Assembly: GCA_900552565.1 (NCBI GenBank)
Contig: USAK01000006.1
Span: forward strand, 6,562-70,561
DNA length: 64,000 nucleotides
Direction: 5' to 3'
From: an uncultured Selenomonas sp.
GTDB lineage: Bacteria; Bacillota; Negativicutes; Selenomonadales; Selenomonadaceae
In this document: one piece after another, positions 1 to 64,000 of the stretch
Position numbering within the stretch: position 1 is the stretch's first letter
How the letters are laid out: every line of letters starts with the position of its first letter
Made by a program: the position numbers and the translations under genes
Notes under the pieces: generated by a model
The model's database searches: none
What the model was told of the DNA's origin: nothing
What the model saw: only the letters and a program-made list of their open reading frames with translations

Positions 1-1254
1 AGCGGAATTCTCATAGCCGATATGCGGCAGCAGAGCCGTGACAACACCGACGCTCTTGTCGAGCCATTCCTGGCACTGCTCTTTGTTCGGCTCAAGACCG
101 ATGAGGAGCTTATCCACAAACGTATTGACGGCATTCGTCATGTATTTCATCGAGTTGAACATGTTGAAAGCCATGACCGGCTCCATAACGTTGAGCTCGA
201 ACTGACCGTTTTCAACACCAAGCGTAACGGCGAGGTCGTTGCCGATAACCTGGTAGCAAGCCTGGTCAAGGACTTCAGCGATAACCGGATTGACTTTGCC
301 CGGCATGATGGAAGAACCCGGCTGACGTTTCGGCAGCTTGAGTTCGTTGAGGCCGCAACGCGGACCGGAAGCCATGAGACGGAAGTCGTTGGCCATCTTG
401 ATGAGGACCAGAGCCGTCGTCTTCATAGCGCTCGAGATATCGGAGAACCCATCCGTGTTGTTCGTGGCATCGATCATGTTGTCAGCCGTAACGTATTTCT
501 CACCCGTGACTTCGCTGAGCGTCTCAGCAACTTTCTTGATGTAAGCCGGCTCTGCATTGAGACCCGTGCCTACTGCCGTGCCGCCCATGTTGATGACATG
601 GAGACCATCGATGGCATGGTCAATGCGTTTGATGCCGCGGCGTACAGCCGAAGCATACATGCCCATTTCCTGACCAAGCGTGATAGGAACAGCATCCTGC
701 AGGTGCGTACGGCCCATCTTAAGGATGTCCTTGTACTCTTCGGATTTCTTCTCGAGTTCCGTTGCCAGGCGGTCAAGAGCAGCCGTAAGTTTCTTTGCCT
801 TATGGCTCAGGCAGACCTTGATGCTCGTCGGGAACGAGTCATTCGTGGACTGAGCCATGTTAGCGTGATTGTTCGGAGAGATGATGTCATAACGGCCTTT
901 CGGCTGACCAATGATCTCCAGAGCACGGTTGCAGAGGACTTCGTTCATGTTCATGTTGATGGACGTACCAGCACCGCCCTGAATCGGGTCAACTGGGAAC
1001 TGATCAAGCCATTTGCCTTCGATGATTTCATCTGCGGCCTGAATCAGAGCATCACCGATTTTCTTATCGAGACGGCCCGTTGCCATGTTGGCCATAGCAG
1101 CTGCCTTCTTGACACGTGCGATGCACTGTACGAAATCCGGATCGATTACCTGACCCGTGATGTGGAAGTTATCGATGGCACGCATCGTCTGAACACCGTA
1201 ATAAACCTCATCCGGTACTTCGAGTTCACCAATGAAATCATGTTCTTTTCTCAT
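1..1254 (-). CDS. aspA: Aspartate ammonia-lyase (partial, C-terminus off the left edge)
   Basis: Aspartase interconverts L-aspartate with fumarate and ammonium in the cytosol and links amino-acid use to fumarate respiration in anaerobes. The 418 codons present begin MRKEHDFIGELEVPDEVYYG, typical of the fumarase/aspartase superfamily, and carry the family signature GSSIMPGKVNP at about residues 313-323. About 50 C-terminal residues lie outside the window. The ATG at 1254 is set by a GAAAGGAA ribosome site about 10 nt upstream. The gene lies downstream of, and in the same direction as, a DASS dicarboxylate-type transporter, but has its own promoter with GTATAC palindromes, so separate control is likely. 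AspA is preferred over fumarase on overall residue pattern. Confidence 0.95.
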   Translation of the reverse strand, partial: MRKEHDFIGELEVPDEVYYGVQTMRAIDNFHITGQVIDPDFVQCIARVKKAAAMANMATGRLDKKIGDALIQAADEIIEGKWLDQFPVDPIQGGAGTSINMNMNEVLCNRALEIIGQPKGRYDIISPNNHANMAQSTNDSFPTSIKVCLSHKAKKLTAALDRLATELEKKSEEYKDILKMGRTHLQDAVPITLGQEMGMYASAVRRGIKRIDHAIDGLHVINMGGTAVGTGLNAEPAYIKKVAETLSEVTGEKYVTADNMIDATNNTDGFSDISSAMKTTALVLIKMANDFRLMASGPRCGLNELKLPKRQPGSSIMPGKVNPVIAEVLDQACYQVIGNDLAVTLGVENGQFELNVMEPVMAFNMFNSMKYMTNAVNTFVDKLLIGLEPNKEQCQEWLDKSVGVVTALLPHIGYENSA

Positions 1255-1383
1255 GTTTGCCACGTTCCTTTCTTTTTCCGCCTGATCTCTCAGGCGAAGC
1301 CTGAAATGAAATCTTTGCGTTGTAAGCGTTGTTTTTATTTAGCAAGCTCGGTGATTTCTTCATCACTTCGCTTTGTTGGCTGT

Positions 1384-1412
1384 ATTGTATCATGTATACA
1401 AAATACAATCAA
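1384..1412 (-). promoter_or_regulatory. aspA promoter
   Basis: On the minus strand TTGATT (1412-1407) and TACAAT (1389-1384) are separated by exactly 17 nt. The spacer contains the palindrome TGTATACA (1393-1400), so a repressor or activator bound there would act directly on RNA polymerase. Confidence 0.7.
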
Positions 1413-1449
1413 GTACATTTTTTAAAAAATGTCTTTTTGTGTATACACA
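1393..1449. promoter_or_regulatory. Three palindromes upstream of aspA, candidate operators
   Basis: TGTATACA lies at 1393-1400, a perfect 18-bp AT palindrome (ACATTTTTT/AAAAAATGT) at 1415-1432, and the perfect 12-mer TGTGTATACACA at 1438-1449. The GTATAC core recurs in front of the glutamate synthase operon near 50.23-50.27 kb. The binding protein is not identifiable from sequence; GTATAC resembles but does not equal HutC-type GntR operators. Confidence 0.5.
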
Positions 1450-1554
1450 ATTACAGATACTGCTGCTAAACCGATACAATAGATTCTTTCACAAAAAACA
1501 GTGTGGAAAGAGCAGCGCCTGCTGCTCTTTTCCTTCACCGTCATAAACCAAATC

Positions 1555-2959
1555 TTAGAACATACCGATGAGCATCATCCACGGCAGGCCGATGCACATC
1601 CATACAATCAGATGCATGACCGTCAGGACAAAGCCGATCTTCCACCATTCACCCTGCTCCATGTAGCCTGCGCCAAAGAAGATTGGCGTAACGCCGCAGC
1701 CATAGTGCGTCAGGAACGATGCACTGTTGCAGAGGATGGCGAGAATGATTGCCGTCGGGATAATCGGGGCACCGGCAGCAACAAGGATCGTCATGAAGGC
1801 GATGAACATAGCAGCGATATGGGCGCTGTTGCTAGCGAGCAGGTAATGTGCAAAGGTGTAGACAATGCAGAGAACGATGAGCATCGTCATCCAGGACATG
1901 CCCGCGCAGGCTGCAGCCATCGTTGCAGCGAACCATTTCATGAAACCGAACTTCGAAAGATAAGCAGCCATGTTGACGAGAACGCCCATCCATACGAGGA
2001 CATCCCAGGCACCATTCTGTTTCGTAACATCGTTCCAATCAATGCAGTGCGTAATCAGCATGGCCGAGAGGCCGAGCAGTGCGACGATAGCCGAGTCAAT
2101 ATGATGGATACTGCCCGTTGCCCAGAGGAGCAGGCAGCAAACGAAGATGACACAGAGGATTTTTTCTTTGCTGGTCATAGCGCCCATGCTGCTGAGCTCT
2201 TTTTTCGCAAGTGCCAGCGTTTCCGGCGTCTGCGTGAGTTCCGGCTTGATGATTTTATAGAGCAGATACGGCGTCACAATCGTGAGCAGCAGGCCCGGAA
2301 TGATGCTGACCATGAACCAGGAACCCCAGCTCAGCGACTGGCCAAAGGCCTGTTCCGTCAGGGTGTTGGCGAGAACGTTGTTCGAAGCACCGGTCAGGAA
2401 GATGCAGGCCGAAGTGATAACAGCCGCATAAGCGCTGTACATCAGAAAAGCACCGGTACGCTTGTTCTTGCCGTTCGTTTCACAGCCAAGAGCACGCGTG
2501 ATACTGTTAACAATCGGGTAGATGATGCCGCCGCCACGAGCCGTATTGGACGGAGTGAACGGAGCAATGATGAAGTCGGCTGCACTCATGACATAAGCGA
2601 CGCTCAGCGAGCTCTTGCCGAAACGCGAGAGCAGCAGGAAAGCGATGCGCTTGCCAAGGCCCGTCTTGATGAAGCCCGTTGCAAACATGAAGGCCGATAC
2701 GATCAGCCAGATCGTGCCGTTCGAGAAGCCTTCCAGTGCCTGACCGGCTTTCATGATGCCGAGCACTGGTAAGAGTGCGCAGGCAATCAGTGCAACTGCA
2801 CCAAGCGGCAGCGGCTGCAGGATAAAACCGGCAATCGTTGCTACGAATACGGCGAGCAGGCCCCACACCAGCCGGTGCCGGAATGAACCAGATGACTGCG
2901 CCGATGGCCACACATATGAGGCCGCGGAGCAGCTTGCCACTACTAGTTTCCTTTGACAT
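1555..2959 (-). CDS. DASS-family anion/dicarboxylate:Na+ symporter, frameshifted near the N-terminus
   Basis: A 461-codon open frame encodes a hydrophobic protein of the divalent anion:Na+ symporter family (CitT/YbhI-like, SLC13-related), with about 12 membrane segments and the SNT-type loop SNTARGGGIIYPI. It probably moves C4-dicarboxylates such as fumarate, malate or succinate. The natural start is ATG 2959 behind a strong GGAGGG (2966-2971). It encodes MSKETSSGKLLRGLICVAIG and the first membrane helix, ending IPAPAGV, and then shifts frame near 2860-2872 relative to WGLLAVFVATIAGF. About five usual residues are also missing there, so a small deletion not divisible by three is likely. A GTG at 2940 with AAAGGA upstream could start the downstream frame but would lose helix 1. 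Neighbours (aspA and a two-component system) support a dicarboxylate role. Confidence 0.8.
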
Positions 2960-2971
2960 ATGATTCCCTCC

Positions 2972-2991
2972 TAAGTCATTAGCTTGACTTA
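2972..2991. repeat. Inverted repeat in the transporter leader
   Basis: TAAGTCA-6-TGACTTA is a perfect 7-bp inverted repeat just upstream of the transporter ribosome site. It is a candidate operator, perhaps for the adjacent response regulator (inference). Confidence 0.4.
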
Positions 2992-3003
2992 TCTTTTTAT
3001 TAC

Positions 3004-3018
3004 TGTATTTAATATACA
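3004..3018. repeat. TGTAT-N5-ATACA inverted repeat
   Basis: A perfect 5-bp inverted repeat lies at the presumed promoter of the transporter gene, next to TATATT on the minus strand. It is a possible regulator site; the partner is unknown. Confidence 0.35.
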
Positions 3019-3197
3019 TGGCCGACTAGGAAAAACGACAAAATCCTACACAGTCGAGGGAATAGTTTTTTTTTACTGACAACTTGTAACATATCTCACG
3101 ACAGTATGATATAATGATATTATTGTTTCCGATGCCTTTGATTTATTATTTCCATAAGCTGCACAAAAATATCAGATTGCCAGATAAAATAAGCATA

Positions 3198-3235
3198 TGA
3201 TACACTATACAATATACAAGGTCTCTAGTGTATCA
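3198..3235. promoter_or_regulatory. Inverted repeat upstream of the histidine kinase
   Basis: TGATACACTA (3198-3207) and TAGTGTATCA (3226-3235) form a perfect 10-bp inverted repeat. It overlaps TACACT/TATACA sequences that could serve as a -10 box (TTGCCA at 3178-3183, 18 nt away). It may be an autoregulatory operator. Confidence 0.5.
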
Positions 3236-3283
3236 ATGATATACACCGAAAGCAGACCGCCATCGTCCGCAAAGGAGAAATTT

Positions 3284-4660
3284 ATGCTCAGTAAACACAG
3301 GGAACTTTTCATCTTTATTTGTATGCTGATCATCGTGCCGCTGGCCGGTGAGCCGCGCATCCATCCCTTTGGCAATGAGTTCAGCAGTTTCCGTGTGAGC
3401 TTCGGTTCGCCAATGTTCCTCTTGTTCCTGCTCTGGCTGCGCAATGTGCCGATGGCTATCTCAGGGCTCAATGTCGGCATTGTCGTCGTCTTGTTCCGCG
3501 CCCTGCTCGACACCTTCAGCGGCGTGCCTTTCTCTGCGGCAGTCTACAATCACATCCCGACGTTTTTCTACTATTTTACTTATGCCATCTGCTTCTCCAC
3601 GCTGAAGCTCAATCACGCCCCCATAACAACACAGGCCATGCGGATTGCCGTCTGGGCCATCTTTGCAGAAGTGCTCGCGAGCATCGCTGAGCTCTACTCC
3701 ATGGATCTCTTCCTCGGCACGCACGCAGCGGTCATTACCTGGGACGTGCTGACGCGCCTTACGGTCATCGCCTTCCTGCGCTGTTTCTTCATCCTGAGTT
3801 TCTTCTTCCTGTCGCAGCTCTATCTGACGGAAATCCACCTGGCTCATGAATCTCACGAAAAAAATCGCCTGACCATGATGATTGCCAGCATCTATGAAGA
3901 AGTTTTTGAACTTGAACGGGCCCTTCATAAAGCTGAAACGGCCACACATGACTGTTACGGCGTCTACGAGGAACTGCGCAGCCTGCATCATCCGGAAAAT
4001 CTGCCGCATATCACGCAGGAAGCCCTGCGTGTTGCCGGCGAAGTCCATGACATCAAAAAGGATAATCAGCGCATCTATGCCGCACTCAGTGAGCTGACAA
4101 ACCAATCCAATACACACAAACTCAATGATTATCTGACAGCACAGGAAATCTGCCACCTGATTGTCAGCACGCAGAAAAAATATGCGCGGCGGCTCGACAA
4201 GAACGTGGTCTTCTCCACTGCCCTTTCCGGCAATCTGCCAGAGCTCCACGCCTATACCATCCTGTCCATCCTCAACAACCTCACGGCCAATGCCATCGAG
4301 GCCATCCATCAGAAAGGACAGATTGATATCACGATGAAGCGCATCGGGCCGGAACTGCATCTTGAGGTGACCAACACGGGCAGTTCCATTCCCTTAAGGC
4401 GCCTGTCTCAGATTTTCCGACCGGGCTATACCACAAAATACGACAGCGACGGCCGTACCTCAAGCGGTGTCGGCCTTACCTATATCAAGGCACTCGCCGA
4501 ATACCTCGGCGGCAGTATCACAGCAACCTCCGATGGCAAAGACCAGGTTTCTTTTCATCTCCATCTGCCCCTGAACCGCATCACTACTGCAAATCCAGGG
4601 AAAATTTCTCCTGTCCCATCCCCTTCGCCTGAATTCTCAAAGAAAGGACCACAATCATGA
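3284..4660 (+). CDS. Membrane sensor histidine kinase (GlnK/YcbA-like)
   Basis: A 458-residue sensor kinase with about six hydrophobic segments in residues 1-190 and no large extracytoplasmic loop. The phosphoacceptor region VHDIKKDNQRI puts His near residue 255. The HATPase domain has an N box (NNLTANAIEAI) and a G box (SGVGLTYIKAL). The H-box form resembles Bacillus GlnK/YcbA kinases. The start at ATG 3284 is chosen because AAAGGAG lies 7 nt upstream; an in-frame ATG at 3197 lacks a site. The stop overlaps the response-regulator start (ATGA). Location beside aspA and a DASS transporter suggests it senses a dicarboxylate or amino acid; this is inference. Confidence 0.88.
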   Translation: MLSKHRELFIFICMLIIVPLAGEPRIHPFGNEFSSFRVSFGSPMFLLFLLWLRNVPMAISGLNVGIVVVLFRALLDTFSGVPFSAAVYNHIPTFFYYFTYAICFSTLKLNHAPITTQAMRIAVWAIFAEVLASIAELYSMDLFLGTHAAVITWDVLTRLTVIAFLRCFFILSFFFLSQLYLTEIHLAHESHEKNRLTMMIASIYEEVFELERALHKAETATHDCYGVYEELRSLHHPENLPHITQEALRVAGEVHDIKKDNQRIYAALSELTNQSNTHKLNDYLTAQEICHLIVSTQKKYARRLDKNVVFSTALSGNLPELHAYTILSILNNLTANAIEAIHQKGQIDITMKRIGPELHLEVTNTGSSIPLRRLSQIFRPGYTTKYDSDGRTSSGVGLTYIKALAEYLGGSITATSDGKDQVSFHLHLPLNRITTANPGKISPVPSPSPEFSKKGPQS

Positions 4661-5535
4661 ACATCATGCTCATCGATGATGATGAAGCCATCCGCGATAT
4701 GCTGCAGGATATCATTGAAGATTATGAACTAGGCACGGTCGTTGCCTCCCTGCCGAGTGCGGCCAAGCTCACGACAGCCGAGCTCACAGCCCGTCACATC
4801 GATCTCCTGATCATCGATATGCTCATGCCAGACTGCGATGGTATCGCCTCCGTCCGCAAATTCCAGGATTTTACGGGCAAAATCATCATGCTGTCGCAGG
4901 TCAGCAGCAAAGACCTCATCGGCAAGGCCTATGAAAACGGCGTCTATGCCTATATCACCAAACCGTTGAACCGCAATGAAATCATCAGTGTCCTGCGCTC
5001 GACCAGCGAACATATCCGCCTGGAAAAATTCGCCCATACCCTGCAGAGCACCCTGCAGACTACTCTGAATCCTGCCGTCGGCCTGCCGGTGCAGAAAAAA
5101 ATCACCCCGAGGGAAAAAGCAGAAGTACTGCTGAAAGAACTCGGTGTCGCCGGTACGACGGGTTACGACGATATCCTTGAAATCATCTCCTATCTGCAGG
5201 CCCACAATAAGACCAACTCGATTCCTTCACTCAAGACCATCTTTACAGCCATCGCCAAGGAACACGCGGCAGAGAATATCCAGAAAGAGGCCAAGACCAT
5301 TGAGCAGCGCCTACGGCGCGCCGTCTTTCAGGCCATGGTCAGCACGGCTTCCATGGGTGTCGTCGATTACACAAATCCCAAATTTGAAGAATCTGCTCCT
5401 TTCTATTTTGATTACGCCGAAGTCTGCAGCCTCATGCGTACGATTCAGCAGGATGAGAAACCTCAGATTTCCAAGACGCATATCAATACGAAGAAATTCA
5501 TCCAGGCACTCTATACGGCCTCGCTCGAGCCCTGA
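4657..5535 (+). CDS. Response regulator with YcbB-type output domain (GlnL-like)
   Basis: A 292-residue protein with an N-terminal receiver: acidic pocket DDDEA, phosphoacceptor Asp54 in LLIIDMLMPDCDG, and Lys in the ITKP motif. A C-terminal helical region matches the YcbB family known from Bacillus GlnL, which binds DNA and controls glutamine genes. It is translationally coupled to the kinase by a 4-nt overlap. Candidate targets are its own promoter, the transporter and aspA, all of which carry inverted repeats. The regulated metabolite cannot be read from sequence. Confidence 0.88.
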   Translation: MNIMLIDDDEAIRDMLQDIIEDYELGTVVASLPSAAKLTTAELTARHIDLLIIDMLMPDCDGIASVRKFQDFTGKIIMLSQVSSKDLIGKAYENGVYAYITKPLNRNEIISVLRSTSEHIRLEKFAHTLQSTLQTTLNPAVGLPVQKKITPREKAEVLLKELGVAGTTGYDDILEIISYLQAHNKTNSIPSLKTIFTAIAKEHAAENIQKEAKTIEQRLRRAVFQAMVSTASMGVVDYTNPKFEESAPFYFDYAEVCSLMRTIQQDEKPQISKTHINTKKFIQALYTASLEP

Positions 5536-5536
5536 T

Positions 5537-5608
5537 TTATCCACAATTTTATCCACAAAACAGCAATGAGCTGTGCATAACTCCAGAAAATCTGCGAAGT
5601 TATGCACA
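5537..5608. other. DnaA-box cluster 1
   Basis: Four exact matches to TTATNCACA lie within 72 bp: TTATCCACA at 5537-5545 and 5549-5557 (same strand, 12 nt apart), TTATGCACA on the minus strand at 5580-5572, and TTATGCACA at 5600-5608. They sit between two convergent genes. Confidence 0.6.
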
Positions 5609-5616
5609 GCTCATTG
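5564..5616. terminator. Large hairpin between convergent genes
   Basis: A perfect 19-bp inverted repeat (5564-5582 with 5598-5616, 15-nt loop) embeds two DnaA boxes. It could end transcription from both sides, although the following T-run is poor. The perfection of the arms suggests selection on the DNA or RNA structure. Confidence 0.5.
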
Positions 5617-5680
5617 TTCTTTGTTCATGTTTTTAGGGAAATATTCCGTCTAACCAGCCGGAGTATCTGCTTCAGCTGCC

Positions 5681-6550
5681 TCAGCCTTTGGCAGATACTT
5701 CATTATATACATCTTTCAGCAGGGTTTCTTTGCGTAAGGAAAGGCATTCGCAGTGACGGTCATCAGCATCGACCTCACGAATCGTTTCCAAGATGATTTC
5801 GCCAATCATCGGCGCATCATCATAGAAAATATCGGCCATATCCTTGTGCGACCATTTTTCGCGGATGCCCTCGCCGTAATTGACCGTGAAGTAAAGACCC
5901 GCATAGCAGGCGCCGATTTCGCGTGCCAGATAAACTTCCGGCGCAATGCTCTGGCCGACGATATCGGCATGGCCATTCATCATCGCGACCTCGGCAGGGC
6001 TCTCAAAATGACGTCCGTCCGTCACGGCATAGGTGCCGCGCGTAAAAACACGGCCGTCAAAACGCTTCTTCGTCGCGCGAATCAATGCTTCGCGCATCTC
6101 CGGACACAGGGCCTGACGCATGATTAAAAGATAACGGCCATCGAGCATGACATCCTTGCGGACGGAAAGGTCGAGGTAATCATCGGGAATGATGAAATCG
6201 CGCAGGTCGAGCAGCTTGTTGACCGTACCGACGCCGCCCTCGGAGATGATGCGCTTGACACCGGCTTCGCGGAACGTCCAGAATACCTGGCGCGAGGCAT
6301 CGGCGCGCGTCACGCCGGAACGCCAGCCGTGCATGCGCACGGTCAGCACGCGTTTTTCACCGACACGGAACAGGCGGAACGCCGGACTTCTGCCATATGG
6401 CGTCTCAAAATAAAGATTGTCCTCAAGAATCTCGACATCCTCATCGGGCAGATTCGCCGGGAAATTGCTCGAAAGCGTCCCCGAACCGCCAACAACAGCA
6501 TAATCTGCCTGAGGAATATTCTGCTCTTCCTGTTTTTCTGCACTTGCCAT
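5681..6550 (-). CDS. MTA-phosphorylase-like nucleoside phosphorylase of the futalosine operon
   Basis: A 289-residue protein of the purine nucleoside phosphorylase family closest to 5'-methylthioadenosine phosphorylase: VVGGSGTL phosphate site near the N-terminus, later GVGTVNKLLD and MMNGHADIVGQSIAPEVYLA. The ATG at 6550 follows AGGAG, 24 nt after mqnC ends. Membership of an operon with mqnC and mqnE-type genes suggests it removes adenine or hypoxanthine from (amino)futalosine in place of the MqnB hydrolase. A plain methionine-salvage role remains possible because no other mtn genes are present to decide. Confidence 0.75.
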   Translation of the reverse strand: MASAEKQEEQNIPQADYAVVGGSGTLSSNFPANLPDEDVEILEDNLYFETPYGRSPAFRLFRVGEKRVLTVRMHGWRSGVTRADASRQVFWTFREAGVKRIISEGGVGTVNKLLDLRDFIIPDDYLDLSVRKDVMLDGRYLLIMRQALCPEMREALIRATKKRFDGRVFTRGTYAVTDGRHFESPAEVAMMNGHADIVGQSIAPEVYLAREIGACYAGLYFTVNYGEGIREKWSHKDMADIFYDDAPMIGEIILETIREVDADDRHCECLSLRKETLLKDVYNEVSAKG

Positions 6551-6573
6551 GAAATTTCTCCTCTCTGCGTCCC

Positions 6574-7605
6574 TCAAAAATGACGGATAATGCGGTATTC
6601 CGTATCGCGCTGCGCCGCTTCACGGCCAGCTCCCTTGATGAGGCCGACCATTTTCTTCGTCGACATGTCGTAAAGTGTGCCTGCCGCCCGCACGACGTTT
6701 TCCTCGAGCATGATGCTGCCCGCGTCATCGGCGCCAAAGCCGAGCGTCAATTGGCCGATGCGTTCGCCCTGCGTGACCCACGACCCCTGGATATGCGCGA
6801 TATTATCCATATAGAGGCGCGAAAGCGCCAGTGTCCGCATGTAATCCCAGCTCGACGTCTTCTCACCGCCGAGCTGCGTATGGTTCGGCTGGAACGTCCA
6901 CGTGATGAAAGCGCGGAAGCCTCCGGTCTTGTCCTGCAGGCGGCGGATTTTTTCCATATGTTCAATGCGCTGAGCCATCGTCTCGCCAAAGCCGATGACC
7001 ATCGTCGCCGTGCTCTCCATGCCGATGGAATGCGCGCATTCCATAACGTGCAGCCAGTCGTCCGTCATGATTTTCTTTGGGCTGACTTTTTTGCGCACCT
7101 CGTCGACGAGAATTTCCGCGCCGCCGCCCGGCAGGCTGTCAAGACCGGCTGCCTGCAGGCGCTTGAGCGTATCGAGAATCGAAAGACCTGCTTCACGGGC
7201 AAAATGCTGAATTTCCGTCGCCGTAAATGAATGTATAGTAATAGAAGGAAAATGCTTTTTGATAAGGCGCAGCATTTTTTCGTAATACGCAAGGCCGAGC
7301 TCCGGATAGAGTCCGCCCTGAATCATGACCTGCGTGCCGCCGGCTTCAACTGTCTCCCTGACTTTGTCGAGGATTTCCTCATGGGAGAGCAGATAGGCAT
7401 CTTTGCTGCCCTGCCGCCGGAAAAAAGCGCAGAAGCGGCATTCGTTGACGCAGACATTCGTGTAATTGATATTGCGGTCGATGATGAACGTGACCGTATT
7501 GCCAAAACGCTGCTGCCGGATTTTGTCGGCCTCACGCCCTAACGTGATGAGGTCGCCATGGGCTAAGAGCTCCTCGCCCTCTTTTGCTGTCAGACGCATC
7601 TTCAT
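6574..7605 (-). CDS. mqnC: Cyclic dehypoxanthine futalosine synthase (radical SAM)
   Basis: MqnC cyclizes dehypoxanthine futalosine in the futalosine route to menaquinone. The 343 residues carry the radical SAM triad Cys52-X3-Cys56-X2-Cys59 (CVNECRFC) after NINYTNV, plus GLDSLPGGGAEIL and the C-terminal block LTLGFGADDAGSIMLEENVV, which separate it from MqnE. The start overlaps the preceding mqnE-like gene by 4 nt (ATGA), so the genes are translationally coupled. Menaquinone fits an anaerobically respiring cell with fumarate metabolism. Confidence 0.9.
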   Translation of the reverse strand: MKMRLTAKEGEELLAHGDLITLGREADKIRQQRFGNTVTFIIDRNINYTNVCVNECRFCAFFRRQGSKDAYLLSHEEILDKVRETVEAGGTQVMIQGGLYPELGLAYYEKMLRLIKKHFPSITIHSFTATEIQHFAREAGLSILDTLKRLQAAGLDSLPGGGAEILVDEVRKKVSPKKIMTDDWLHVMECAHSIGMESTATMVIGFGETMAQRIEHMEKIRRLQDKTGGFRAFITWTFQPNHTQLGGEKTSSWDYMRTLALSRLYMDNIAHIQGSWVTQGERIGQLTLGFGADDAGSIMLEENVVRAAGTLYDMSTKKMVGLIKGAGREAAQRDTEYRIIRHF

Positions 7606-8711
7606 TCTCCCTCCTTCGCCGCAGATGTCATATGAATCGGCTGATAGAATGTATCGCGCTCGACAGGCTCATACCCGGCTTCGCGGATGATTTTCTCCAG
7701 CTGCGTGCGCGTGATGCCCGTCTTCGTCTTAGCACCGGCCGCATGGATGATTTTTTCTTCGCCAATCGTACCGTCGAGGTCGTCGGCACCAAAGCCCAGT
7801 GCGAGCTGTGCGACAGACATCGTCAGCATAATCCAGAACGCCTTGACATGGTCAATATTGTCGAGAATCAGGCGCGAAAGTGCCATCATCTTCATATCTT
7901 CCCAAGCACCGACGCGCTGCAGATGGTATTCCTCGCCGAGCTTCGTATGGGCCGGATGGAATGGGAACAGCATAAATGCCTGAAAGCCGCCCGTCTCGTC
8001 CTGAATATCGCGAATCGTAAAGAGATGCTGCAGCCGTTCTGCAATCGTCTCGACATGACCGTACATAATGGAAGCATTCGTACGGATGCCAAGCTGATGT
8101 GCCGTCTTCATCGTCTCAATCCACTCCGCCGCCGTCGCTTTTTTCGGGCAGATAATTTTCCGGACGCGGTCCGACAGAATCTCTGCACCGCCGCCCGGCA
8201 GACTGTCGAGACCGGCTTCTTTGAGAATTTCGAGTACCTCGCGGATGCTCTTTCCCGTCATCTTGGCAAAATTGACAATCTCAACCGGCGTAAATGCCTT
8301 GACATCGGCCTTGGGCAGTGCCGATTTTACCTGACGCACGACATCGACATAATACGAAAATGGCTTGTCCGGATGCAGGGCTGAGACGATGTGAATTTCC
8401 GACAGGTCCTCGACCTGCTTCGCTTTTTCAAGAATCTTCGCGATGTCCTCCTGCTCGTAAACAAAACCGCGCGCATCGCCCTGCTCGACCTGAAATGCAC
8501 AGAGCGGGCAGTTCGAGCTGCAGATGTTCGTCAGATTGATATGGCGGTTGACCGTATAGAATACCTTGCAGCCGCTCTTGCGCTCTTTCGCTTTGCGGGC
8601 GCAGTCGGCTAAGAAGAGCAGGTCGTTCTCCTCGTAAAGTGCCAAGGCCTCGTTAAACGTCAGGCGCTCCCCCGCCACGGCTTTGGCTCGTGCCGTTTCG
8701 ATTTCCTTCAT
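7602..8711 (-). CDS. MqnE-like radical SAM protein, second copy
   Basis: A 369-residue radical SAM protein of the MqnE/MqnC/CofH group with Cys64-X3-Cys68-X2-Cys71 (CSSNCPLC), the ALHPDKPF segment, GLDSLPGGGAEIL and GFGADDLDGTIGEEKI. The last block matches aminofutalosine synthase (MqnE). ATG 8711 is preferred because GAGAGG lies 9 nt upstream; ATG 8732 overlaps the previous stop but has no site. It is clearly homologous to the next gene upstream, so this operon has two MqnE-type enzymes. Which of them is the canonical synthase, and what the other does, cannot be told from sequence. Confidence 0.85.
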   Translation of the reverse strand: MKEIETARAKAVAGERLTFNEALALYEENDLLFLADCARKAKERKSGCKVFYTVNRHINLTNICSSNCPLCAFQVEQGDARGFVYEQEDIAKILEKAKQVEDLSEIHIVSALHPDKPFSYYVDVVRQVKSALPKADVKAFTPVEIVNFAKMTGKSIREVLEILKEAGLDSLPGGGAEILSDRVRKIICPKKATAAEWIETMKTAHQLGIRTNASIMYGHVETIAERLQHLFTIRDIQDETGGFQAFMLFPFHPAHTKLGEEYHLQRVGAWEDMKMMALSRLILDNIDHVKAFWIMLTMSVAQLALGFGADDLDGTIGEEKIIHAAGAKTKTGITRTQLEKIIREAGYEPVERDTFYQPIHMTSAAKEGE

Positions 8712-8728
8712 ATAAATATGCCTCTCTG

Positions 8729-9826
8729 TCATTCGATGATACGCAGGATATTGAAGTTGCAGTCACAGGCTGCAGGAATCCTGCCAGCTTCCTTGATGAT
8801 GCGGATGATATTGTCTTCGCTGAGTGCCGTCGGACTCTTGGCACCGGCATCGTGCAGGATGGTCTCCTTATGGATGGTGCCATCGATATCATTAGCGCCA
8901 AAACCTAAAGCGACCTGTGCGACCGGCACGGTCAGCATGACCCAGTACGCCTTGATGTTCTTGAAGTTATCGAGCATGAGACGCGAGATGGCCATCGTGC
9001 GCAAATCATCCCACATGCTCGTCTGTTTGATGCGTTTGCCGAGCTCCGTATGCTTCGGCAAAAACGGGAAACAGATGAAGGTCTGGAAGCCGCCCGTCTC
9101 ATCCTGCAGCTCACGCAGGCGCAGCAGATGGTCAACGCGTTCCTCCAGCGTCTCGATATGACCGTAGAGCATCGAAGCATTTGACTTAATGCCGAGTTTA
9201 TGGGCCGTGCGCGCCACGTTGAGCCATTCATCAGCCGTGGCCTTATTCGGGCAGAGCTCGCCGCGCACGCGGTCCGAGAGAATCTCCGCGCCGCCGCCCG
9301 CAATCGCCTGCAGGCCGCCGCGGTCGCGCAGCTGGCGCAGTACTTCCTCGATGGAAAGCCCAGAAATCTCCGCAAAATGCGTGATTTCAACCCCAGTAAA
9401 GCCCTTCATATAAAGCTTCGGGAATTTCTTGTGCAGGGCTTCGACAATGCCGAGATAATCCTCAAACGACCACGTCGGATGCAGCCCCGAGACAACGTGC
9501 AGTCCGGCGAGATTCGGGTCTTTCATGGCATCTTCCACAACAGCAATGGCCTGTGCCTTGGTCATGGCATAGGCACCTTTTTCATCAGCGTCACGGCCAA
9601 AGGCACAGAACTTGCAGTGAGACGTGCAGATATTTGTCAGATTGACATGGCAGTTGACATTGTAGTAGACGATGTCTCCGCATTTTTCCTTGCGCACATG
9701 GTCGGCAAGTGCCCCGAGCCAGGCAAGGTCATGGCAGTGAAACAGGCGGATGCCGTCCTCCCGTGTCAAACGCTCACCGCGCATCACCTTTTCTTCAATA
9801 TCCTGATATTCACGCGTAGCTAACAA
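8729..9826 (-). CDS. mqnE: Aminofutalosine synthase-like radical SAM enzyme
   Basis: MqnE joins SAM to 3-[(1-carboxyvinyl)oxy]benzoate to give aminofutalosine. The 365 residues hold Cys67-X3-Cys71-X2-Cys74 (CTSHCKFC), VVSGLHPTWSFEDY, AIAGGGAEILSDRVR and GFGANDIDGTIHKETI, all typical of MqnE. The start appears to be TTG 9826, with GGAGG 7 nt upstream; no ATG is suitably placed. First gene of a four-gene menaquinone operon. mqnA and mqnD are not in this window. Confidence 0.85.
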   Translation of the reverse strand: MLATREYQDIEEKVMRGERLTREDGIRLFHCHDLAWLGALADHVRKEKCGDIVYYNVNCHVNLTNICTSHCKFCAFGRDADEKGAYAMTKAQAIAVVEDAMKDPNLAGLHVVSGLHPTWSFEDYLGIVEALHKKFPKLYMKGFTGVEITHFAEISGLSIEEVLRQLRDRGGLQAIAGGGAEILSDRVRGELCPNKATADEWLNVARTAHKLGIKSNASMLYGHIETLEERVDHLLRLRELQDETGGFQTFICFPFLPKHTELGKRIKQTSMWDDLRTMAISRLMLDNFKNIKAYWVMLTVPVAQVALGFGANDIDGTIHKETILHDAGAKSPTALSEDNIIRIIKEAGRIPAACDCNFNILRIIE

Positions 9827-9982
9827 GACAAGACCTCCATATATCTTATTTATACGTCGCTGCCTTTATCCTAAGCAGCATAAATCCGTTTACAAACGCT
9901 CTCTATTATATCATTGAAATGACTTCTTTCCTAGGAAAAACGGAAAAACATCCGTTAAAGTCATGAAGTTCCATAGACAACA

Positions 9983-10019
9983 AAAGAAAGTGCCTTCATA
10001 AAAAGAAGGCACTTTCTTT
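9983..10019 (-). terminator. Terminator of the Crp/Fnr gene
   Basis: A 15-bp perfect stem (AAAGAAAGTGCCTTC and its complement, 7-nt loop), T-rich on both sides, lies 24 nt past the Crp/Fnr stop. Confidence 0.85.
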
Positions 10020-10043
10020 CATGCACAAATATCGTGCTAAAAA

Positions 10044-10778
10044 TCAAAGATACTCTTCGAACCGCTCCATATCCAGCACGCGGATGCGTTTGCCGGCCAC
10101 CTCCAGAAGACCATCTTTCTGCATGGCCGAGAGCTCCCGCGACAGCGAGGGCCTGGTGACGGCGAGATACGCTGCGAGATACTCGCGGCTGGCCGTCAGG
10201 GCAATCTCCCCCTTGGCATCCATATTCTGGAACAGGAAACGTACGATTTTTTCACGCAGGCTGCCGCTGGCCAGCACCTTGATGCGGCCATGCATGAAAT
10301 AGGCCTTGCGCGCAAAGACACGCATGAGGTTGCGCTCAACCAGCAGGGCACTGCGCGTCGGCACTTTATTTTCATCCCCCAGCCGGAAAAAACTGCTGCC
10401 GATTTCCAGAAGTTCCGTCTCTTTTGCCGCTTCGACATAAATATCGTACGGACGCTTGAGCACTTCGTAGACCTCGCCAAACATATCGCCTGGCTCGTTG
10501 ATTTCCGATACGAAGATGCGGCGTCCGGAAAAGGTATCCTTGAGAATATGGACTTCGCCATGCAGCAGAATGTAAAGCGAATGCGGCATATCGCCATCGT
10601 AAAAAACGATTTCTTCCGGAGCGAATGTATGGCGCCGGACCTGACTCGAAGCCATAAGTTCCTGGATTTCCGCATCGTTCATGCCTGCGGTCAGGCTGCT
10701 GCAGCGCAGGATGGAACTCACGGGAGCGTTCTTATCAGCGAGGCAGCTGCAGGCTGGATTTTTGCTGTCCCCGCTCAT
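10044..10778 (-). CDS. Crp/Fnr-family transcription regulator
   Basis: A 244-residue regulator with an N-terminal cyclic-nucleotide-binding-like beta barrel (residues about 30-150) and a C-terminal winged helix with SREYLAAYLAVTRPSLSREL as recognition region. Three cysteines occur near the N-terminus (Cys10, Cys12, Cys26), but the spacing is not that of a classical FNR cluster, so the signal is unknown. Its ATG overlaps the stop of the flavin reductase gene by 4 nt (ATGA), implying co-translation and perhaps a redox or flavin-related role. Related Firmicute proteins respond to NO, heme or redox stress. Confidence 0.88.
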   Translation of the reverse strand: MSGDSKNPACSCLADKNAPVSSILRCSSLTAGMNDAEIQELMASSQVRRHTFAPEEIVFYDGDMPHSLYILLHGEVHILKDTFSGRRIFVSEINEPGDMFGEVYEVLKRPYDIYVEAAKETELLEIGSSFFRLGDENKVPTRSALLVERNLMRVFARKAYFMHGRIKVLASGSLREKIVRFLFQNMDAKGEIALTASREYLAAYLAVTRPSLSRELSAMQKDGLLEVAGKRIRVLDMERFEEYL

Positions 10779-11278
10779 TCCTTGACGAGCAGCTTTTCAA
10801 TCTCTGCGACGTACATCGTATGATAATCGTTCTTGTACCATTTTTCATCGCAGCCCTTGTCAATGAAGAATTCCGAAGCCAGCGGCTGGGCATAGAGTTT
10901 GCGGCAGAGCATCGTCACACGCGCTTCATCAAAATACGTGCGGCCGTTATCGTGCTCAACCGTCAGGCCGGCTTTCTTGATTTTGTCTTCATCGCGGCCC
11001 GAGACCGTGCCGAAATAATTCATCATCTTGCGGTAATCTTCCGTAAAAACCGAAAGCGTCAGCCCCTCGGCCTTATCGACGAATTCCTTCGTATAGCGCG
11101 TCGGACGGATAAAGATGAAGGCTACAGGTTTGCCCCACATGATGCCAAGGCCACCCCACGAAGCTGTCATCGCATTGGACTTGCCCGCATATTCGCCCGT
11201 GACGAGCAGCCATTCTTTACCAATGACCTTGAACGGACTCTCATTAAAATCGAACGGAGAAACTTCTTTTACTGCCAT
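10775..11278 (-). CDS. Flavin reductase-like (flavoredoxin-type) protein
   Basis: A 167-residue FMN-binding split-barrel protein. MTASWGGLGIMWGKPVAFIFIRPTRYT and VFTEDYRKMMNYFGTVSGRDEDK are characteristic of the flavin reductase-like domain found in flavoredoxins. Such proteins bind FMN and move electrons to small acceptors. ATG 11278 is preceded by AAAGGAAG; a longer frame upstream lacks a ribosome site. It is the first gene of a two-gene unit with the Crp/Fnr regulator. The 130-bp upstream region holds a DnaA-box cluster. Confidence 0.85.
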   Translation of the reverse strand: MAVKEVSPFDFNESPFKVIGKEWLLVTGEYAGKSNAMTASWGGLGIMWGKPVAFIFIRPTRYTKEFVDKAEGLTLSVFTEDYRKMMNYFGTVSGRDEDKIKKAGLTVEHDNGRTYFDEARVTMLCRKLYAQPLASEFFIDKGCDEKWYKNDYHTMYVAEIEKLLVKE

Positions 11279-11330
11279 GCTGCTCTTCCTTTCTATAAAC
11301 CAGAAGACCGGAGACCGGAAATCCTTAAAG

Positions 11331-11406
11331 TTATGCACATCTTATCCACAAAACGCAGGGGATATCCACAGGCTGACCATGGATATCCCCAATTTTCTGT
11401 GGATAA
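11331..11406. other. DnaA-box cluster 2
   Basis: TTATGCACA (11331-11339), TTATCCACA (11342-11350), a one-mismatch ATATCCACA (11362-11370) and TTATCCACA on the minus strand (11406-11398) lie within 76 bp upstream of the flavin reductase gene. A nested inverted repeat, GGGGATATCCA (11358-11368) with TGGATATCCCC (11380-11390), sits between them. The arrangement resembles cluster 1: a tandem pair one helical turn apart, then inverted boxes. Confidence 0.6.
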
Positions 11407-11409
11407 AGC

Positions 11410-11850
11410 TTATTTTTTCTCTTCTTCCTGCTTCAGAGCATCATCGAGCGTATGCCAGGCAAGGACTGCACATTTGACGCGGGCCGGCATATTCGAGACG
11501 TTCTTGAGGGCAAGAGCTTCGTCGAGCTCCTCGAGTTCATCATCATCCGTAATCTCGCGCTTAATCATGCCGATAAACTTTTCAGCGAGTTCCTTGGCCT
11601 TCTCGACTTTCTGACCGCGGATGAGGTCAATCATGATATCGGTCGAAGCCTGCGAAATGGCACAGCCAACGCCCGTAAACGATGCGTCTTTGACAACGCC
11701 ATTCTCAATCTGCAGCTCAAGCGTAATCTCATCGCCGCAGCTCGGGTTATGTCCCTTGAGGGAGCAGGTCGCGTGGTCAAGATGATGCTTGTTCTCCGGA
11801 TTGCGGCTGTGTTCGCCGATGAGCTCCGTGTAAATATCAGCAAGTGCCAT
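11410..11850 (-). CDS. sufU: SufU zinc protein / IscU-like sulfur acceptor
   Basis: A 146-residue NifU/IscU-family protein. The conserved Cys ligands appear in HNPSCGDEI, TGVGCAISQAS and ARVKCAVLAWHTL, with the insertion usual in Firmicute SufU. SufU accepts persulfide sulfur from SufS during Fe-S cluster assembly in the cytosol. Its start overlaps the 3' end of sufS by 14 nt. Last gene of sufCBDSU. Confidence 0.93.
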   Translation of the reverse strand: MALADIYTELIGEHSRNPENKHHLDHATCSLKGHNPSCGDEITLELQIENGVVKDASFTGVGCAISQASTDIMIDLIRGQKVEKAKELAEKFIGMIKREITDDDELEELDEALALKNVSNMPARVKCAVLAWHTLDDALKQEEEKK

Positions 11851-13075
11851 AACCGAGGACCCCCCTTACCTTCTTGAGTGCATCAATCCAGCGGTCGATG
11901 TCCTCGCGCGTATTATAAAGGTAGAAACTTGCACGGCAGCTGGCGTTCTGACCGAGGTAGCGGTGCAGCGGCTGCGCGCAGTGATGGCCCGCACGGATGG
12001 CGACGCCGTAGCTGTCGAGGATGCTTGCGACGTCATGCGGATGAACATCCTTGACGTTGAACGCGATGATGCCTGTCTTATTGTCGCGCGTCGAATCGCA
12101 GCCATAAAGCTCGATGTACGGCAGCTCACGCAGCTGCGGCAGAGCGTAATCAACAAGGTCTTTCTCGATGGCCTCGATGCGGTCAAACGTGATGTTCTCG
12201 AGATAATCGATGGCAGCCGTAAGACCGGCGGCACCGCCGACATTCTGCGTGCCGGCTTCGAATTTCGCCGGCAGCTCGGCATACGTCGTATTCTGTTCTT
12301 CGACGTACTCAATCATGTCGCCGCCGCGCAGGAACGGAGGCATGACATCGAGGATGTCATACTTGCCATAGAGCACGCCAATACCCATCGGGGAAAGCAT
12401 CTTGTGGCCGGAGAAGGCGAAGAAATCGCAGTCCATATCGCGGACATCGACTTTCATATGCGCGACGCTCTGCGAGCCGTCGACCACGACGACTGCACCG
12501 ACGCTGTGGGCCTTTTTGATGACTTTCTTGACATCATTCTTGAGGCCGAGCACGTTCGAGACCTGCGTCACTGCGACGATTTTCGTCTTTTCCGTGATTT
12601 TCGTCTCGATATCCTCGTCCGAGAGGTTGCCGTCTTTCTCAAGATAGATGTACTTGAGGACAGCACCCGTCGATTTGGCAACGAACTGCCACGGCACGAG
12701 GTTGCTGTGATGCTCCGAAATCGTGATGACGATTTCATCGCCGGCCTTGACGTTGTTCAGGCCATAGCTGTAAGCCACGAGGTTCAGCGCTTCCGTCGCG
12801 TTCTTCGTGAAGATGATTTCGGCAGGACGTGCGGCATTGATGAATTTCGCCGTACGCACGCGTGCATTTTCGTAAATTTCCGTTGCCTTGACGGAAAGAG
12901 CATAGGCGCCGCGGTGCGGATTGGCATTGCAGCCGCCATAGTAGCCGCAGATGGACTGGATGATCTGTTCCGGCTTCTGCGTCGTCGCGCCATTATCGAG
13001 ATAAGCAATCTGCTTCCCGTTCATCTTCCTCTTGAGGAGCGGGAAGTCTTTCAAAAATTCCTGTGCATCAGCCAT
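11837..13075 (-). CDS. sufS: SufS cysteine desulfurase
   Basis: A PLP-dependent group II cysteine desulfurase that releases sulfur from cysteine as persulfide for the SufBCD scaffold. The 412 residues show YLDNGATTQKP at the N-terminus, the PLP-lysine motif FFAFSGHKMLSPMGIGVL, and RAGHHCAQPLHRYLG with the catalytic Cys. ATG 13075 follows AGAGGAGA; an open frame extends further upstream inside sufD but has no ribosome site. It overlaps the end of sufD by 8 nt. Confidence 0.95.
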   Translation of the reverse strand: MADAQEFLKDFPLLKRKMNGKQIAYLDNGATTQKPEQIIQSICGYYGGCNANPHRGAYALSVKATEIYENARVRTAKFINAARPAEIIFTKNATEALNLVAYSYGLNNVKAGDEIVITISEHHSNLVPWQFVAKSTGAVLKYIYLEKDGNLSDEDIETKITEKTKIVAVTQVSNVLGLKNDVKKVIKKAHSVGAVVVVDGSQSVAHMKVDVRDMDCDFFAFSGHKMLSPMGIGVLYGKYDILDVMPPFLRGGDMIEYVEEQNTTYAELPAKFEAGTQNVGGAAGLTAAIDYLENITFDRIEAIEKDLVDYALPQLRELPYIELYGCDSTRDNKTGIIAFNVKDVHPHDVASILDSYGVAIRAGHHCAQPLHRYLGQNASCRASFYLYNTREDIDRWIDALKKVRGVLGYGTC

Positions 13076-13904
13076 TCGAAAGTCTCCTCTGCAAATACGT
13101 ATCAATTTCTTTCTTGAGCTCTTCTTCCGGAATGCGGTCGAGCACCGGATTGAACGAAGCCTCGACGACGAGGCGCTGCGCCTCGGAAAGGTCAAGGCCG
13201 CGGCTCATGAGATAGAAGAGTTTATCCTCATCCATCTTGCCGACGGAAACGGCATGATGGCCATCGACATCATCCTCATGCGACAGCATGATTGGCACAC
13301 TGCGGTTGCGGACGTTCGGGGAAAGCAGCACGACTTCCTCATTCTCACGACCAACCGAGCCTTTCGCGCCTTCAAGGAAATCAAGCGTGCCGCGGAAAAT
13401 CTTCTCGCTCTCGCCGAGCAGCGCACCGCGGACCTGCATATTGGCGTCCGTGCGCTTGCCGCCCTGACGAATCACATAGTTGAGGTCGATGAGGCTCTTG
13501 CCGTCACCGAAGTAAAGCCCCCAGACGTCGGCCTTAGAATCGTCGCCGGCGAGGTCAACGTAGAGTTCCGTTGCCGTCTGCTTGGCACCGGCCTCGACGA
13601 CCGTATAGGAAAATTCTGCGCCTTTGCCGACAAACACTTTGACGCGGCAGGTGTAGAGCTTATCGTCCGGCACAAGCTGGGCATTGACGAGATGGAGCTT
13701 CGCCCCGTCCTCGATATGCACCTGCAGTTCGTACTGGCCGCCCTCGCGCTGCGTCAGGATGACCTCGTCCTCTTTGCCCGCTTCTACGAGCAGCTTCTGC
13801 GTCTTTATATTTTCATCGATATCCGCCGGGATCCTGCTCTCATTGACGCCGAGCCAGCGCCAGGTACGCATGGGGATCCGGGAGAATGTTTTCAAATCTG
13901 CCAT
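13068..13904 (-). CDS. sufD: SufD, Fe-S scaffold subunit
   Basis: A 278-residue SufB/SufD-family beta-helix protein: MADLKTFSRIPMRTWRWLGV at the start, RGTLDFLEGAKGSVGRENEE and the C-terminal SVGKMDEDKLFYLMSRGL. It is shorter than proteobacterial SufD. SufD forms the SufBC2D complex with SufB and the ATPase SufC. The start lies one base after the sufB stop, implying tight coupling. Confidence 0.9.
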   Translation of the reverse strand: MADLKTFSRIPMRTWRWLGVNESRIPADIDENIKTQKLLVEAGKEDEVILTQREGGQYELQVHIEDGAKLHLVNAQLVPDDKLYTCRVKVFVGKGAEFSYTVVEAGAKQTATELYVDLAGDDSKADVWGLYFGDGKSLIDLNYVIRQGGKRTDANMQVRGALLGESEKIFRGTLDFLEGAKGSVGRENEEVVLLSPNVRNRSVPIMLSHEDDVDGHHAVSVGKMDEDKLFYLMSRGLDLSEAQRLVVEASFNPVLDRIPEEELKKEIDTYLQRRLSNG

Positions 13905-13905
13905 A

Positions 13906-15333
13906 TCAGCCCATCGTCCCTTCCAATTCAATATTGACCAAGTTATTCATCTCTACAGCGTACTCGAGCGGCAGCTCCTTCGCAATCGGTTCAACGAAGC
14001 CGCGGACAATCATCGCACGTGCTTCATCTTCGTCGATGCCGCGCGACGTCAGGTAGAAAATCGCCTCATCGCTGATGCGGCCGATTTTTGCCTCATGTCC
14101 GATATCGGCCTCATCGCCCTCGATATCCATGACCGGCAGCGTATCGCTGCGCGATTCGTTGTCGAGCATCAAAGATTCGCAGTTGACCGAGCATTTGGCG
14201 AACGGTGCACGGCGCGTAACCTTGACAGCGCTGCGGTACGTGGCCTTGCCGCCGGCCTTCGAAATCGTACGCGTGTTAATGTTGGCCGACGTATGCGGGG
14301 CCGCGTGAATGACGCTGGCACCCGTATCGAGATTCTGTCCCTTCGAGGCGAACGTGACACCCGTGAACTCGCAGCGTGCGTTCTCACCGTGCAGGATGCT
14401 GCACGGATAGAGGCACGAGACATGCGAGCCAAAAGAACCCGAGACCCACTCGATGATGCCGTCTTTTTCGACGAGAGCGCGTTTCGTGTTAAGGTTCATC
14501 ATATTGCGCGACCAATTCTCAATCGTCGAATAGCGCAGGCGCGCGCCTTCCTTGACAAAGAGCTCGACGCAGCCGGCATGGAGATTCGTGACATTGTACT
14601 TCGGCGCCGAGCAGCCTTCGATGAAGTGCAGGCTCGCCCCTTTTTCCACGATAATCAGCGTGTGCTCGAACTGGCCGGCACCTGCGGCATTGAGACGGAA
14701 ATACGACTGCAGCGGAATCTCGACATGTACGCCTTCCGGCACATAGACGAACGAACCGCCCGACCAGACCGCACCGTGCAGGGCCGCAAATTTATGGTCT
14801 TTCGGCGGCACGAGCGTCATGAAGTATTCCTTGACGATATCCTCGTGTTCGCGCAGTGCCGTTTCCATATCCGTGTAGACAACGCCCTGCTTGACGAGGT
14901 CATCCTGGATGCTGTGATAGACGACTTCAGAGTCGTACTGAGCACCGACGCCGGCGAGGCTCTGTTTCTGCTCAGCCTCAGGAATGCCGAGGCGGTCAAA
15001 CGTATTCTTGATGTCCGTCGGCACTTCCTGCCAGTTGCCCGTCATCTTCGCATCCGGCTGAACGTAAGTGACGATATCGTCCATATTGAGTTCGGAGATA
15101 TCCGGCCCCCACGTCGGCAGCGGCAGCGAATTGTAGACTTCCAGGGATTTCAAACGGAAATCGAGCATCCACTGCGGGTCGTGTTTGCGCTTCGAGATAT
15201 CGCGAATGATATCTTCTGTCAGACCGCTCTTCGTCTTGTAGACGGAGTGGTCCGCATCTTTTATATCATAGAGCGTACGCTCAATATCTTCGACATACGT
15301 CTTCTTTTTCGGTACAAATTTTTCTTCAGCCAT
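13906..15333 (-). CDS. sufB: SufB, Fe-S cluster scaffold
   Basis: A 475-residue SufB, close to family length. Family blocks include FRLKSLEVYNSLPLPTWGPD, YFRLNAAGAGQFEHTLIIVE, the Cys-containing HFIEGCSAPKYN, and the C-terminal AKIGRISDEAIFYLTSRGID. It builds nascent Fe-S clusters with SufC and SufD. ATG 15333 follows TGAGG in the GTGA at the sufC stop; a GTG four codons upstream is less likely. The radical SAM and glutamate synthase enzymes encoded nearby all need such clusters. Confidence 0.95.
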   Translation of the reverse strand: MAEEKFVPKKKTYVEDIERTLYDIKDADHSVYKTKSGLTEDIIRDISKRKHDPQWMLDFRLKSLEVYNSLPLPTWGPDISELNMDDIVTYVQPDAKMTGNWQEVPTDIKNTFDRLGIPEAEQKQSLAGVGAQYDSEVVYHSIQDDLVKQGVVYTDMETALREHEDIVKEYFMTLVPPKDHKFAALHGAVWSGGSFVYVPEGVHVEIPLQSYFRLNAAGAGQFEHTLIIVEKGASLHFIEGCSAPKYNVTNLHAGCVELFVKEGARLRYSTIENWSRNMMNLNTKRALVEKDGIIEWVSGSFGSHVSCLYPCSILHGENARCEFTGVTFASKGQNLDTGASVIHAAPHTSANINTRTISKAGGKATYRSAVKVTRRAPFAKCSVNCESLMLDNESRSDTLPVMDIEGDEADIGHEAKIGRISDEAIFYLTSRGIDEDEARAMIVRGFVEPIAKELPLEYAVEMNNLVNIELEGTMG

Positions 15334-15341
15334 GGCGTGCC

Positions 15342-16097
15342 TCACTTTTCTGCCTGGGCATCGAGGATGTGCGTGAAGCCGCGGCGGTTGATTTCATCGA
15401 TGAGCTCCGGGCCGCCCTCTTCGACAATCTCGCCGTTGATGAGGACATGAACCTTATCGACCTTGAGTTTCTCGAGGATACGCGTGTTGTGCGTGATAAT
15501 CAGGCAGCTGTTGTTCTCATTGTGGAACTTCGCTACGCCTTCCGAGACAATCTGCACGGCATCGACATCGAGGCCGGAATCCGTCTCATCGAGCAGCGCA
15601 AGTTTCGGATTGAGCATGAGGAGCTGCAGGATTTCGTTGCGTTTCTTCTCGCCGCCCGAGAAGCCGACATTCATGTAGCGCTCAGCATACTCCGGTTTCA
15701 TCTTGAGCTCTTCCATCGTTGCCTTAAGCTGACGGCGGAACGGGATGATCTTGACGCGTTCGCCGGAAATCGCCTGCTTCGACGTACGGATCATGTTCTC
15801 GACCGTGATGCCTGGAATCTCTTCCGGCGTCTGGAACGAAAGGAACAGGCCCTTGCGCGCGCGCTCGAAGGTCTTGAGGTCCTTGATGTCCTCGCCTTCG
15901 AACTCAATCGTGCCAGAGGTGACCTCATATTTCGGATGGCCCATGATGATATTCATGAGGGTCGACTTGCCGGAGCCATTCGGTCCGAGGATGACATGTA
16001 CTTCACCCTTATCGACGTTCAGGCTCAGGCCTTTGAGGATTTCCTTGCCTTCGACACCAGCATGGAGATCCTTGATGTCCAAAAGATTCTCTGCCAT
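15342..16097 (-). CDS. sufC: SufC ATPase
   Basis: A 251-residue ABC-type ATPase: Walker A GPNGSGKST, Q-loop SFQTPEEIPG, signature FSGGEKKRNE, Walker B LALLDETDSGLDVDA and the switch His in LIITHNTR. It powers the SufBC2D scaffold. The ATG at 16097 follows AAAAGGAGA. First gene of the suf operon, which here runs C-B-D-S-U rather than the Bacillus C-D-S-U-B order. Confidence 0.96.
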   Translation of the reverse strand: MAENLLDIKDLHAGVEGKEILKGLSLNVDKGEVHVILGPNGSGKSTLMNIIMGHPKYEVTSGTIEFEGEDIKDLKTFERARKGLFLSFQTPEEIPGITVENMIRTSKQAISGERVKIIPFRRQLKATMEELKMKPEYAERYMNVGFSGGEKKRNEILQLLMLNPKLALLDETDSGLDVDAVQIVSEGVAKFHNENNSCLIITHNTRILEKLKVDKVHVLINGEIVEEGGPELIDEINRRGFTHILDAQAEK

Positions 16098-16171
16098 ATG
16101 TAAAACTCTCCTTTTAAGATCGATACTCTGGATTTTTAATCCTTACAAAATTACTCGGGATTGATAAATTC

Positions 16172-16200
16172 ATTGTATGGCCTATATCCGAAAAAGTCAA
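16172..16200 (-). promoter_or_regulatory. suf operon promoter
   Basis: TTGACT (16200-16195) and TACAAT (16177-16172) on the minus strand with a 17-nt spacer, about 75 nt ahead of sufC. No recognisable IscR or SufR operator was seen. Confidence 0.75.
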
Positions 16201-16252
16201 TAGCCATAGCCATAATCTATAAGCTTCATCTATATATATGCGCAGATTTCAT

Positions 16253-16280
16253 AAAAAAAGCTTCCCAAAAGCGGGAAGCT
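16253..16280 (-). terminator. Terminator of the HAD phosphatase gene
   Basis: An 8-bp perfect stem (AGCTTCCC with GGGAAGCT, 6-nt loop), with a T-run in the minus direction. Confidence 0.85.
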
Positions 16281-16328
16281 CTATGATAAATATCACAAAA
16301 ACCTATGAAACTGCGTTTTATGTTTCGT

Positions 16329-17153
16329 TCAGTTCAGAAAGTCAAAATGACGGCTGAGCGAGGCAGCAATGCCATCCTCATTGTTCGACAGCGTGATTTC
16401 GTCGGCCATATCCTTGAGCTCATCGCAGGCGTTGCCCATGGCCACGCCATGACCGGCAAAATCGAGCATGCTCATGTCATTCTGGGCATCGCCAAAAGCC
16501 ATGACCTCGCTACGCTCGATGCCAAGACGCTCGCAGACACGCGCGAGCGACGCCGACTTGCTGACGCCTTTGACCGTCGCCTCATAGAACCACGGTGCCG
16601 ACTGTACAAAGGAAAGTTCATCCTCAAAGCCGCGGCGGATGTCCGCAAGGTGCGGCACGAGAATCTCATTCGGCGCCGCCGTCAGGATCTTAACCGGCGA
16701 GAAACCGCGCGCCTCCACCGCATCGGCGATATTTTCGACAATCTCGATGCGCAGATTGTTGTTGCGGCTCTCATCCTGCACCTTGTGACGGCTGGCATCC
16801 GTCGTAAAGATGGAAACACCGTCATCGACAATCGGGGAAAGCTCCGGATAAGCCTCCAGATGACGCAGGAAGCGCAGGGCTGTTCCGCGGCCGATGGCCT
16901 GCGAGTAAAGGATTTCGCCCGTCGTCGCATCCTCGATGCGGCCGCCATTATAGGAAAGCAGCAGCCCGTGATGCTTCTTGAGGTCAAGGGCACCCGCCTC
17001 ACGCGCAAGTCCCGGCGCCTGGCGGCCGGAGGCCAGCACGACAGTCACGCCATGGCGCTGTACAGCAAGAAGCGCCTCGCGCGTCTTCGGCGTAATCTTC
17101 TTTTCATCATTATTGAGCGTGCCATCGAGATCGAGAGCAATCATCTTATACAT
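16329..17153 (-). CDS. Cof-type HAD-superfamily sugar-phosphatase
   Basis: A 274-residue class IIB HAD hydrolase with all four motifs: DLDGTLNN (nucleophile Asp), VVLASGRQ, Lys in TVKGVSKSASL, and FGDAQNDMSML (metal-binding Asp). Such enzymes dephosphorylate sugar phosphates, FMN or PLP; the substrate cannot be predicted. ATG 17153 follows AAAGGA. It is divergent from the LacI gene and has its own terminator. Confidence 0.85.
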   Translation of the reverse strand: MYKMIALDLDGTLNNDEKKITPKTREALLAVQRHGVTVVLASGRQAPGLAREAGALDLKKHHGLLLSYNGGRIEDATTGEILYSQAIGRGTALRFLRHLEAYPELSPIVDDGVSIFTTDASRHKVQDESRNNNLRIEIVENIADAVEARGFSPVKILTAAPNEILVPHLADIRRGFEDELSFVQSAPWFYEATVKGVSKSASLARVCERLGIERSEVMAFGDAQNDMSMLDFAGHGVAMGNACDELKDMADEITLSNNEDGIAASLSRHFDFLN

Positions 17154-17370
17154 CTGTTGTGTTCATCCTTTCCGGCAGTGCCGCCGCTGTCCCTTCACTC
17201 ATTTTCGGTGAAGAGACAAAAACAATCCTGGTATCGCAAAACCAATTAACCGCGACCATTATAGCAGAAAAAAGAAACTCCAGCAATCGGCAAAAGCCGC
17301 AGGCAGGAAATACGAAGCTCAAGCACGAATAAAAAATGCAGGAATCTATAATATAGAAGGAAGATATACC

Positions 17371-18393
17371 ATGGTAACCATCAAACAGATTGCTGAGCTC
17401 TGCGGAGTCTCGCGTGGCACGGTCGACCGCGTGCTCAACGGGCGCGGCAAAGTCAAGCCGGAAAAAGAACGCCTCGTGCGTGAAATGGCCGAAAAACTTC
17501 ACTATCATCCCAATCCTGCAGGCAAGGCCCTCGCTGCCCGCAAAAAGCATCCCGTCGTCGGCGTCCTGATTGTTTCTGATGGTGTCCATTTTTTTGATGA
17601 TGTCCTGCATTCCATGCATCACATGGCCGATAAATATGCCTCGTACGGTCTCGAAGTCATCTGGCGCAGCATGCGCGGGTTTGATGTCGACCGGCAATGC
17701 GAGATTATCGACGAGCTCAGGGCACAGGGCATCAACGGCCTGATCATCGACCCGCTCAATCATCCGCGCATCATTCAGAAAATCGATGAATGCGTCGACG
17801 ATGATATCTTTGTCGTCACACTCAACAATGATGTCGAGACGTCAAAGCGCCAGTGCTATGTCGGGCCGGATTATCCCAACGGCGGCAGAACGGCCGCTGC
17901 CCTGCTGCGCATGATTCATCAGGGGCCATTGCACGCAGCGGTCCTTCTGGGCTCGCTCAACATGCTCGGCCATCGTCAGCGGCTTGACGGCTTTCTCGAA
18001 GTCATGCGAGAACATCCTGACTTTGAATTTCTCGGCGTACAGGAAACCGAAGATGATGATATGATTGCCTATGAGGACGTGCGCCAGCTCCTCGCCGACC
18101 ACCCTGAGACCAACGCCCTGTTCGTCATCTCATCCGGTGCCTACGGCGCCGCCCGCGCCGTGCTCGCCGCCAAACGTCATGACATTACCGTGATTGTCTT
18201 CGATACCATCCCCACGACCATCGAGATGATGAAAAAAGGCGTCATCCAGGCCGCAATTTATCAGCACCCGCATCAGCAGGGCCAGCGCTCCATGCAGATT
18301 GTCTTCGATTATCTCGTCAACGGCATCGCTCCCGAACATGAAAAATACATCATGCGCAACGAAATCCGCATCCTGCAGAATATCGAAGAATAA
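17371..18393 (+). CDS. LacI-family regulator, probable arabinose-operon repressor
   Basis: A 340-residue protein with an N-terminal LacI helix-turn-helix (VTIKQIAELCGVSRGTVDRV plus hinge helix AGKALAARKKH) and a periplasmic-binding-protein-like effector domain. AAGGAAG lies upstream of ATG 17371. It converges on the araA end of the arabinose operon and shares a bidirectional terminator, so it is the likely local regulator (inference). The candidate operator is the TGTG-N6-CACA element at 23863-23876. It is not an AraR, which would carry a GntR-type DNA-binding domain. Confidence 0.85.
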   Translation: MVTIKQIAELCGVSRGTVDRVLNGRGKVKPEKERLVREMAEKLHYHPNPAGKALAARKKHPVVGVLIVSDGVHFFDDVLHSMHHMADKYASYGLEVIWRSMRGFDVDRQCEIIDELRAQGINGLIIDPLNHPRIIQKIDECVDDDIFVVTLNNDVETSKRQCYVGPDYPNGGRTAAALLRMIHQGPLHAAVLLGSLNMLGHRQRLDGFLEVMREHPDFEFLGVQETEDDDMIAYEDVRQLLADHPETNALFVISSGAYGAARAVLAAKRHDITVIVFDTIPTTIEMMKKGVIQAAIYQHPHQQGQRSMQIVFDYLVNGIAPEHEKYIMRNEIRILQNIEE

Positions 18394-18431
18394 CTTTCGA
18401 TCTTGACTAGCAAATATATTGACTATATGCG

Positions 18432-18463
18432 AAAAACGCATCCTCAAACGAGGATGCGTTTTT
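18432..18463. terminator. Bidirectional terminator between lacI-type gene and araA
   Basis: A perfect 14-bp stem (AAAAACGCATCCTC and complement, 4-nt loop) with A and T runs on both sides, serving both convergent units. Confidence 0.9.
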
Positions 18464-18500
18464 CTGGTGTATGGATTTGGTTTATGCAATTAAAGGGGAA

Positions 18501-19928
18501 TCAGCAAATCTCTACGAGGTCCATGCCGAGCATCGTGCCGAGGTCATGGATCTGCTCTTCCGTGATGCGGAAGGAAAGGACCGTGTGATGGCCGCCGCCA
18601 GCGTGAATCCACTCCGTCGCGCCCTTCTTCAGGCCGACTTTCGGCGTCCAGAGCTGTTTAGCGACCGGCAGATGCGGCGTCTCGGCCTCAGCCTTGCGGC
18701 AGTCTACCGGATAGCTGATGAGGCGGAAGCCCTCGCGGAAGTCAGCGACCGTGCAGTCGATGCCTTCGCCGTCGGCACCCGTGAAGACGAGGCGGGCCGG
18801 GTCATCCTTGCCGCCGATGTCGAGCGGATGAACTTCAACGCGCGGCTTGTCGCTGGCGATGGACGGATCAACCTCGAGCATATGCGCGCCGAGGATAGCT
18901 TCGTGGCCTTTGCGCAGGTCAAGCGTGTAATCTTCCATGAAGACCGTGCGGTCATTGTGAGCCATGATTTTCAGCAGGCGCGTGAGGGCTGCCGTCTTCC
19001 AGTCGCCTTCGGCGGCAAAGCCGTAGCCGTCGCGCATGAGCATCTGGGCAGCAAGGCCCGGCAACTGTTTGAGGCCTTTGAGGTCCTGGAAGTTCGTCGA
19101 GAAGGCCGTGTAGCCCTTGTCATCGAGGAATTTCTTGATGCCGAGGTACTCGCGCAGCTGGTAGCGTACGGAGCTCTCGAATTTCTCGGCGCTGTTGTTC
19201 TGCGGGTTGAACGTGTAGTCTTCCTGCAGTTTCTTGTATTCCTTGTCGATGTCCTCTTCGCTGACAGCATCGACTACCTCGACGAGGTCGCCGACCGGCC
19301 AATAATCGACCGTCCAGCCGAGCTGGATCTGGGCCTGAACTTTATCGCCCTCGGTAACAGCGACATCGCGCATCGTATCGCCGAAGCGGCAGACCTTGAT
19401 CTTGAAGCTCTCGTTGTAAGCGACGGCCACATCTTCCCAAGAAGCGATTTCCTGCTGGACTTCTTCATCGCCCCACCAGCCGTAAACGACTTTATTGTTG
19501 AGGTGCAGGCGGGCATTGAGGTAGCCGTATTCGCGGTCGCCATGGGCACTCTGGTTGAGGTTCATGTAGTCAAAATCAATCGTGTCATACGGGATCTTGT
19601 TGAGGTACTGCGTGGCGAGGTGCAGCAGCGGCTTCTGCAGGAGCTTCGTGCCGCGAATCCAGTTCTTGGCCGGAGAGAACGTGTGCATCCACGTGATAAC
19701 GCCGGCAACTTCATCGTTGTAGTTGACGTCCTTCATGAACTGCGTGATGCCGTCGGCCGTCGTCATGACGCCCTTGAATTCAATCGGGTACGGCAGCTTG
19801 CCGCTCTCATTGAGCTTCTTGACAATATCTTCAGCATCGCGGGCAACGTTTTTGAGCTGTTCTTCGCCATAGAGGAACTGCGAACCGGCGACAAACCAGA
19901 ATTTGTAATCATTCGAGAGTTTCAGCAT
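18501..19928 (-). CDS. araA: L-arabinose isomerase
   Basis: Converts L-arabinose to L-ribulose. At 475 residues it has normal length, with [11 protein letters not shown] near the start, [16 protein letters not shown], metal-binding Glu/His in [20 protein letters not shown], and the C-terminal [16 protein letters not shown] 19928 follows AAGGAAG. It is the last gene of a transporter-araB-araD-araA operon. Together these give complete conversion of arabinose to xylulose 5-phosphate for the pentose phosphate pathway. Confidence 0.97.
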
Positions 19929-19995
19929 GATATGGACTTCCCTTCTGAAATCAATTTTCCTAAAACCTAAATGCGAAATGCAAACCTAACAATCT

Positions 19996-20724
19996 TTATT
20001 TATGGGTGGCACCGCTCTTGGACTTGGCATTGTTCTGCCCGTAATAAGCGTTGGCTCCGTGTTTGCGATAATAATGCTTGTCCAAGAGGAACTGCGGCAC
20101 GCGGATATCGGCACGCGTGAGCTGCAGGGCATGGTAATTCATCTCGGCGACGACTTCGAGAATCTTCGCATTCTCGACGGCCTTCTTGGGGCTCGGCCCC
20201 CAAGTGAACGGACCATGCTGCTTGACGAGAACGGCCGGTACTGCATCGGGATCGATGCCGTATTCCTTGAAGGTACGGACGATGACCTTGCCCGTGTTCT
20301 CTTCATAGGCTTCCTCGATTTCCTGCTTCGTCAGGGCATCGGTCACAGGCACATCGCCGTAGAATGTATCGGCATGCGTCGTGCCGAGGGCCTCAATCGG
20401 CACACCGGCTTCGGCAAACGAGACAGCCCATTTGGAATGCGTGTGCACCACGGCCTTGATGTTTGGGAAGGCCTTGTAAAGCACAAGGTGCGTCATCGTA
20501 TCGCTCGAAGGATTCATCTCGCCTTCGACGACATGGCCCTCAAGGTCGACGACGACCATGTCCGAAGGCTTGAGGTCCTCATACGGTACGCCCGACGGCT
20601 TGATGACAAAGAGGTTCTTCTCGCGGTCGATGCCGGAGACATTGCCCCAGGTAAACGTGACGATGCCGAGCTTTGGCAGCATCATGTTGGCTTCATAAAC
20701 TTCCTGTTTGAGTTCTTCTAACAT
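19996..20724 (-). CDS. araD: L-ribulose-5-phosphate 4-epimerase
   Basis: A class II aldolase/epimerase of 242 residues: LGIVTFTWGNVSGIDREK, SSDTMTHLVLYKAFPNIKAV, the zinc motif VVHTHSKWA, and a distal catalytic His in LVKQHGPFTWG. It converts L-ribulose 5-phosphate to D-xylulose 5-phosphate. AAAGGAT lies upstream of ATG 20724, 36 bp after araB ends. Arabinose neighbours decide against fuculose-phosphate aldolase. Confidence 0.95.
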   Translation of the reverse strand: MLEELKQEVYEANMMLPKLGIVTFTWGNVSGIDREKNLFVIKPSGVPYEDLKPSDMVVVDLEGHVVEGEMNPSSDTMTHLVLYKAFPNIKAVVHTHSKWAVSFAEAGVPIEALGTTHADTFYGDVPVTDALTKQEIEEAYEENTGKVIVRTFKEYGIDPDAVPAVLVKQHGPFTWGPSPKKAVENAKILEVVAEMNYHALQLTRADIRVPQFLLDKHYYRKHGANAYYGQNNAKSKSGATHK

Positions 20725-20760
20725 ATATAACTAGGATCCTTTCCACCTGACAAATCGAAT

Positions 20761-22374
20761 TTATGCTTCCGTCTGGTCGGGAACATCCCTGCCAGCCTGA
20801 CGTTCGACCTCAAGGCCAGCCTTGTACGCCGCGATGAATTTCTGGCAGCCGAGACGACCTTCTTCGGTCGGCAGCAGCGTCGAGCTCTCCGGATTGTGGA
20901 AGACATCGTCGTCGAGGAAATCCGCCAGAGCTTTTTCGCCATGCCATTTGGCAAAGACAGCGAGCACAGCCATGCCCCACGGACCGCCTTCGCCGGCCGT
21001 CTCCATGACGGTAATCGGCAGGCCGAGGCAATCAGCGAGTACCTGCTGACCGATGATTGGCGTCTTGAAGAGGCCGCCTTGGGCAATCATGACATCTGTC
21101 TGCACGCCCTCTTCTTTGACGAGGATATCCATGCCGATTTTCAGCGGGGCGAAGCAGCCATAGAGCTGGGCCAGCATAAAGTTTGCCAGATTCATCTTGC
21201 TGTGCGGCGTGCGTACGAAGAGCGGACGGCCCGTCTCGACATCCGTGATATTCTCACCCGAAAGGCAGCTGTAGTTGAGCAGTCCGCCGGCGTCACGGTC
21301 GGCCTTCTGCGAGGCTTCAAACAGCGTCCGGTAAAGCTTCGCCGGCGTCTGGCCGTGGCCGATGAGCTCAGCAAATTCACCGAACAGCTGGACCCAGGCA
21401 TTGAGGTCGCTCGAGCAGTTGTTCGTGTGAACCATGGCCACCGGAGCGCCGTCCGGCGTCGTCACGATATCGATATCGCGGTGAACGGCCTTCAAGGGGG
21501 CATCGAGTACATTCATCGAAAAAGCCGAGGTGCCGACGGAAATATTGCCCGTGCGTTTGCGCACCGCATTCGTCGCGACCATGCCCGTGCCGGCATCGCC
21601 TTCCGGCGGTGCCATGAGAGCCCCCGGTTCAAGCTTGCCCGTCGGGTCGAGGAGCCAGGCGCCTTCCTTCGTCAGCTGGCCGGCCTTTTTGCCTGCGCGC
21701 AGCGGTGTCGGCAGAATATCTTGAAGCTGCCACGGATATTTCTTTACTTCAGCGAGTGCGGAGAACTTCTCCATCATCGCGGCATCGTAAGTACCCGACT
21801 TCTCGTCAATCGGGAACATGCCCGACGCATCGCCGATGCCGAGAACTTTCTCGCCGCAAAGCTGCCAATGCACGTAACCGGCCAGCGTCGTCAGGAACGC
21901 GATGTCCTTGACATGAGATTCATCCTTGAGGATGGCCTGATAGAGATGCGCGATGCTCCAGCGCTGCGGGATATTGAAGCCGAAGAGCTTCGTGAGCTTT
22001 TCCGCGGCCTCGCCCGTGATGTTGTTGCGCCACGTGCGGAACGGCGCGAGCTGCTTGCCGTCCTTGTCAAACGGCAGATAGCCGTGCATCATGGCACTGA
22101 CGCCAATGGAGCCGAGCGTTTTGATTTCGACATGATAGCGGCTCTGCACGTCAGCCGTCAGGCTGTGGAAGCAGTCCTCGATGCCGAGCCAGACTTTTGC
22201 GAGGTCGTACGTCCAGATGCCGTCGACAAGCTGGTTTTCCCAGCCGTAGCTCGTCGAAGCCAGCGTCTCGCAGTCTTCATTGACCAGCACCATCTTGATA
22301 TTCGTCGAGCCGAGCTCCAGACCGAGGGCCGTGCGGCCCTCCTCTATCGCTGCAGCATTTTTCTTCAAATCCAT
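20761..22374 (-). CDS. araB: Ribulokinase-like FGGY carbohydrate kinase
   Basis: A 537-residue FGGY-family kinase: N-terminal ATP-binding ALGLELGSTNIKMVLV, SAMMHGYLPFD, NISVGTSAFSMNVLD and the C-terminal MIAQGGLFKTPIIGQ and AGEGGPWGMAVLA. It phosphorylates L-ribulose in the arabinose pathway. Its position between the sugar transporter and araD supports the substrate call over xylulose or gluconate. ATG 22374 is 30 bp after the transporter stop. Confidence 0.9.
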   Translation of the reverse strand: MDLKKNAAAIEEGRTALGLELGSTNIKMVLVNEDCETLASTSYGWENQLVDGIWTYDLAKVWLGIEDCFHSLTADVQSRYHVEIKTLGSIGVSAMMHGYLPFDKDGKQLAPFRTWRNNITGEAAEKLTKLFGFNIPQRWSIAHLYQAILKDESHVKDIAFLTTLAGYVHWQLCGEKVLGIGDASGMFPIDEKSGTYDAAMMEKFSALAEVKKYPWQLQDILPTPLRAGKKAGQLTKEGAWLLDPTGKLEPGALMAPPEGDAGTGMVATNAVRKRTGNISVGTSAFSMNVLDAPLKAVHRDIDIVTTPDGAPVAMVHTNNCSSDLNAWVQLFGEFAELIGHGQTPAKLYRTLFEASQKADRDAGGLLNYSCLSGENITDVETGRPLFVRTPHSKMNLANFMLAQLYGCFAPLKIGMDILVKEEGVQTDVMIAQGGLFKTPIIGQQVLADCLGLPITVMETAGEGGPWGMAVLAVFAKWHGEKALADFLDDDVFHNPESSTLLPTEEGRLGCQKFIAAYKAGLEVERQAGRDVPDQTEA

Positions 22375-22403
22375 GATAAATTTCCCCTTGCTGTATTGCG
22401 CTC

Positions 22404-23819
22404 TTATGCGTTGCGCATCGATGCCTCAGCTGCTTTTTTCGTACCAGCAGCTTCAATTTCCTCAAGCGTATGACCGCGCGTTTCCGGTACGCAGTTGCGG
22501 ATAAAGGCAACACCGAGCAGGCAGATGACGCCGAAGATGGCAAATACAGCAGCCTGCGAGAACGATGCTGTCATGATGGGGAACAGCAGACCAACGAGGA
22601 ACGAACCAATCCAGTTGAACGAAGATGCAAGACCGGCAGCACGGCCGCGGATGGCCAGCGGGAAAATCTCACCGACAATGACCCACGTAAGCGGAGCCCA
22701 GGTGAAAGAATAGAACGCGACATAAACGCAGAGGAAGAAGACAATCATCATCGGGTCTGCATCCGGGATGATGCTGTTGATGACAGCCGGCAGGATGAAC
22801 GAAAGCCCCATGATCGTGCCGCCCACCGTCAGCAGGGTGCGGCGGTTGAATTTATCTGCAATAACAAGGAAAATCAGAGAGCCAAGGACGAGCAGGATGC
22901 CCTGGATGATTGGCCACATGAGCTGGGAGCTGGCAGCCTGGCCCGTTGCCTTTTCGACAATCAGCGGGATATAGTAGAAGATTGCGTTAGCACCCTGGAA
23001 CTGCTGGAAAGCAGCGACACCGACACCGGCAGTTACGAGGTAGCGGTATTTATCCGAGAACAGCGTAGCAAGCGACGGCTCTTTGATATTGGCTTCCGTA
23101 GCCGTCATATTCTTGATATCGGCAAGCTCTGCTTCGACTTCGTCCTTCGTATTACGGATGTAACCGAGCACACGGCGAGCCTCATCCACAAGACCATGCT
23201 TTACGAGGAAACGCGGGGATTCCGGCAGGCGCAGAACGCCAAGGAACAGGATGATGGCCGGCACAGCGGCAAGACCGAGCATGAGTCTCCAGGCCAGCGT
23301 TTCCGGGAAATCCTTTAAGAGATAATCAACGACGTAGGAAAGCAGCATGCCCGAGACAATCATCGTCTGGTTCAGGCCGGAAAGACGGCCGCGAAGACGT
23401 GCCGGCGCCATCTCCGACATATAAGCCGGAACAAGGGCAGAAGCCGCACCGACGGCCAGGCCCAAGAGGATGCGGACGCCGATGAGGTAATACTCGCCAT
23501 CGTGCGGTGCAATACCAGAAAGGATGGAACCGACGACAAAGATAATGGCCGAGATGAGAATCATCTTGCGGCGGCCGAGACGGTCGGAAAGCTGCCCTGC
23601 CATCGCGCCGCCAAAAATAGCACCGAACATGACCGCTGAAGTGATCCAGCCGATGATGCCTGCATTGCCCTGAAGATTCCAATCGTTCTGCAGGAACGGC
23701 AGCGCACCGGTCATGACGCCGATATCATAACCAAAGAGGATACCTCCGAAGGAACCAAAGAAATAAATGAATGCACTGGGGATTTTCTTCTCCGGCGCAT
23801 TGCCTGTGCTTGTTACCAT
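22404..23819 (-). CDS. MFS sugar porter, probable L-arabinose:H+ symporter
   Basis: A 471-residue major facilitator protein of the sugar porter subfamily with 12 predicted helices. Signature motifs are GGILFGYDIGVMTGALPF, GQLSDRLGRRKMI, RILLGLAVGAASALVPAYMSE, PESPRFLVK, QQFQGANAIFYY and VPETRGHTLEEIE, as in XylE/AraE/GalP. First gene of the arabinose operon, so arabinose is the likely substrate; xylose or galactose remain possible. The promoter and a putative operator lie immediately upstream. Confidence 0.9.
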   Translation of the reverse strand: MVTSTGNAPEKKIPSAFIYFFGSFGGILFGYDIGVMTGALPFLQNDWNLQGNAGIIGWITSAVMFGAIFGGAMAGQLSDRLGRRKMILISAIIFVVGSILSGIAPHDGEYYLIGVRILLGLAVGAASALVPAYMSEMAPARLRGRLSGLNQTMIVSGMLLSYVVDYLLKDFPETLAWRLMLGLAAVPAIILFLGVLRLPESPRFLVKHGLVDEARRVLGYIRNTKDEVEAELADIKNMTATEANIKEPSLATLFSDKYRYLVTAGVGVAAFQQFQGANAIFYYIPLIVEKATGQAASSQLMWPIIQGILLVLGSLIFLVIADKFNRRTLLTVGGTIMGLSFILPAVINSIIPDADPMMIVFFLCVYVAFYSFTWAPLTWVIVGEIFPLAIRGRAAGLASSFNWIGSFLVGLLFPIMTASFSQAAVFAIFGVICLLGVAFIRNCVPETRGHTLEEIEAAGTKKAAEASMRNA

Positions 23820-23862
23820 TTCTTATCTCTCCTTTGTTCGAAATTCTTTTGTTTCGCTCTTT

Positions 23863-23876
23863 TGTGTTCGAGCACA
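23863..23876. promoter_or_regulatory. Candidate operator of the arabinose operon
   Basis: TGTGTTCGAGCACA, palindromic except for one base pair, lies 13 bp downstream of the -10 box. That position suits LacI-type repression. GTTCGA-like half sites repeat between it and the start codon. Confidence 0.5.
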
Positions 23877-23888
23877 TTTCATGGTTTT

Positions 23889-23917
23889 AATATAGCACGA
23901 TAGTTTTTTATTGTCAA
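23889..23917 (-). promoter_or_regulatory. Arabinose operon promoter
   Basis: TTGACA (23917-23912) and TATATT (23894-23889) on the minus strand with a 17-nt spacer. Confidence 0.8.
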
Positions 23918-23992
23918 TCTATTTTTATTGTTTTTTATTTTTAGCGGCTTGTGTTATTCATGTTGCTATATTGATTGATCTGTTTTATTATA

Positions 23993-24047
23993 GAAAAAAG
24001 ACAGGCACAGAAGCGTATGGATTCATCCATGCTTCCATGCCTGTCTT
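23993..24047 (-). terminator. purA terminator
   Basis: A long stepped hairpin with stems AGACAGGCA, GAAGC and ATGGAT separated by 2-nt internal loops, ending in a T-run in the minus direction. Confidence 0.85.
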
Positions 24048-24091
24048 CATTTATATCCGTTTATATGCTCAGATTCCCTATGCCGAAGCAA

Positions 24092-25378
24092 TCAGAAAAT
24101 ATCGTTGGCAATGACGATTGTCTCGTCGCGGTTCGGACCGACGGAAACAATGCCGAGGGCAATGCCCGTGACTTCTGCCATGCGCTCGAGATATTTCTTC
24201 GCATTCTCCGGCAGGTCTTCGTACTTGCGGACTTTCGTGATATCGCATTTCCAGCCCTTGAACGTCTCATAGACCGGCTCGACTTCAGCGAGAACTTTGA
24301 GGCTGGCCGGAATCTCGTTGAGCAGTTCGCCCTTGTACTTATAGCCAACGCACATCTTGATTTCATCGAAGTCATCAAGGATATCGAGGCGCGTGACAGC
24401 CATGTAGTCAATGCCCGAAAGGATGCCGGCATAGCGGACTACGCAGGCATCGAGCCAGCCCGTGCGGCGCGGACGGCCCGTAACAACGCCGTATTCATGA
24501 CCAGTCTCGCGCAGCTTGTTGCCGATTTCGTTGAGCTGTTCCGTCGGGAACGGACCTTCGCCAACGCGCGTGCAGTAAGCTTTGACAATGCCGACGACCT
24601 TGTCGATTTTCTGCGGGGCTACGCCGGCACCAATGCCGACACCGCCGGAAATCGGATGCGAAGCCGTGACGTACGGATACGTGCCGTAGTCGATATCAAG
24701 CATCGTTGCCTGAGCACCCTCGAAGAGGATTTTGCGGCCGGCTTTGATTTCTTCATCGAGCAGGGCAATCGTATCGCAGACATACGGACGCAGGCGGTCA
24801 GCATAGCCATTGTACTCGTTGAGGATTTCGTCGTAGTCGAGCGGCTCGTGGCCGTAGAGCAGTTTGAGCTCGCGGTTCTTGATGGCGAGGTTTTCTTTGA
24901 GGCGTTTGGCGAATTCTTCCTTATCGATGAAATCGCAGACGCGGATGCCGATGCGGTTGTCGCGGTCGACATAGCACGGGCCGATGCCGTTATGCGTCGT
25001 GCCGACTTTGCCCTTGCCGCGCGCCTCATCCGAGAGCTGGTCGATCAGGCAGTGATACGGCAGGACGAGCTGTGCGCGGTTGCTGATGCGGATGCCGGAA
25101 AGGTCAATGCCGCGCTCAGCGAGACTGTCCATCTCCTGCAACATGATTTTCGGATTGAAGGCTACGCCATTGCCGACGACGCAGTGCGAACCCTTGAAGA
25201 GGATGCCCGACGGCATCAGGCGAAGTTTATAATCAACGCCATCGACGACGACCGTATGGCCGGCGTTGCTGCCGCCCTGAAAACGTACGACTGTATCGGC
25301 CTGCTGTGCGAGATAATCGACGATCTTGCCCTTGCCTTCATCGCCCCACTGGGTGCCCGTTACTACTACTGTTGACAT
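24092..25378 (-). CDS. purA: Adenylosuccinate synthetase
   Basis: Forms adenylosuccinate from IMP, aspartate and GTP. At 428 residues it has family length, with the GTP loop TGTQWGDEGKGKIVDYLA, FQGGSNAGHTV containing catalytic His, THNGIGPCYVDR, LFEGAQATMLDID and VVTGRPRRTGWLD. ATG 25378 follows AGGAGAG. A terminator separates it from purB upstream, so the two adjacent steps to AMP are transcribed separately although encoded side by side. Confidence 0.97.
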   Translation of the reverse strand: MSTVVVTGTQWGDEGKGKIVDYLAQQADTVVRFQGGSNAGHTVVVDGVDYKLRLMPSGILFKGSHCVVGNGVAFNPKIMLQEMDSLAERGIDLSGIRISNRAQLVLPYHCLIDQLSDEARGKGKVGTTHNGIGPCYVDRDNRIGIRVCDFIDKEEFAKRLKENLAIKNRELKLLYGHEPLDYDEILNEYNGYADRLRPYVCDTIALLDEEIKAGRKILFEGAQATMLDIDYGTYPYVTASHPISGGVGIGAGVAPQKIDKVVGIVKAYCTRVGEGPFPTEQLNEIGNKLRETGHEYGVVTGRPRRTGWLDACVVRYAGILSGIDYMAVTRLDILDDFDEIKMCVGYKYKGELLNEIPASLKVLAEVEPVYETFKGWKCDITKVRKYEDLPENAKKYLERMAEVTGIALGIVSVGPNRDETIVIANDIF

Positions 25379-25410
25379 AATCTGTCTCTCCTTTATGAAT
25401 CGACATAGAA

Positions 25411-25440
25411 AAGCCTTCTCCCCGCGGGGAGAAGAGGCTT
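25411..25440 (-). terminator. purB terminator
   Basis: A GC-rich hairpin (AAGCCTTCTCCCC with GGGGAGAAGAGGCTT), T-rich in the minus direction, lies between purB and purA. Confidence 0.8.
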
Positions 25441-25472
25441 TCTTTCATTTATTCAATTGCTCCTGAGCGATA

Positions 25473-26765
25473 TCAGAGGCCAAAGCGCTCGAAAATCATA
25501 TCGACATGGCGCAGGAAATACTTGTAATCGAAGCAGTCATCGATTTCTTCCTTCGACAGGTACTTCGTGATATCCGGGTCGTTTTCAACGCTCGTGCGGA
25601 AGTCCTGACCTTCCATCCAGCGTTTCATAGCGTTGCGCTGTACCCACTTGTAGGCATCTTCACGCAGTACGCCTTTGTCGACAACCGACAGCAGGATGCG
25701 CTGGCTGTAGATGAGGCCGCCCGTGCGCTGCATGTTGTGAAGCATCTTTTCCGGATAGACGAGCAGCTTATCGATGATATCCGTGAGCTTCGTCGTGCAG
25801 TAATCGAGGTTGATCGAGGAATCCGGCAGGATGACGCGTTCAACGGAGGAATGCGAGATGTCGCGCTCATGCCAGAGCGTGATGTCTTCCAGAGCTGCAA
25901 CGGCATTGCCGCGGTTCAGGCGGGCCATGCCCGAGATGCGCTCGCAGTTGATTGGGTTGCGCTTATGCGGCATAGCCGAGGAACCCTTCTGTCCCGGGGA
26001 GAAGTACTCTTCTGCCTCACGGATATCCGTGCGCTGCAGGTTGCGGACTTCCGTCGCAATCTTCTCAAGCGTCGAGGAGCAGATGGCAATGGCCGTAACG
26101 AATTCTGCATGACGGTCACGCTGGATAACCTGCGTAGCGAGACGGACCGGCGTCAGGCCGAGCGTCTTGCCGACCATCTGCTCGATTTTCGGGTCAATGT
26201 TGGAGTACGTGCCGACAGCACCCGAAAGCTTGCAGACCGAGACGATTTTCTTGGCATGCTCCATGCGCTCGATATCGCGCTCGATTTCAGCGCTCCAGAG
26301 CAGCATCTTGAGGCCGAACGTCATCGGTTCAGCATGGATGCCATGCGTGCGGCCAATGCACGGCGTATGTTTGAATTCCTTAGCGCGGCGGCGCAGGACC
26401 TCACGGAATTTCTTAAGGTCGTCGAGAAGGATATCGCAGGCATCGCGCATCATCATGCAGATAGCCGTATCCTTGACGTCCGAAGAAGTCAGGCCTTTGT
26501 GGATATACTTGGAATCATCACCGACATTCTCTGCCACATTCGTCAGGAATGCAATGATATCATGATGCGTAACAGACTCAATCTCGTGGATGCGGTTGAC
26601 GTCAAACTTTGCTTTTGCACGGATGTTCTTTGCGGCCTCTTTCGGGATCTCGCCAAGCTCAGCCATAGCATCGCAAGCAGCCATCTCAACATTCAGGATC
26701 TGCTGCCACTCATTTTCGATAGACCAGAGATGGCCCATTTCCGGATTGGTATAACGCTCGATCAT
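25473..26765 (-). CDS. purB: Adenylosuccinate lyase
   Basis: Cleaves SAICAR and adenylosuccinate, two fumarate-releasing steps of purine synthesis. The 430 residues include THHDIIAFL, KGLTSSDVKDTA, CIGRTHGIHAEPMTFG with catalytic His, and the signature SSAMPHKRNPINCE. The ATG at 26765 follows GGAGGAAAT. The transcript has a leader of about 150 nt with attenuator-like pairing, so expression is probably controlled after initiation. Confidence 0.97.
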   Translation of the reverse strand: MIERYTNPEMGHLWSIENEWQQILNVEMAACDAMAELGEIPKEAAKNIRAKAKFDVNRIHEIESVTHHDIIAFLTNVAENVGDDSKYIHKGLTSSDVKDTAICMMMRDACDILLDDLKKFREVLRRRAKEFKHTPCIGRTHGIHAEPMTFGLKMLLWSAEIERDIERMEHAKKIVSVCKLSGAVGTYSNIDPKIEQMVGKTLGLTPVRLATQVIQRDRHAEFVTAIAICSSTLEKIATEVRNLQRTDIREAEEYFSPGQKGSSAMPHKRNPINCERISGMARLNRGNAVAALEDITLWHERDISHSSVERVILPDSSINLDYCTTKLTDIIDKLLVYPEKMLHNMQRTGGLIYSQRILLSVVDKGVLREDAYKWVQRNAMKRWMEGQDFRTSVENDPDITKYLSKEEIDDCFDYKYFLRHVDMIFERFGL

Positions 26766-26819
26766 TTAGTGATTTCCTCCTCAATTTCCTGGCGGCATCT
26801 CTGCACCGCGGAAGTGAAA

Positions 26820-26900
26820 ACACGACGAAAAAACTCAAATTGACTTTTCCTCCGCCTATACTGACGGTCTTACCTATGAAAAGCCTCATTTTGAGTTTGG
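26820..26900 (-). promoter_or_regulatory. purB leader with attenuator-like hairpin
   Basis: On the minus-strand transcript AAACTCAAAATGA pairs with TCAATTTGAGTTT across about 45 nt, followed by TTTTTT, forming a terminator-like structure about 65 nt before the purB ATG. A competing pairing of CTTCTCC with GGAGG on the same stretch is possible. No match to guanine, PRPP or ZTP riboswitch cores was recognised, so any ligand is unknown. Confidence 0.4.
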
Positions 26901-26925
26901 AGAAGTTACCGATATTCCCTTTTCT

Positions 26926-26955
26926 ATCATATCATTTTGCAAGGGCCAGTGTCAA
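26926..26955 (-). promoter_or_regulatory. purB promoter
   Basis: TTGACA (26955-26950) and TATGAT (26931-26926) on the minus strand, 18-nt spacer. This puts the transcript start near 26919 and creates a long leader. Confidence 0.75.
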
Positions 26956-26997
26956 CGGCAGAGGCATTTCCCTTATATAATAGAAGGAATCCGGCAG

Positions 26998-27023
26998 AAA
27001 AAAAGGCCTCAGATGAGGTCTTT
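26998..27023 (-). terminator. Terminator at the end of the ABC/GNAT operon
   Basis: GACCTCA-tc-TGAGGCC followed by eight T in the minus direction. The hairpin includes the acetyltransferase stop codon. Confidence 0.8.
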
Positions 27024-27497
27024 GCGCAGATAAACCGTGCGGTGCTGTTTCCCCGGCAGCTGCACTTCGCGAAAGGCGCGGAAACCGAGCTTCTCGTACA
27101 TACGCCGCAGCCACGGATGGCTCGTCGCCGTGCCCAGCGTCACGAAGGGAACCTTAAGCTGCTTTTTGAGAACTTCTTCCAGAACGAGATTGATGAGCTT
27201 TGAGGCATAGCCTTTATGCATATGCTCCGGTGCCGTGACGACCTGCCCGATATGCGGCACGCCCTCGGGCCCGGGATTTGGTCCCCACGGCATGCGCAGG
27301 GAAACGGCGCTGACGAGCACATCCCCTTCAAACAGGCCGTACGTGGGATTCTTTGCGAGCCATTCGCGCTCCTGTTCTTTCGTCGCCGTAATCGCGGAAA
27401 AAGAAATCGGGTACTTCTTATCCGTCTGATAGCCCTCGTGCAGCACGTGGTAATAAGCATCGAGGTCATTTTCGCCGAGTTCACGGTATGTTGTCAT
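27009..27497 (-). CDS. GNAT-family N-acetyltransferase
   Basis: A 162-residue acetyl-CoA-dependent acetyltransferase: beta4/motif A region PHIGQVVTAPEHMHKGYASKL and the C-terminal HPWLRRMYEKLGFRAF. It is the last gene of a unit that also encodes an amino-acid ABC transporter and an MmgE/PrpD protein. This suggests that it acetylates the imported amino acid or adduct, as GNAT enzymes do in the Bacillus yxe and ytm S-(2-succino)cysteine operons (context analogy only). The substrate is not deducible from sequence. Confidence 0.8.
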   Translation of the reverse strand: MTTYRELGENDLDAYYHVLHEGYQTDKKYPISFSAITATKEQEREWLAKNPTYGLFEGDVLVSAVSLRMPWGPNPGPEGVPHIGQVVTAPEHMHKGYASKLINLVLEEVLKKQLKVPFVTLGTATSHPWLRRMYEKLGFRAFREVQLPGKQHRTVYLRKDLI

Positions 27498-27524
27498 CCT
27501 CTCTCCTCCATTTCCTGCAAGAAT

Positions 27525-28292
27525 TTATATACCAGCACCGTCGCGCAGCACATTGCCGCCAAGATAGCGGTTGAGGAATGCCTTCGTGCGTTCTTCACGC
27601 GGATGTACGAGAACTTCTTCAGGCGTCCCCGTCTCGACCACGGAGCCGCCTTCCATAAAGACAATTTGGTCAGCGACTTCACGGGCAAAGGCAATCTCAT
27701 GCGTCACGATAATCATCGTGACCTTGAGTTTCTTCGCGACGTCGCGGATAACCGACAGGACCTCGCCGACAAGCTCCGGGTCAAGGGCACTCGTCGGCTC
27801 GTCAAACAGGATGACCTGCGGATTGACCGCCAGCGCCCTTGCGATACCGACGCGCTGCTGCTGGCCGCCCGAGAGCTGCGCCGGATATTTTTCGGCGTGC
27901 TCTGCCATGCCAACCTGCCGCAGGAGTTCTTCTGCTTTCGCGCGCGCGGCTGATTTTTTTTGGCCCTGCACCGTCACCAGTGCTTCCATGACATTTTCAA
28001 GTGCTGTCATATTGGAAAACAGATTGTACGACTGGAAGACCATGGCCGTCTGGCGGCGCACGGCAAGAATCTCCTTGTGCGAAGCGCCGTGGAGGTCATA
28101 GCTCTGGTCATTGATGTAGAGGCGTCCGCCATCGGCACGCCCCAAAAAATTAATTGTGCGCAGGAAAGTCGTCTTGCCGCTGCCCGAAGGCCCGAGAATG
28201 ACGGTCACACTGCCCGTCGGCACCGTCATGCTGATATCCTTCAGGATGACTTTATCGCCAAAGGCTTTTTTTACATGTTCCAATTTTATCAT
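27525..28292 (-). CDS. Polar amino-acid ABC transporter, ATP-binding protein
   Basis: A 255-residue ATPase of the GlnQ/HisP group: Walker A GPSGSGKTT, Q-loop VFQSYNLF, signature LSGGQQQR, Walker B VILFDEPTSALDPELVGEV and IIVTHEIAFA. ATG 28292, with AGAGG 8 nt upstream, overlaps the preceding permease stop by 4 nt. It energizes the adjacent two permeases and lipoprotein. Confidence 0.93.
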   Translation of the reverse strand: MIKLEHVKKAFGDKVILKDISMTVPTGSVTVILGPSGSGKTTFLRTINFLGRADGGRLYINDQSYDLHGASHKEILAVRRQTAMVFQSYNLFSNMTALENVMEALVTVQGQKKSAARAKAEELLRQVGMAEHAEKYPAQLSGGQQQRVGIARALAVNPQVILFDEPTSALDPELVGEVLSVIRDVAKKLKVTMIIVTHEIAFAREVADQIVFMEGGSVVETGTPEEVLVHPREERTKAFLNRYLGGNVLRDGAGI

Positions 28293-29008
28293 ATCTTGCA
28301 CCTCTTATACGAGGAAAGCCGGTCCTCGAGCTTCGTGAACAAAAATTCAAACAGGACGCCCATGCCCCAATACAGGCAGGCAGCCACGATGTAGGCTTCA
28401 AAGTACTGCGAATTGTCCTCGCAGAACAGTTTCGCCGCGCCAAAGACCTCGATGACTGTAATGACGAAGACGATACTCGTACTCTTCATCGTCGAAAGGA
28501 ACTGGTTGGCAAACAGCGGCAGGGCAAAAACAACGGCCTGCGGGAAAATGACGCGGCGGTACATCTGCCACGACGTCATGCCCATGGCACGCGCAGCTTC
28601 AAACTGCCCTTCCGGCACCGAGGCGAGCGCGGCGCGGAAAATCTCGCTGAGGTACGCCCCCGTATGGAGCGTCAGGCCAATAACGGCCACGGCCATCGCC
28701 GGCACCTGCTCTACGGGCACATGGATGCCGGTCTTGCCGCGCAACGCTAAAAATGCCAGCGGCAGGCCGTAGTAAACGAGATAGAGAAGCACCATATTCG
28801 GGATGCTGCGGCAGACATAAACGTAAAGCCGGAACAATTTCCCAAGAACCGGGACTTCGCTGCGCTGCGCAAGGCAGCTCACGAGGCCGAGCAGCGCGCC
28901 CAAAAAGACACTCGACAAGGTCAAAAACAGTGTGACCTTGATGTACGGCAGGATAAAAGCAAAGCCCTGTGCTACGTATTGCCAATCAATCAAACTATGT
29001 CCATTCAT
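28289..29008 (-). CDS. Amino-acid ABC transporter permease (second)
   Basis: A 239-residue permease of the His/Glu/Gln family with about five helices and the coupling motif GAYLSEIFRAALASVPEGQFEAA. It starts 3 bp after the other permease, so the pair probably forms a heterodimeric channel. Part of the MmgE/PrpD-ABC-GNAT operon. Confidence 0.92.
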   Translation of the reverse strand: MNGHSLIDWQYVAQGFAFILPYIKVTLFLTLSSVFLGALLGLVSCLAQRSEVPVLGKLFRLYVYVCRSIPNMVLLYLVYYGLPLAFLALRGKTGIHVPVEQVPAMAVAVIGLTLHTGAYLSEIFRAALASVPEGQFEAARAMGMTSWQMYRRVIFPQAVVFALPLFANQFLSTMKSTSIVFVITVIEVFGAAKLFCEDNSQYFEAYIVAACLYWGMGVLFEFLFTKLEDRLSSYKRCKI

Positions 29009-29011
29009 ATC

Positions 29012-29722
29012 TTACGCCTCACTGAGTTCTGCAATATCCCGGCCGCCTTTTTTCCGTTTCTCAAGGAAACGGCCAAGGCGCGCAATCAGGAAAATCAAGA
29101 TGCCATAGATGATGGCCACATCCACGTAAAGCTCCAGGCTGCGCTGGGAATTGCCCGCCATGAGCTCAGCCTTGCGCATGATGTCGACAACGCCGACATT
29201 GAAAATCAGGCTTGTGCCCTTGACAACACCGATGACCGTATTGACGAGAGCCGGCAGTGCCATGTGAAAGGCCTGCGGCAACACGACGCGCCGGTACATC
29301 TGTACGGAGGTCATGCCCAGACTCATCGCCGCTTCCTTTTCACCCACAGGCACCGCGAGGATGCTCGAGCGCATGATTTCAGCGCCGTAAGCCGCCATAT
29401 GCAGCGTAAAGACCGCGAGCACAAAGGCTAAAGGCGGCACGCCCTTCATGCTGATGCCAATGTAGGAAAGGATTTCCGGCACGCCGAAGTAAGCGAGAAA
29501 AAGCTGTACGAGGAAAGGCGTGCCCCGCATGAAGGAAATGAACACGCGCAGCAGGGGTGCTAAGACCGGCACCTTCTGGATGCGCAGAATCGCGATGACA
29601 GCGCCGAGCAGTATGCCCACAATGGCGGAAAATATCGTCACGAGCAGCGTGATATGTACCATGCCGAGCAGTGTCGGAAAGGATTTTATCATATAGGCGA
29701 TGTCAAAATATGTTCCCATCAT
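29012..29722 (-). CDS. Amino-acid ABC transporter permease (first)
   Basis: A 236-residue permease of the same family: RGTPFLVQLFLAYFGVPE and the EAA-type loop AYGAEIMRSSILAVPVGEKEAA. About five helices. It partners the next permease and the ATPase. Two different permeases are typical of cystine and glutamate-type systems. Confidence 0.92.
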   Translation of the reverse strand: MMGTYFDIAYMIKSFPTLLGMVHITLLVTIFSAIVGILLGAVIAILRIQKVPVLAPLLRVFISFMRGTPFLVQLFLAYFGVPEILSYIGISMKGVPPLAFVLAVFTLHMAAYGAEIMRSSILAVPVGEKEAAMSLGMTSVQMYRRVVLPQAFHMALPALVNTVIGVVKGTSLIFNVGVVDIMRKAELMAGNSQRSLELYVDVAIIYGILIFLIARLGRFLEKRKKGGRDIAELSEA

Positions 29723-29752
29723 GCATTCTTCCTTCTATTGATAAGGGCCAGC

Positions 29753-30595
29753 TTATTCTGCCGGAGCCTCGGTATAATCTGCACCAAGATATTTCTCGGA
29801 AAGCTTCTTGAGCGTACCGTCTTCCTTCATGGTTTTGAGGGCCGCATCGATTTTATCAGCGACCTGCTGCATATCATCATCCTTGCGCAGCAGGAAATAC
29901 GTCGGGACCTGCGTCAGCGTCGGGCCCACCGTCTTGATGGGAAGGTTTTTGTCCTTCTGGGCGACCGACACGATGTACTCATATTCGCCGGCAGCCTGGG
30001 CGCGGCCCGTGGCAACGAGGTTCATCGTCTCCGAAGGTCCTTTGTCCGTATAGACAATCTCAATCGGCGTATCGGCCGTCTCGTTGAACTTCTTGACGAG
30101 GTCTGCGAACTCAGAGTTCGTCGTGACGGCTACTTTCTTGCCCTTGAGGTCGTCGAGGGATTTTGTCGTATCATCATCCTTCGGCACGACGAGTTTGCGC
30201 ACCGTGTAGTTGTTAAGCTCTTTCGGGAAGATGTACTTCTCATCGCGGGCCGGCGAATGACGCATCTGGTTGGCAATCATATCGACCTGCGAAGAGTCCA
30301 TGGCAACAAAGGCCGCATCGACAGCCATCGGCTTAAACGTGAAATGCAGGCTCGGGTCGCGTTTTTCGATTTCCTTGAGGACTTCGACATCGTAGCCCGT
30401 GAGCTTGCCATCATCATCCGTATACGAATACGGCTTGACCGTGCCGCGCGTTGCCACGACGATGTTCTTGGCATCCTTATTGCCGCTGGCGCTGTTGTCG
30501 CTCTCATCACTGCCGCAGCCGGCCAGTACGCTGAGCCCTGCAATCATCATGGCTGCCAGTAAGACACGCAGGAATTTATTTGGTAGTTTCATCAA
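29753..30595 (-). CDS. Amino-acid ABC transporter substrate-binding lipoprotein
   Basis: A 280-residue family 3 solute-binding protein with a lipoprotein signal: basic MMKLPNKFLR, hydrophobic core and lipobox LAGC (Cys27). The mature part has VVATRGTVKPYSYTDDDGKL, GYDVEVLKEI and DMIANQMRHSPARDEKY. This fold is shared with cystine-binding TcyA/YxeM-like proteins, but ligand residues were not assigned. Its start lies 20 nt inside the end of the MmgE/PrpD gene, with GGAGCG as ribosome site, showing translational coupling. Confidence 0.92.
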   Translation of the reverse strand: MMKLPNKFLRVLLAAMMIAGLSVLAGCGSDESDNSASGNKDAKNIVVATRGTVKPYSYTDDDGKLTGYDVEVLKEIEKRDPSLHFTFKPMAVDAAFVAMDSSQVDMIANQMRHSPARDEKYIFPKELNNYTVRKLVVPKDDDTTKSLDDLKGKKVAVTTNSEFADLVKKFNETADTPIEIVYTDKGPSETMNLVATGRAQAAGEYEYIVSVAQKDKNLPIKTVGPTLTQVPTYFLLRKDDDMQQVADKIDAALKTMKEDGTLKKLSEKYLGADYTEAPAE

Positions 30596-31889
30596 AAATC
30601 GCTCCTTCTATCCATTCTATGCAGTGCCCGAGCGTTCCCTCAGGCCATCCGCCAACATCCTTCACGATTCTGGCCGCAGTTTCATTTCCTGCTGCCATTT
30701 CAAGTTTTTCCTTTTCCTGAGCAAAGGTCAGCGGCCTTGCCGGCGACCCCTGCGGGTCGCGCACATCGGCCTGCCACTGCCTGCCGTCTCTTGTCAGGGC
30801 CGTCAGCGGCACGGCCCGCTCAGCAAGCGGCAGTGCCGGCACATCGTAAGCCCGCTGAATTTTCAGCAGGTCCTTTAAGAATTCTGCAGGCACTTTGCTG
30901 CGCCTGAAAGCCGCATCATCGATATGCCCATACGTCAAAACCTGCCAGATGACATATTCCACGGAAAACTGGCCTTCGCGGCCCGTCTGCGGCTTTTGGT
31001 AACGCAGCGCCCTGTCTGCTCCCGGCGGGAAATGCGCCGTGAGGCTCTCGACATCCGCCATGCGCAGTCCTTCCTTGTAGAGCTTTTCTGCCCCATCGGC
31101 TGCACAGATGGCAGCCGAGCAGTACATATGGCGCTTCATCCAGAGCCCCGGGCGGATGACCTGTCCAGGGCTTAGCCAATCGCTTTGAAACTTGTCTTTG
31201 GCAAATTTGCATTGGCTGTCTGAAAATACCGCGAGCCAGCCCGTTTCATCATTGAAGAGATTCGTGCGGGCCGTGAGTCCGGCCTCAACAAGGCATGCAG
31301 CCTGCAGCGCATGGGCCGCAGCAAAGCCTGCATGCAGCGGCTTGCCGTCGGAGCCAGCCTCAAAGGCCATGCCCGCTGACTGCGTAGCCGCAAGTGACAG
31401 GACCATCGCTGCTTTCTCCCCCTGCCAATGGTGCAGGCGGCTAAGTGCGGCGGCCGCTCCGAGTACACCGATGGTGCCCGTTGCGTGCCAGCCCTGCCGG
31501 CGGTGCTCCGGATTGAGCCGTTTTCCCAAGAGCCCTTCAAGCTCGGCGCCTGCAATATAGGCCGCGAGAAAATCATGGACCGAATCCTCCGGACAGGCCG
31601 CAGCCAGCAGCGCAGAATAAAGCACCGTGCTGAAATGGCCGGTAAGATTTGCCTGTGCATCATCAAAATCGAGGAAGTGCGAAGCAAATCCATAAAGAAG
31701 GGCCTTGTCCTCCGGACGGTCCGCAGAGATGCACCGAGAAAGTTTCTTCACGGCCGGTTCCTGACGTGCGGCCAGAAGGGCGGCAAGATAATCAACGAAA
31801 GCAAGCTTTGCCTGCCCGATGAGGTCTTCACGCCCTTGAAGGTCTACTGACGCAATCAGGCGGACGGCCAGTTCCGTATTTTCATCCAT
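30576..31889 (-). CDS. MmgE/PrpD-family protein
   Basis: A 437-residue protein of the family containing 2-methylcitrate dehydratase and iminosuccinate-related enzymes: FLDFDDAQANLTGHFSTVLY, RRQGWHATGTIGVLGAAAAL and AGFAAAHALQAACLVEAGL. It is likely a hydro-lyase or epimerase-like enzyme. Citrate-cycle neighbours are absent. Instead it leads an amino-acid ABC transporter and a GNAT gene, the set seen in Bacillus yxe (YxeQ being MmgE/PrpD). A role in breaking down an imported succinylated or otherwise modified amino acid is plausible but unproven. Confidence 0.85.
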   Translation of the reverse strand: MDENTELAVRLIASVDLQGREDLIGQAKLAFVDYLAALLAARQEPAVKKLSRCISADRPEDKALLYGFASHFLDFDDAQANLTGHFSTVLYSALLAAACPEDSVHDFLAAYIAGAELEGLLGKRLNPEHRRQGWHATGTIGVLGAAAALSRLHHWQGEKAAMVLSLAATQSAGMAFEAGSDGKPLHAGFAAAHALQAACLVEAGLTARTNLFNDETGWLAVFSDSQCKFAKDKFQSDWLSPGQVIRPGLWMKRHMYCSAAICAADGAEKLYKEGLRMADVESLTAHFPPGADRALRYQKPQTGREGQFSVEYVIWQVLTYGHIDDAAFRRSKVPAEFLKDLLKIQRAYDVPALPLAERAVPLTALTRDGRQWQADVRDPQGSPARPLTFAQEKEKLEMAAGNETAARIVKDVGGWPEGTLGHCIEWIEGAIFDETTK

Positions 31890-31940
31890 GCCTTTTCCTT
31901 CTTCCTTTCCTATGAGCCTGTCAGCTTCTTTTCCCTTATA

Positions 31941-33029
31941 TTATTTTGCAAACTTTGCAGCGCGGTCGTTCGGCTCGAGCCAGCGGCTGTCATCCGGTCC
32001 TTTCGGTACAATGCGCTTGAGGTCTGCAAACGGCGTGTGGTCGACATAATAGAAGCGTTTGCGCATAGCATCGAAGTCCGTGTTGTTGCCAAACGCCGGA
32101 TTCGAGTAGAGGTCCTTCGCGTAATTCCAGAGATTCGGGTAATCGACAAGGCGTTTTTTGTTGACGAAGTACTTCTGATAGAAAACGAGGTCAAAGCGCG
32201 AAAGCGTCACGAACAGGCGGATATCCGGCAGCGTGATTGTATCGCCCATGAGATAGCGGCGCGTCGAAAGACGTTCTTCGAGCCAGTCAAGGCGGTCAAA
32301 AATCTTATCGTAGTAGAATTCATATTCTTCCTGCGTGCCGACGAGAGCTGCGAGGTTGACGGCGAGGTTGACATCGGCGTAAAGGATGATGTTCAGCGCA
32401 TCAATGTCCTCACGAAGGTCTTCCGGATAGATATCCGGAGCATCCTTGGCGATGTAATCCTTAAAAGCCACGGCGAGTTCGGCATCGAGCACATGGTAGT
32501 CATTGTTGACGACCTTGCCCGTCTTGACATCGACGAGGGCCGGCACCGTTGCGCGCTGGTCAAAGTCAGGGTCTGCCTTTTTATAGCACTCGCCGAGGGA
32601 ATGCACGCCGAGCACCGGGTCTTTTTCTTCGGGGTCGAGCGTGAAGAACCAGTCGCCGACGACACCAGCCGGACGCAGCGGGTCAACAACGCCCTTCGAG
32701 ATAACCTTGTCAAGTCCGAGAAGGTCAATCGCAATCGAGATGCGGTTGGCCCAAGGGCAGTGGCGCGACCAGATGAGACGGTAGCGGTTGGCTTCCACCG
32801 GCAGCTCGCCCGTCAGGAAGCTCGCCGTGAACTGCGGCTCTTCCTCATCGCTGTATTTCTTGCGGCGGTTGAAGTTCGAGGCATCGCGGCCATCATACTC
32901 TTTCTGTTCGCCGTTAGCGCGCGGGTTCGTCGTCTGCAGTTCCGAAAAATCAATCGGGCACGGGTCCATCGCACGCTTGAATTCTACTTTTTTTCTCTCT
33001 TTTGCAATATCCTGATCTTTGATAGCCAT
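31941..33029 (-). CDS. Xi-class glutathione transferase / glutathionyl-hydroquinone reductase homologue
   Basis: A 362-residue Omega/Xi-type GST (ECM4/YqjG family): N-terminal WSRHCPWANRISIAIDLLGL with the active-site Cys in CPWA, DWFFTLDPEEKDPVLGVHSL, TVPALVDVKTGKVVNNDYHV and the C-terminal helical part DTITLPDIRLFVTLSRFDLVF. Such enzymes reduce glutathionyl-quinones in aerobes. ATG 33029 follows AAGAGGA. Only 51 bp separate it from the MmgE/PrpD gene, so it may be first in that operon. No glutathione synthesis gene is visible here, so the thiol partner is open. Confidence 0.88.
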   Translation of the reverse strand: MAIKDQDIAKERKKVEFKRAMDPCPIDFSELQTTNPRANGEQKEYDGRDASNFNRRKKYSDEEEPQFTASFLTGELPVEANRYRLIWSRHCPWANRISIAIDLLGLDKVISKGVVDPLRPAGVVGDWFFTLDPEEKDPVLGVHSLGECYKKADPDFDQRATVPALVDVKTGKVVNNDYHVLDAELAVAFKDYIAKDAPDIYPEDLREDIDALNIILYADVNLAVNLAALVGTQEEYEFYYDKIFDRLDWLEERLSTRRYLMGDTITLPDIRLFVTLSRFDLVFYQKYFVNKKRLVDYPNLWNYAKDLYSNPAFGNNTDFDAMRKRFYYVDHTPFADLKRIVPKGPDDSRWLEPNDRAAKFAK

Positions 33030-33070
33030 ATGATTTTCCTCTTTTCTTCTTTCAATCTAAAAATTAGCAC

Positions 33071-33211
33071 AAAAAAGGAGACTCCAAGCGAGCCTATGGA
33101 ACTGTTCAAAAAATGACTGTGCCTTAGTGGGCTCCATTGTCATCCTTCGAGACAAAATTCATTCCATATGCTGCTCAGAGTCTCCAATTCTTTTGGTCAA
33201 CTCATCTTATG
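33071..33211 (-). ncRNA. Unidentified structured RNA (small RNA or riboswitch-like leader)
   Basis: A promoter drives about 141 nt that fold as a long rod. GGAGACTC (33185-33178) pairs with GAGTCTCC (33084-33077), GAGC with GCTC, and TATGGAA with TTCCATA. These enclose an internal bubble and an apical stem ATGAC/GTCAT. The 3' end is TTTTTT (33076-33071), so the outer helix acts as terminator. The shape resembles 6S RNA, but no conserved 6S sequence was recognised. Because the GST gene starts 42 nt later, it could instead be a ligand-sensing leader. Confidence 0.55.
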
Positions 33212-33217
33212 GGCTTA

Positions 33218-33246
33218 ATCATATCAGTAAAAACATATATTGTCAA
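33218..33246 (-). promoter_or_regulatory. Promoter of the structured RNA
   Basis: TTGACA (33246-33241) and TATGAT (33223-33218) with a 17-nt spacer on the minus strand, close to consensus. Confidence 0.8.
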
Positions 33247-33275
33247 TATGTTTTGTATAAATTTTTTGAGAAAAT

Positions 33276-33308
33276 AAAAAAAGACCGCATGGCCTGCATA
33301 CGGTCTTT
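33276..33308 (-). terminator. Terminator of the tRNA-Val pair
   Basis: AAAGACCG-c-ATG and CAT-a-CGGTCTTT form a hairpin just after the second tRNA, T-rich in the minus direction. Confidence 0.8.
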
Positions 33309-33318
33309 ATCTTCATCT

Positions 33319-33395
33319 TGGTGCTCGCTGAGGGATTCGAACCCCCGACCCCCTCCATGTGACGGAGATGCTCTAGCCAACTGAGCTAAGCGAGC
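33319..33395 (-). tRNA. tRNA-Val (anticodon CAC)
   Basis: A full cloverleaf: acceptor GCTCGCT pairs with AGCGAGC, D arm GCTC/GAGC, anticodon stem TCTCC/GGAGG with loop GTCACAT (anticodon CAC, codon GUG), T loop TTCGAAT. The CCA end is encoded. Transcribed after the tRNA-Val(GAC) gene from a shared promoter. Confidence 0.93.
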
Positions 33396-33442
33396 ATATC
33401 AAAAAAGGTTTCGTCGTTTGACGAAACCTCATCTTACTTAAA

Positions 33443-33519
33443 TGGTGGGGTTAACAGAATTCGAATCTGTGACCTCCTCGATGTCAACGAGACACTCTAA
33501 CCAACTGAGCTATAACCCC
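33443..33519 (-). tRNA. tRNA-Val (anticodon GAC)
   Basis: Acceptor GGGGTTA pairs with TAACCCC. Anticodon loop TTGACAT gives GAC, reading GUC and GUU. T loop TTCGAAT and an encoded CCA are present. First of two valine tRNA genes. Confidence 0.93.
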
Positions 33520-33539
33520 ATGTCTTAACGACAAGATTT

Positions 33540-33568
33540 ATTATACGGGAACACAAGAGAAATGTCAA
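33540..33568 (-). promoter_or_regulatory. tRNA-Val promoter
   Basis: Perfect TTGACA (33568-33563) and TATAAT (33545-33540), 17-nt spacer, minus strand. Confidence 0.85.
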
Positions 33569-33671
33569 CAACAAAATCAAAATTTCTTGGAAAATTTTTC
33601 GACCCTCTCCACCCACGTTGCGTGTTATAATAGGAAACGAACACAAAGTAACAGGTTTGGGGGTATTATAT

Positions 33672-34394
33672 ATGAAGGATTTACTCGATGTCCACATGCA
33701 TACGCTGGCCAGCGGCCATGCCTACAACACAATTCGTGAAATGATTGCCGCGGGCAAAAAGAATGGCATGCAGTTGGTCGGCATCGCTGACCATGCACCG
33801 GCCATGCCAAGCTCGACACATCGTTTCTATTTTGAGAATCTGCGCATTTTCGACCGCAAAGCCTATGGCGATGAGGCCGGCGTTGAACTGCTCATGGGCG
33901 TAGAGCTCAACATCCTCAATACGACGGGCAAGGTCGACCTTGGGGAAAAGGCCCTGCGCTCTGTCGATTATGCGATTGCCAGTCTGCACGATCCCTGCAT
34001 CAACCCCGGTAGCGTACTCGACAATACGACAGCCATCATGAGCGCCATGTTCATCCCGCAGGTCAAGATTATCGGCCATCCGGACAATCCGACCTTCCCT
34101 GTTGATTTCGACCAGATTGCCAAAGCTGCCAAAGAACGCCATGTCCTGCTCGAATGCAACAACAGCTCCTACCGTCCGGGCGGCAGCCGTGAAGGTTCGC
34201 GCGAACTCGCCAAGAAAATGCTGCAGGCCTGCAAGAAATACGGCACGCACGTCATCATGGGCAGCGATGCGCACATCGACCTCGATGTCGGCAACCACCT
34301 GAATTCACAGCAGGTCCTTGCCGCTGCTGATTTCCCGGAAGAGCTCGTCATCAACGGCTCGCCGGAAGCTTTCAAGGAATGGATTCGCGAATAA
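33672..34394 (+). CDS. PHP-domain phosphoesterase (YcdX-like)
   Basis: A 240-residue PHP-fold protein with metal-binding motifs DVHMHTLASGHA, GIADHAPAMP, MGVELNIL, IGHPDNPTFPVD and GSDAHIDLDVGNH, as in YcdX-type phosphatases that bind three metals. Family members remove phosphate from small metabolites; histidinol phosphate is only one possibility and no his genes are near. ATG 33672 with GGGGGT upstream is chosen over a start 54 nt earlier that lacks a site. Confidence 0.88.
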   Translation: MKDLLDVHMHTLASGHAYNTIREMIAAGKKNGMQLVGIADHAPAMPSSTHRFYFENLRIFDRKAYGDEAGVELLMGVELNILNTTGKVDLGEKALRSVDYAIASLHDPCINPGSVLDNTTAIMSAMFIPQVKIIGHPDNPTFPVDFDQIAKAAKERHVLLECNNSSYRPGGSREGSRELAKKMLQACKKYGTHVIMGSDAHIDLDVGNHLNSQQVLAAADFPEELVINGSPEAFKEWIRE

Positions 34395-34560
34395 ATTCGT
34401 CAGATATTCGGCATATGACTTTTTTATAGCATTTGTCCCGTATTTTACTGGAGAACGCCTCTGTCGTATTGACGGAGGCGTTTTTCTCTCATATAATAGT
34501 AACATTGTAAAGATATATGATCCATCTTTAACGAGAGAAAGAAAAGGGAATGGTAGAACA

Positions 34561-35958
34561 ATGAACTTATTCCGCACAAAGAGCATTGAGCAGATGCGCG
34601 AGGCGGCCGCCCATTCGGGCATGGCCAAGACCCTCGGCGCTTTTGACCTCATCCTACTCGGCATTGGCTGTGTCATCGGCACAGGTATTTTCGTCCTGAC
34701 GGGCGTTGCTGCTGCAAAATACGCAGGGCCAGCCGTCACAATCTCTTTCATGGTGTCAGGCCTCGCCTGCGCGCTCGCGGGTCTTGCCTACGCCGAGTTC
34801 TCCTCCATCGTGCCGGCGTCAGGCAGTGCCTATACGTACACATACGCTTCACTGGGCGAATTCATTGCCTTCATCGTCGGCTGGAATCTCATCCTTGAGT
34901 ACACGGTTACGGCCAGTGCCGTAGCTTCAGGCTGGTCGGGCTACGTCACGGGCCTGCTGCTCTCAGCGGGCCTTGACCCCGGTCACGCCCTGACGCATGT
35001 GCCGGCCGACGGCGGCATCATCAATCTGCCGGCCATCTTCATCACGCTTTTGCTTTCTGTTCTCCTGATTCGCGGCACACAGGAAAGCACGAAGCTCAAC
35101 CGCATCCTCGTGGGTGTCAAGCTCACGGCCATCGCGATTTTCCTGCTTTTGGCCATTCCGCATGTCGACACGATGAACTGGGAACCGTTCATGCCCTTCG
35201 GCGTCTCGGGCATCTTCGGCGGCGCGGCCATTGTCTTCTTTGCCTACATCGGCTTTGATGCCGTCGCGACGAGTGCCGAGGAATGTAAAAATCCTTCGCA
35301 TGACCTGCCGATTGGCATCATTGGTTCGCTCGTCATCTGCACAGCCCTTTATGTTGTCGTCGCTGGTGTTCTCACTGGCATTGTTCCGTATACGGAACTC
35401 AACAACCCGGAGCCTGTGGCCTTTGCCCTGCGCTACATCGGCTACAATCTCGGCTCGGCCATCGTCGGCGTCGGCGCCATCGCCGGCATCACGACGGTAC
35501 TCCTCGTCCTGCTCTACGGCCAGGCCCGCATTTTCTTCGCCATGAGCCGCGACGGCATGGTACCGGCGCGCGTCTGCAAAATCCATAAACGCTATCATAC
35601 GCCGTACATCGTCACGGTCATGGGCGGCATCTTCGTTTCCATCATCGCCGGCTTTGCCCCGATTGGCGTCATTGCTGAGATGGCCAACATCGGCACCCTC
35701 TCGGCCTTTCTCGTCGCCGCCCTCGGCGTCATGGTCCTGCGCATCACGAAGCCGGATGTACCGCGCACCTTCCACTGTCCGCTCGTCTGGCTCATCGCGC
35801 CGATGGCCGTTCTGACCTGCGGCTATCTCATGTATCATCTGCCCTGGGAAACCTGGGTCCGCTTCATCGTCTGGTGCACCTTCGGCTGTCTCGTCTACTT
35901 CGGCTACAGCTACCAGCACAGCGCTCTTGCCCATCCGCATGATGAGGAGCAGGAATAA
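34561..35958 (+). CDS. APC-family amino-acid permease (cationic amino-acid transporter type)
   Basis: A 465-residue transporter with about 12 helices: LILLGIGCVIGTGIFVLTG, ALAGLAYAEFSSIVPASGSA, VFFAYIGFDAVATSAEECKNP and YGQARIFFAMSRDGMVP, typical of the APC/CAT group (YfnA-like). It imports an amino acid, probably by proton symport. ATG 34561 is used. A strong terminator follows, so the gene is monocistronic. Confidence 0.9.
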   Translation: MNLFRTKSIEQMREAAAHSGMAKTLGAFDLILLGIGCVIGTGIFVLTGVAAAKYAGPAVTISFMVSGLACALAGLAYAEFSSIVPASGSAYTYTYASLGEFIAFIVGWNLILEYTVTASAVASGWSGYVTGLLLSAGLDPGHALTHVPADGGIINLPAIFITLLLSVLLIRGTQESTKLNRILVGVKLTAIAIFLLLAIPHVDTMNWEPFMPFGVSGIFGGAAIVFFAYIGFDAVATSAEECKNPSHDLPIGIIGSLVICTALYVVVAGVLTGIVPYTELNNPEPVAFALRYIGYNLGSAIVGVGAIAGITTVLLVLLYGQARIFFAMSRDGMVPARVCKIHKRYHTPYIVTVMGGIFVSIIAGFAPIGVIAEMANIGTLSAFLVAALGVMVLRITKPDVPRTFHCPLVWLIAPMAVLTCGYLMYHLPWETWVRFIVWCTFGCLVYFGYSYQHSALAHPHDEEQE

Positions 35959-35978
35959 CAGCCCTCATATAACCACAT

Positions 35979-36018
35979 AAAATCAAAGCCCCGTAAAAAA
36001 ACACGGGGCTTTGATTTT
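35979..36018 (+). terminator. Terminator after the amino-acid permease
   Basis: A perfect 16-bp stem (AAAATCAAAGCCCCGT and complement) with an 8-nt A-rich loop. Confidence 0.9.
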
Positions 36019-36120
36019 ATGCTTTGACAAAGTTTATGACCTGGTATAAAATTAGGGCTGTAACAAAGAAGAAATTGTCCTCTGCTATAGGGGCATACTC
36101 GCCCTAAAGGAAGGAAAACA

Positions 36121-37611
36121 ATGTTTGTACATGAACTGATCTACCAGGGGGATCCCGATTCCCTGGCCATCGTCGACCATGAACGCCGCATCACCTACCG
36201 CGACCTGCAGCAGCACGTCGAGGCCTGCCGCAACCGCCTCTATGCCGCAGGCGTCCGCGTCGGCGACCGCGTCAGCATTTTTTCCCGCAACAGTGCGGAC
36301 TATATCTATGCCTACATGGCCATTGCCTCTCTCGGTGCCATTGCTGTGCCTATCAACTTCCAGCTCAGCAGCCGTGAGATTGCTTATATCATCAAGGACT
36401 CCGGCTCACGCCATATCCTGACGTATCAGCCGCTGAACCTCGTCGACGCACTCGCCGCCCTGCGCTGTGATATGCGCGTCATCCAGCACGACATCCGTCA
36501 GGCCGGCAAAATCGATGACTCGATTCCGGCCGCACCGCCGCTGCCGCCGACGTTTGATGAGCAGAATCCCTGTGTCATCATCTATACGTCCGGCACGACG
36601 GGCGCACCAAAGGGCGCGGTGCTCTCCCATCGCAATCTCATCGCCAACGCCGGCCAGATGAGTTTCATGGGTTGCAAGGCAGAACATCACGTCCTCTGCG
36701 TCCTGCCGATGTACCACTGCTTCGGCTGGACCTGCTCCGTGCTCTACCCGCTTTACTGCGGCGCTGAAGTCGTCATTCTCGACTCCTTCACGCCGAAAGA
36801 GACCATCAGCGTCATCCGCAACGAAAAAATCAACGACCTCTACATTGTTCCGTCCATCTGCAGCCTGCTGACAAAGCTCGCCACCAAGGAAGACATGGCA
36901 TCCCTGCGTCTCGTCGTTTCGGGCGGCACGACGCTGCCGCTCAAGATTGAGCAGGATTTCATGAATAAATTCGGCGTTGATATCTGCGAAGGCTACGGCC
37001 TTTCCGAAACTTCGCCAGTCGTCACGATGAATCCGCCGGAAAAGCCGAAAGTCGGTTCATGCGGCCCCATTGTGCCGGGCATTGCCTGGAAGCTCATCGA
37101 TTCTAACGGCAATGAAGTCCCGAAAGGCGAAGCCGGTGAACTCATCGTCAAGGGCGACAACGTCATGCTCGGCTACTGGAATCTGCCGGATGCCACGAAA
37201 AATGCCCTGCGCGGCGGCTGGTTCCATACGGGTGACGTCGCCCGTGCCGACGAAGAGGGCTACATCTATATCGTCGACCGCCTCAAGGACATGATTATCA
37301 GCATGGGCGAAAATATCTACCCGCGTGAAGTCGAAGAACTCATCTATCAGTTCCCCGGCATCAGCGAAGCTGCTGTCGTCGGCATCGACGATAAACTCCG
37401 CGGTCAGGCCGGCGCCTGCTTCTACAGCCTGCACGAGGGTGCGTCCATCAACATCCGCGAGCTCAAGAAATTCCTGCAGGCCAATCTCGCGCTCTACAAG
37501 ATTCCGCGTGAATTCCATGAGCTGCCGTCCCTGCCGCGTACTTCGACCGGCAAGATTGCCAAGCGTCAGATTCTCAAGGATTTCTTAGCGCAGAAAAATG
37601 CCGGCAAATAA
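36121..37611 (+). CDS. Acyl-CoA synthetase (AMP-forming)
   Basis: A 496-residue ANL-superfamily ligase activating a carboxylic acid, probably a fatty acid, through an acyl-AMP. Motifs: IIYTSGTTGAPKGAVLSH (P-loop), GYGLSETSPV, FHTGDVARADEEGY, DRLKDMIISMGENIYPREVE and the C-terminal catalytic Lys in RTSTGKIAK. AAGGAAGG precedes ATG 36121. It stands alone between two terminators, so the physiological substrate is not indicated. Confidence 0.9.
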   Translation: MFVHELIYQGDPDSLAIVDHERRITYRDLQQHVEACRNRLYAAGVRVGDRVSIFSRNSADYIYAYMAIASLGAIAVPINFQLSSREIAYIIKDSGSRHILTYQPLNLVDALAALRCDMRVIQHDIRQAGKIDDSIPAAPPLPPTFDEQNPCVIIYTSGTTGAPKGAVLSHRNLIANAGQMSFMGCKAEHHVLCVLPMYHCFGWTCSVLYPLYCGAEVVILDSFTPKETISVIRNEKINDLYIVPSICSLLTKLATKEDMASLRLVVSGGTTLPLKIEQDFMNKFGVDICEGYGLSETSPVVTMNPPEKPKVGSCGPIVPGIAWKLIDSNGNEVPKGEAGELIVKGDNVMLGYWNLPDATKNALRGGWFHTGDVARADEEGYIYIVDRLKDMIISMGENIYPREVEELIYQFPGISEAAVVGIDDKLRGQAGACFYSLHEGASINIRELKKFLQANLALYKIPREFHELPSLPRTSTGKIAKRQILKDFLAQKNAGK

Positions 37612-37630
37612 AATCTAGAAATGTATAACA

Positions 37631-37664
37631 AAAAGGAAGGTCTCTTCAGGGACCTTCCTTTTTT
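37631..37664 (+). terminator. Terminator after the acyl-CoA synthetase
   Basis: A 12-bp perfect stem AAAAGGAAGGTC and complement with 8-nt loop and T-run. It may also serve the convergent LysR gene. Confidence 0.88.
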
Positions 37665-37691
37665 GGCATATGCAGACTTGTATTTTTATCC

Positions 37692-38576
37692 TTACATCAT
37701 ATCTTTCGTGATTTCCTTCAAATAGTCGATGAGCATCCGTTCGTCCTCATAGAGCTGGCGGCCTTTTTTCGTGACGATACCCGAATTGATATAAAACGGC
37801 TTCTCGAGAGGAATGGCCACGAGGTTTTCTCCGGGCAGCACGGCCTGACGGGCCAAAAACGTCGAGCAGATGCCCTGTTCCACGAGATTCTTGATGGTAT
37901 GGAGATACGGAGACAAGTGGATGAGATTTGGTTTGCATTTATTCGCCATAAATAAGTCATGAACCATACGATAAATGAAATAATGGCTGTCCAGCATAAC
38001 AAGGGGTTCATCGGCAAAATCAACGAACGATACGGATTTCCGTTTGGCCAGCGGATGGTCCGGATAGGTCACAAAACAGCATTCACAGTCGTAGAGTTTC
38101 TGATAAACGAGTTTCTGACTGAAGCCTGTCGTGTAATTCGTCAGGGCAATATCGAGTTTTTCATCTTCGACCATCTGCAGAGCGGAGATCCCGCCGGATT
38201 CGATGACCTCGAGTTTAATCTTAGGATGCGCGATGCGGAACTCTCCTAAGATGCGCGGCAGAAAACGCGTGCCAATCTGCAGGGGCAGAGCCATGCGTAT
38301 GTGGTTGCGGTTGTGGGCCATGTCCTGGATTTCCGTCTCGAGCTGGTCCATTTGGTTCAAAATGTGGTTGACTTTGCTAAGTAATTTACTGCCTTCCGAC
38401 GTCATGACCAGCTTACGGCCTTCACGATGGAAAAGATTCAGTCCAGTCTCTTCTTCCAGCGTCCGCATGGCCACACTGATGGTCGGCTGCGAGACATGGA
38501 GATGTTCTGCTGCCTTCGTGATGTTCTGCCACCGGCACACTTCATAAAAATAACGCATCTGCGTCAACGTTATCAT
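37692..38576 (-). CDS. LysR-family transcription regulator
   Basis: A 294-residue LysR protein: helix-turn-helix TKAAEHLHVSQPTISVAMRTLEEETGLNLF (residues about 15-45) and a substrate-binding C-terminal domain. ATG 38576 follows AAAGG with 8-nt spacing. It lies downstream of the tannase-like gene, separated by a terminator. LysR proteins control tannases in lactobacilli, so a link is possible but the arrangement is not divergent. Confidence 0.9.
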   Translation of the reverse strand: MITLTQMRYFYEVCRWQNITKAAEHLHVSQPTISVAMRTLEEETGLNLFHREGRKLVMTSEGSKLLSKVNHILNQMDQLETEIQDMAHNRNHIRMALPLQIGTRFLPRILGEFRIAHPKIKLEVIESGGISALQMVEDEKLDIALTNYTTGFSQKLVYQKLYDCECCFVTYPDHPLAKRKSVSFVDFADEPLVMLDSHYFIYRMVHDLFMANKCKPNLIHLSPYLHTIKNLVEQGICSTFLARQAVLPGENLVAIPLEKPFYINSGIVTKKGRQLYEDERMLIDYLKEITKDMM

Positions 38577-38681
38577 ATATATCACCTTTCATGCGATTTC
38601 CCAACAAACTATGATTATATTATATTTTAGTATAGCATAAAGCTATGATACATGTATGTAAGAAAAGGCATATCCAGAAAC

Positions 38682-38719
38682 AAAAAACTTCCTGAACCGT
38701 AGGCTCAGGAAGTTTTTTT
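38682..38719. terminator. Terminator after the tannase-like gene
   Basis: ACTTCCTGA and TCAGGAAGT with a short inner CC/GG pairing, flanked by A6 and T7, so active in either direction. Confidence 0.9.
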
Positions 38720-38725
38720 CTTACT

Positions 38726-40495
38726 TTATTTTTTGCTTGTTTTTGGCGCTTTGCAGATGCTGTCCGTCCAGTCAAAGAGCTCCGTGAGGTCGTAATCTCC
38801 GGCATGCCCCTTGCCCCATGGCGAAGCAAAATCAACATCATAGCCGTGATTCTCGAGCGTCAAAGCGAGAATTACCGGAATGGCCAGCGTTGTATCACGG
38901 TCCTTCGCGCCGTGGCGGATGCGCCAGTGCGGAGCCACGGTGACATTCTTGGCACCGATGAAATACAGCGGATTCATGCGGCGAATGTCATCCCAGGTCG
39001 CCATCTTCACTCCCGCCGTCATATCACGCGTCAGGGAGAAGCCCGTAAAATGACGCGGCGTATTGTCTGTCGTGCCAAATTCATCATTTTCTCCGGAGCT
39101 GCGGTCAAATTTATCAAAGGCCGGTGCCGCCTTAAGGCGCGTCGCCCAGGCTGCGTATTTCGCGAGGTCCACATCCTTGACCCGGCCGTCTTCTATGGTC
39201 AGCCAGTCAAGATCCGAAAGGTCCTCGCCGGCATCCAGTGCCGACTGAGCAGAAGCCGCATAGACTGACTTGATGTAATCCGCAAAACTGCCCGTGCCGT
39301 CAGCATTAAGCGTCAGTGCTTTGCCATTTTTATCCTTGAGATTCAGGCTGTTGACATAGTCTGGGAAAAGAGCCTTAAGCTGCTCTGAGGCTGTAATCTC
39401 GGCTGCCGTCATCGACGTGGCCGTGGCATTTTTCGTCGGCGCATTGGCCGGACGTTTGGTCACAGTGCCATCTTCTGACTCACTAGTTGCGGCCGGCTGG
39501 ACCACAGGGCCAGGCCCCATCGGAATCACGGTATCCCCTGCCTTGAGGAAGGCCGGCATCTGGCCCGGCTGCATCTGAATCATCGGGCCAGCGGGGCCGC
39601 CGCTCTGGTACGCCTCATTTACCCCATTGAACATCCACTCATAGGCCATATCCGCATGGTCGAGATTCGTGATGGGGCAGTAATCCATCGAGGCAAAGAT
39701 ATCGTCGCGTTCATGGGCCGCGCCGATGGCCTTGAGCTCAGCATTGTATTCTTTGCTGTTGCCCGTCGCACCGAGCAGGGCCGAAAGAGCGCCGCCTGCA
39801 CTTGTGCCATCGGAGATAATCTTGTCCGTATCCCCTGCAGGCAGGCGATGGCGGTTATAGCGCAGATAACGCACGGCCGCTTTATAGTCGACAATCAGTG
39901 CGGGAGCTTTGCCCACATACGTCGTGCCGTCATCGCCGACCGTCGTGCGGCCGCGGATGGCCGGAGCCGCGACGACGTAGCCCTTGGAAAGTGCGACAAG
40001 AGCGGCATTCGCCCCGCCGGACATGCGGTCGTTGTCACTCGGCTCTGTAATCTGTCCCGGCATATAGCCGCCCACACCGTTCGGCAGGAAAATCGGCGCG
40101 GTCTTGGCTGTATAGCCGTTAACGGTGCCGCCCTTGCTAAAATATTTCTCCGGAATGAAAATGCTCATGGATTCCGAAGCGACAGAAGCAGGCTTCGAAA
40201 CATACGGAATATTGCGGTACGCGCGAAAGACCACAGCCTGTCCATTGAGCTGCAGCGTTTCTTTCGTGTAATTCTTGGCATCGAACTTCAGGCTGTATTT
40301 CTGCTGTTTCACAGCTTTGGCAGCCGTCGTTTTGGCGGCCGTCTGCGCTGCCGGCGCCGCCGTTGCCGCAGTTTTTGCTGCAACCGCTGCCTGCGTCTGC
40401 GTATCAGCGGCAGCGGCCTGTGTTGTGCCCGATGCAAAAGGGACAGTCAGCGCACTGACAGCCAGCATCGTCAAAACAGATTTCTTCAGATTCAT
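38726..40495 (-). CDS. Secreted subtype B tannase-like alpha/beta hydrolase
   Basis: A 589-residue exported esterase: signal peptide MNLKKSVLTMLAVSALTVPF then an Ala/Thr-rich spacer to about residue 65. The catalytic region matches Lactobacillus TanB-type tannases throughout: YVVAAPAIRGRTTVGDDG, nucleophile Ser in SDGTSAGGALS (about residue 232), DHADMAYEWMFNGVN, acid HWRIRHGAKDRDT and His in LENHGYDVDFA. It would hydrolyse gallate or related plant phenolic esters outside the membrane. A proline/glycine-rich insert (PGQMPAFLKAGDTVIPMG) is a departure from the lactobacillus enzyme. ATG 40495 follows GAGAGGATGGG. Confidence 0.85.
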   Translation of the reverse strand: MNLKKSVLTMLAVSALTVPFASGTTQAAAADTQTQAAVAAKTAATAAPAAQTAAKTTAAKAVKQQKYSLKFDAKNYTKETLQLNGQAVVFRAYRNIPYVSKPASVASESMSIFIPEKYFSKGGTVNGYTAKTAPIFLPNGVGGYMPGQITEPSDNDRMSGGANAALVALSKGYVVAAPAIRGRTTVGDDGTTYVGKAPALIVDYKAAVRYLRYNRHRLPAGDTDKIISDGTSAGGALSALLGATGNSKEYNAELKAIGAAHERDDIFASMDYCPITNLDHADMAYEWMFNGVNEAYQSGGPAGPMIQMQPGQMPAFLKAGDTVIPMGPGPVVQPAATSESEDGTVTKRPANAPTKNATATSMTAAEITASEQLKALFPDYVNSLNLKDKNGKALTLNADGTGSFADYIKSVYAASAQSALDAGEDLSDLDWLTIEDGRVKDVDLAKYAAWATRLKAAPAFDKFDRSSGENDEFGTTDNTPRHFTGFSLTRDMTAGVKMATWDDIRRMNPLYFIGAKNVTVAPHWRIRHGAKDRDTTLAIPVILALTLENHGYDVDFASPWGKGHAGDYDLTELFDWTDSICKAPKTSKK

Positions 40496-40588
40496 ATCAT
40501 CCCATCCTCTCAATCACTCGTTGTTTTCATTATATCATGTACATCCTATAGACTCATGCAGAGCAGCCAGTGAAGGAATCATAATAAT

Positions 40589-40616
40589 AAAACCGCCATC
40601 ACGCGGATGGCGGTTT
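40589..40616 (-). terminator. Terminator after the small secreted proteins
   Basis: AAAACCGCCATC and GATGGCGGTTTT with a 5-nt loop. It ends the short gene at 40661, and possibly its upstream paralogue. Confidence 0.85.
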
Positions 40617-40660
40617 TCTGTTCTCAGTCGAGTTTACTCTGCACTTTTATTATACACCAA

Positions 40661-40957
40661 TCAAAGGCCTTTGGCGAGAGCACTGGCGATCGCTGCCGTC
40701 GTGATGGCGTTCGTCACGGGTGAAGACGTACTGGACTTTTTCTTCGGTGTCTTTTTCTCCGGCTGCGGTGCTTTCGTATCCTCTGCCAGAGCTTTCGCTT
40801 CCGGTGCCTTCTTATCCTTGACCTGCTGCTCATTCTGGTAATACGCCGGTGCCGAAGCTGCCTGCACGGACGCTGCCGTCAAAAGGCCTGATGCCCCGAA
40901 GCTCATAAGACCGACCAAAGCAAAGGCCATGCGTTTCTGCCAGATTTTCTTCATCAT
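40661..40957 (-). CDS. Small secreted lysine-rich protein A (unknown function)
   Basis: 98 residues with an N-terminal signal peptide (MMKKIWQKRMAFALVGLMSF, cleavage likely after VQAAS), a charged Lys/Glu/Pro-rich middle and a C-terminal KKKSSTSSP followed by the hydrophobic VTNAITTAAIASALAKGL. The same plan occurs in the next gene upstream, so they are paralogues. The C-terminal helix could insert in a membrane or be amphipathic. No family was recognised. Confidence 0.7.
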   Translation of the reverse strand: MMKKIWQKRMAFALVGLMSFGASGLLTAASVQAASAPAYYQNEQQVKDKKAPEAKALAEDTKAPQPEKKTPKKKSSTSSPVTNAITTAAIASALAKGL

Positions 40958-41023
40958 GATTGATTTCCCTCTTCTTTCATCTCTTCTTATATCTCTTACA
41001 TATCTTCCCCAGCCGCTGCAGCA

Positions 41024-41338
41024 TCAGGTGTTTTTCGCAATAACAGCGCCGACGACGGCACCAAGGATAGCTGCTGTCGTAACTTCACCGGTCGAATGCG
41101 ATTTGCTCGAGCTCTTCTTCGGCGGTCTGCGGTTATGGTCGTAACGGCCGCGGTCATCATCGCAATGCTGGTATTCCCAATTGCGGTCATTCTGCTGTTC
41201 ATAGCGCGGCGGCTCATGGCGCGAAGCGGCTTCTGCCGAAACAGTCAATGTCGTACTTGCAATGCCAAAGCTCATGAGGCCGGCCAGTGCCAGAGCCATG
41301 CTCTTCTTCCACGCTTTCTTGAAGTTCTGGATTTTCAT
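41024..41338 (-). CDS. Small secreted His/Asp/Arg-rich protein B (paralogue of A)
   Basis: 104 residues: signal peptide around MALALAGLMSFGIASTTLTV with probable cleavage after AEAA, then a polar core rich in Arg, Asp, His and Tyr, and a tail KKSSSKSHSTGEVTTAAILG with Gly/Ala residues. It resembles protein A at both ends but not in the middle. AAGGATCG-type ribosome site. A hairpin (ATCAAGGA 41368-41375, TCCTTGAT 41385-41392) lies in the leader. Function unknown; the His/Asp-rich core could bind metal. Confidence 0.7.
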   Translation of the reverse strand: MKIQNFKKAWKKSMALALAGLMSFGIASTTLTVSAEAASRHEPPRYEQQNDRNWEYQHCDDDRGRYDHNRRPPKKSSSKSHSTGEVTTAAILGAVVGAVIAKNT

Positions 41339-41466
41339 AAGGATCGCTCCCTTCTATTCACTATCGAATCAAGGAATCTTGCCGTCCTTGATGATGTGCT
41401 TATTCTAAAGCAGGGAGCTTGCATTCATTTTAATCCGGCGTTGGAGTTTCGTTAAATCTTTTTTTC

Positions 41467-42327
41467 TCAGAAATGCTCGAGGAAATTCTGCGCGATGACC
41501 GATAAATAGCGGTCGCGCGGCCAGATGGCAGCCAGACGCGTATAGAGAGATTTTTCCTGAATCGTCTTGAGACGAAGATTGTCGTGGGCCGCAAGCGTAA
41601 AAGCTGAAAACGGCGCTACGGCAATGCCGAGGCCGGCGTTGGCCCAGAGAATGGTTGTACGGGCGTCGTCATTCAGACAACAAATCTCTGGCGAAAAATC
41701 ATGTGCGGCGAACGTATCGAGCAGGATTTGTTCAAACCTGCGGTAGATAATCAGGGGCTTTGCGGCCAGTTCTGCCACGCCAATCTCTTTTTTCTCCGGT
41801 GCCCAGTCAAATTCCGGCGTCATCGCTGCAATCATCGGCTCCGGCGGACGGTACTTGCAGTTGAAGCGCGAGGCATTGAACGGCGTACGCACAATGCCAA
41901 TCTCAATGAGTCCCTTTTCCAACAGATTGATGAGCTGGTACGTATTGCCATCGTGAATTTCAAAGCGCACATGGGGAAATTTCTCACGGAACGAATGAAT
42001 GCCTTTGGTCTGCAGGATATTGCCTGATGACGAGACCGTGCCGAGCGACAGCGTGCCGCTGAGCCCCTGCCGCAGGTCCTGCAGCTCCCGCTTCGTCTGG
42101 TCGGCCATGGATAGGAGTTCTTCTGCCCGTTCGGCAAGCATATGGCCGGCATCGGTGAGTTCAATATGATGCGGCCCGCGCCGAAACAGCTGCATCCCCA
42201 ATTCGTCTTCGAGCATCTTCATCTGATTGCTCAGCGGCGGCTGGGCCATATGCAGCCGTCTCGCGGCCGCCGTAATCTGACGCTCTTCAACAATCGCCAG
42301 AAAATAACGCAGTTGTTTTAAATCCAT
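41467..42327 (-). CDS. LysR-family transcription regulator
   Basis: A 286-residue LysR protein: MDLKQLRYFLAIVEERQITA, helix-turn-helix AAARRLHMAQPPLSNQMKML and an effector domain. It resembles the CatM/BenM or YtlI-like branch, but the ligand is unknown. Start ATG 42327 with GAAAGGA 11 nt upstream; the alternative ATG four codons earlier lies directly on the ribosome site. It follows the MerR gene by 16 bp, so the two regulators are co-transcribed. Confidence 0.9.
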   Translation of the reverse strand: MDLKQLRYFLAIVEERQITAAARRLHMAQPPLSNQMKMLEDELGMQLFRRGPHHIELTDAGHMLAERAEELLSMADQTKRELQDLRQGLSGTLSLGTVSSSGNILQTKGIHSFREKFPHVRFEIHDGNTYQLINLLEKGLIEIGIVRTPFNASRFNCKYRPPEPMIAAMTPEFDWAPEKKEIGVAELAAKPLIIYRRFEQILLDTFAAHDFSPEICCLNDDARTTILWANAGLGIAVAPFSAFTLAAHDNLRLKTIQEKSLYTRLAAIWPRDRYLSVIAQNFLEHF

Positions 42328-42343
42328 CGTACAATTCATCCTT

Positions 42344-43225
42344 TCAAGATTCCCAAGCGGCAGGATCCGGGCCGGCAGAGATACGCGGCTGCAGCGGGAT
42401 GGCAACGCGCGTGATATACTCCTGCATATCGGCGGCACTGAGTTCTTCAATGATGCTTTCCTCATAGGAGTATTCCCCAGCCTGCCATTCCGGATGTTCC
42501 TGGAGATACGAACACAGCCGCTTGTAAGCGGGGCCCGTCTTCATATAATCCCCGCGAAAATACGTCACGAGGTACTGCCCTGCCGGTCGGACGGCACAAA
42601 GGTCCCGCGGCACGCCGCGCAATGGCTTCGTCGTCACCGTGAAAAAACGCAGCAGCAGGCTTTCCCTGCCTGTCAAAAAGTCTTCGCGGGCCACCATGGC
42701 CCCGAAGGAAGAACCTGTCGTCAGTTCATGTTCCATCGTATAGCGCAGATGCTCCATGATGATGCGTTCCACACGGTCCTGCTCTTCCCGCTTCATGAAT
42801 TCCCTTACCGGACGTGAATAGATGAGGTTGGTCTTGGGCCATGTCTCAACTTCGACCTCATCGCAGCGGACATGCTGGGCCATGTTCAAGGTATGCCGCT
42901 GATTGCGCACGATTTTCTTCATATATTGAAGTTTGCGTATCTCTGCATCAAGCCATTCCTCCTGCCCCGCTAAAAGTTTTTCGAGGCGTGCCGGGCTGCG
43001 ATGGCTCATATAATCCTTGATTTCAGCGAGGTCAAGCCCCATCTGCCGCAGCAGGCGTATCATGATGAACGGATAGAACTGGCGCACCGAATAATAGCGG
43101 TAGCCATTCTTTCCAACATGATCTGGGGAAAAAATTCCCTGCTCATCGTAATAATGCAGTGTGCGCTTGTTGACGCCGCAGAGTCTGGCAAACTCGCCCG
43201 TCGGGAATGTCAGCCGGTATTCCAT
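42344..43225 (-). CDS. MerR-family regulator with effector-binding domain, probable MATE-pump activator
   Basis: A 293-residue protein: MerR DNA-binding domain FPTGEFARLCGVNKRTLHYY and GIFSPDHVGKNGYRYYSV, coiled linker, then a ligand-binding-like C-terminal domain of about 170 residues as in BmrR-type multidrug sensors. GGAGGAG precedes ATG 43225. It is divergent from the MATE transporter, with a MerR-type promoter between them. Confidence 0.88.
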   Translation of the reverse strand: MEYRLTFPTGEFARLCGVNKRTLHYYDEQGIFSPDHVGKNGYRYYSVRQFYPFIMIRLLRQMGLDLAEIKDYMSHRSPARLEKLLAGQEEWLDAEIRKLQYMKKIVRNQRHTLNMAQHVRCDEVEVETWPKTNLIYSRPVREFMKREEQDRVERIIMEHLRYTMEHELTTGSSFGAMVAREDFLTGRESLLLRFFTVTTKPLRGVPRDLCAVRPAGQYLVTYFRGDYMKTGPAYKRLCSYLQEHPEWQAGEYSYEESIIEELSAADMQEYITRVAIPLQPRISAGPDPAAWES

Positions 43226-43272
43226 TGCCTCTCCTCCTAAATAATCCCTTATTTGCTTTCTTTTTTCCTCAC

Positions 43273-43303
43273 TTGACTTTACAGTCACTGTATCCTTTAT
43301 CCT
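43273..43303 (+). promoter_or_regulatory. MerR-type promoter of the MATE gene
   Basis: TTGACT (43273-43278) and TATCCT (43298-43303) are 19 bp apart, the over-long spacer typical of MerR-activated promoters. The spacer holds the perfect palindrome TACAGTcACTGTA (43280-43292). Confidence 0.75.
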
Positions 43304-43339
43304 GATTATAGGACAAATTTCTGAAAGGATTTAGATAAA

Positions 43340-44692
43340 ATGAACACCTTGCAAAAATCACCGCTTGCCCAGCATTTTCAGCTTGGCAGCCTGCTGCGTT
43401 TTGCGGCACCATCGATTGGCATGATGATTGTCATCTCGCTCTATACGGTGACCGATGGCATCTTCATCGGCCATTTTGCCGGCAGCGACGCGCTCGCGGC
43501 TTCGAATATCGTCTATCCTGCCATCAACCTCGTACTCGGTCTGGCCATCATGTTCTCTGCAGGCGGCTCTGCCCTCGTCGCGAAGAATCTCGGCGAAGGA
43601 CGGTTCAAAGAAGCACGCAGCCGTTTTTCCCTGCTGACCGTCACAACATCTGCACTTGCCGGACTTTTTGCCCTGCTCATCTTTCTGGCTGGCGATGAGC
43701 TGCTCGTGCTGCTCGGTTCTTCCCCGGCACTGCTCGCTGACTGCCGCTCCTATCTTTACGCTCTGCTGCCATTTTATCCATTTGCTGCCCTGATGATTCT
43801 CTTCAATGCCTTCTTTATCGCAGATGGACGGCCCACGCAGGGATTCATCGTTTCGGTGCTGGCGGGACTCATGAATGCCGTACTCGATTATGTTTTTCTC
43901 GCCCATCTTGGCCTCGGCATCACCGGTGCGGGGCTGGCTACAGGCATGGCCGACCTGCTGGCAGCCGGCATCGGACTCTATTATTTTACCTGCAGCAGCC
44001 GCCTGCTGCGTTTCACGCGCCCTGTCTTTGAGCTGCACGCTCTCGGTCAGGTTGCCTACAACGGCAGTTCCGAACTCGTCACACAAATTTCCGTCGGCAT
44101 CACGACGTTTCTGTTCAACATCATCACCTTCCGCTATGCCGGCGCCGATGGCGTAGCTGCAATTTCCGTCATTCTCTATGCGGAGATGCTACTGACCGCT
44201 GTGTATATGGGCTTTATCGACGGCGTCGCGCCAATTTTCTCCTATCACTTTGGCGCACGTGCCTTTCAGGAGCTGCTGCGCCTTATAAAGATGAGCCTTG
44301 CTGTCATCACCGGCTTTGCCATTCTGTCCTTCGGCCTTGCCCACATCCTCGCACACCCTCTCATAACCCTGTTTCTGCCGGAAGGCGGGCACGTCTACGA
44401 GATTACCCTCAGCGGCTTTCGCCTCTTTTCCTTCTCGTTCCTGCTCTGCGGCTTCAATATGTTCATCTCCGGCTTCTTCACGGCCATTTCCGATGGCCGT
44501 ACTTCCGCGCTGATGTCATTTGCTCGCGACCTCGCCGGCATTGTCATCTACCTGCTCCTGCTGCCAAAATTTCTCGGGCTCACAGGCGTCTGGCTGGCCG
44601 TACCGGCGGCTGACGCCACGGCCTTCCTCTTCGGACTCTTCCTGCTGCTCTCTCATCTGCATGCATTCCGCGGCGAACAGCAGTTGTCATAA
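43340..44692 (+). CDS. MATE-family multidrug efflux transporter
   Basis: A 450-residue protein of the MepA-like branch of MATE transporters, with 12 helices and two homologous halves: SIGMMIVISLYTVTDGIFIGHFAGSDALAA, then NGSSELVTQISVGITTFLFN. It exports cationic drugs or related compounds using Na+ or H+. Divergent from the MerR/LysR pair. AAGGATTT precedes ATG 43340. Induction through the 19-bp-spacer promoter is predicted. Confidence 0.9.
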   Translation: MNTLQKSPLAQHFQLGSLLRFAAPSIGMMIVISLYTVTDGIFIGHFAGSDALAASNIVYPAINLVLGLAIMFSAGGSALVAKNLGEGRFKEARSRFSLLTVTTSALAGLFALLIFLAGDELLVLLGSSPALLADCRSYLYALLPFYPFAALMILFNAFFIADGRPTQGFIVSVLAGLMNAVLDYVFLAHLGLGITGAGLATGMADLLAAGIGLYYFTCSSRLLRFTRPVFELHALGQVAYNGSSELVTQISVGITTFLFNIITFRYAGADGVAAISVILYAEMLLTAVYMGFIDGVAPIFSYHFGARAFQELLRLIKMSLAVITGFAILSFGLAHILAHPLITLFLPEGGHVYEITLSGFRLFSFSFLLCGFNMFISGFFTAISDGRTSALMSFARDLAGIVIYLLLLPKFLGLTGVWLAVPAADATAFLFGLFLLLSHLHAFRGEQQLS

Positions 44693-44773
44693 TCATAGTC
44701 TATTATGATAATCTAAAACTATAACATATGAAAATGAAGTATTTCACAGCCGCTCCCATCTGTGTCATAATAA

Positions 44774-44803
44774 TTGTAAATAAATATTATCACATTCTAT
44801 AAA
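44774..44803 (+). promoter_or_regulatory. Promoter of the 54-codon gene
   Basis: TTGTAA (44774-44779) and TATAAA (44798-44803), 18-nt spacer, AT-rich surroundings. Confidence 0.5.
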
Positions 44804-44832
44804 TGACAAGAATAAAAAGGGGAGCGATACGT

Positions 44833-44997
44833 ATGATGAATCTCTGGTTGAATCATGTAAAAAGCTATACGCAGGATATCATGGCTGAAAACGCCGATAA
44901 TCTGAAACAGTTCGAGATTCGTCCCGGCGTCTACTCCAATGTAGATCCTAAGGACCTCGTGGACGTTAAGGCTGCTGACTTCGATATTGCCCGTTGA
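44833..44997 (+). CDS. Small 54-residue protein of unknown function
   Basis: MMNLWLNHVKSYTQDIMAEN is followed by an acidic, soluble tail ending VDVKAADFDIAR. No signal peptide or membrane segment. ATG 44833 has an excellent GGGGAG ribosome site, with its own promoter and strong terminator, so it is a genuine monocistronic gene. Not recognised. It is not obviously a toxin, leader peptide or ribosomal protein. Confidence 0.7.
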   Translation: MMNLWLNHVKSYTQDIMAENADNLKQFEIRPGVYSNVDPKDLVDVKAADFDIAR

Positions 44998-45006
44998 ACA
45001 TCCCAT

Positions 45007-45039
45007 AAAAAAATCCGCATCTTTCGATGCGGATTTTTT
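45007..45039 (+). terminator. Terminator of the 54-codon gene
   Basis: AAAATCCGCATC and GATGCGGATTTT with a TTTC loop and T-run. It probably also ends the convergent glutamate synthase operon. Confidence 0.88.
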
Positions 45040-45044
45040 CTTTA

Positions 45045-45060
45045 TGTTTCACGTGAAACA
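45045..45060. other. parS site (1 of 3)
   Basis: TGTTTCACGTGAAACA, a perfect 16-bp match to the Bacillus-type parS consensus. It lies 3 bp past the stop of the glutamate synthase operon. Confidence 0.93.
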
Positions 45061-45062
45061 AT

Positions 45063-47399
45063 TTATGCTTTGGCACCCGTGGAATACATCGGGATCTTTT
45101 CCGGATTGTCTTTGATGGTCCAGACGCCGCACGGGCAGACGCCGGCACAGATGCCGCAGCCGATGCAGCGGTCCGGATTGCTCGTGTACTCGATGGTACC
45201 ATCTTCATGCTCAATGCGGTCGATGGCCTTCTCCGGGCACGATTCAAGGCACATCTTGCAGTCGCGGCAGGTACCGCAGCTTACGCAGCGCTTGTAATCG
45301 CTGACCGGGTCGCCGAGTTCGCAGTGATGGCATTTCTCGAAATAAGCTTTCGAGAGGCGGTCAGCCGGGACCTGTTTTTTCTCTGGGAACGCCTTGTACT
45401 CCTTGCCCATGACGTACTGGTCGACGTACCAGGCTGCTTTGCGGCCGCTGCCGATGGCATCCGTCAGGCGGCCCGGTTTAATCGTATCGCCGGCCGTAAA
45501 GACGCCGTCCATGATAGACAGGTCCTTGTGCGGCACGAGCCAGCTCTTGCGGAAATACTCAATGCCCTCGTCTTCCGGCAGGAAGTCGAGCACCGGCTGC
45601 TCACCGATGGAAACAATGACCTGGTCTGCTTCAATGAAACGGCCATCGTTGCCATAAACGCCCTCCGGCGTAATCTTGCTCGTGAAGAACGGCCAGACAA
45701 TCTTGCCGCCGAGGCCTTCAAAGTAAGCAATTTCCTTGGCAAAGGCTGCTGGTTTCTGCACATCGACAGCGATGACGGATTCTGCGCCCATCTCATAAGC
45801 ACCGCGGCAGGTATCCATACCGGAGTTGCCGGCACCGATGACGACGACCTTCTTGCCCGTCTTCGGATGTTCGCCGCGATTGATGGCCTTGAGGTACTCG
45901 AGGCCCATCGTCAGGTACTCAACGCCTTCCCACGGGAAGAAACGCGACTTCGTACCGCCCGTAGCGACGACCACAGCATCGCTGGCTTCGCGGATTTTAT
46001 CGAATTTCTCACGGTCGACCTTGCAGCCCTCGACGAATTTGACGCCGATGCTCTCGATGCGCTTGAGTTCGGATTCGAGGAGCTCGTGCGAGAGACGTCC
46101 GCGCGGGATGACCTGCTCGAGCTTGCCGCCGATATGGTCGGCATCATCATAGACCGTGACCTCATGGCCCTTGCGGGCGAGCTGCCAGGCCGTCGAGAGG
46201 CCGGCAACACCGCCGCCGATGATGCCGATTTTCTTGCCCGTATGCTCTTTCGGCGGCTCTACCTTCGTGAAGGCCGAGCTGTAGCCGAGGTCGCCAATCT
46301 GGATTGGCTCATCAATCGTGCCGCGCGTGCAGGCATCCATGCAGGGGTTCGGGCAGACCGAACCGCAGACGGAGCCTGGGAACGGCGTGTAGTCGAGCTC
46401 GAGCTGGATAGCCTTGTCGAGCTCGCCGTTGCGGATATATTTATAGCGCAGCTGCGTCGGGATGCCCGTCGGGCAGTTGAATTCGCATGGTGCTGCGTAC
46501 TGTGCATTATCCCAGCTCGGTACGCGCAGACGGTAAAGACCGTGCGAAATCGTGTTGTGAACCACGAAATCATCGTGGGCAACATCGGAGAAAATACCGC
46601 CCTTAACCCATTCGTGCAGGCGGAACGATTTGAGGTCCGGCGCTGGTTTCGGCTTGCGTTCCGCACGCGTCAGCGGACGCAGCTTATGCCATTCGCTCCA
46701 GTTCGTCAGCTCTTTCTCAAGTTCCGGACGTTCGATGTGAGCAAGGAAATCGCCCATGCCGCCGGCGAGGAAGGCAATATCATCGTCATTGAGGCTTTCG
46801 CAGACGATGTCTGCCGGATGCGTGCCAATCGGGCCGCGGACATAGACGACACCGCCGACCATGCCGACGCAGGCACGTTCGCCGAGGACAGAGTCGAACT
46901 CAGCACTGTCATAGCCGCAGACAACAGCCTTGCCGCCGCCCATGAACTCAAACGAGAACGAGCCGACGTTCTTCAAAATCCAGAGTTCCGGTTCCTCATA
47001 GAGAGGGTCGTGCTTCATCAAAGAGCCCGTACGCGTACCGCCGCGGCCGCCGATGAAGATTTTGCCGCCCGAGGAGCAGTGGCCGGCCGTATCGCCGGCA
47101 TCACCCTTAACGGTAATAATGCCGCCGGCGTTGAGCCAGCCGACATCGGCGGACGTCGATTCTTCAATGACGATTTCCGTATTCGGCAGGCACATCGAGC
47201 CCGTACGCTGACCAGCGTTCCAAACGTGGAAATGCAGCTTTTTGCCTTCCGGATGCCAGAGCGGACCGCCGATATCATGCTGACCGGAGGCCTTGATTTC
47301 AAAATCCGTCTCGCCCTGCTTGACGGCTTCGCCGATGGCCAGGAGCAGGTCCTGGGTGGACATACGTTCATGTCCTTTCATGGTATCTATCTTAAACAT
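45063..47399 (-). CDS. Glutamate synthase GXGXG domain fused to NADPH-dependent small-subunit domain and ferredoxin
   Basis: A 778-residue fusion. Residues about 20-240 form the GXGXG beta-helix domain normally at the GltB C-terminus (NAGGIITVKGDAGDTAGHCS). Residues about 290-690 form a GltD-like flavoprotein with Fe-S cysteines CEFNCPTGIPTQ and FAD site IGIIGGGVAGLSTAWQLA. The last 85 residues carry ferredoxin clusters CVSCGTCRDCKMC and CIGCGICAGVC. It supplies electrons for glutamate formation from glutamine and 2-oxoglutarate. ATG 47399 follows GGAGGAGAG. Third gene of the operon. Confidence 0.9.
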   Translation of the reverse strand: MFKIDTMKGHERMSTQDLLLAIGEAVKQGETDFEIKASGQHDIGGPLWHPEGKKLHFHVWNAGQRTGSMCLPNTEIVIEESTSADVGWLNAGGIITVKGDAGDTAGHCSSGGKIFIGGRGGTRTGSLMKHDPLYEEPELWILKNVGSFSFEFMGGGKAVVCGYDSAEFDSVLGERACVGMVGGVVYVRGPIGTHPADIVCESLNDDDIAFLAGGMGDFLAHIERPELEKELTNWSEWHKLRPLTRAERKPKPAPDLKSFRLHEWVKGGIFSDVAHDDFVVHNTISHGLYRLRVPSWDNAQYAAPCEFNCPTGIPTQLRYKYIRNGELDKAIQLELDYTPFPGSVCGSVCPNPCMDACTRGTIDEPIQIGDLGYSSAFTKVEPPKEHTGKKIGIIGGGVAGLSTAWQLARKGHEVTVYDDADHIGGKLEQVIPRGRLSHELLESELKRIESIGVKFVEGCKVDREKFDKIREASDAVVVATGGTKSRFFPWEGVEYLTMGLEYLKAINRGEHPKTGKKVVVIGAGNSGMDTCRGAYEMGAESVIAVDVQKPAAFAKEIAYFEGLGGKIVWPFFTSKITPEGVYGNDGRFIEADQVIVSIGEQPVLDFLPEDEGIEYFRKSWLVPHKDLSIMDGVFTAGDTIKPGRLTDAIGSGRKAAWYVDQYVMGKEYKAFPEKKQVPADRLSKAYFEKCHHCELGDPVSDYKRCVSCGTCRDCKMCLESCPEKAIDRIEHEDGTIEYTSNPDRCIGCGICAGVCPCGVWTIKDNPEKIPMYSTGAKA

Positions 47400-47417
47400 T
47401 AAGCTCTCCTCCTGCTA

Positions 47418-49049
47418 TCAGCAAACGTACTGGATGCCAAGTTTGTCTGCCACGGCCTTGTCCGTCGAGACGAGTGCGTCGCTGCGGCCGATTGGCAGCG
47501 AGCTGTTGCCGATTGGGGCCATGAGCTTCTTGAGCTCGGTATCGAATGCCAGTACATAATCGACGATTTTCTGAGCACCGCGGTCGATGTCGAGGCGCTT
47601 GACGAGGCGCGGGTCCTGCGAGCAGATGCCCATCGGGCACTTGCCGGTATTGCAGGAATTGCAGCGGCCCTGCTCATTGCCGATGCAGCCGAGCAACTGG
47701 ATGAGGATTTTGCCGACGAAAACGCCGTTCGCGCCGAGGCACATCATCTTGAAGGCATCAGCTGCCGCGTTGCCCGTCATGCCGATGCCGCCGCCGCCGT
47801 AAAGAGGAATCTGGCCCTGCAGGCCCTGCTTGACGGCTGCAAGATAGCAGTCGCGGATTTTCGAGACGACCGGATGGCCCGTGTGGTCGAGCGAAACCTC
47901 GTTGGCTGCGCCCGTGCCGCCCTGAATGCCGTCGATGAAGAAGCCGCCACAAATCTTATAAGGATCGCGCAGCAGATTGTTGTAAACGGAAACCGATGTA
48001 GCCGAAGCTGCGCACTTGATAGCAACCGGTACACGGAAGCCAAAAGCTGCGTTCATCGAAAGATGCATCTTCTGAACCGATTCCTCGATGGAATACAGGC
48101 CCTGATGGTTTGGCGGCGAAGCGAGCGTTGCCTTTGGTACACCGCGGATAGCCTGAACATGCTCAGCGACTTTTGCCTCTGGCAGCAGACCGCCATCGCC
48201 CGGTTTTGCGCCCTGGCCAATCTTGATGAGGACGCCCGCCGGGTCCGTCTTCATATGCGGCATGGCCTTGATGATGCGGTTCCAGCCGAAATGACCCGAG
48301 GCAATCTGAATGATGAAGTATTTGAGATAATCCGATTCGAGGAGTTTTACCGGCATACCGCCTTCACCGGAGCTCATGCGTACCGGCAAACCGCATTTCT
48401 CATTGAGGTAGCCAACAGCGAGTGCTACAGCTTCCCAGGCGCGCGTCGACAGCGCACCGATGGACATATCGGAGAAAATCAGCGGATAAATCCAATGGAC
48501 CGGCGGCGTGTGCTTCGTCTCAACGAGCCTGCCGTCTTTAATCGTGAACGGCAGTTCCTTTGCGGAAAGCACGCGGCCAAACGGTGAACGGATATCAAAG
48601 GTATGACGGGCAGCATCGAGCGACGGGTCCGTCATCTGCGAGATACGGCCGACGACAATGGAATCGAGCGTGCGCTGTGCATTGAGGTTCGTGCGGCCGC
48701 CGCGTTTAATCGGGCCATGGTCCTTCGACAGCAGCGTCTTTCTCGTATCCGGATTGCGCACCGGATGAATGGCATCGTTCGGGCAGACCTTTTCGCAGAT
48801 ACCGCAGCCGCGGCAGAAATCCGTGAGGCTCGCGACCTGCTTGATGACCGGACGTACTCTATGAATCTTCTTCGGCTCCGGTACCGGCTTTTCCGATACC
48901 GTCAGCGACTGGCCGCGGACTGCTACCTTGATGGCTTTGAAGGAGCAGGAAGCGACGCAGCTGCCGCACATCGTGCAGCGGTCGGGATGATATTCGATTA
49001 TCCAGGGGAGATCGTTGACTCCCACATCTTGAGTCTTTACTGCTTCCAT
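47418..49049 (-). CDS. Glutamate synthase FMN-binding catalytic subunit with N-terminal ferredoxin
   Basis: 543 residues: two 4Fe-4S motifs at the N-terminus (CTMCGSCVASC, Cys25-35; CRGCGICEKVC, Cys79-89) followed by the GltB central/FMN barrel: MSSGEGGMPVKLL, LIKIGQGAKPGDGG, FIDGIQGGTGAANEVS and a cluster region CNSCNTGKCPMGIC. It reacts ammonia with 2-oxoglutarate. Archaeal-type split glutamate synthases have this layout. Start 49049 overlaps the amidotransferase gene by 13 nt. Confidence 0.92.
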   Translation of the reverse strand: MEAVKTQDVGVNDLPWIIEYHPDRCTMCGSCVASCSFKAIKVAVRGQSLTVSEKPVPEPKKIHRVRPVIKQVASLTDFCRGCGICEKVCPNDAIHPVRNPDTRKTLLSKDHGPIKRGGRTNLNAQRTLDSIVVGRISQMTDPSLDAARHTFDIRSPFGRVLSAKELPFTIKDGRLVETKHTPPVHWIYPLIFSDMSIGALSTRAWEAVALAVGYLNEKCGLPVRMSSGEGGMPVKLLESDYLKYFIIQIASGHFGWNRIIKAMPHMKTDPAGVLIKIGQGAKPGDGGLLPEAKVAEHVQAIRGVPKATLASPPNHQGLYSIEESVQKMHLSMNAAFGFRVPVAIKCAASATSVSVYNNLLRDPYKICGGFFIDGIQGGTGAANEVSLDHTGHPVVSKIRDCYLAAVKQGLQGQIPLYGGGGIGMTGNAAADAFKMMCLGANGVFVGKILIQLLGCIGNEQGRCNSCNTGKCPMGICSQDPRLVKRLDIDRGAQKIVDYVLAFDTELKKLMAPIGNSSLPIGRSDALVSTDKAVADKLGIQYVC

Positions 49050-50143
49050 CTCTGTACCTCCAGGTCGTTGTCGATGACAACGATTTCGCGTTCATTCGGG
49101 TAAATATCCTTCGTCTGGTCACGGTCCGGCATGATCTCATTGAGGCCGCAGACCTCAGACGAAATCGCCACCATGTCATCCGTGCGTCCGACAACGACCG
49201 GACGCAGCTTTTTCGAGTCACAGCACGTGATCATCTTCTTGTCCGGCAGGACGCCGATGATCGTATTCGGGCCGTTGATTTCGAGGTTAGCCAGACTCTG
49301 GCGGATGGCAATGAGCACATCCTTGTCCGGACGTTTCTCGATTTCCTCAAACGGCAGCGGCGTAATGACGTGCTTATAGTACGTCAGCGGCCACTTGAGC
49401 TCATGGTGAACGTAATGAAGGGTATTGAGGAAGCACTGCGAGTCGGACTCAAAACCGATGTAGCCGCGGTGCAGGGATTTCTGGAATTCCTTATTCTTCG
49501 TGTAGAACGTGTTCTCGCCGTTCGCACAGAGTGTGTAGCCCTGCAGGAAGAACGGATGAGCCGCATAGCGGACGATGTCGTAGTTCGTGTTCTGACGGCA
49601 TTGAGCCACGATGGATTTCGCGACGAGGCAGCCATTGTCATCCCAGAGATGGAAGTACGTGGCGATATCGCGCGGGTCGCCGATTTCCTTGAGCGTCAGC
49701 ACATCCGGCCAGAACGAATAAACAAAGCCGGCATTCTCTTTCTCGAGGATTTTGCGCAGGGCAAGGCGCGTATCGAGCAGCAGGTCTTCCTTCTGCTCTT
49801 TCGTCATATGCTCCGCATCTTCCGGATAATCGTAGTTGCGGAAGATGTAATATGGCATAGCCTGGATATCGAGGCCCGGACGTTTGTCCGGTACAGGAAT
49901 CCACTCGGCCAGCTGTACAAAGTTGTGCGTATCCATGTACTCTTCAACGAGCTGGGCACCACGCTGCGTGCAGGCGAGCGATAACAGCGGTTTATCCTTA
50001 TAATTGGAAAAGATTCCGTAGAGGTCCTGCATGACCATTGCGAAACCAGAGTTATCATGACCTTCCTGCTGCGGAAGCATGAGATGCAGTGCCTTGGAGG
50101 GCTGAATGGGTACTTTGCTCTTGATTGAACCTATCCGACACAT
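49037..50143 (-). CDS. Glutamate synthase glutamine amidotransferase subunit (class II)
   Basis: A 368-residue Ntn-type amidotransferase corresponding to the N-terminal domain of GltB. Cys2 after the initiator Met (MCRIGSIKSK) is the nucleophile; EGHDNSGFAMVM and GYIGFESDSQCFLNTLH follow. It releases ammonia from glutamine for the FMN subunit. First gene of the three-gene operon, behind a consensus promoter and several palindromes. Confidence 0.9.
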   Translation of the reverse strand: MCRIGSIKSKVPIQPSKALHLMLPQQEGHDNSGFAMVMQDLYGIFSNYKDKPLLSLACTQRGAQLVEEYMDTHNFVQLAEWIPVPDKRPGLDIQAMPYYIFRNYDYPEDAEHMTKEQKEDLLLDTRLALRKILEKENAGFVYSFWPDVLTLKEIGDPRDIATYFHLWDDNGCLVAKSIVAQCRQNTNYDIVRYAAHPFFLQGYTLCANGENTFYTKNKEFQKSLHRGYIGFESDSQCFLNTLHYVHHELKWPLTYYKHVITPLPFEEIEKRPDKDVLIAIRQSLANLEINGPNTIIGVLPDKKMITCCDSKKLRPVVVGRTDDMVAISSEVCGLNEIMPDRDQTKDIYPNEREIVVIDNDLEVQRWKQ

Positions 50144-50205
50144 GGCGGTCTCTCCTTCTATCCTACCTACTTAATACACAAATGTATCCATGCAATGCAT
50201 ATAGC

Positions 50206-50271
50206 GTTACGTAACTTCTATTATAAAAATGTATACTTGACATGTCAACCATAACTTAACATGTATACATG
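50206..50271. promoter_or_regulatory. Palindrome cluster in the glutamate synthase promoter
   Basis: GTTACGTAAC (50206-50215), GTATAC (50231-50236), TTGACATGTCAA (50237-50248, covering the -35 box) and CATGTATACATG (50260-50271) are all perfect palindromes. The GTATAC core is shared with the aspA promoter. Confidence 0.55.
50220..50248 (-). promoter_or_regulatory. Glutamate synthase operon promoter
   Basis: TTGACA (50248-50243) and TATAAT (50225-50220) with a 17-nt spacer: a full sigma-70 consensus. Such strength suggests that repression is the control mode. Confidence 0.88.
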
Positions 50272-50331
50272 AATACCCTCATTCCGCCCTCTGCTTTTCG
50301 ATTATTTTATCATACTACTCGTTGGTATAAC

Positions 50332-50376
50332 AAAAAATCCGTACAAACGATAACAATCACATTTGTACGGATTTTT
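50332..50376 (-). terminator. Terminator of the M23 peptidase gene
   Basis: AAAAATCCGTACAAA and TTTGTACGGATTTTT enclose a 14-nt loop, T-rich in the minus direction. Confidence 0.88.
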
Positions 50377-50422
50377 ATTTTACATTTCTACTATTATATA
50401 GACGAAAGACGCGCCGTGTGCA

Positions 50423-51583
50423 TCAGAGATAGCTGATCGGGTTGACCGTCTGGCCGTTGATACGGACTTCATAGTGGACATGCGGGCCCGTCGAGAAGCC
50501 AGTGCTGCCCATGTAGGCAATAATCTGGCCGCGGCGTACATGCTGACCGACGCTAACGACGACCTGCATCGCATGGCCGTAGCGCGTCATGATGCCATTG
50601 CCATGGTCAATGTCGACCATGTTGCCATAGCCGCCGGAATTCCAGCCGGCCGTGACGACCGTACCATCGGCCGTGGCGACGATTGGCGTGCCCATGTCGT
50701 TGGCAATATCAATGCCCGGATGGAAGTCCGAACCATTCCAGCGCAGGCCGTACGGCGAGCTGACCTCACCGCGGGCCGGCCAGCCCGTCGGCGTCGTGGT
50801 CGAAGCACCCGAACCGCCGATGAGCGACCCCGGCATAGAGCCCGCACTGCTCGGCAGGCCCATGGCCTCCTGCTGGTCCTTGAGCTCCTGCTGCAGGGCC
50901 AACAGCGATTCGCGGCGTTTCTGAATGTTCTTCTCAACGTTATCGAGCGTCTCGCTGACATTGTCGAGGCTCGGTGCCTGCGGATATGGGCCGCCCTGGC
51001 CGTCATGCTGGCCGCTGACAGAGCCGTCGCCGCTGCCGTCATCCTGCGTATCCTGTGCCGGCGAAGCCCCTGACATACGGCGCAGGTCGTTCTCGAGCTG
51101 CGTGAGCTGGTCAATCTCATCCTGCAGGGCGTTGGCTTTCTTCGAAAGCTGCAGCAGCTGTTCCTGCTGGATGTTATTGACCTGACGCAGTTCGCGGATT
51201 TCTGACGCGCCATTCTGATTGGCAAATGTGCTGTAGACCGAATAACTGAACGCACCGACAAAAAGCAGTGCTCCTGCAGCCACAGATGCCAGACCAAACT
51301 TGAGCATGCGCGCTGACAGGCGGACGCTCTTTGTGTCCCCATCATCATCGGGAATCAGCTTAATCGTATAAAACGTCTGCTTCTTCTTTTTCTTGGCTGT
51401 TTTCCCGTCTTTATCCTGCCCGTCTGGCACAGCCTGCTCCGGTGAAGACACCTTGTCCCCTTCCGCAGCATCTTCTGCGGGCTTTTCCTTGGGCAGCTGA
51501 ACCGGCGGCATCACCGTCGTCTTATCCGTTACCTCTGCCTGCTCCGGCTCAGAAGATATCTTCTGTTCTTCATTCTTAGCCAA
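50423..51583 (-). CDS. Membrane-anchored M23 (LytM-type) peptidase
   Basis: 386 residues: an acidic, Lys-rich cytoplasmic part (to about residue 90), one membrane helix (FGLASVAAGALLFVGAFSYS), an extracytoplasmic coiled coil (about 130-180 and 220-255) and a C-terminal LytM domain with zinc residues in WNGSDFHPGIDIAND and STGPHVHYEVRINGQ. It likely cuts or regulates cutting of peptidoglycan cross-links. Start TTG 51583 has GGAGG 8 nt upstream; longer frames have no site. Confidence 0.88.
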   Translation of the reverse strand: MAKNEEQKISSEPEQAEVTDKTTVMPPVQLPKEKPAEDAAEGDKVSSPEQAVPDGQDKDGKTAKKKKKQTFYTIKLIPDDDGDTKSVRLSARMLKFGLASVAAGALLFVGAFSYSVYSTFANQNGASEIRELRQVNNIQQEQLLQLSKKANALQDEIDQLTQLENDLRRMSGASPAQDTQDDGSGDGSVSGQHDGQGGPYPQAPSLDNVSETLDNVEKNIQKRRESLLALQQELKDQQEAMGLPSSAGSMPGSLIGGSGASTTTPTGWPARGEVSSPYGLRWNGSDFHPGIDIANDMGTPIVATADGTVVTAGWNSGGYGNMVDIDHGNGIMTRYGHAMQVVVSVGQHVRRGQIIAYMGSTGFSTGPHVHYEVRINGQTVNPISYL

Positions 51584-51757
51584 AAACGAAACCTCCAAAC
51601 AATCGCATAATCCATCGCGTAATTCACGAAACAAAAAAATAATCCACGGAAATGATACGCTCCCTGGATTAGAACTGCCTTTAAATACAATAATGCGATA
51701 AACCTACGCCTATTATAGCATATGGTTTACCGCAATTCAAAGCCTATTTCACAAAGA

Positions 51758-52270
51758 TTATGCCTGTGCCTTGCCCATGGCCTCATCGAGTGCCTGCTGC
51801 TCTTCCGGCATCAGCGTGTAGCTCGAATGGCCCTTCTCGACCGGCTTGACATAGCTGCGCGAATCCTCACGGCCGAAGATGCTCGTAAGGATGACACCAT
51901 CGTTATAGGAGTCGAGCAGAGCAACGGCATAGCTCAGGTCACTGCCCATATCGTCAAAAGCGCGGAAGCGCACGACGCCAACACGCGTGATGGCCAGTTT
52001 CAGCAGGTCATTGAGGCGTTCATTTTCCTGCTTGATGGCTGCATTATCATCCGAAACAGCCTGAATCTCATTGAGATGCCCCATGAGCATGCGCTCGAGG
52101 TTGACGCCGTCCGCGCCTGTCATCATCTTGCGGTAGCGCTTCTTCATGTAACTGACCTTAAGCGAAAGGTTGATGACCAAAGCCAGCAGAATAACGGCCA
52201 GCACGCCGAGAATCCCGACGATGACCACAATGTTGTTTAGGGCGAATTTAGTGATTTCCTGAATATCCAT
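51758..52270 (-). CDS. DUF4446-family membrane protein
   Basis: A 170-residue protein with one N-terminal membrane helix (NNIVVIVGILGVLAVILLAL), a short coiled segment (IKQENERLNDLLKLA) and a C-terminal domain with RVGVVRFRAFDDMGSDLSYA, typical of DUF4446. Such genes often sit beside parB in Firmicutes; function unknown. Here the TnpB element lies immediately upstream and no ribosome site precedes ATG 52270, so expression may be altered. Confidence 0.85.
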   Translation of the reverse strand: MDIQEITKFALNNIVVIVGILGVLAVILLALVINLSLKVSYMKKRYRKMMTGADGVNLERMLMGHLNEIQAVSDDNAAIKQENERLNDLLKLAITRVGVVRFRAFDDMGSDLSYAVALLDSYNDGVILTSIFGREDSRSYVKPVEKGHSSYTLMPEEQQALDEAMGKAQA

Positions 52271-52384
52271 TGTCTATTGAATGCTGCTACTAAAAACATA
52301 GTCAAAAGTGCCTACATCTAGAAAAATTCCTTATTCATCGTGCATGTTTTTGCTCTGAAAGTTCAGCAGCTACTCACAAGTTCT

Positions 52385-52560
52385 AGTGCACGCCAAAGGC
52401 GTTGATGAATTCCAATCTGTTAATATAGGAAAATCATCTGTTCCCGACTAGCCATCGGTACATTTGTCATAATAACTTCTGTTTCAGATAATCTTATACT
52501 CTGTCGTATCTCGTAAATTGAGCGCTGCGTTAAAATCACGATCTGCTGTATAACCGCAAA
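52385..52560 (-). ncRNA. Candidate omega RNA of the TnpB element
   Basis: In this family the guide RNA comes from the tnpB 3' end and the element right end. Here that stretch holds CCGA/TCGG and ACGCC/GGCGT hairpins directly after the stop. Ends are approximate and the guide boundary is not determinable without the element border. Confidence 0.3.
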
Positions 52561-53689
52561 CAGGGCAGCGATAGATTCTATCGCGAAGTTTCAACTCCCT
52601 ATGAATATGTCCGCACGCATGACAGTGTTTTGAACTTGGAAAATAGCGGTTAACCACTCGTAATTCAATACCGATGATTTTCGCCTTACGCTTCAATTTT
52701 AGAACAAAAGTATAAAACCTTTCATCACGAATGGACTTTGCCAAATGACGATTCTTCATCAAGCCTTTAATATTAAGATCTTCTATGGCGATAAAGCGTG
52801 GCTTTTGCTTTACCAAGACATGAATGACCTGGTTCTCATGATTCATGCGAATATTTTTCAGGCGCTGATAAAGTTTCTGTACCGATAATCTCTTTTTCTC
52901 TATGTTTGCAGAGGCAGCAGGGTTCCCACCTTTCTTTGTGTTACATTCATATTTTCGGCTTAGACGCCTCTGCTCTCTCCTAAGCCGCTTCTCAAGTCGT
53001 TTGACCTTTGAAGTCTTATTGATATTTTGAAACATCGCTCCTGTACTAACAAAAGCTAGTTTCTTTATCCCTAAATCAATGCCAATACCTTCTGTCTCAG
53101 AATGATGGCTGTTCTCGGCATCATTATGATAAGAGGACGTTTCCTGAATTTCTGCGGTAACCGACACATAAAACCTTCCAGCCTCATGGGAGACATAGCC
53201 ATTCTTGATATGGACCCCTCGCGGCAAATAACCGAATTCTTTCAGTCTTACCTGTTTCAGTGTTGGAATCATCATCTTATGACGCCAAATCTTCCAAGCC
53301 CCAGAATTATTTCTGGGGAAATACAGCTTGACATCTTGACGCGCTTTCTTTTTAAAGCGTGGAAAACTTGTCTTTCCTGCAAAAAAACGGTTAAACGCAC
53401 TTTCTGCATTCATCAAGATTTTTTTACGTGCCTTAGCACCACATTGATTCAGCCAAGGAAATTTCTTTTTCAGCTTATGATTAACATATTTATCGAAATC
53501 GTACGCTGAAACAAAATGGTTCTGATGTTCATCCCGTATTCCGCGTTGGTACAGATGGTACAGCTTTCGATTATAGGCAATATAGGCATTGTATAGGAAT
53601 CGACATATACCAATAGATTGTATAATCTTTTCCTTCTGGGACCTCGTTAGCTGAATTTCCGTTTTAAATGCCTTGAGCAAGTTCCTCAT
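52484..53689 (-). CDS. tnpB: TnpB RNA-guided nuclease of an IS605-group element
   Basis: A 401-residue TnpB: N-terminal OrfB helix-turn-helix region, RuvC motifs GIGIDLGIKKLA (Asp205), FIAIEDLN (Glu303) and TADRDFNAALNL (Asp383/385), and a zinc finger CHACG...CPVCG (Cys356, 359, 375, 378). All catalytic residues are present, so it may be active. TnpB cuts DNA guided by an RNA from the element end. ATG 53689 abuts GAGGAG; TTG 53680, 9 nt away, is a better spaced start. An 8-bp inverted repeat upstream (53693-53700, 53732-53739) may hide the ribosome site. Confidence 0.92.
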   Translation of the reverse strand: MRNLLKAFKTEIQLTRSQKEKIIQSIGICRFLYNAYIAYNRKLYHLYQRGIRDEHQNHFVSAYDFDKYVNHKLKKKFPWLNQCGAKARKKILMNAESAFNRFFAGKTSFPRFKKKARQDVKLYFPRNNSGAWKIWRHKMMIPTLKQVRLKEFGYLPRGVHIKNGYVSHEAGRFYVSVTAEIQETSSYHNDAENSHHSETEGIGIDLGIKKLAFVSTGAMFQNINKTSKVKRLEKRLRREQRRLSRKYECNTKKGGNPAASANIEKKRLSVQKLYQRLKNIRMNHENQVIHVLVKQKPRFIAIEDLNIKGLMKNRHLAKSIRDERFYTFVLKLKRKAKIIGIELRVVNRYFPSSKHCHACGHIHRELKLRDRIYRCPVCGYTADRDFNAALNLRDTTEYKII

Positions 53690-53807
53690 CTCCTCTTATC
53701 TGGTGGAGATTTCTTCACAAACGCTAAAAACGATAAGAGAGCTTAGAGATGCCTTCGTTTATGTATTTTACCATATGATTTCATTTTTTGTATATCAAAA
53801 TGGCGAA

Positions 53808-53823
53808 TGTTTCACGTGAAACA
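53808..53823. other. parS site (2 of 3)
   Basis: TGTTTCACGTGAAACA, perfect, 9 bp beyond the parB stop. Confidence 0.95.
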
Positions 53824-53832
53824 TTGCAATTA

Positions 53833-54774
53833 TCAAACAGTAAAATCTTCGGGCAAGATAGATTTGCCTTCTTCATCACAGGGTTTTACCAATAACTCCA
53901 ACAGGCGCTCGAGGTCATCTTCTGAATAGAATTCAATCTCGATGCGGCTTTTTTTCTTTCCCGGACGGATGTTGACCTTCGTGCCGAAGAATTCATGGAG
54001 ACGGTTCTCCGCGTCCTGATAAAAGGCATCTGCCTTTTCTCTTTCTGCCTGCCCGGCCTTCTTTTCTCCCTTTTCCGTCAAGGTCTTGAGGTAATCGGGA
54101 TTTTCGAGCAGTCTGCGGACGAATTCCTCTGCCTGACGCGAGGAAAGATGATTGGCGAGGATGTACATGGCAGCATCAAGCTGCAGCTGTACATCCTTGA
54201 GGGAAAGCAGCGGTCTGGCCTGTCCCATGTGCAGGTCGCCGGCAATCAGCATGTTCTGGATGCCTTCGGCAAGGTCCAAAAGGCGCAGGGAGTTGGCGAT
54301 ATGCGGGCGGCTGCGCCCGACCTTCTTCGCGAGCATCTCCTGGGTCAGATTGAAGTTCTTCATGAGAAAAGCATACGCTTCTGCCTCTTCAATGATATTG
54401 AGATTTTCGCGCTGGATGTTCTCAATCAAGGCAATTTCGCTGATTTCGGCGTCGTTATATTCTCTCACAAGTGCGGGCACTTTTTCAAGTCCTGCCTGAC
54501 GGGCAGCGCGCAGACGGCGCTCGCCGGCGATGAGTTCATAGCCTTTCTCCGGCAGGCGGCGCACGATGAGCGGCTGCAGGATGCCATACTGCTTAATGGA
54601 TTCGGCAAGGTCCTGCAGGGCACTTTCGTCAAAATTCTGCCGCGGCTGGTAGCGGTTGGCCTGAATCTCCGCTGCAGGGATTTCCTGCACCTGGTCTTTG
54701 GCCGGCGTAATCTCGCGGTTCTTCAAAAGAGCCCCGAGCCCCTTGCCGAGACCCCCATGAGCCTTACTTGCCAT
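53833..54774 (-). CDS. parB: ParB chromosome partition protein
   Basis: A 313-residue ParB/Spo0J: ParA-interacting N-terminus GGLGKGLGALL, CTP-binding motif GERRLRAARQAG, ENIQRENLN, helix-turn-helix LTQEMLAKKVGRSRPHIANS and a C-terminal dimer domain. It loads at parS as a CTP-dependent sliding clamp and recruits SMC. Three perfect parS sites lie within 11 kb. Its ATG overlaps the parA stop by 11 nt. Confidence 0.96.
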   Translation of the reverse strand: MASKAHGGLGKGLGALLKNREITPAKDQVQEIPAAEIQANRYQPRQNFDESALQDLAESIKQYGILQPLIVRRLPEKGYELIAGERRLRAARQAGLEKVPALVREYNDAEISEIALIENIQRENLNIIEEAEAYAFLMKNFNLTQEMLAKKVGRSRPHIANSLRLLDLAEGIQNMLIAGDLHMGQARPLLSLKDVQLQLDAAMYILANHLSSRQAEEFVRRLLENPDYLKTLTEKGEKKAGQAEREKADAFYQDAENRLHEFFGTKVNIRPGKKKSRIEIEFYSEDDLERLLELLVKPCDEEGKSILPEDFTV

Positions 54775-55525
54775 GAGCCATCACCTCTTCTGCCAGTTTC
54801 ATGTACGTGTCCGCGCCCTTTGAACGCTTGTCGTAATAAAGGATAGGCTCGCCGTAAGACGGGGCCTCGCTGAGACGTACCGTGCGCGGAATCATCGTCT
54901 GATAGACGAGACTGCCAAAATTCTCGCGGACCTCAGCCACGACCTGCTCAGCCAGGCGCGTGCGGCCATCGTACATCGTCATGAGCACGCCCTCTACCTC
55001 AAGATGAGGATTGAGATTGGTGCGCACGAGCTCAATCGTATTCATGAGCTGGGATACACCTTCCAGCGCATAGAATTCGCACTGAATCGGCATGAGCACC
55101 GAATCCGCGGTGGCCAGCGAATTGAGCGTCAAGAGACCCAGCGACGGCGGGCAGTCGATGAGGATATAATCGTACGTCTCAACAACCGGTTCGAGAGCGC
55201 GTTTCAGGCGCGTCTCACGCGAAATTGCCGCGACCAGTTCCACTTCCGCACCGGCCAGCTCGATATTGGCCGGCAGTACATCGACGCCAAACTCCGTCTT
55301 GACGATGGCGTCATGCACATCGGCGCCATTGATGATGACCTGATAGATGGTCATATCGAGTGCAGATTTATCAATGCCATAACCACTCGAGGCATTGCCC
55401 TGCGGGTCGCAGTCAACGAGCAGGACCTTTTTCCCCTTCGCTGCCAGACAGGCCGCGAGATTCACCGATGTCGTCGTCTTGCCGACCCCGCCCTTCTGAT
55501 TGGCTACCGCAATAATCTTTGCCAC
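54764..55525 (-). CDS. parA: ParA/Soj partition ATPase
   Basis: A 253-residue deviant Walker ATPase: VANQKGGVGKTTTSVNLAA, VDCDPQGNASSGYG and ILIDCPPSLGLLTLNSL. It segregates origins with ParB and, as Soj, can act on DnaA. The start is taken as GTG 55525, giving the usual MAKIIAVANQKGG N-terminus with GGTGA upstream; GTG codons four residues earlier are also possible. Co-transcribed with parB. Confidence 0.95.
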   Translation of the reverse strand: MAKIIAVANQKGGVGKTTTSVNLAACLAAKGKKVLLVDCDPQGNASSGYGIDKSALDMTIYQVIINGADVHDAIVKTEFGVDVLPANIELAGAEVELVAAISRETRLKRALEPVVETYDYILIDCPPSLGLLTLNSLATADSVLMPIQCEFYALEGVSQLMNTIELVRTNLNPHLEVEGVLMTMYDGRTRLAEQVVAEVRENFGSLVYQTMIPRTVRLSEAPSYGEPILYYDKRSKGADTYMKLAEEVMAHGK

Positions 55526-55561
55526 GAACTTCACCACTTTCTTTAGATTGATTCAACCTTC

Positions 55562-55590
55562 AGCATAACTATGTATGCCCATCATGTAAA
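55562..55590 (-). promoter_or_regulatory. parAB promoter
   Basis: TTTACA (55590-55585) and TATGCT (55567-55562), 17-nt spacer on the minus strand. Confidence 0.55.
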
Positions 55591-55636
55591 CAATCACACA
55601 GAATTCCTTGTAAAAGCCTGCCAGAATCAGTATAAT

Positions 55637-55651
55637 TGTTACATTGTAACA
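55637..55651. repeat. Perfect palindrome between parA and the MetH reactivation gene
   Basis: TGTTACA-t-TGTAACA, a 15-bp operator-like palindrome about 50 bp upstream of the parAB promoter. The binding protein is unknown. Confidence 0.45.
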
Positions 55652-55724
55652 TTTATGTAAGCGTCAGACTCGCACTGACTGCTCGTTTCCTTATATCATA
55701 ATATGAAATCGTGAAAAATGCCAT

Positions 55725-55740
55725 TGTTTCACGTGAAACA
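55725..55740. other. parS site (3 of 3)
   Basis: TGTTTCACGTGAAACA, perfect, 30 bp ahead of the MetH reactivation gene and upstream of parA. Confidence 0.95.
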
Positions 55741-55769
55741 TTTTAAATTTTTACAAGGAGGTCGATGAT

Positions 55770-56453
55770 ATGCCTGTTTACAATGCACCGCTCCTGCAGA
55801 TTGACCCCAAAGAGACGCGCCGTTATGCCGGTCTCATGCGTGCCAAGAACTTCGATGAGCGCCTGATTGAAGAGGCCTGCCAGGATGCCCGGCTCTTAGC
55901 CGAGCCCCGCGGCATCTGGCAGCTCTACGATTACGACTGCGAAAACCAGATTGTCAAAGCAGAGCCGCCCTTCCATATCGAGGGTAAGAAAATCGGCAAA
56001 CACCTCGTCGGCTGCGATAAGGTCATCCTCTTGGCCGTCACCGTTGGCGATGGCATCGAAGAGATGGTCACCAAGCGCTTTGCCGATGGCGAATATGCCT
56101 CGAGCGTCCTTTTAGACGCGGCTGCGACGACCGCGGTCGAACAGCTGGCCGACGGCATGGAAAAAGCCATCAAGCCGAAAATGGCCGCACAAGGCTACGG
56201 CATGCGCTGGCGTTTCAGTCCCGGCTATGGCGACTGGCCGCTCGAACAGCAGCCCGAGCTCATCCGCACGACAAAATGTGAGACCATCGGCATCTCGCTG
56301 TCTGAATCAAAAATGCTCGTGCCGCGCAAGAGTGTCACGGCCATCATCGGCTTATATAAGGAAGTCAAGGGCACAGAAAGCCTTCAGCACTCCCCCAGCG
56401 GCTGTGCGGCCTGCGATAAAGTCGACTGCCCCTCACGCAAGCCTCTGAAATGA
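55770..56453 (+). CDS. MetH reactivation-domain protein (stand-alone)
   Basis: 227 residues matching the activation domain of cobalamin-dependent methionine synthase: RFSPGYGDWPLEQQPEL and SESKMLVPRKSVTAIIGL (SAM-binding region), then a Cys-rich tail CAACDKVDC. It probably re-methylates oxidized cob(II)alamin on MetH using SAM and an electron donor. It directly precedes a metH that lacks this domain, so the two gene products rebuild the full enzyme. AAGGAGG precedes ATG 55770. Confidence 0.88.
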   Translation: MPVYNAPLLQIDPKETRRYAGLMRAKNFDERLIEEACQDARLLAEPRGIWQLYDYDCENQIVKAEPPFHIEGKKIGKHLVGCDKVILLAVTVGDGIEEMVTKRFADGEYASSVLLDAAATTAVEQLADGMEKAIKPKMAAQGYGMRWRFSPGYGDWPLEQQPELIRTTKCETIGISLSESKMLVPRKSVTAIIGLYKEVKGTESLQHSPSGCAACDKVDCPSRKPLK

Positions 56454-56477
56454 CCTGCTGAGAAAAAACAAAGCATA

Positions 56478-56506
56478 TTGACATCTAATTCATACTAAAT
56501 TAATAT
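56478..56506 (+). promoter_or_regulatory. metH promoter
   Basis: TTGACA (56478-56483) and TAATAT (56501-56506), 17-nt spacer. metH can therefore be transcribed independently of the reactivation gene. Confidence 0.7.
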
Positions 56507-56566
56507 GTATATATAACTTTATATCTTTGAGCTTGATATTACGAAATGCCTGAAGGAGTTTTTGCC

Positions 56567-58945
56567 ATGATTCATATTTTTGACGGTGCCATGGGCACCA
56601 TGCTGCAGGCCGGCGGCCTTGAGCCAGGCGGCTGCCCCGAACTCATGAACATCGACCACCCTGAAGTCGTCCAGCATATACACGAAGCGTATATCGAAGC
56701 CGGCGCAACCATCATCGAGACGAATACCTTCGGCGCGAGCCGCCTCAAACTCGACCACTACGGCCTTGAGGACCGCGTCGAAGAACTCAATACCGCCGCT
56801 GTCCGCATTGCCAAAAAGGCCGCCGGCACGCGTGCCAAAGTCGCCGGCTCCATGGGACCGACAGGCCGTTTCATCAGCCCGCTCGGCGATCTCGACTTTG
56901 AGGATGCCTATGCCTGCTTCAAGGAACAGGCCTCAGCCCTCGCCAAAGCCGGCGTCGACTTCTTCATCATCGAGACCTGCATCGATATTCAGGAAATGCG
57001 CGCTGCCCTGCTCGCAGCCAAGGAAGCAGCACCAAAAATTCCCGTCATCTGCCAGCTGACCTACAGCGACGATGGCCGCACGGTTACGGGCACGGACCCG
57101 CAGTCGGCCGCTATCATCCTCTCCCATATGGGCGCGGACATCATCGGCGTCAACTGCTCGCTTGGACCGGAGCAGCTCGTGCCAGTCGTCAAGATTCTTG
57201 CCGAAAACTGCAGCTGTCCGATAAGCGTCCAGCCAAACGCCGGCATGCCGCAGCTCGTCGACGGCGTGACGCATTTCCCGATGGGGCCTGAGGACTTCGG
57301 CAGCTGGGCCCCGAAACTCCTCGAAGCCGGTGCCACGTACCTTGGCGGCTGCTGCGGCACGACGCCGGCCCATATCAAGGCACTGGCCGCGGCCCTCAAA
57401 AATGCCAAAGAACCGGAGCGTCCGAAACAGCCCAAACGCCTGTGGCTCGCGAGCCGCAGCAAGTCCGTCTGCGTCGACAAAGACCTGCCGACTGTGCTGA
57501 TTGGCGAACGCATCAACCCGACCGGCCGCAAGAAGCTCGCTGCTGAGATTCGCGAAGGCTCGCTGCTCTCCGTCAAGAAAGAAGCCGTCAATCAGGTCAA
57601 GGCAGGCGCAAGACTGCTTGACGTCAACATGGGCGTTGCCGGCATTGATGCCGTAAAAGCCATGAAACAGGCCGTAACTGAGATTGCCCAGCTCACCGAT
57701 GCCCCGCTCGTCATCGACACGAGCGACCCTGAGGCCCTCGAAGCCGGTCTGCGCGCCTATCCGGGCCGCGCTCTCATCAACTCCGTCACGGCCGAAAATG
57801 ACCGCATCAAAGGCTTCCTGCCGCTTGCCAAGAAATACGGCGCCGCGATTCTCTGCCTGCCTATCACGGAAGACGGCGTGCCCAAAGCCGCCGAAGAACG
57901 TCTCAAGGCGGAAGAATACATCATCCAGAAAGCGAAGGAACAGGGCCTTGACGACGGTGATTTCCTGCTCGATGCCCTTGTCATGACCGTTTCGGCCGAC
58001 AAAAACGCCTGCCGCGAGGTCTTAAAGACCCTGCAGCTTTACCGCGAACACCTCGGCTATCCTTCAACCATGGGCCTTTCGAACATCTCGTTTGGCCTGC
58101 CGAACCGTCCGCTCATCAACAGCACCTTCTTTGCCATGTGCCTCGCCGCCGGCCTCGATGCGCCAATCATGAACCCGTATGATGAATCCATGCAGAAAGC
58201 CCTCAAGGCCAGCGCCGCCCTCCTCGGCCATGACCCCTGCGGCCTCGCCTTCAGTCAGGACGAAGCCAATCTCGCCGTGCCGAAAAAAGCGGCTGTCATG
58301 AAGACGACCGACCTGCCCATCCTCGATGCCATCAAGCAGGCTGTCATCGAAGGTGAAAAGGACATCATCGTCGGCCTCGTCGTGCAGGCTCTGCAGGAAG
58401 GCAAGACCGGCAACGAAATCACCGAGAACGGCCTGACCGCTGCCATGACAGAAATCGGCGAAGACTTTGGTTCCGGCCGCATGTTCCTGCCGCAGGTCCT
58501 TTTGTCTGCCGAGACCATGCGCGCAGCCTTCAATAAACTCAAAGAGCTCATCCCTGCCAGCGCTGAAGCTGACAAGGGCACTTTCGTCATCGCGACCGTC
58601 AAGGGCGATGTCCATGACCTCGGCAAGAACATCACCGGGGCCCTGCTCGCCAATTCCGGCTTCAAAGTCATCGACCTCGGCAAAGACGTCGAAGCTGATA
58701 CGATTGTCGATGCTGCCTTAAAGCAGAATGCCGACATCGTCGGCCTCGCCGCCCTCATGACGACGACCATGCCGCAGATTGACAAGGTCATCGACAAGCT
58801 CCACAAAGCCGGAGCCCGCGCCAAAGTCATGATTGGCGGTGCCGCCGTCACCCAGGACTACGCCGACACCTGCGGCGCCGATGCCTACGCCGCCGACGGC
58901 GTCAAAGCCGTAAAGCTCGCCAAAGCCATCGTAGGCGCTGAATAA
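56567..58945 (+). CDS. metH: Cobalamin-dependent methionine synthase lacking the reactivation domain
   Basis: 792 residues: homocysteine domain (FDGAMGTMLQ; zinc Cys197, 262 and 263 in GVNCS and GGCCGTTP), pterin/methyltetrahydrofolate domain (VLIGERINPTGRKKL), cobalamin cap, and B12 domain with GDVHDLGKN (His683 as lower cobalt ligand). It moves a methyl group from methyltetrahydrofolate to homocysteine. The E. coli C-terminal domain is absent and is encoded by the preceding gene. ATG 56567 with GGAG 8 nt upstream is preferred over the ATG at 56546. Confidence 0.95.
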   Translation: MIHIFDGAMGTMLQAGGLEPGGCPELMNIDHPEVVQHIHEAYIEAGATIIETNTFGASRLKLDHYGLEDRVEELNTAAVRIAKKAAGTRAKVAGSMGPTGRFISPLGDLDFEDAYACFKEQASALAKAGVDFFIIETCIDIQEMRAALLAAKEAAPKIPVICQLTYSDDGRTVTGTDPQSAAIILSHMGADIIGVNCSLGPEQLVPVVKILAENCSCPISVQPNAGMPQLVDGVTHFPMGPEDFGSWAPKLLEAGATYLGGCCGTTPAHIKALAAALKNAKEPERPKQPKRLWLASRSKSVCVDKDLPTVLIGERINPTGRKKLAAEIREGSLLSVKKEAVNQVKAGARLLDVNMGVAGIDAVKAMKQAVTEIAQLTDAPLVIDTSDPEALEAGLRAYPGRALINSVTAENDRIKGFLPLAKKYGAAILCLPITEDGVPKAAEERLKAEEYIIQKAKEQGLDDGDFLLDALVMTVSADKNACREVLKTLQLYREHLGYPSTMGLSNISFGLPNRPLINSTFFAMCLAAGLDAPIMNPYDESMQKALKASAALLGHDPCGLAFSQDEANLAVPKKAAVMKTTDLPILDAIKQAVIEGEKDIIVGLVVQALQEGKTGNEITENGLTAAMTEIGEDFGSGRMFLPQVLLSAETMRAAFNKLKELIPASAEADKGTFVIATVKGDVHDLGKNITGALLANSGFKVIDLGKDVEADTIVDAALKQNADIVGLAALMTTTMPQIDKVIDKLHKAGARAKVMIGGAAVTQDYADTCGADAYAADGVKAVKLAKAIVGAE

Positions 58946-58956
58946 AGCCAGATGCA

Positions 58957-59001
58957 AAAGGAGCCCGTTCCCTATCATCATGATAGGAAACGGGCTCCTT
59001 T
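58957..59001. terminator. Bidirectional terminator between metH and pfkA
   Basis: AAAGGAGCCCGTT-c-CCTATCA pairs with TGATAGG-a-AACGGGCTCCTTT around a 3-nt loop. It is suited to both convergent genes. Confidence 0.92.
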
Positions 59002-59027
59002 ATTATATCCGTATAATGCTCAGGCAA

Positions 59028-59990
59028 TCAGAACAGGACTTTTGCCAGATGCAGATAATCAGGATCAAGGATCTTCTTGTTGTTGACAGCATCGTGCAGG
59101 TCAATCGAGACGACGCGGCCTTTGCTGTAGCCAAAGACGATATCGGACAGGCCCGAAATCAGAGCAAGAGCAGCCTGCTCACCGAGCTGGCTGGCGCGGA
59201 CGCGGTCGATGACCGACGGCGAGCCGCCGCGCTGGATGTGACCGAGAACCGATACACGCGTATCGAGCTTCGTCTTTTCGGCAATGTACTGGCCGATTTC
59301 CTGACCAGAACCGGCACCTTCTGCCACGACGACGAGGATATAGCGCTTGCCCTTCTTATACGCTTCCGACATATTCTCGCAGATAGCATCGAGGTCGTAT
59401 TCCTCTTCCGGTACGAGGATGTACTCAGCACCGCCCGAAATGCCCGAGACGAGTGCGAGCCAGCCGCAGTTGCGGCCCATGACCTCGAGGACGATGACAC
59501 GGCGGTGTGCCGAAGCCGTATCACGCAGTTTGTTGATGGCATCGATAATCGTGTTGGCAGCCGTATCGCAGCCAATCGTGTAGTCGGAACCCCAGACATC
59601 GTTGTCAATCGTGCCCGGCAGACCGACAATCGGCATGCCCGTTTCCTTCGAAAGCAGCGATGCACCGCGCAGCGAGCCGTCACCGCCGATAATGCAGAGG
59701 CCCTCAATGCCGCGGTCCGTCAGATGCTTATATCCCATCATGCGGCCTTCCGGCGTCTTCCAGCGTTTGCAGCGTGCCGTGCCGAGGAACGTACCACCAC
59801 GCTGGATGATATCACTGACGTCCTTGGACTGCATCTCAAACATATCCTCTTCCAGCAGACCATGGTAGCCGCCGCGGATGCCCCATACCTTGACACCCTC
59901 GTACAGTGCAGTACGAACGACAGCACGAGCTGCTGCGTTCATGCCTGGGCTGTCGCCGCCGCTGGTCAATACTGCAATACTTTTCAACAT
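59028..59990 (-). CDS. pfkA: ATP-dependent 6-phosphofructokinase
   Basis: 320 residues, the standard bacterial length: AVLTSGGDSPGMNAAAR, GYHGLLEED, IGGDGSLRGA, GLPGTIDNDVWGSDYTIG with the catalytic Asp, and LGHIQRGGSPS. It phosphorylates fructose 6-phosphate in glycolysis. ATG 59990 follows AAGGGGGA; a longer open frame upstream has no family similarity. Monocistronic. Confidence 0.96.
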   Translation of the reverse strand: MLKSIAVLTSGGDSPGMNAAARAVVRTALYEGVKVWGIRGGYHGLLEEDMFEMQSKDVSDIIQRGGTFLGTARCKRWKTPEGRMMGYKHLTDRGIEGLCIIGGDGSLRGASLLSKETGMPIVGLPGTIDNDVWGSDYTIGCDTAANTIIDAINKLRDTASAHRRVIVLEVMGRNCGWLALVSGISGGAEYILVPEEEYDLDAICENMSEAYKKGKRYILVVVAEGAGSGQEIGQYIAEKTKLDTRVSVLGHIQRGGSPSVIDRVRASQLGEQAALALISGLSDIVFGYSKGRVVSIDLHDAVNNKKILDPDYLHLAKVLF

Positions 59991-60133
59991 AATGGAAGTC
60001 CCCCTTGAATTGAGAATTGCTAGCGTTTTTGATTGAATCAACGTCATAACATGACATTTACCATTTTTTATAATACCATAAAAAGGCCGAAGAAAACAGG
60101 GATACTGGTAACTTTTTCGGACCAGACGAAACC

Positions 60134-60162
60134 TTGACAAATCCCCGTGATAATGATAGATT
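60134..60162 (+). promoter_or_regulatory. Promoter of the ZTP-riboswitch transcript
   Basis: TTGACA (60134-60139) and TAGATT (60157-60162) with a 17-nt spacer. The start would fall just before the riboswitch. Confidence 0.7.
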
Positions 60163-60170
60163 TTAATTAG

Positions 60171-60265
60171 ATGCTGTGCAACTGACGGAAGTGGATGACC
60201 ACAGGGAGCACAGGGAAGAAGAGCCGACCGTCTGGGCACCGCCTGGATTTGTGTCGGCCTTTTTG
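60171..60265 (+). promoter_or_regulatory. ZTP (pfl-type) riboswitch with terminator platform
   Basis: Conserved pfl features in order: GCTGTGC/GCACAG stem, GACGGAAGTGG, hairpin GTGG-atga-CCAC, AGGGAGC, then CCGACCGTCTGGGCA. The platform is a terminator, GCCGAC (60223-60228) with GTCGGC (60253-60258) and T6. ZTP or ZMP, which rises when 10-formyl-tetrahydrofolate is short, should prevent termination and switch on the AICAR transformylase gene. Confidence 0.85.
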
Positions 60266-60291
60266 TATGGAAAAAAGGAGTATAGGTGAAA

Positions 60292-61464
60292 ATGAACGAA
60301 CTGGAACTCAAATACGGATGCAACCCGAACCAGAAACCGGCCCGCGTTTTCATGGAAAAAGGTGAACTGCCCTTCGAGGTCCTCAATGGCCGTCCGGGCT
60401 ACATCAATCTGCTCGATGCCATGAACAGCTGGCAGCTTGTCCGCGAACTGCGCGAGGCTACGGGTCTGCCGGCAGCTGCCTCTTTCAAGCATGTCAGCCC
60501 GGCTGGTGCTGCTGTCGCCGTTCCCCTCTCCGAGACGCTGCAGAAAGTCTATTTCGTTGAAGGTGTCGAGCTTTCCCCGATTGCCACGGCTTATATCCGT
60601 GCCCGCGGCGCTGACCGCATGAGCTCCTACGGCGATTTCGTCGCCCTGTCCGATGAATGCGATGCCCAGACGGCTTCGTTCCTCAAACGCGAAGTTTCCG
60701 ACGGCATCATCGCTCCGTCGTATTCGCCGGAGGCTCTCGAAATCCTCAAATCAAAACGCAAGGGCACATACCTGATTCTGCAGATGGACCCTTCGTATGA
60801 GCCGGAAGAATTTGAACGCAAACAGGTCTTCGGCGTCACGTTTGAACAGAAGCGCAACGATGTCAAGATTACGGAAGACTGCCTCAAGGATATTGCGACG
60901 AAGAACCACGACCTGCCCGAAAGCGCGAAGCGCGACCTGCTGATTGCCCTGATTACGCTCAAGTACACGCAGTCCAACTCCGTCTGCTACACGAAGGACG
61001 GCCAGGCCATCGGCATCGGCGCCGGTCAGCAGAGCCGCGTTCACTGCACGCGCCTCGCCGGCACGAAAGCCGACAACTGGTTCCTGCGCCAGAGCCCGCA
61101 GGTCCTGAACCTCCCGTTCAAACCGGAAGTGCGCCGTCCGGACCGCGACAACGCCATCGACGTCTACATCGGCGAAGAATGGGAAGACCTGCTCGAGACC
61201 GATGACTGGAAACGCGTCTTCACGGAAAAACCGCCGGTCTTCACGCGCGAAGAAAAGAAAGCCTGGCTCAAGAAAGAGACGGGCGTCTCCCTTGGCTCGG
61301 ATGCCTTCTTCCCGTTCGGCGACAATATCGAGCGCGCCCACAAGAGCGGCGTAACCTACGTTGCCCAGACGGGCGGCTCCATCCGCGATGACAATGTCAT
61401 CGAGACGGCCGATAAATACAACATGACGATGGCCATGACGCACATTCGCTTGTTCCATCACTGA
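60292..61464 (+). CDS. Stand-alone AICAR formyltransferase
   Basis: 390 residues corresponding to the C-terminal half of PurH: ELELKYGCNPNQKPAR, catalytic Lys-His in SFKHVSPAGAA, KYTQSNSVCYTKDGQAIGIG, and the C-terminal QTGGSIRDDNVI. It formylates AICAR (ZMP) with 10-formyl-tetrahydrofolate. The N-terminal IMP cyclohydrolase domain is absent, so that step must be encoded elsewhere. GGAG serves GTG 60286 (5 nt) or ATG 60292 (11 nt); ATG is chosen, with low certainty. Control by the upstream riboswitch matches its substrate exactly. Confidence 0.92.
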   Translation: MNELELKYGCNPNQKPARVFMEKGELPFEVLNGRPGYINLLDAMNSWQLVRELREATGLPAAASFKHVSPAGAAVAVPLSETLQKVYFVEGVELSPIATAYIRARGADRMSSYGDFVALSDECDAQTASFLKREVSDGIIAPSYSPEALEILKSKRKGTYLILQMDPSYEPEEFERKQVFGVTFEQKRNDVKITEDCLKDIATKNHDLPESAKRDLLIALITLKYTQSNSVCYTKDGQAIGIGAGQQSRVHCTRLAGTKADNWFLRQSPQVLNLPFKPEVRRPDRDNAIDVYIGEEWEDLLETDDWKRVFTEKPPVFTREEKKAWLKKETGVSLGSDAFFPFGDNIERAHKSGVTYVAQTGGSIRDDNVIETADKYNMTMAMTHIRLFHH

Positions 61465-61483
61465 TATTTCACGAGAAGAACAC

Positions 61484-61515
61484 GAGCCCCGGTCCAGCAG
61501 GCCGGGGCTCTTTTA
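61484..61515 (+). terminator. Terminator after the AICAR transformylase gene
   Basis: GAGCCCCGG and CCGGGGCTC with a 9-nt loop and TTTT. Confidence 0.88.
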
Positions 61516-61678
61516 TGCGCCGGGATTTTTGTCGCCATGAGCCAGAGCTGAGCGATACGCAAAATTCGAATAAGTCTTTTACCATTGCCCCCATTTGCGC
61601 TACAATAGGGAGTAGAATATATGAGTGTACTGCGGCAACACATGCCGTAACCTGCGCGATGAGAAATGAGGCGATTGT

Positions 61679-62827
61679 ATGTTTTTTCAGAAATTCGGAG
61701 CACTGGCCATGGTGCCCGTGCTCGTAGCAGCAGCGCCTGCCTATGCCGAATGGCACGGCAATGCCCATATCGAGACTGTTGAGGTGACGGGCAGCTATCT
61801 GACGGATGACATCTCGGAGGCGGGGCTCAAGAAGGCCCGCGAAGAAGCGCACAAGGACGCCCTGCGCCTGGCAACCGAGAAGGCCGGCGTCTTTGTCCAG
61901 AGTTATTCCAAGACACACAATCAGGTTCTTACTGAAGATGAGATTCAATCCATCTCTGGCAACATCCTCGCCGTCCAGAACGAGTCGTATGCAATGAGCA
62001 AGACAAACGACGGCTACACGCTCGTCACCTGCCATCTGACGGCCTACATCCAGCTCGACCAGGTCGACCTCAACCAGGCCATCCAGCAGATCAACATCGA
62101 GGGCGAGAACAGGGAGCTCAAGGCCGTCATCGAAGGCCTCAAGCACAGCCAGGGCAAGACAGGCGAGCTACCATACGGCACGGCTTACTTCCAGAAATTT
62201 GCCCAAAACAGCTCCCTGCTCAAGAAGGTCTGTGACGTAGGCTACGATGTCGACAGCGTGAGCTACGACAAGGCGACGGGCCTGATCCGCTACAACCGGT
62301 TCACAAGAGCCGTGGACGATGATCAGCTCTATGCGTTCCACGTCGAGCTCTCCTATCCGGATAATACCGAACGCATCTACAAGATCACAAAGATCACCGA
62401 GAAACCGTTCCAGACCGTCGAGTTGAAGTTCAAAAACGCGCGCACGACCATGCTGCCGATTGCTACCTATTCCACTGACGACTACTATCGCCGCCTGGTC
62501 TGCAAGCAGCTGCAGCTGCCCGAGTACGCTCATCTCAAGCAGCCGGGCTGGGGCCCAATCCCTCTGCTCGACCCGCCGCTCTACACCGATAAGCTCAACA
62601 TGAAGCGCATCGATGGCATGCTCTACTGCTCGCTGGCCGATACCGAGGACGGCCTCGCCAACTTGCTCTTCCCGAGTTTCGCCGTCCGCTACGACCCACA
62701 GCGCAAAGTCCTCGAAGAGGCCGATATCCTCTACACCGACAGCTGGATCCCCGCCAGAACGGAATATCTCGCCGCCATCCCCTACCTTGACTTCCTCTAC
62801 CACGACGGTGACTTAGAAAATCCCTGA
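61679..62827 (+). CDS. Secreted protein of unknown function
   Basis: 382 residues with a signal peptide (FGALAMVPVLVAAAPAYA, cleavage before EWHG). Residues about 45-110 contain AGLKKAREEAHKDALRLATEKAGVFV and ESYAMSKTNDGYTLVTCHLTAYI. This looks like the LPP20/FlgT-N-type alpha-beta repeat used in envelope proteins. The rest is soluble, with many Tyr and Asp, and not recognised. GAGG precedes ATG 61679. It has no partner genes; its likely terminator (63668-63695) is separated from it by an IS200 insertion. Confidence 0.75.
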   Translation: MFFQKFGALAMVPVLVAAAPAYAEWHGNAHIETVEVTGSYLTDDISEAGLKKAREEAHKDALRLATEKAGVFVQSYSKTHNQVLTEDEIQSISGNILAVQNESYAMSKTNDGYTLVTCHLTAYIQLDQVDLNQAIQQINIEGENRELKAVIEGLKHSQGKTGELPYGTAYFQKFAQNSSLLKKVCDVGYDVDSVSYDKATGLIRYNRFTRAVDDDQLYAFHVELSYPDNTERIYKITKITEKPFQTVELKFKNARTTMLPIATYSTDDYYRRLVCKQLQLPEYAHLKQPGWGPIPLLDPPLYTDKLNMKRIDGMLYCSLADTEDGLANLLFPSFAVRYDPQRKVLEEADILYTDSWIPARTEYLAAIPYLDFLYHDGDLENP

Positions 62828-62909
62828 TCACCATCAACAGGCCAGCCTACACATTACAATGAATAAGCCAAATAAAAAGGGGCTGTGAAATAACCGACCC
62901 CTAGAATCA

Positions 62910-63040
62910 AAACCACCAGTTAAACTGGTGGTTTGCTCTGGCCCTATAAGGGCCAATTACCTGTGGTAGCACCTTAAAAGGTGCACTGAATCGGTCTGAC
63001 AATCACACTTTTATCACGGGCTGCCCCCTACTCGGGGGCA
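62910..63040. repeat. Four consecutive perfect hairpins in the IS200 end
   Basis: Hairpins at 62910-62934, 62940-62954 (GGCCCT-ata-AGGGCC), 62969-62984 (GCACCTT-aa-AAGGTGC) and 63022-63040 (TGCCCCC-tactc-GGGGGCA, followed by CTTTTATTT). The last is a terminator on the plus strand that would block outside transcription into the antisense of the transposase gene. Confidence 0.7.
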
Positions 63041-63043
63041 CTT

Positions 63044-63523
63044 TTATTTGCCAGACTTACTCTTGCTACCCGTAAACGGGTCTACAAATTCTTTCAGACT
63101 CAGCTGGTCTGCCATAATATCATCTTGCAGCTGGTTCTTGATATATTCCTTAATCGCTTTTTCGTACTTTCCTACGGTATCAACATAATATCCTCTGCAC
63201 CAAAAGTGTCGATTCCCATACTTATACTTCAAATTTGCATGCCGGTCGAATATCATCAAGCTACTTTTACTCTTCAAATATCCCATAAAGCTTGATACAC
63301 TCAAATGCGGCGGAATCGTTACTAACATGTGGATATGATCTGGACAGCATTCTGCCTCTAATATCTCTACTCCTTTCCTTTCACACAATTCTCTTAAAAT
63401 TTTTCCTACATCTATTTTTATCTGCTTATAGATAATTTGACGCCTATACTTTGGTGCAAAGACAATATGGTATTTACATCTCCATTTACTATGTGATAAA
63501 CTTTGTTCGTCATCCATTGACAT
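63044..63523 (-). CDS. tnpA: IS200-family TnpA transposase (Y1 HUH)
   Basis: A 159-residue single-strand transposase: HUH pair His63 and His65 in CCPDHIHMLV, catalytic Tyr127 in KAIKEYIKNQ, and the typical SKWRCKYHIVFAPKYRRQ start. The length is normal and all key residues are present, so it may be active. Translation is probably held down by a hairpin hiding the ribosome site (63524-63583). Confidence 0.95.
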   Translation of the reverse strand: MSMDDEQSLSHSKWRCKYHIVFAPKYRRQIIYKQIKIDVGKILRELCERKGVEILEAECCPDHIHMLVTIPPHLSVSSFMGYLKSKSSLMIFDRHANLKYKYGNRHFWCRGYYVDTVGKYEKAIKEYIKNQLQDDIMADQLSLKEFVDPFTGSKSKSGK

Positions 63524-63583
63524 GCATCTCCTATGTTAATTTTTGTGGTTGTCAGGCCACTTATAGTTTATCACAGGAGATGC
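63524..63583 (-). promoter_or_regulatory. Hairpin sequestering the tnpA ribosome site
   Basis: On the minus-strand transcript GCATCTCCT (63583-63575) pairs perfectly, over 9 bp, with AGGAGATGC (63532-63524). The second arm contains the ribosome site and touches the ATG. Established IS200 elements use such a stem to limit transposase. Confidence 0.75.
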
Positions 63584-63667
63584 TTTCCTTTTCTCTAAGA
63601 TCTTTTTAACTACCCCCAGTTGAACTGGGGGTTTTGTCATGCCTAATCGGCGCACAATAAATCGCAG

Positions 63668-63695
63668 AAAGCAGCCTGAAATGGCTGCTTTTTTT
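63668..63695 (+). terminator. Terminator beyond the IS200 insertion
   Basis: AAAGCAGCC and GGCTGCTTT with a 6-nt loop and T7. It probably belonged to the secreted-protein gene before the insertion. Confidence 0.8.
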
Positions 63696-63699
63696 GATA

Positions 63700-64000
63700 A
63701 AATCCACCTGTGTGTTTCCCGCGAAACTGAGGAATATCGCCAGTTAGAGAGTAGGGGATAAAATTCGAATCGATAGAAATCGATGTATACAGGATTTTCG
63801 TAAAAACCAGAAGTACTGTTTCATGAGCCCAGTAATATCAAGGCTTCTGGGATTCGGACTTCCGATAAGTTTAAATTGGAGATTGTCCTTTATTTGCGGA
63901 CGTAGAAATCTGATAATCAAAAATAAGTGTATTTTATATTTGTTTGACAATTCACATTAAAGAAATAGTTGATATTAAATTATATCCATACAAATATGTA
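63700..64000. other. Apparently non-coding right end of the window
   Basis: AT-rich sequence without a convincing gene. It holds a degenerate parS-like element (63713-63728), a TGTATACA (63785-63792) and a short minus-strand open frame (63744-63950) with no ribosome site. Nothing further can be assigned without the adjoining sequence. Confidence 0.4.

Follow-up and report, generated by a model that had tools for sequence, protein, structure and literature searches.

Sulfur control in Gram-positive relatives of the bacteria studied here is known to involve SAM riboswitches, T-boxes and CymR. Closest in build to the leader described below are several antitermination systems. In the ribonucleic antiterminator (RAT) of the BglG/SacY family, a small imperfect hairpin shares sequence with the base of an intrinsic terminator, so that only one of the two can form (PMC9981650, in excerpt), the targets of ANTAR proteins carry two hairpins with hexanucleotide loops in which A comes first and G fourth (PMC3369931, in excerpt), and in the HMP-PP (thiS) riboswitch it is the aptamer that overlaps and excludes the terminator (PMC6478431, in excerpt). 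In addition, attenuator candidates upstream of sulfonate ABC transporter genes were reported in bacilli by Naville and Gautheret in 2010 (PMC2965389, in excerpt).

Here, we analyzed a leader located in a 64,000-nt stretch of DNA from an uncultured Selenomonas sp. (hereafter the window). At its 5' end the leader carries a 26-nt hairpin whose 3' half is also the 5' arm of the terminator. Since the same hairpin recurs ahead of genes for sulfur uptake and assimilation in numerous relatives, the family appears to be a so far undescribed RNA switch by which genes are turned on during sulfur shortage.

Results

The leader of the GST operon ends in a long rod-like terminator

The leader and the operon behind it comprise the following features (L and G numbers used below are our own labels).

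33218..33246, minus strand: sigma-A-type promoter, with -35 TTGACA (33246-33241), a 17-nt spacer and -10 TATGAT (33223-33218), matching the consensus at 11 of 12 positions
33178..33203, minus strand: antiterminator hairpin GAGUU-GA-CCAA-AAGAA-UUGG-A-GACUC, the conserved element, 26 nt, beginning at about +9 (from comparison and covariance model)
33170..33185, minus strand: 5' arm of the intrinsic terminator, which opens with the strand that it shares with the antiterminator hairpin, namely the 3' strand of the latter (the shared strand; from fold and comparison)
33095..33169, minus strand: interior of the terminator stem-loop, unusually long and conserved in M. multacida (from comparison)
33071..33094, minus strand: 3' arm of the terminator and U-tract (33076-33071; from fold and sequence)
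31941..33029, minus strand: first gene, a glutathione S-transferase-like (GST) protein of 362 aa (Pfam GST_C_2/GST_N_2)
30576..31889, minus strand: MmgE/PrpD family protein (annotation search)
29753..30595, minus strand: family-3 solute-binding protein, whose best NCBIfam match is a cystine binding protein at 112 bits, below the cut-off of 312
28289..29722, minus strand: two ABC permease genes (29012-29722 and 28289-29008; annotation search)
27525..28301, minus strand: ABC transporter ATPase (annotation search)
27009..27497, minus strand: GNAT acetyltransferase (annotation search)

The near-consensus promoter proposed in an earlier note on this DNA is indeed present. Since shuffled sequences yield a mean of 0.7 such sites against the one found here, the pattern alone is weak evidence; the Mitsuokella multacida copy of the leader is preceded by the same promoter, with the same spacing to the hairpin. 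On the minus strand, the promoter is itself preceded by a terminator-like hairpin (33308-33280) that lies behind two tRNA genes. The transcription start, predicted at about 33211 from the spacing to the -10, gives a transcript of 141 nt (33211-33071) with a minimum free energy of -55.6 kcal/mol (z -6.7), and none of 200 shuffles was as stable. It folds as a nested rod with internal loops that runs into a U-tract, 41 nt short of the GST gene, so that the anatomy given in the earlier note (nested helices and a terminator) holds.

M. multacida carries the region ahead of the same GST gene with 85% identity over 209 nt, and its leader folds alike (z -4.8). This pair of sequences alone says little about the rod, because among the 39 consensus pairs 3 change on one side and none on both. 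The earlier note had taken the rod with its central bubble for the functional fold; the rod does exist but it is the OFF (terminator) state rather than the sensing fold, and the most conserved part of the leader is a 5' segment, overlooked at the time, that is largely unpaired in the rod and forms a competing hairpin. The distance from the shared strand to the U-tract is 101 nt in the window compared to a median of 36 nt in 93 elements, the two Mitsuokella GST leaders being the largest outliers (about 100 nt), followed by L232 (95) and L235 (76). Among the elements compared, the long rod-like interior is thus nearly confined to these two leaders, where it may either merely delay the terminator, giving a factor more time, or form a second domain.

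The 5' hairpin belongs to a widespread family

A nucleotide search across 189 relatives of M. multacida matched 31-32 nt of the 5' part of the leader in two other genomes (E 6e-7 and 2e-6), where a terminator and a metY-like gene come directly after it. With up to 3 mismatches allowed, a 27-nt pattern occurred in 6 of the 189 genomes, against one match for the reversed control pattern. Covariance model R1, built from 7 sequences, found matches in 67 of the same genomes at E <= 1, the weak end of which is largely chance, and several of them clustered at sulfur loci. With model R2 (50 elements), 89 of 380 genomes of the class, which we take to be the Negativicutes from the taxonomy of Mitsuokella, had a match at E <= 0.05; since the class-wide searches were run with stricter filters, misses are likely. 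In a sample of the phylum, R2 matched 9 of 249 genomes at E <= 0.005, of which 4 were already known and 5 were new, coming from outside the class genome set. Judged by core, terminator and genes, the new matches in G429, G468, G524 and G413 look genuine. By the same criteria, the fifth, in G612, does not.

In a search of 83 kb with model R3 (90 elements), the window element scored 41.2 bits (33208-33173, E 3.1e-9). The M. multacida GST leader came second at E 1.1e-7, and no further match was better than E 3.2. Neither Mitsuokella GST leader is among the R3 training rows, which include the M. multacida chromate-transporter element; R1 and R2 helped to choose and align the 90 elements, so that independence holds for the training rows and not for the whole search path. 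At gathering score, no Rfam 15 family lies over the element in the window or at 20 further loci, and lax thresholds gave only sub-threshold matches.

Known RNAs do occur elsewhere: a RAGATH-18 RNA at 52327-52399 (minus strand, 66 bits) and a ZMP/ZTP riboswitch at 60168-60244 (plus strand, 58 bits) in the window, another RAGATH-18 copy in L283, and a skipping-rope RNA at L114:2340-2425 (56.5 bits), near a metY element.

Elements recur ahead of sulfur genes

Family elements stand at metY, metA, cysK, sulfate-transport, sulfite-reductase, larE and mnmA genes, among others. First genes were annotated with tools for 23 elements, including that of the window, and the remaining ones were read by eye. 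First, curated models scored over their cut-offs for a sulfate-binding protein, OAH/OAS sulfhydrylase, cysteine synthase, NifB, MetA (acetyl type), LarE, MnmA and an MtaA/CmuA-type methyltransferase. Second, Pfam identified a chromate transporter, B12-binding domains, an ABC permease and DUF2292; the chromate transporter gene follows the second M. multacida element (L163:4047-4078, minus strand). Third, MetN, an SsuA-type binding protein, a sulfopropanediol dehydratase activase, NirA-type reductases, a NifE-like protein and a weak YeiH-type match were best-scoring but below cut-off. The translations read by eye are presumably those of cysC, ssuB, ssuC and more metY, cysK and sulfate genes.

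One cluster, in G147, carries three elements: the first ahead of a sulfate-binding protein, the second before a permease/ATPase run that reaches PAPS-reductase and sulfite-reductase domain proteins, and the third before metY with a cysK-like gene. Behind some elements lie genes with no plain tie to sulfur: nifB, nitrogenase-like and DapA-like genes, and those for corrinoid-type methyltransferases and a DctA/GltP-type symporter. The window operon itself is only weakly tied to sulfur, through its putative cystine-type binding protein that scores below cut-off.

The hairpin is supported by compensatory changes

Across the family, the hairpin takes the form GAGYU-GA-CCAA-loop-UUGG-A-GRCUC, its 3' strand being the beginning of the terminator stem. 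Covariation among homologues, the check named in the earlier note, was indeed found. In the alignment of 90 elements (88 distinct), 98.6% of 735 cells are paired; the alignment was fitted to a model already containing the hairpin structure, which favours this structure in all such pair counts. Among the 88 distinct elements, double changes occur in 7 of 9 pairs and amount to 136 cells compared to 42.5 in shuffles, a number reached in none of 500 shuffles, and controls with slid partners gave at most 16 such cells. Further pair types in this alignment were not above shuffles (13 against 14.4).

Several positions hardly vary. On the 5' side, U and G are each kept in 89 of 90 elements and A and C in all 90; the first A of the loop and G, A and G of the 3' side are likewise kept in 90 of 90. 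Next to the internal loop, 48 of 88 elements have a C-G pair and 40 a U-A pair, and a U-G pair is retained in 87 of 88. The apical loop is A-rich and of variable length, with A prevailing at columns 19-22, where G occurs in at most 5 of 90 elements at each. Upstream of the hairpin, which in the window begins about 8 nt after the predicted start, no pseudoknot partner was seen.

The hairpin and the terminator exclude each other

Because the 3' half of the hairpin is the 5' arm of the terminator, the two structures are mutually exclusive. The 3' strand pairs into an arm just before a U-tract in 93 of 99 listed elements, or in 93 of 110 when discarded matches are counted; of the 6 failures, 2 lacked a terminator and 4 did not fit the core pattern, in which 4 of 5 lower pairs were required. 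Before this count, 11 matches (two in L162, two in L177 and one each in L164, L148:16744, L175, L176, L178, L184 and L185) as well as near-identical copies had been left out by eye. A later core pattern without the pairing demand found the core in 1 of these 11, L185, where the terminator score was low.

Across 52 distinct base triples, both pairings were standard in 244 of 257 cells, a count that is partly circular since the terminator partner had been read off the fold and the core had been chosen for its lower-stem pairing. Therefore, we repeated the test without either fault by swapping strands among 63 distinct elements. The first 7 nt of the shared strand were complementary to their own pre-U-tract DNA at a mean of 6.33 of 7 positions, compared to 5.01 when swapped (maximum of 300 swaps, 5.33), and 55 of the 63 elements scored at least 6 of 7. 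The lower helix of the hairpin behaved alike, with 4.29 of 5 pairs against 3.80 when swapped (maximum 4.02).

We also computed the partition function of the window transcript at increasing lengths, which gives the equilibrium at each length and not the kinetics. The hairpin had a probability of 0.93-1.00 at all 14 lengths computed from 36 to 130 nt, whereas at 140 and 153 nt it fell to 0.00 and the terminator rose to 1.00. Together, these data show that the leader holds an antiterminator and a terminator that exclude each other and are backed by covariation, as in an attenuator.

Discussion

A sulfur attenuator that would be off by default

The hairpin, its homologues, the mutually exclusive pairing and the gene set come directly out of the computation. 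Taking these observations together, the window sequence is probably a transcription attenuator of a sulfur regulon that is off by default and turned on when something stabilizes the hairpin. We infer that a factor would bind the hairpin at all, that the bound state would be the on state and that the signal would be sulfur limitation.

RNA polymerase would start near 33211 and make the hairpin (33203-33178) within some 35 nt. Unaided, the hairpin would be outcompeted once the 3' arm of the terminator (about 33094-33077) is made, transcription would stop at the U-tract and the GST/PrpD/amino-acid-type ABC operon would stay off. Upon sulfur limitation, a factor would recognize the A-rich apical loop together with the internal loop (U-GA / A-G), which is invariant, and hold the hairpin, which would keep the shared strand from the terminator, so that the operon could be read.

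A separate RNA signal appears to govern the uptake, assimilation and salvage of sulfate and organosulfur in many members of a class of anaerobes. At some loci, the element and a SAM riboswitch in series would form a two-input gate. In L199, the element and its terminator are followed by a SAM-I riboswitch and metA, the order being the same in L197 before a frame that resembles MetA by eye, and in L280 a SAM-I riboswitch precedes the element. Since the two stand in series at these loci, the element should read an input other than SAM. The starvation signal that these bacteria read, as well as the role of DUF2292 proteins, thus becomes testable.

What could hold the hairpin

Since the motif is small and only a handful of positions outside the plain helix are invariant, we think that an RNA-binding protein is somewhat likelier than a metabolite. 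Three protein families were tried as partners (DUF2292, ANTAR and CAT_RBD) and none was present in every element genome searched. CAT_RBD was found in 6 of the 16 element genomes searched. An ANTAR protein was found in 15 of 16, G128 being the exception, and G316 is a further element genome in which none was found. Its presence is uninformative because 277 of 379 genomes of the class at large have one; where neighbours were readable by eye, the ANTAR genes lie near tsaD.

It is nonetheless possible, if on the doubtful side, that the hairpin itself, as a very compact ON riboswitch, binds a small metabolite reporting sulfur status (e.g. O-acetylserine or O-acetylhomoserine). The element is spread widely and regulon-wide, as riboswitches are, stands in series with SAM-I in L197, L199 and L280, keeps its U, G, A, first loop A, A and G positions invariant or nearly so, and has in the thiS riboswitch a precedent for an aptamer that excludes the terminator. 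However, its size of about 26 nt with few unpaired invariant positions, an apical loop of varying length and some 8 nt of upstream RNA in the window, with no pseudoknot partner seen there, speak against this reading.

That the factor is a tandem DUF2292 protein (OscA/YezD type), binding the hairpin as an antiterminator, is in our opinion unlikely. In its favour, DUF2292 is present in 83 of 89 element genomes compared to 60 of 291 others (Fisher 8e-37, ignoring kinship and genome completeness), as well as in each of the four element genomes that were inspected from outside the class (G429, G468, G524 and G413). Moreover, 11 of 30 DUF2292 loci examined (87 kb in total) carry an element at E <= 0.05, three of them weakly, DUF2292 is often adjacent, and the nearest NCBIfam model to the protein is the sulfur starvation response protein OscA, albeit at 43 bits and below the cut-off of 85. 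But the same association could arise if both are simply sulfur genes, DUF2292 is also present in B. subtilis, used as a control, and it is absent at E <= 0.1 from G013 and G118, which both have convincing elements; the other 4 of the 6 element genomes without DUF2292 have weak element matches taken for chance. Overall, we place a protein only slightly ahead of a metabolite. The predicted structure of the DUF2292 protein, with alpha-beta-beta repeats (pLDDT 79) and no clear match among solved folds, is uninformative either way. The tandem DUF2292 proteins encoded at L165:5236-5610 (minus strand) and by like genes end in a conserved GLDGEGI-type tail.

A bolder proposal, which we regard as speculative and rather improbable, is that this one 26-nt hairpin family is the master sulfur-starvation on-switch across Negativicutes and some other Bacillota, with the widespread DUF2292 (OscA/YezD) protein as its sensor or, alternatively, with the hairpin as an exceptionally small metabolite-sensing ON switch. 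If DUF2292 were the sensor, it would be a new kind of RNA-binding antiterminator.

Returning to the attenuator itself, the earlier note had left the choice between a divergent 6S RNA and a riboswitch; a cis-acting regulatory RNA for a thiol or amino-acid operon is supported, and a 6S RNA or other trans-acting sRNA produced by termination at 33071 is very unlikely. The rod with internal loops would suit a 6S RNA, and a terminated product of some kind is expected under every reading. However, M. multacida has a 6S RNA elsewhere (55.5 bits, over cut-off), cmscan gave no match to 6S RNA (RF00013) in the window at gathering score or in 32950-33330 at E <= 10, the conserved unit is the 5' hairpin, which with its competing terminator stands ahead of many different genes and with differing terminators, and the rod interior is not common to the family. 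Least probable of all is that the conserved sequence acts in the DNA, as an operator close to the promoter, and not in the RNA. It is an imperfect palindrome near the start at many loci: 74 of 95 elements have a promoter match (a raw count taken with no shuffled control), and 49 of these 74 lie at most 30 nt downstream of the -10. But the distance to that match varies from 11 to 98 nt whereas the terminator overlap is constant, the two half-sites are unequally spaced, the U-G pair is retained in 87 of 88 elements and the hairpin and the terminator arm both show compensatory changes.

Comparison with known systems

SAM-I (S-box) and T-box leaders exert terminator-based control over the same kinds of genes but are far larger, and neither has an Rfam match over the element. 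The T-box model (RF00230) gave no match in the window, though it finds T-boxes in L006, L009, L010 and L018. The one at L006:8630-8848 lies before the GST orthologue of Megasphaera cerevisiae and carries a UGGA T-box sequence that would suit tRNA-Cys, with a putative specifier, UGC, read by eye. The regions upstream of GST in L001, L002, L003, L004, L007 and L008 (Veillonella and other Negativicutes) show other short inverted repeats by eye, which may be separate regulatory elements.

The candidates of Naville and Gautheret, as described for bacilli, resemble the element in being terminator-overlapping leaders before sulfonate transporters. The thiS riboswitch is likewise compact, with a conserved fold that excludes the terminator by overlapping it; unlike the element, it has, in the excerpted account, a pseudoknotted aptamer and a conserved terminator loop and serves other genes, and no Rfam family matches over the element. 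The leaders targeted by ANTAR proteins (EutV, NasR and AmiR) share an antiterminator hairpin that overlaps the terminator, which in their case is bound by a protein, but the rule of two hairpins and fixed loop positions, as excerpted, does not describe the element: it consists of a single hairpin, the A-rich loop of which varies in length and has G in at most 5 of 90 elements at each of columns 19-22, and the window hardly has space for a second hairpin upstream. As in RATs, the element hairpin overlaps the 5' arm of the terminator in 93 of the 99 listed elements; it differs from them by standing before sulfur instead of sugar genes, with CAT_RBD in only 6 of the 16 element genomes searched. 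We also take its sequence to differ from those of RATs.
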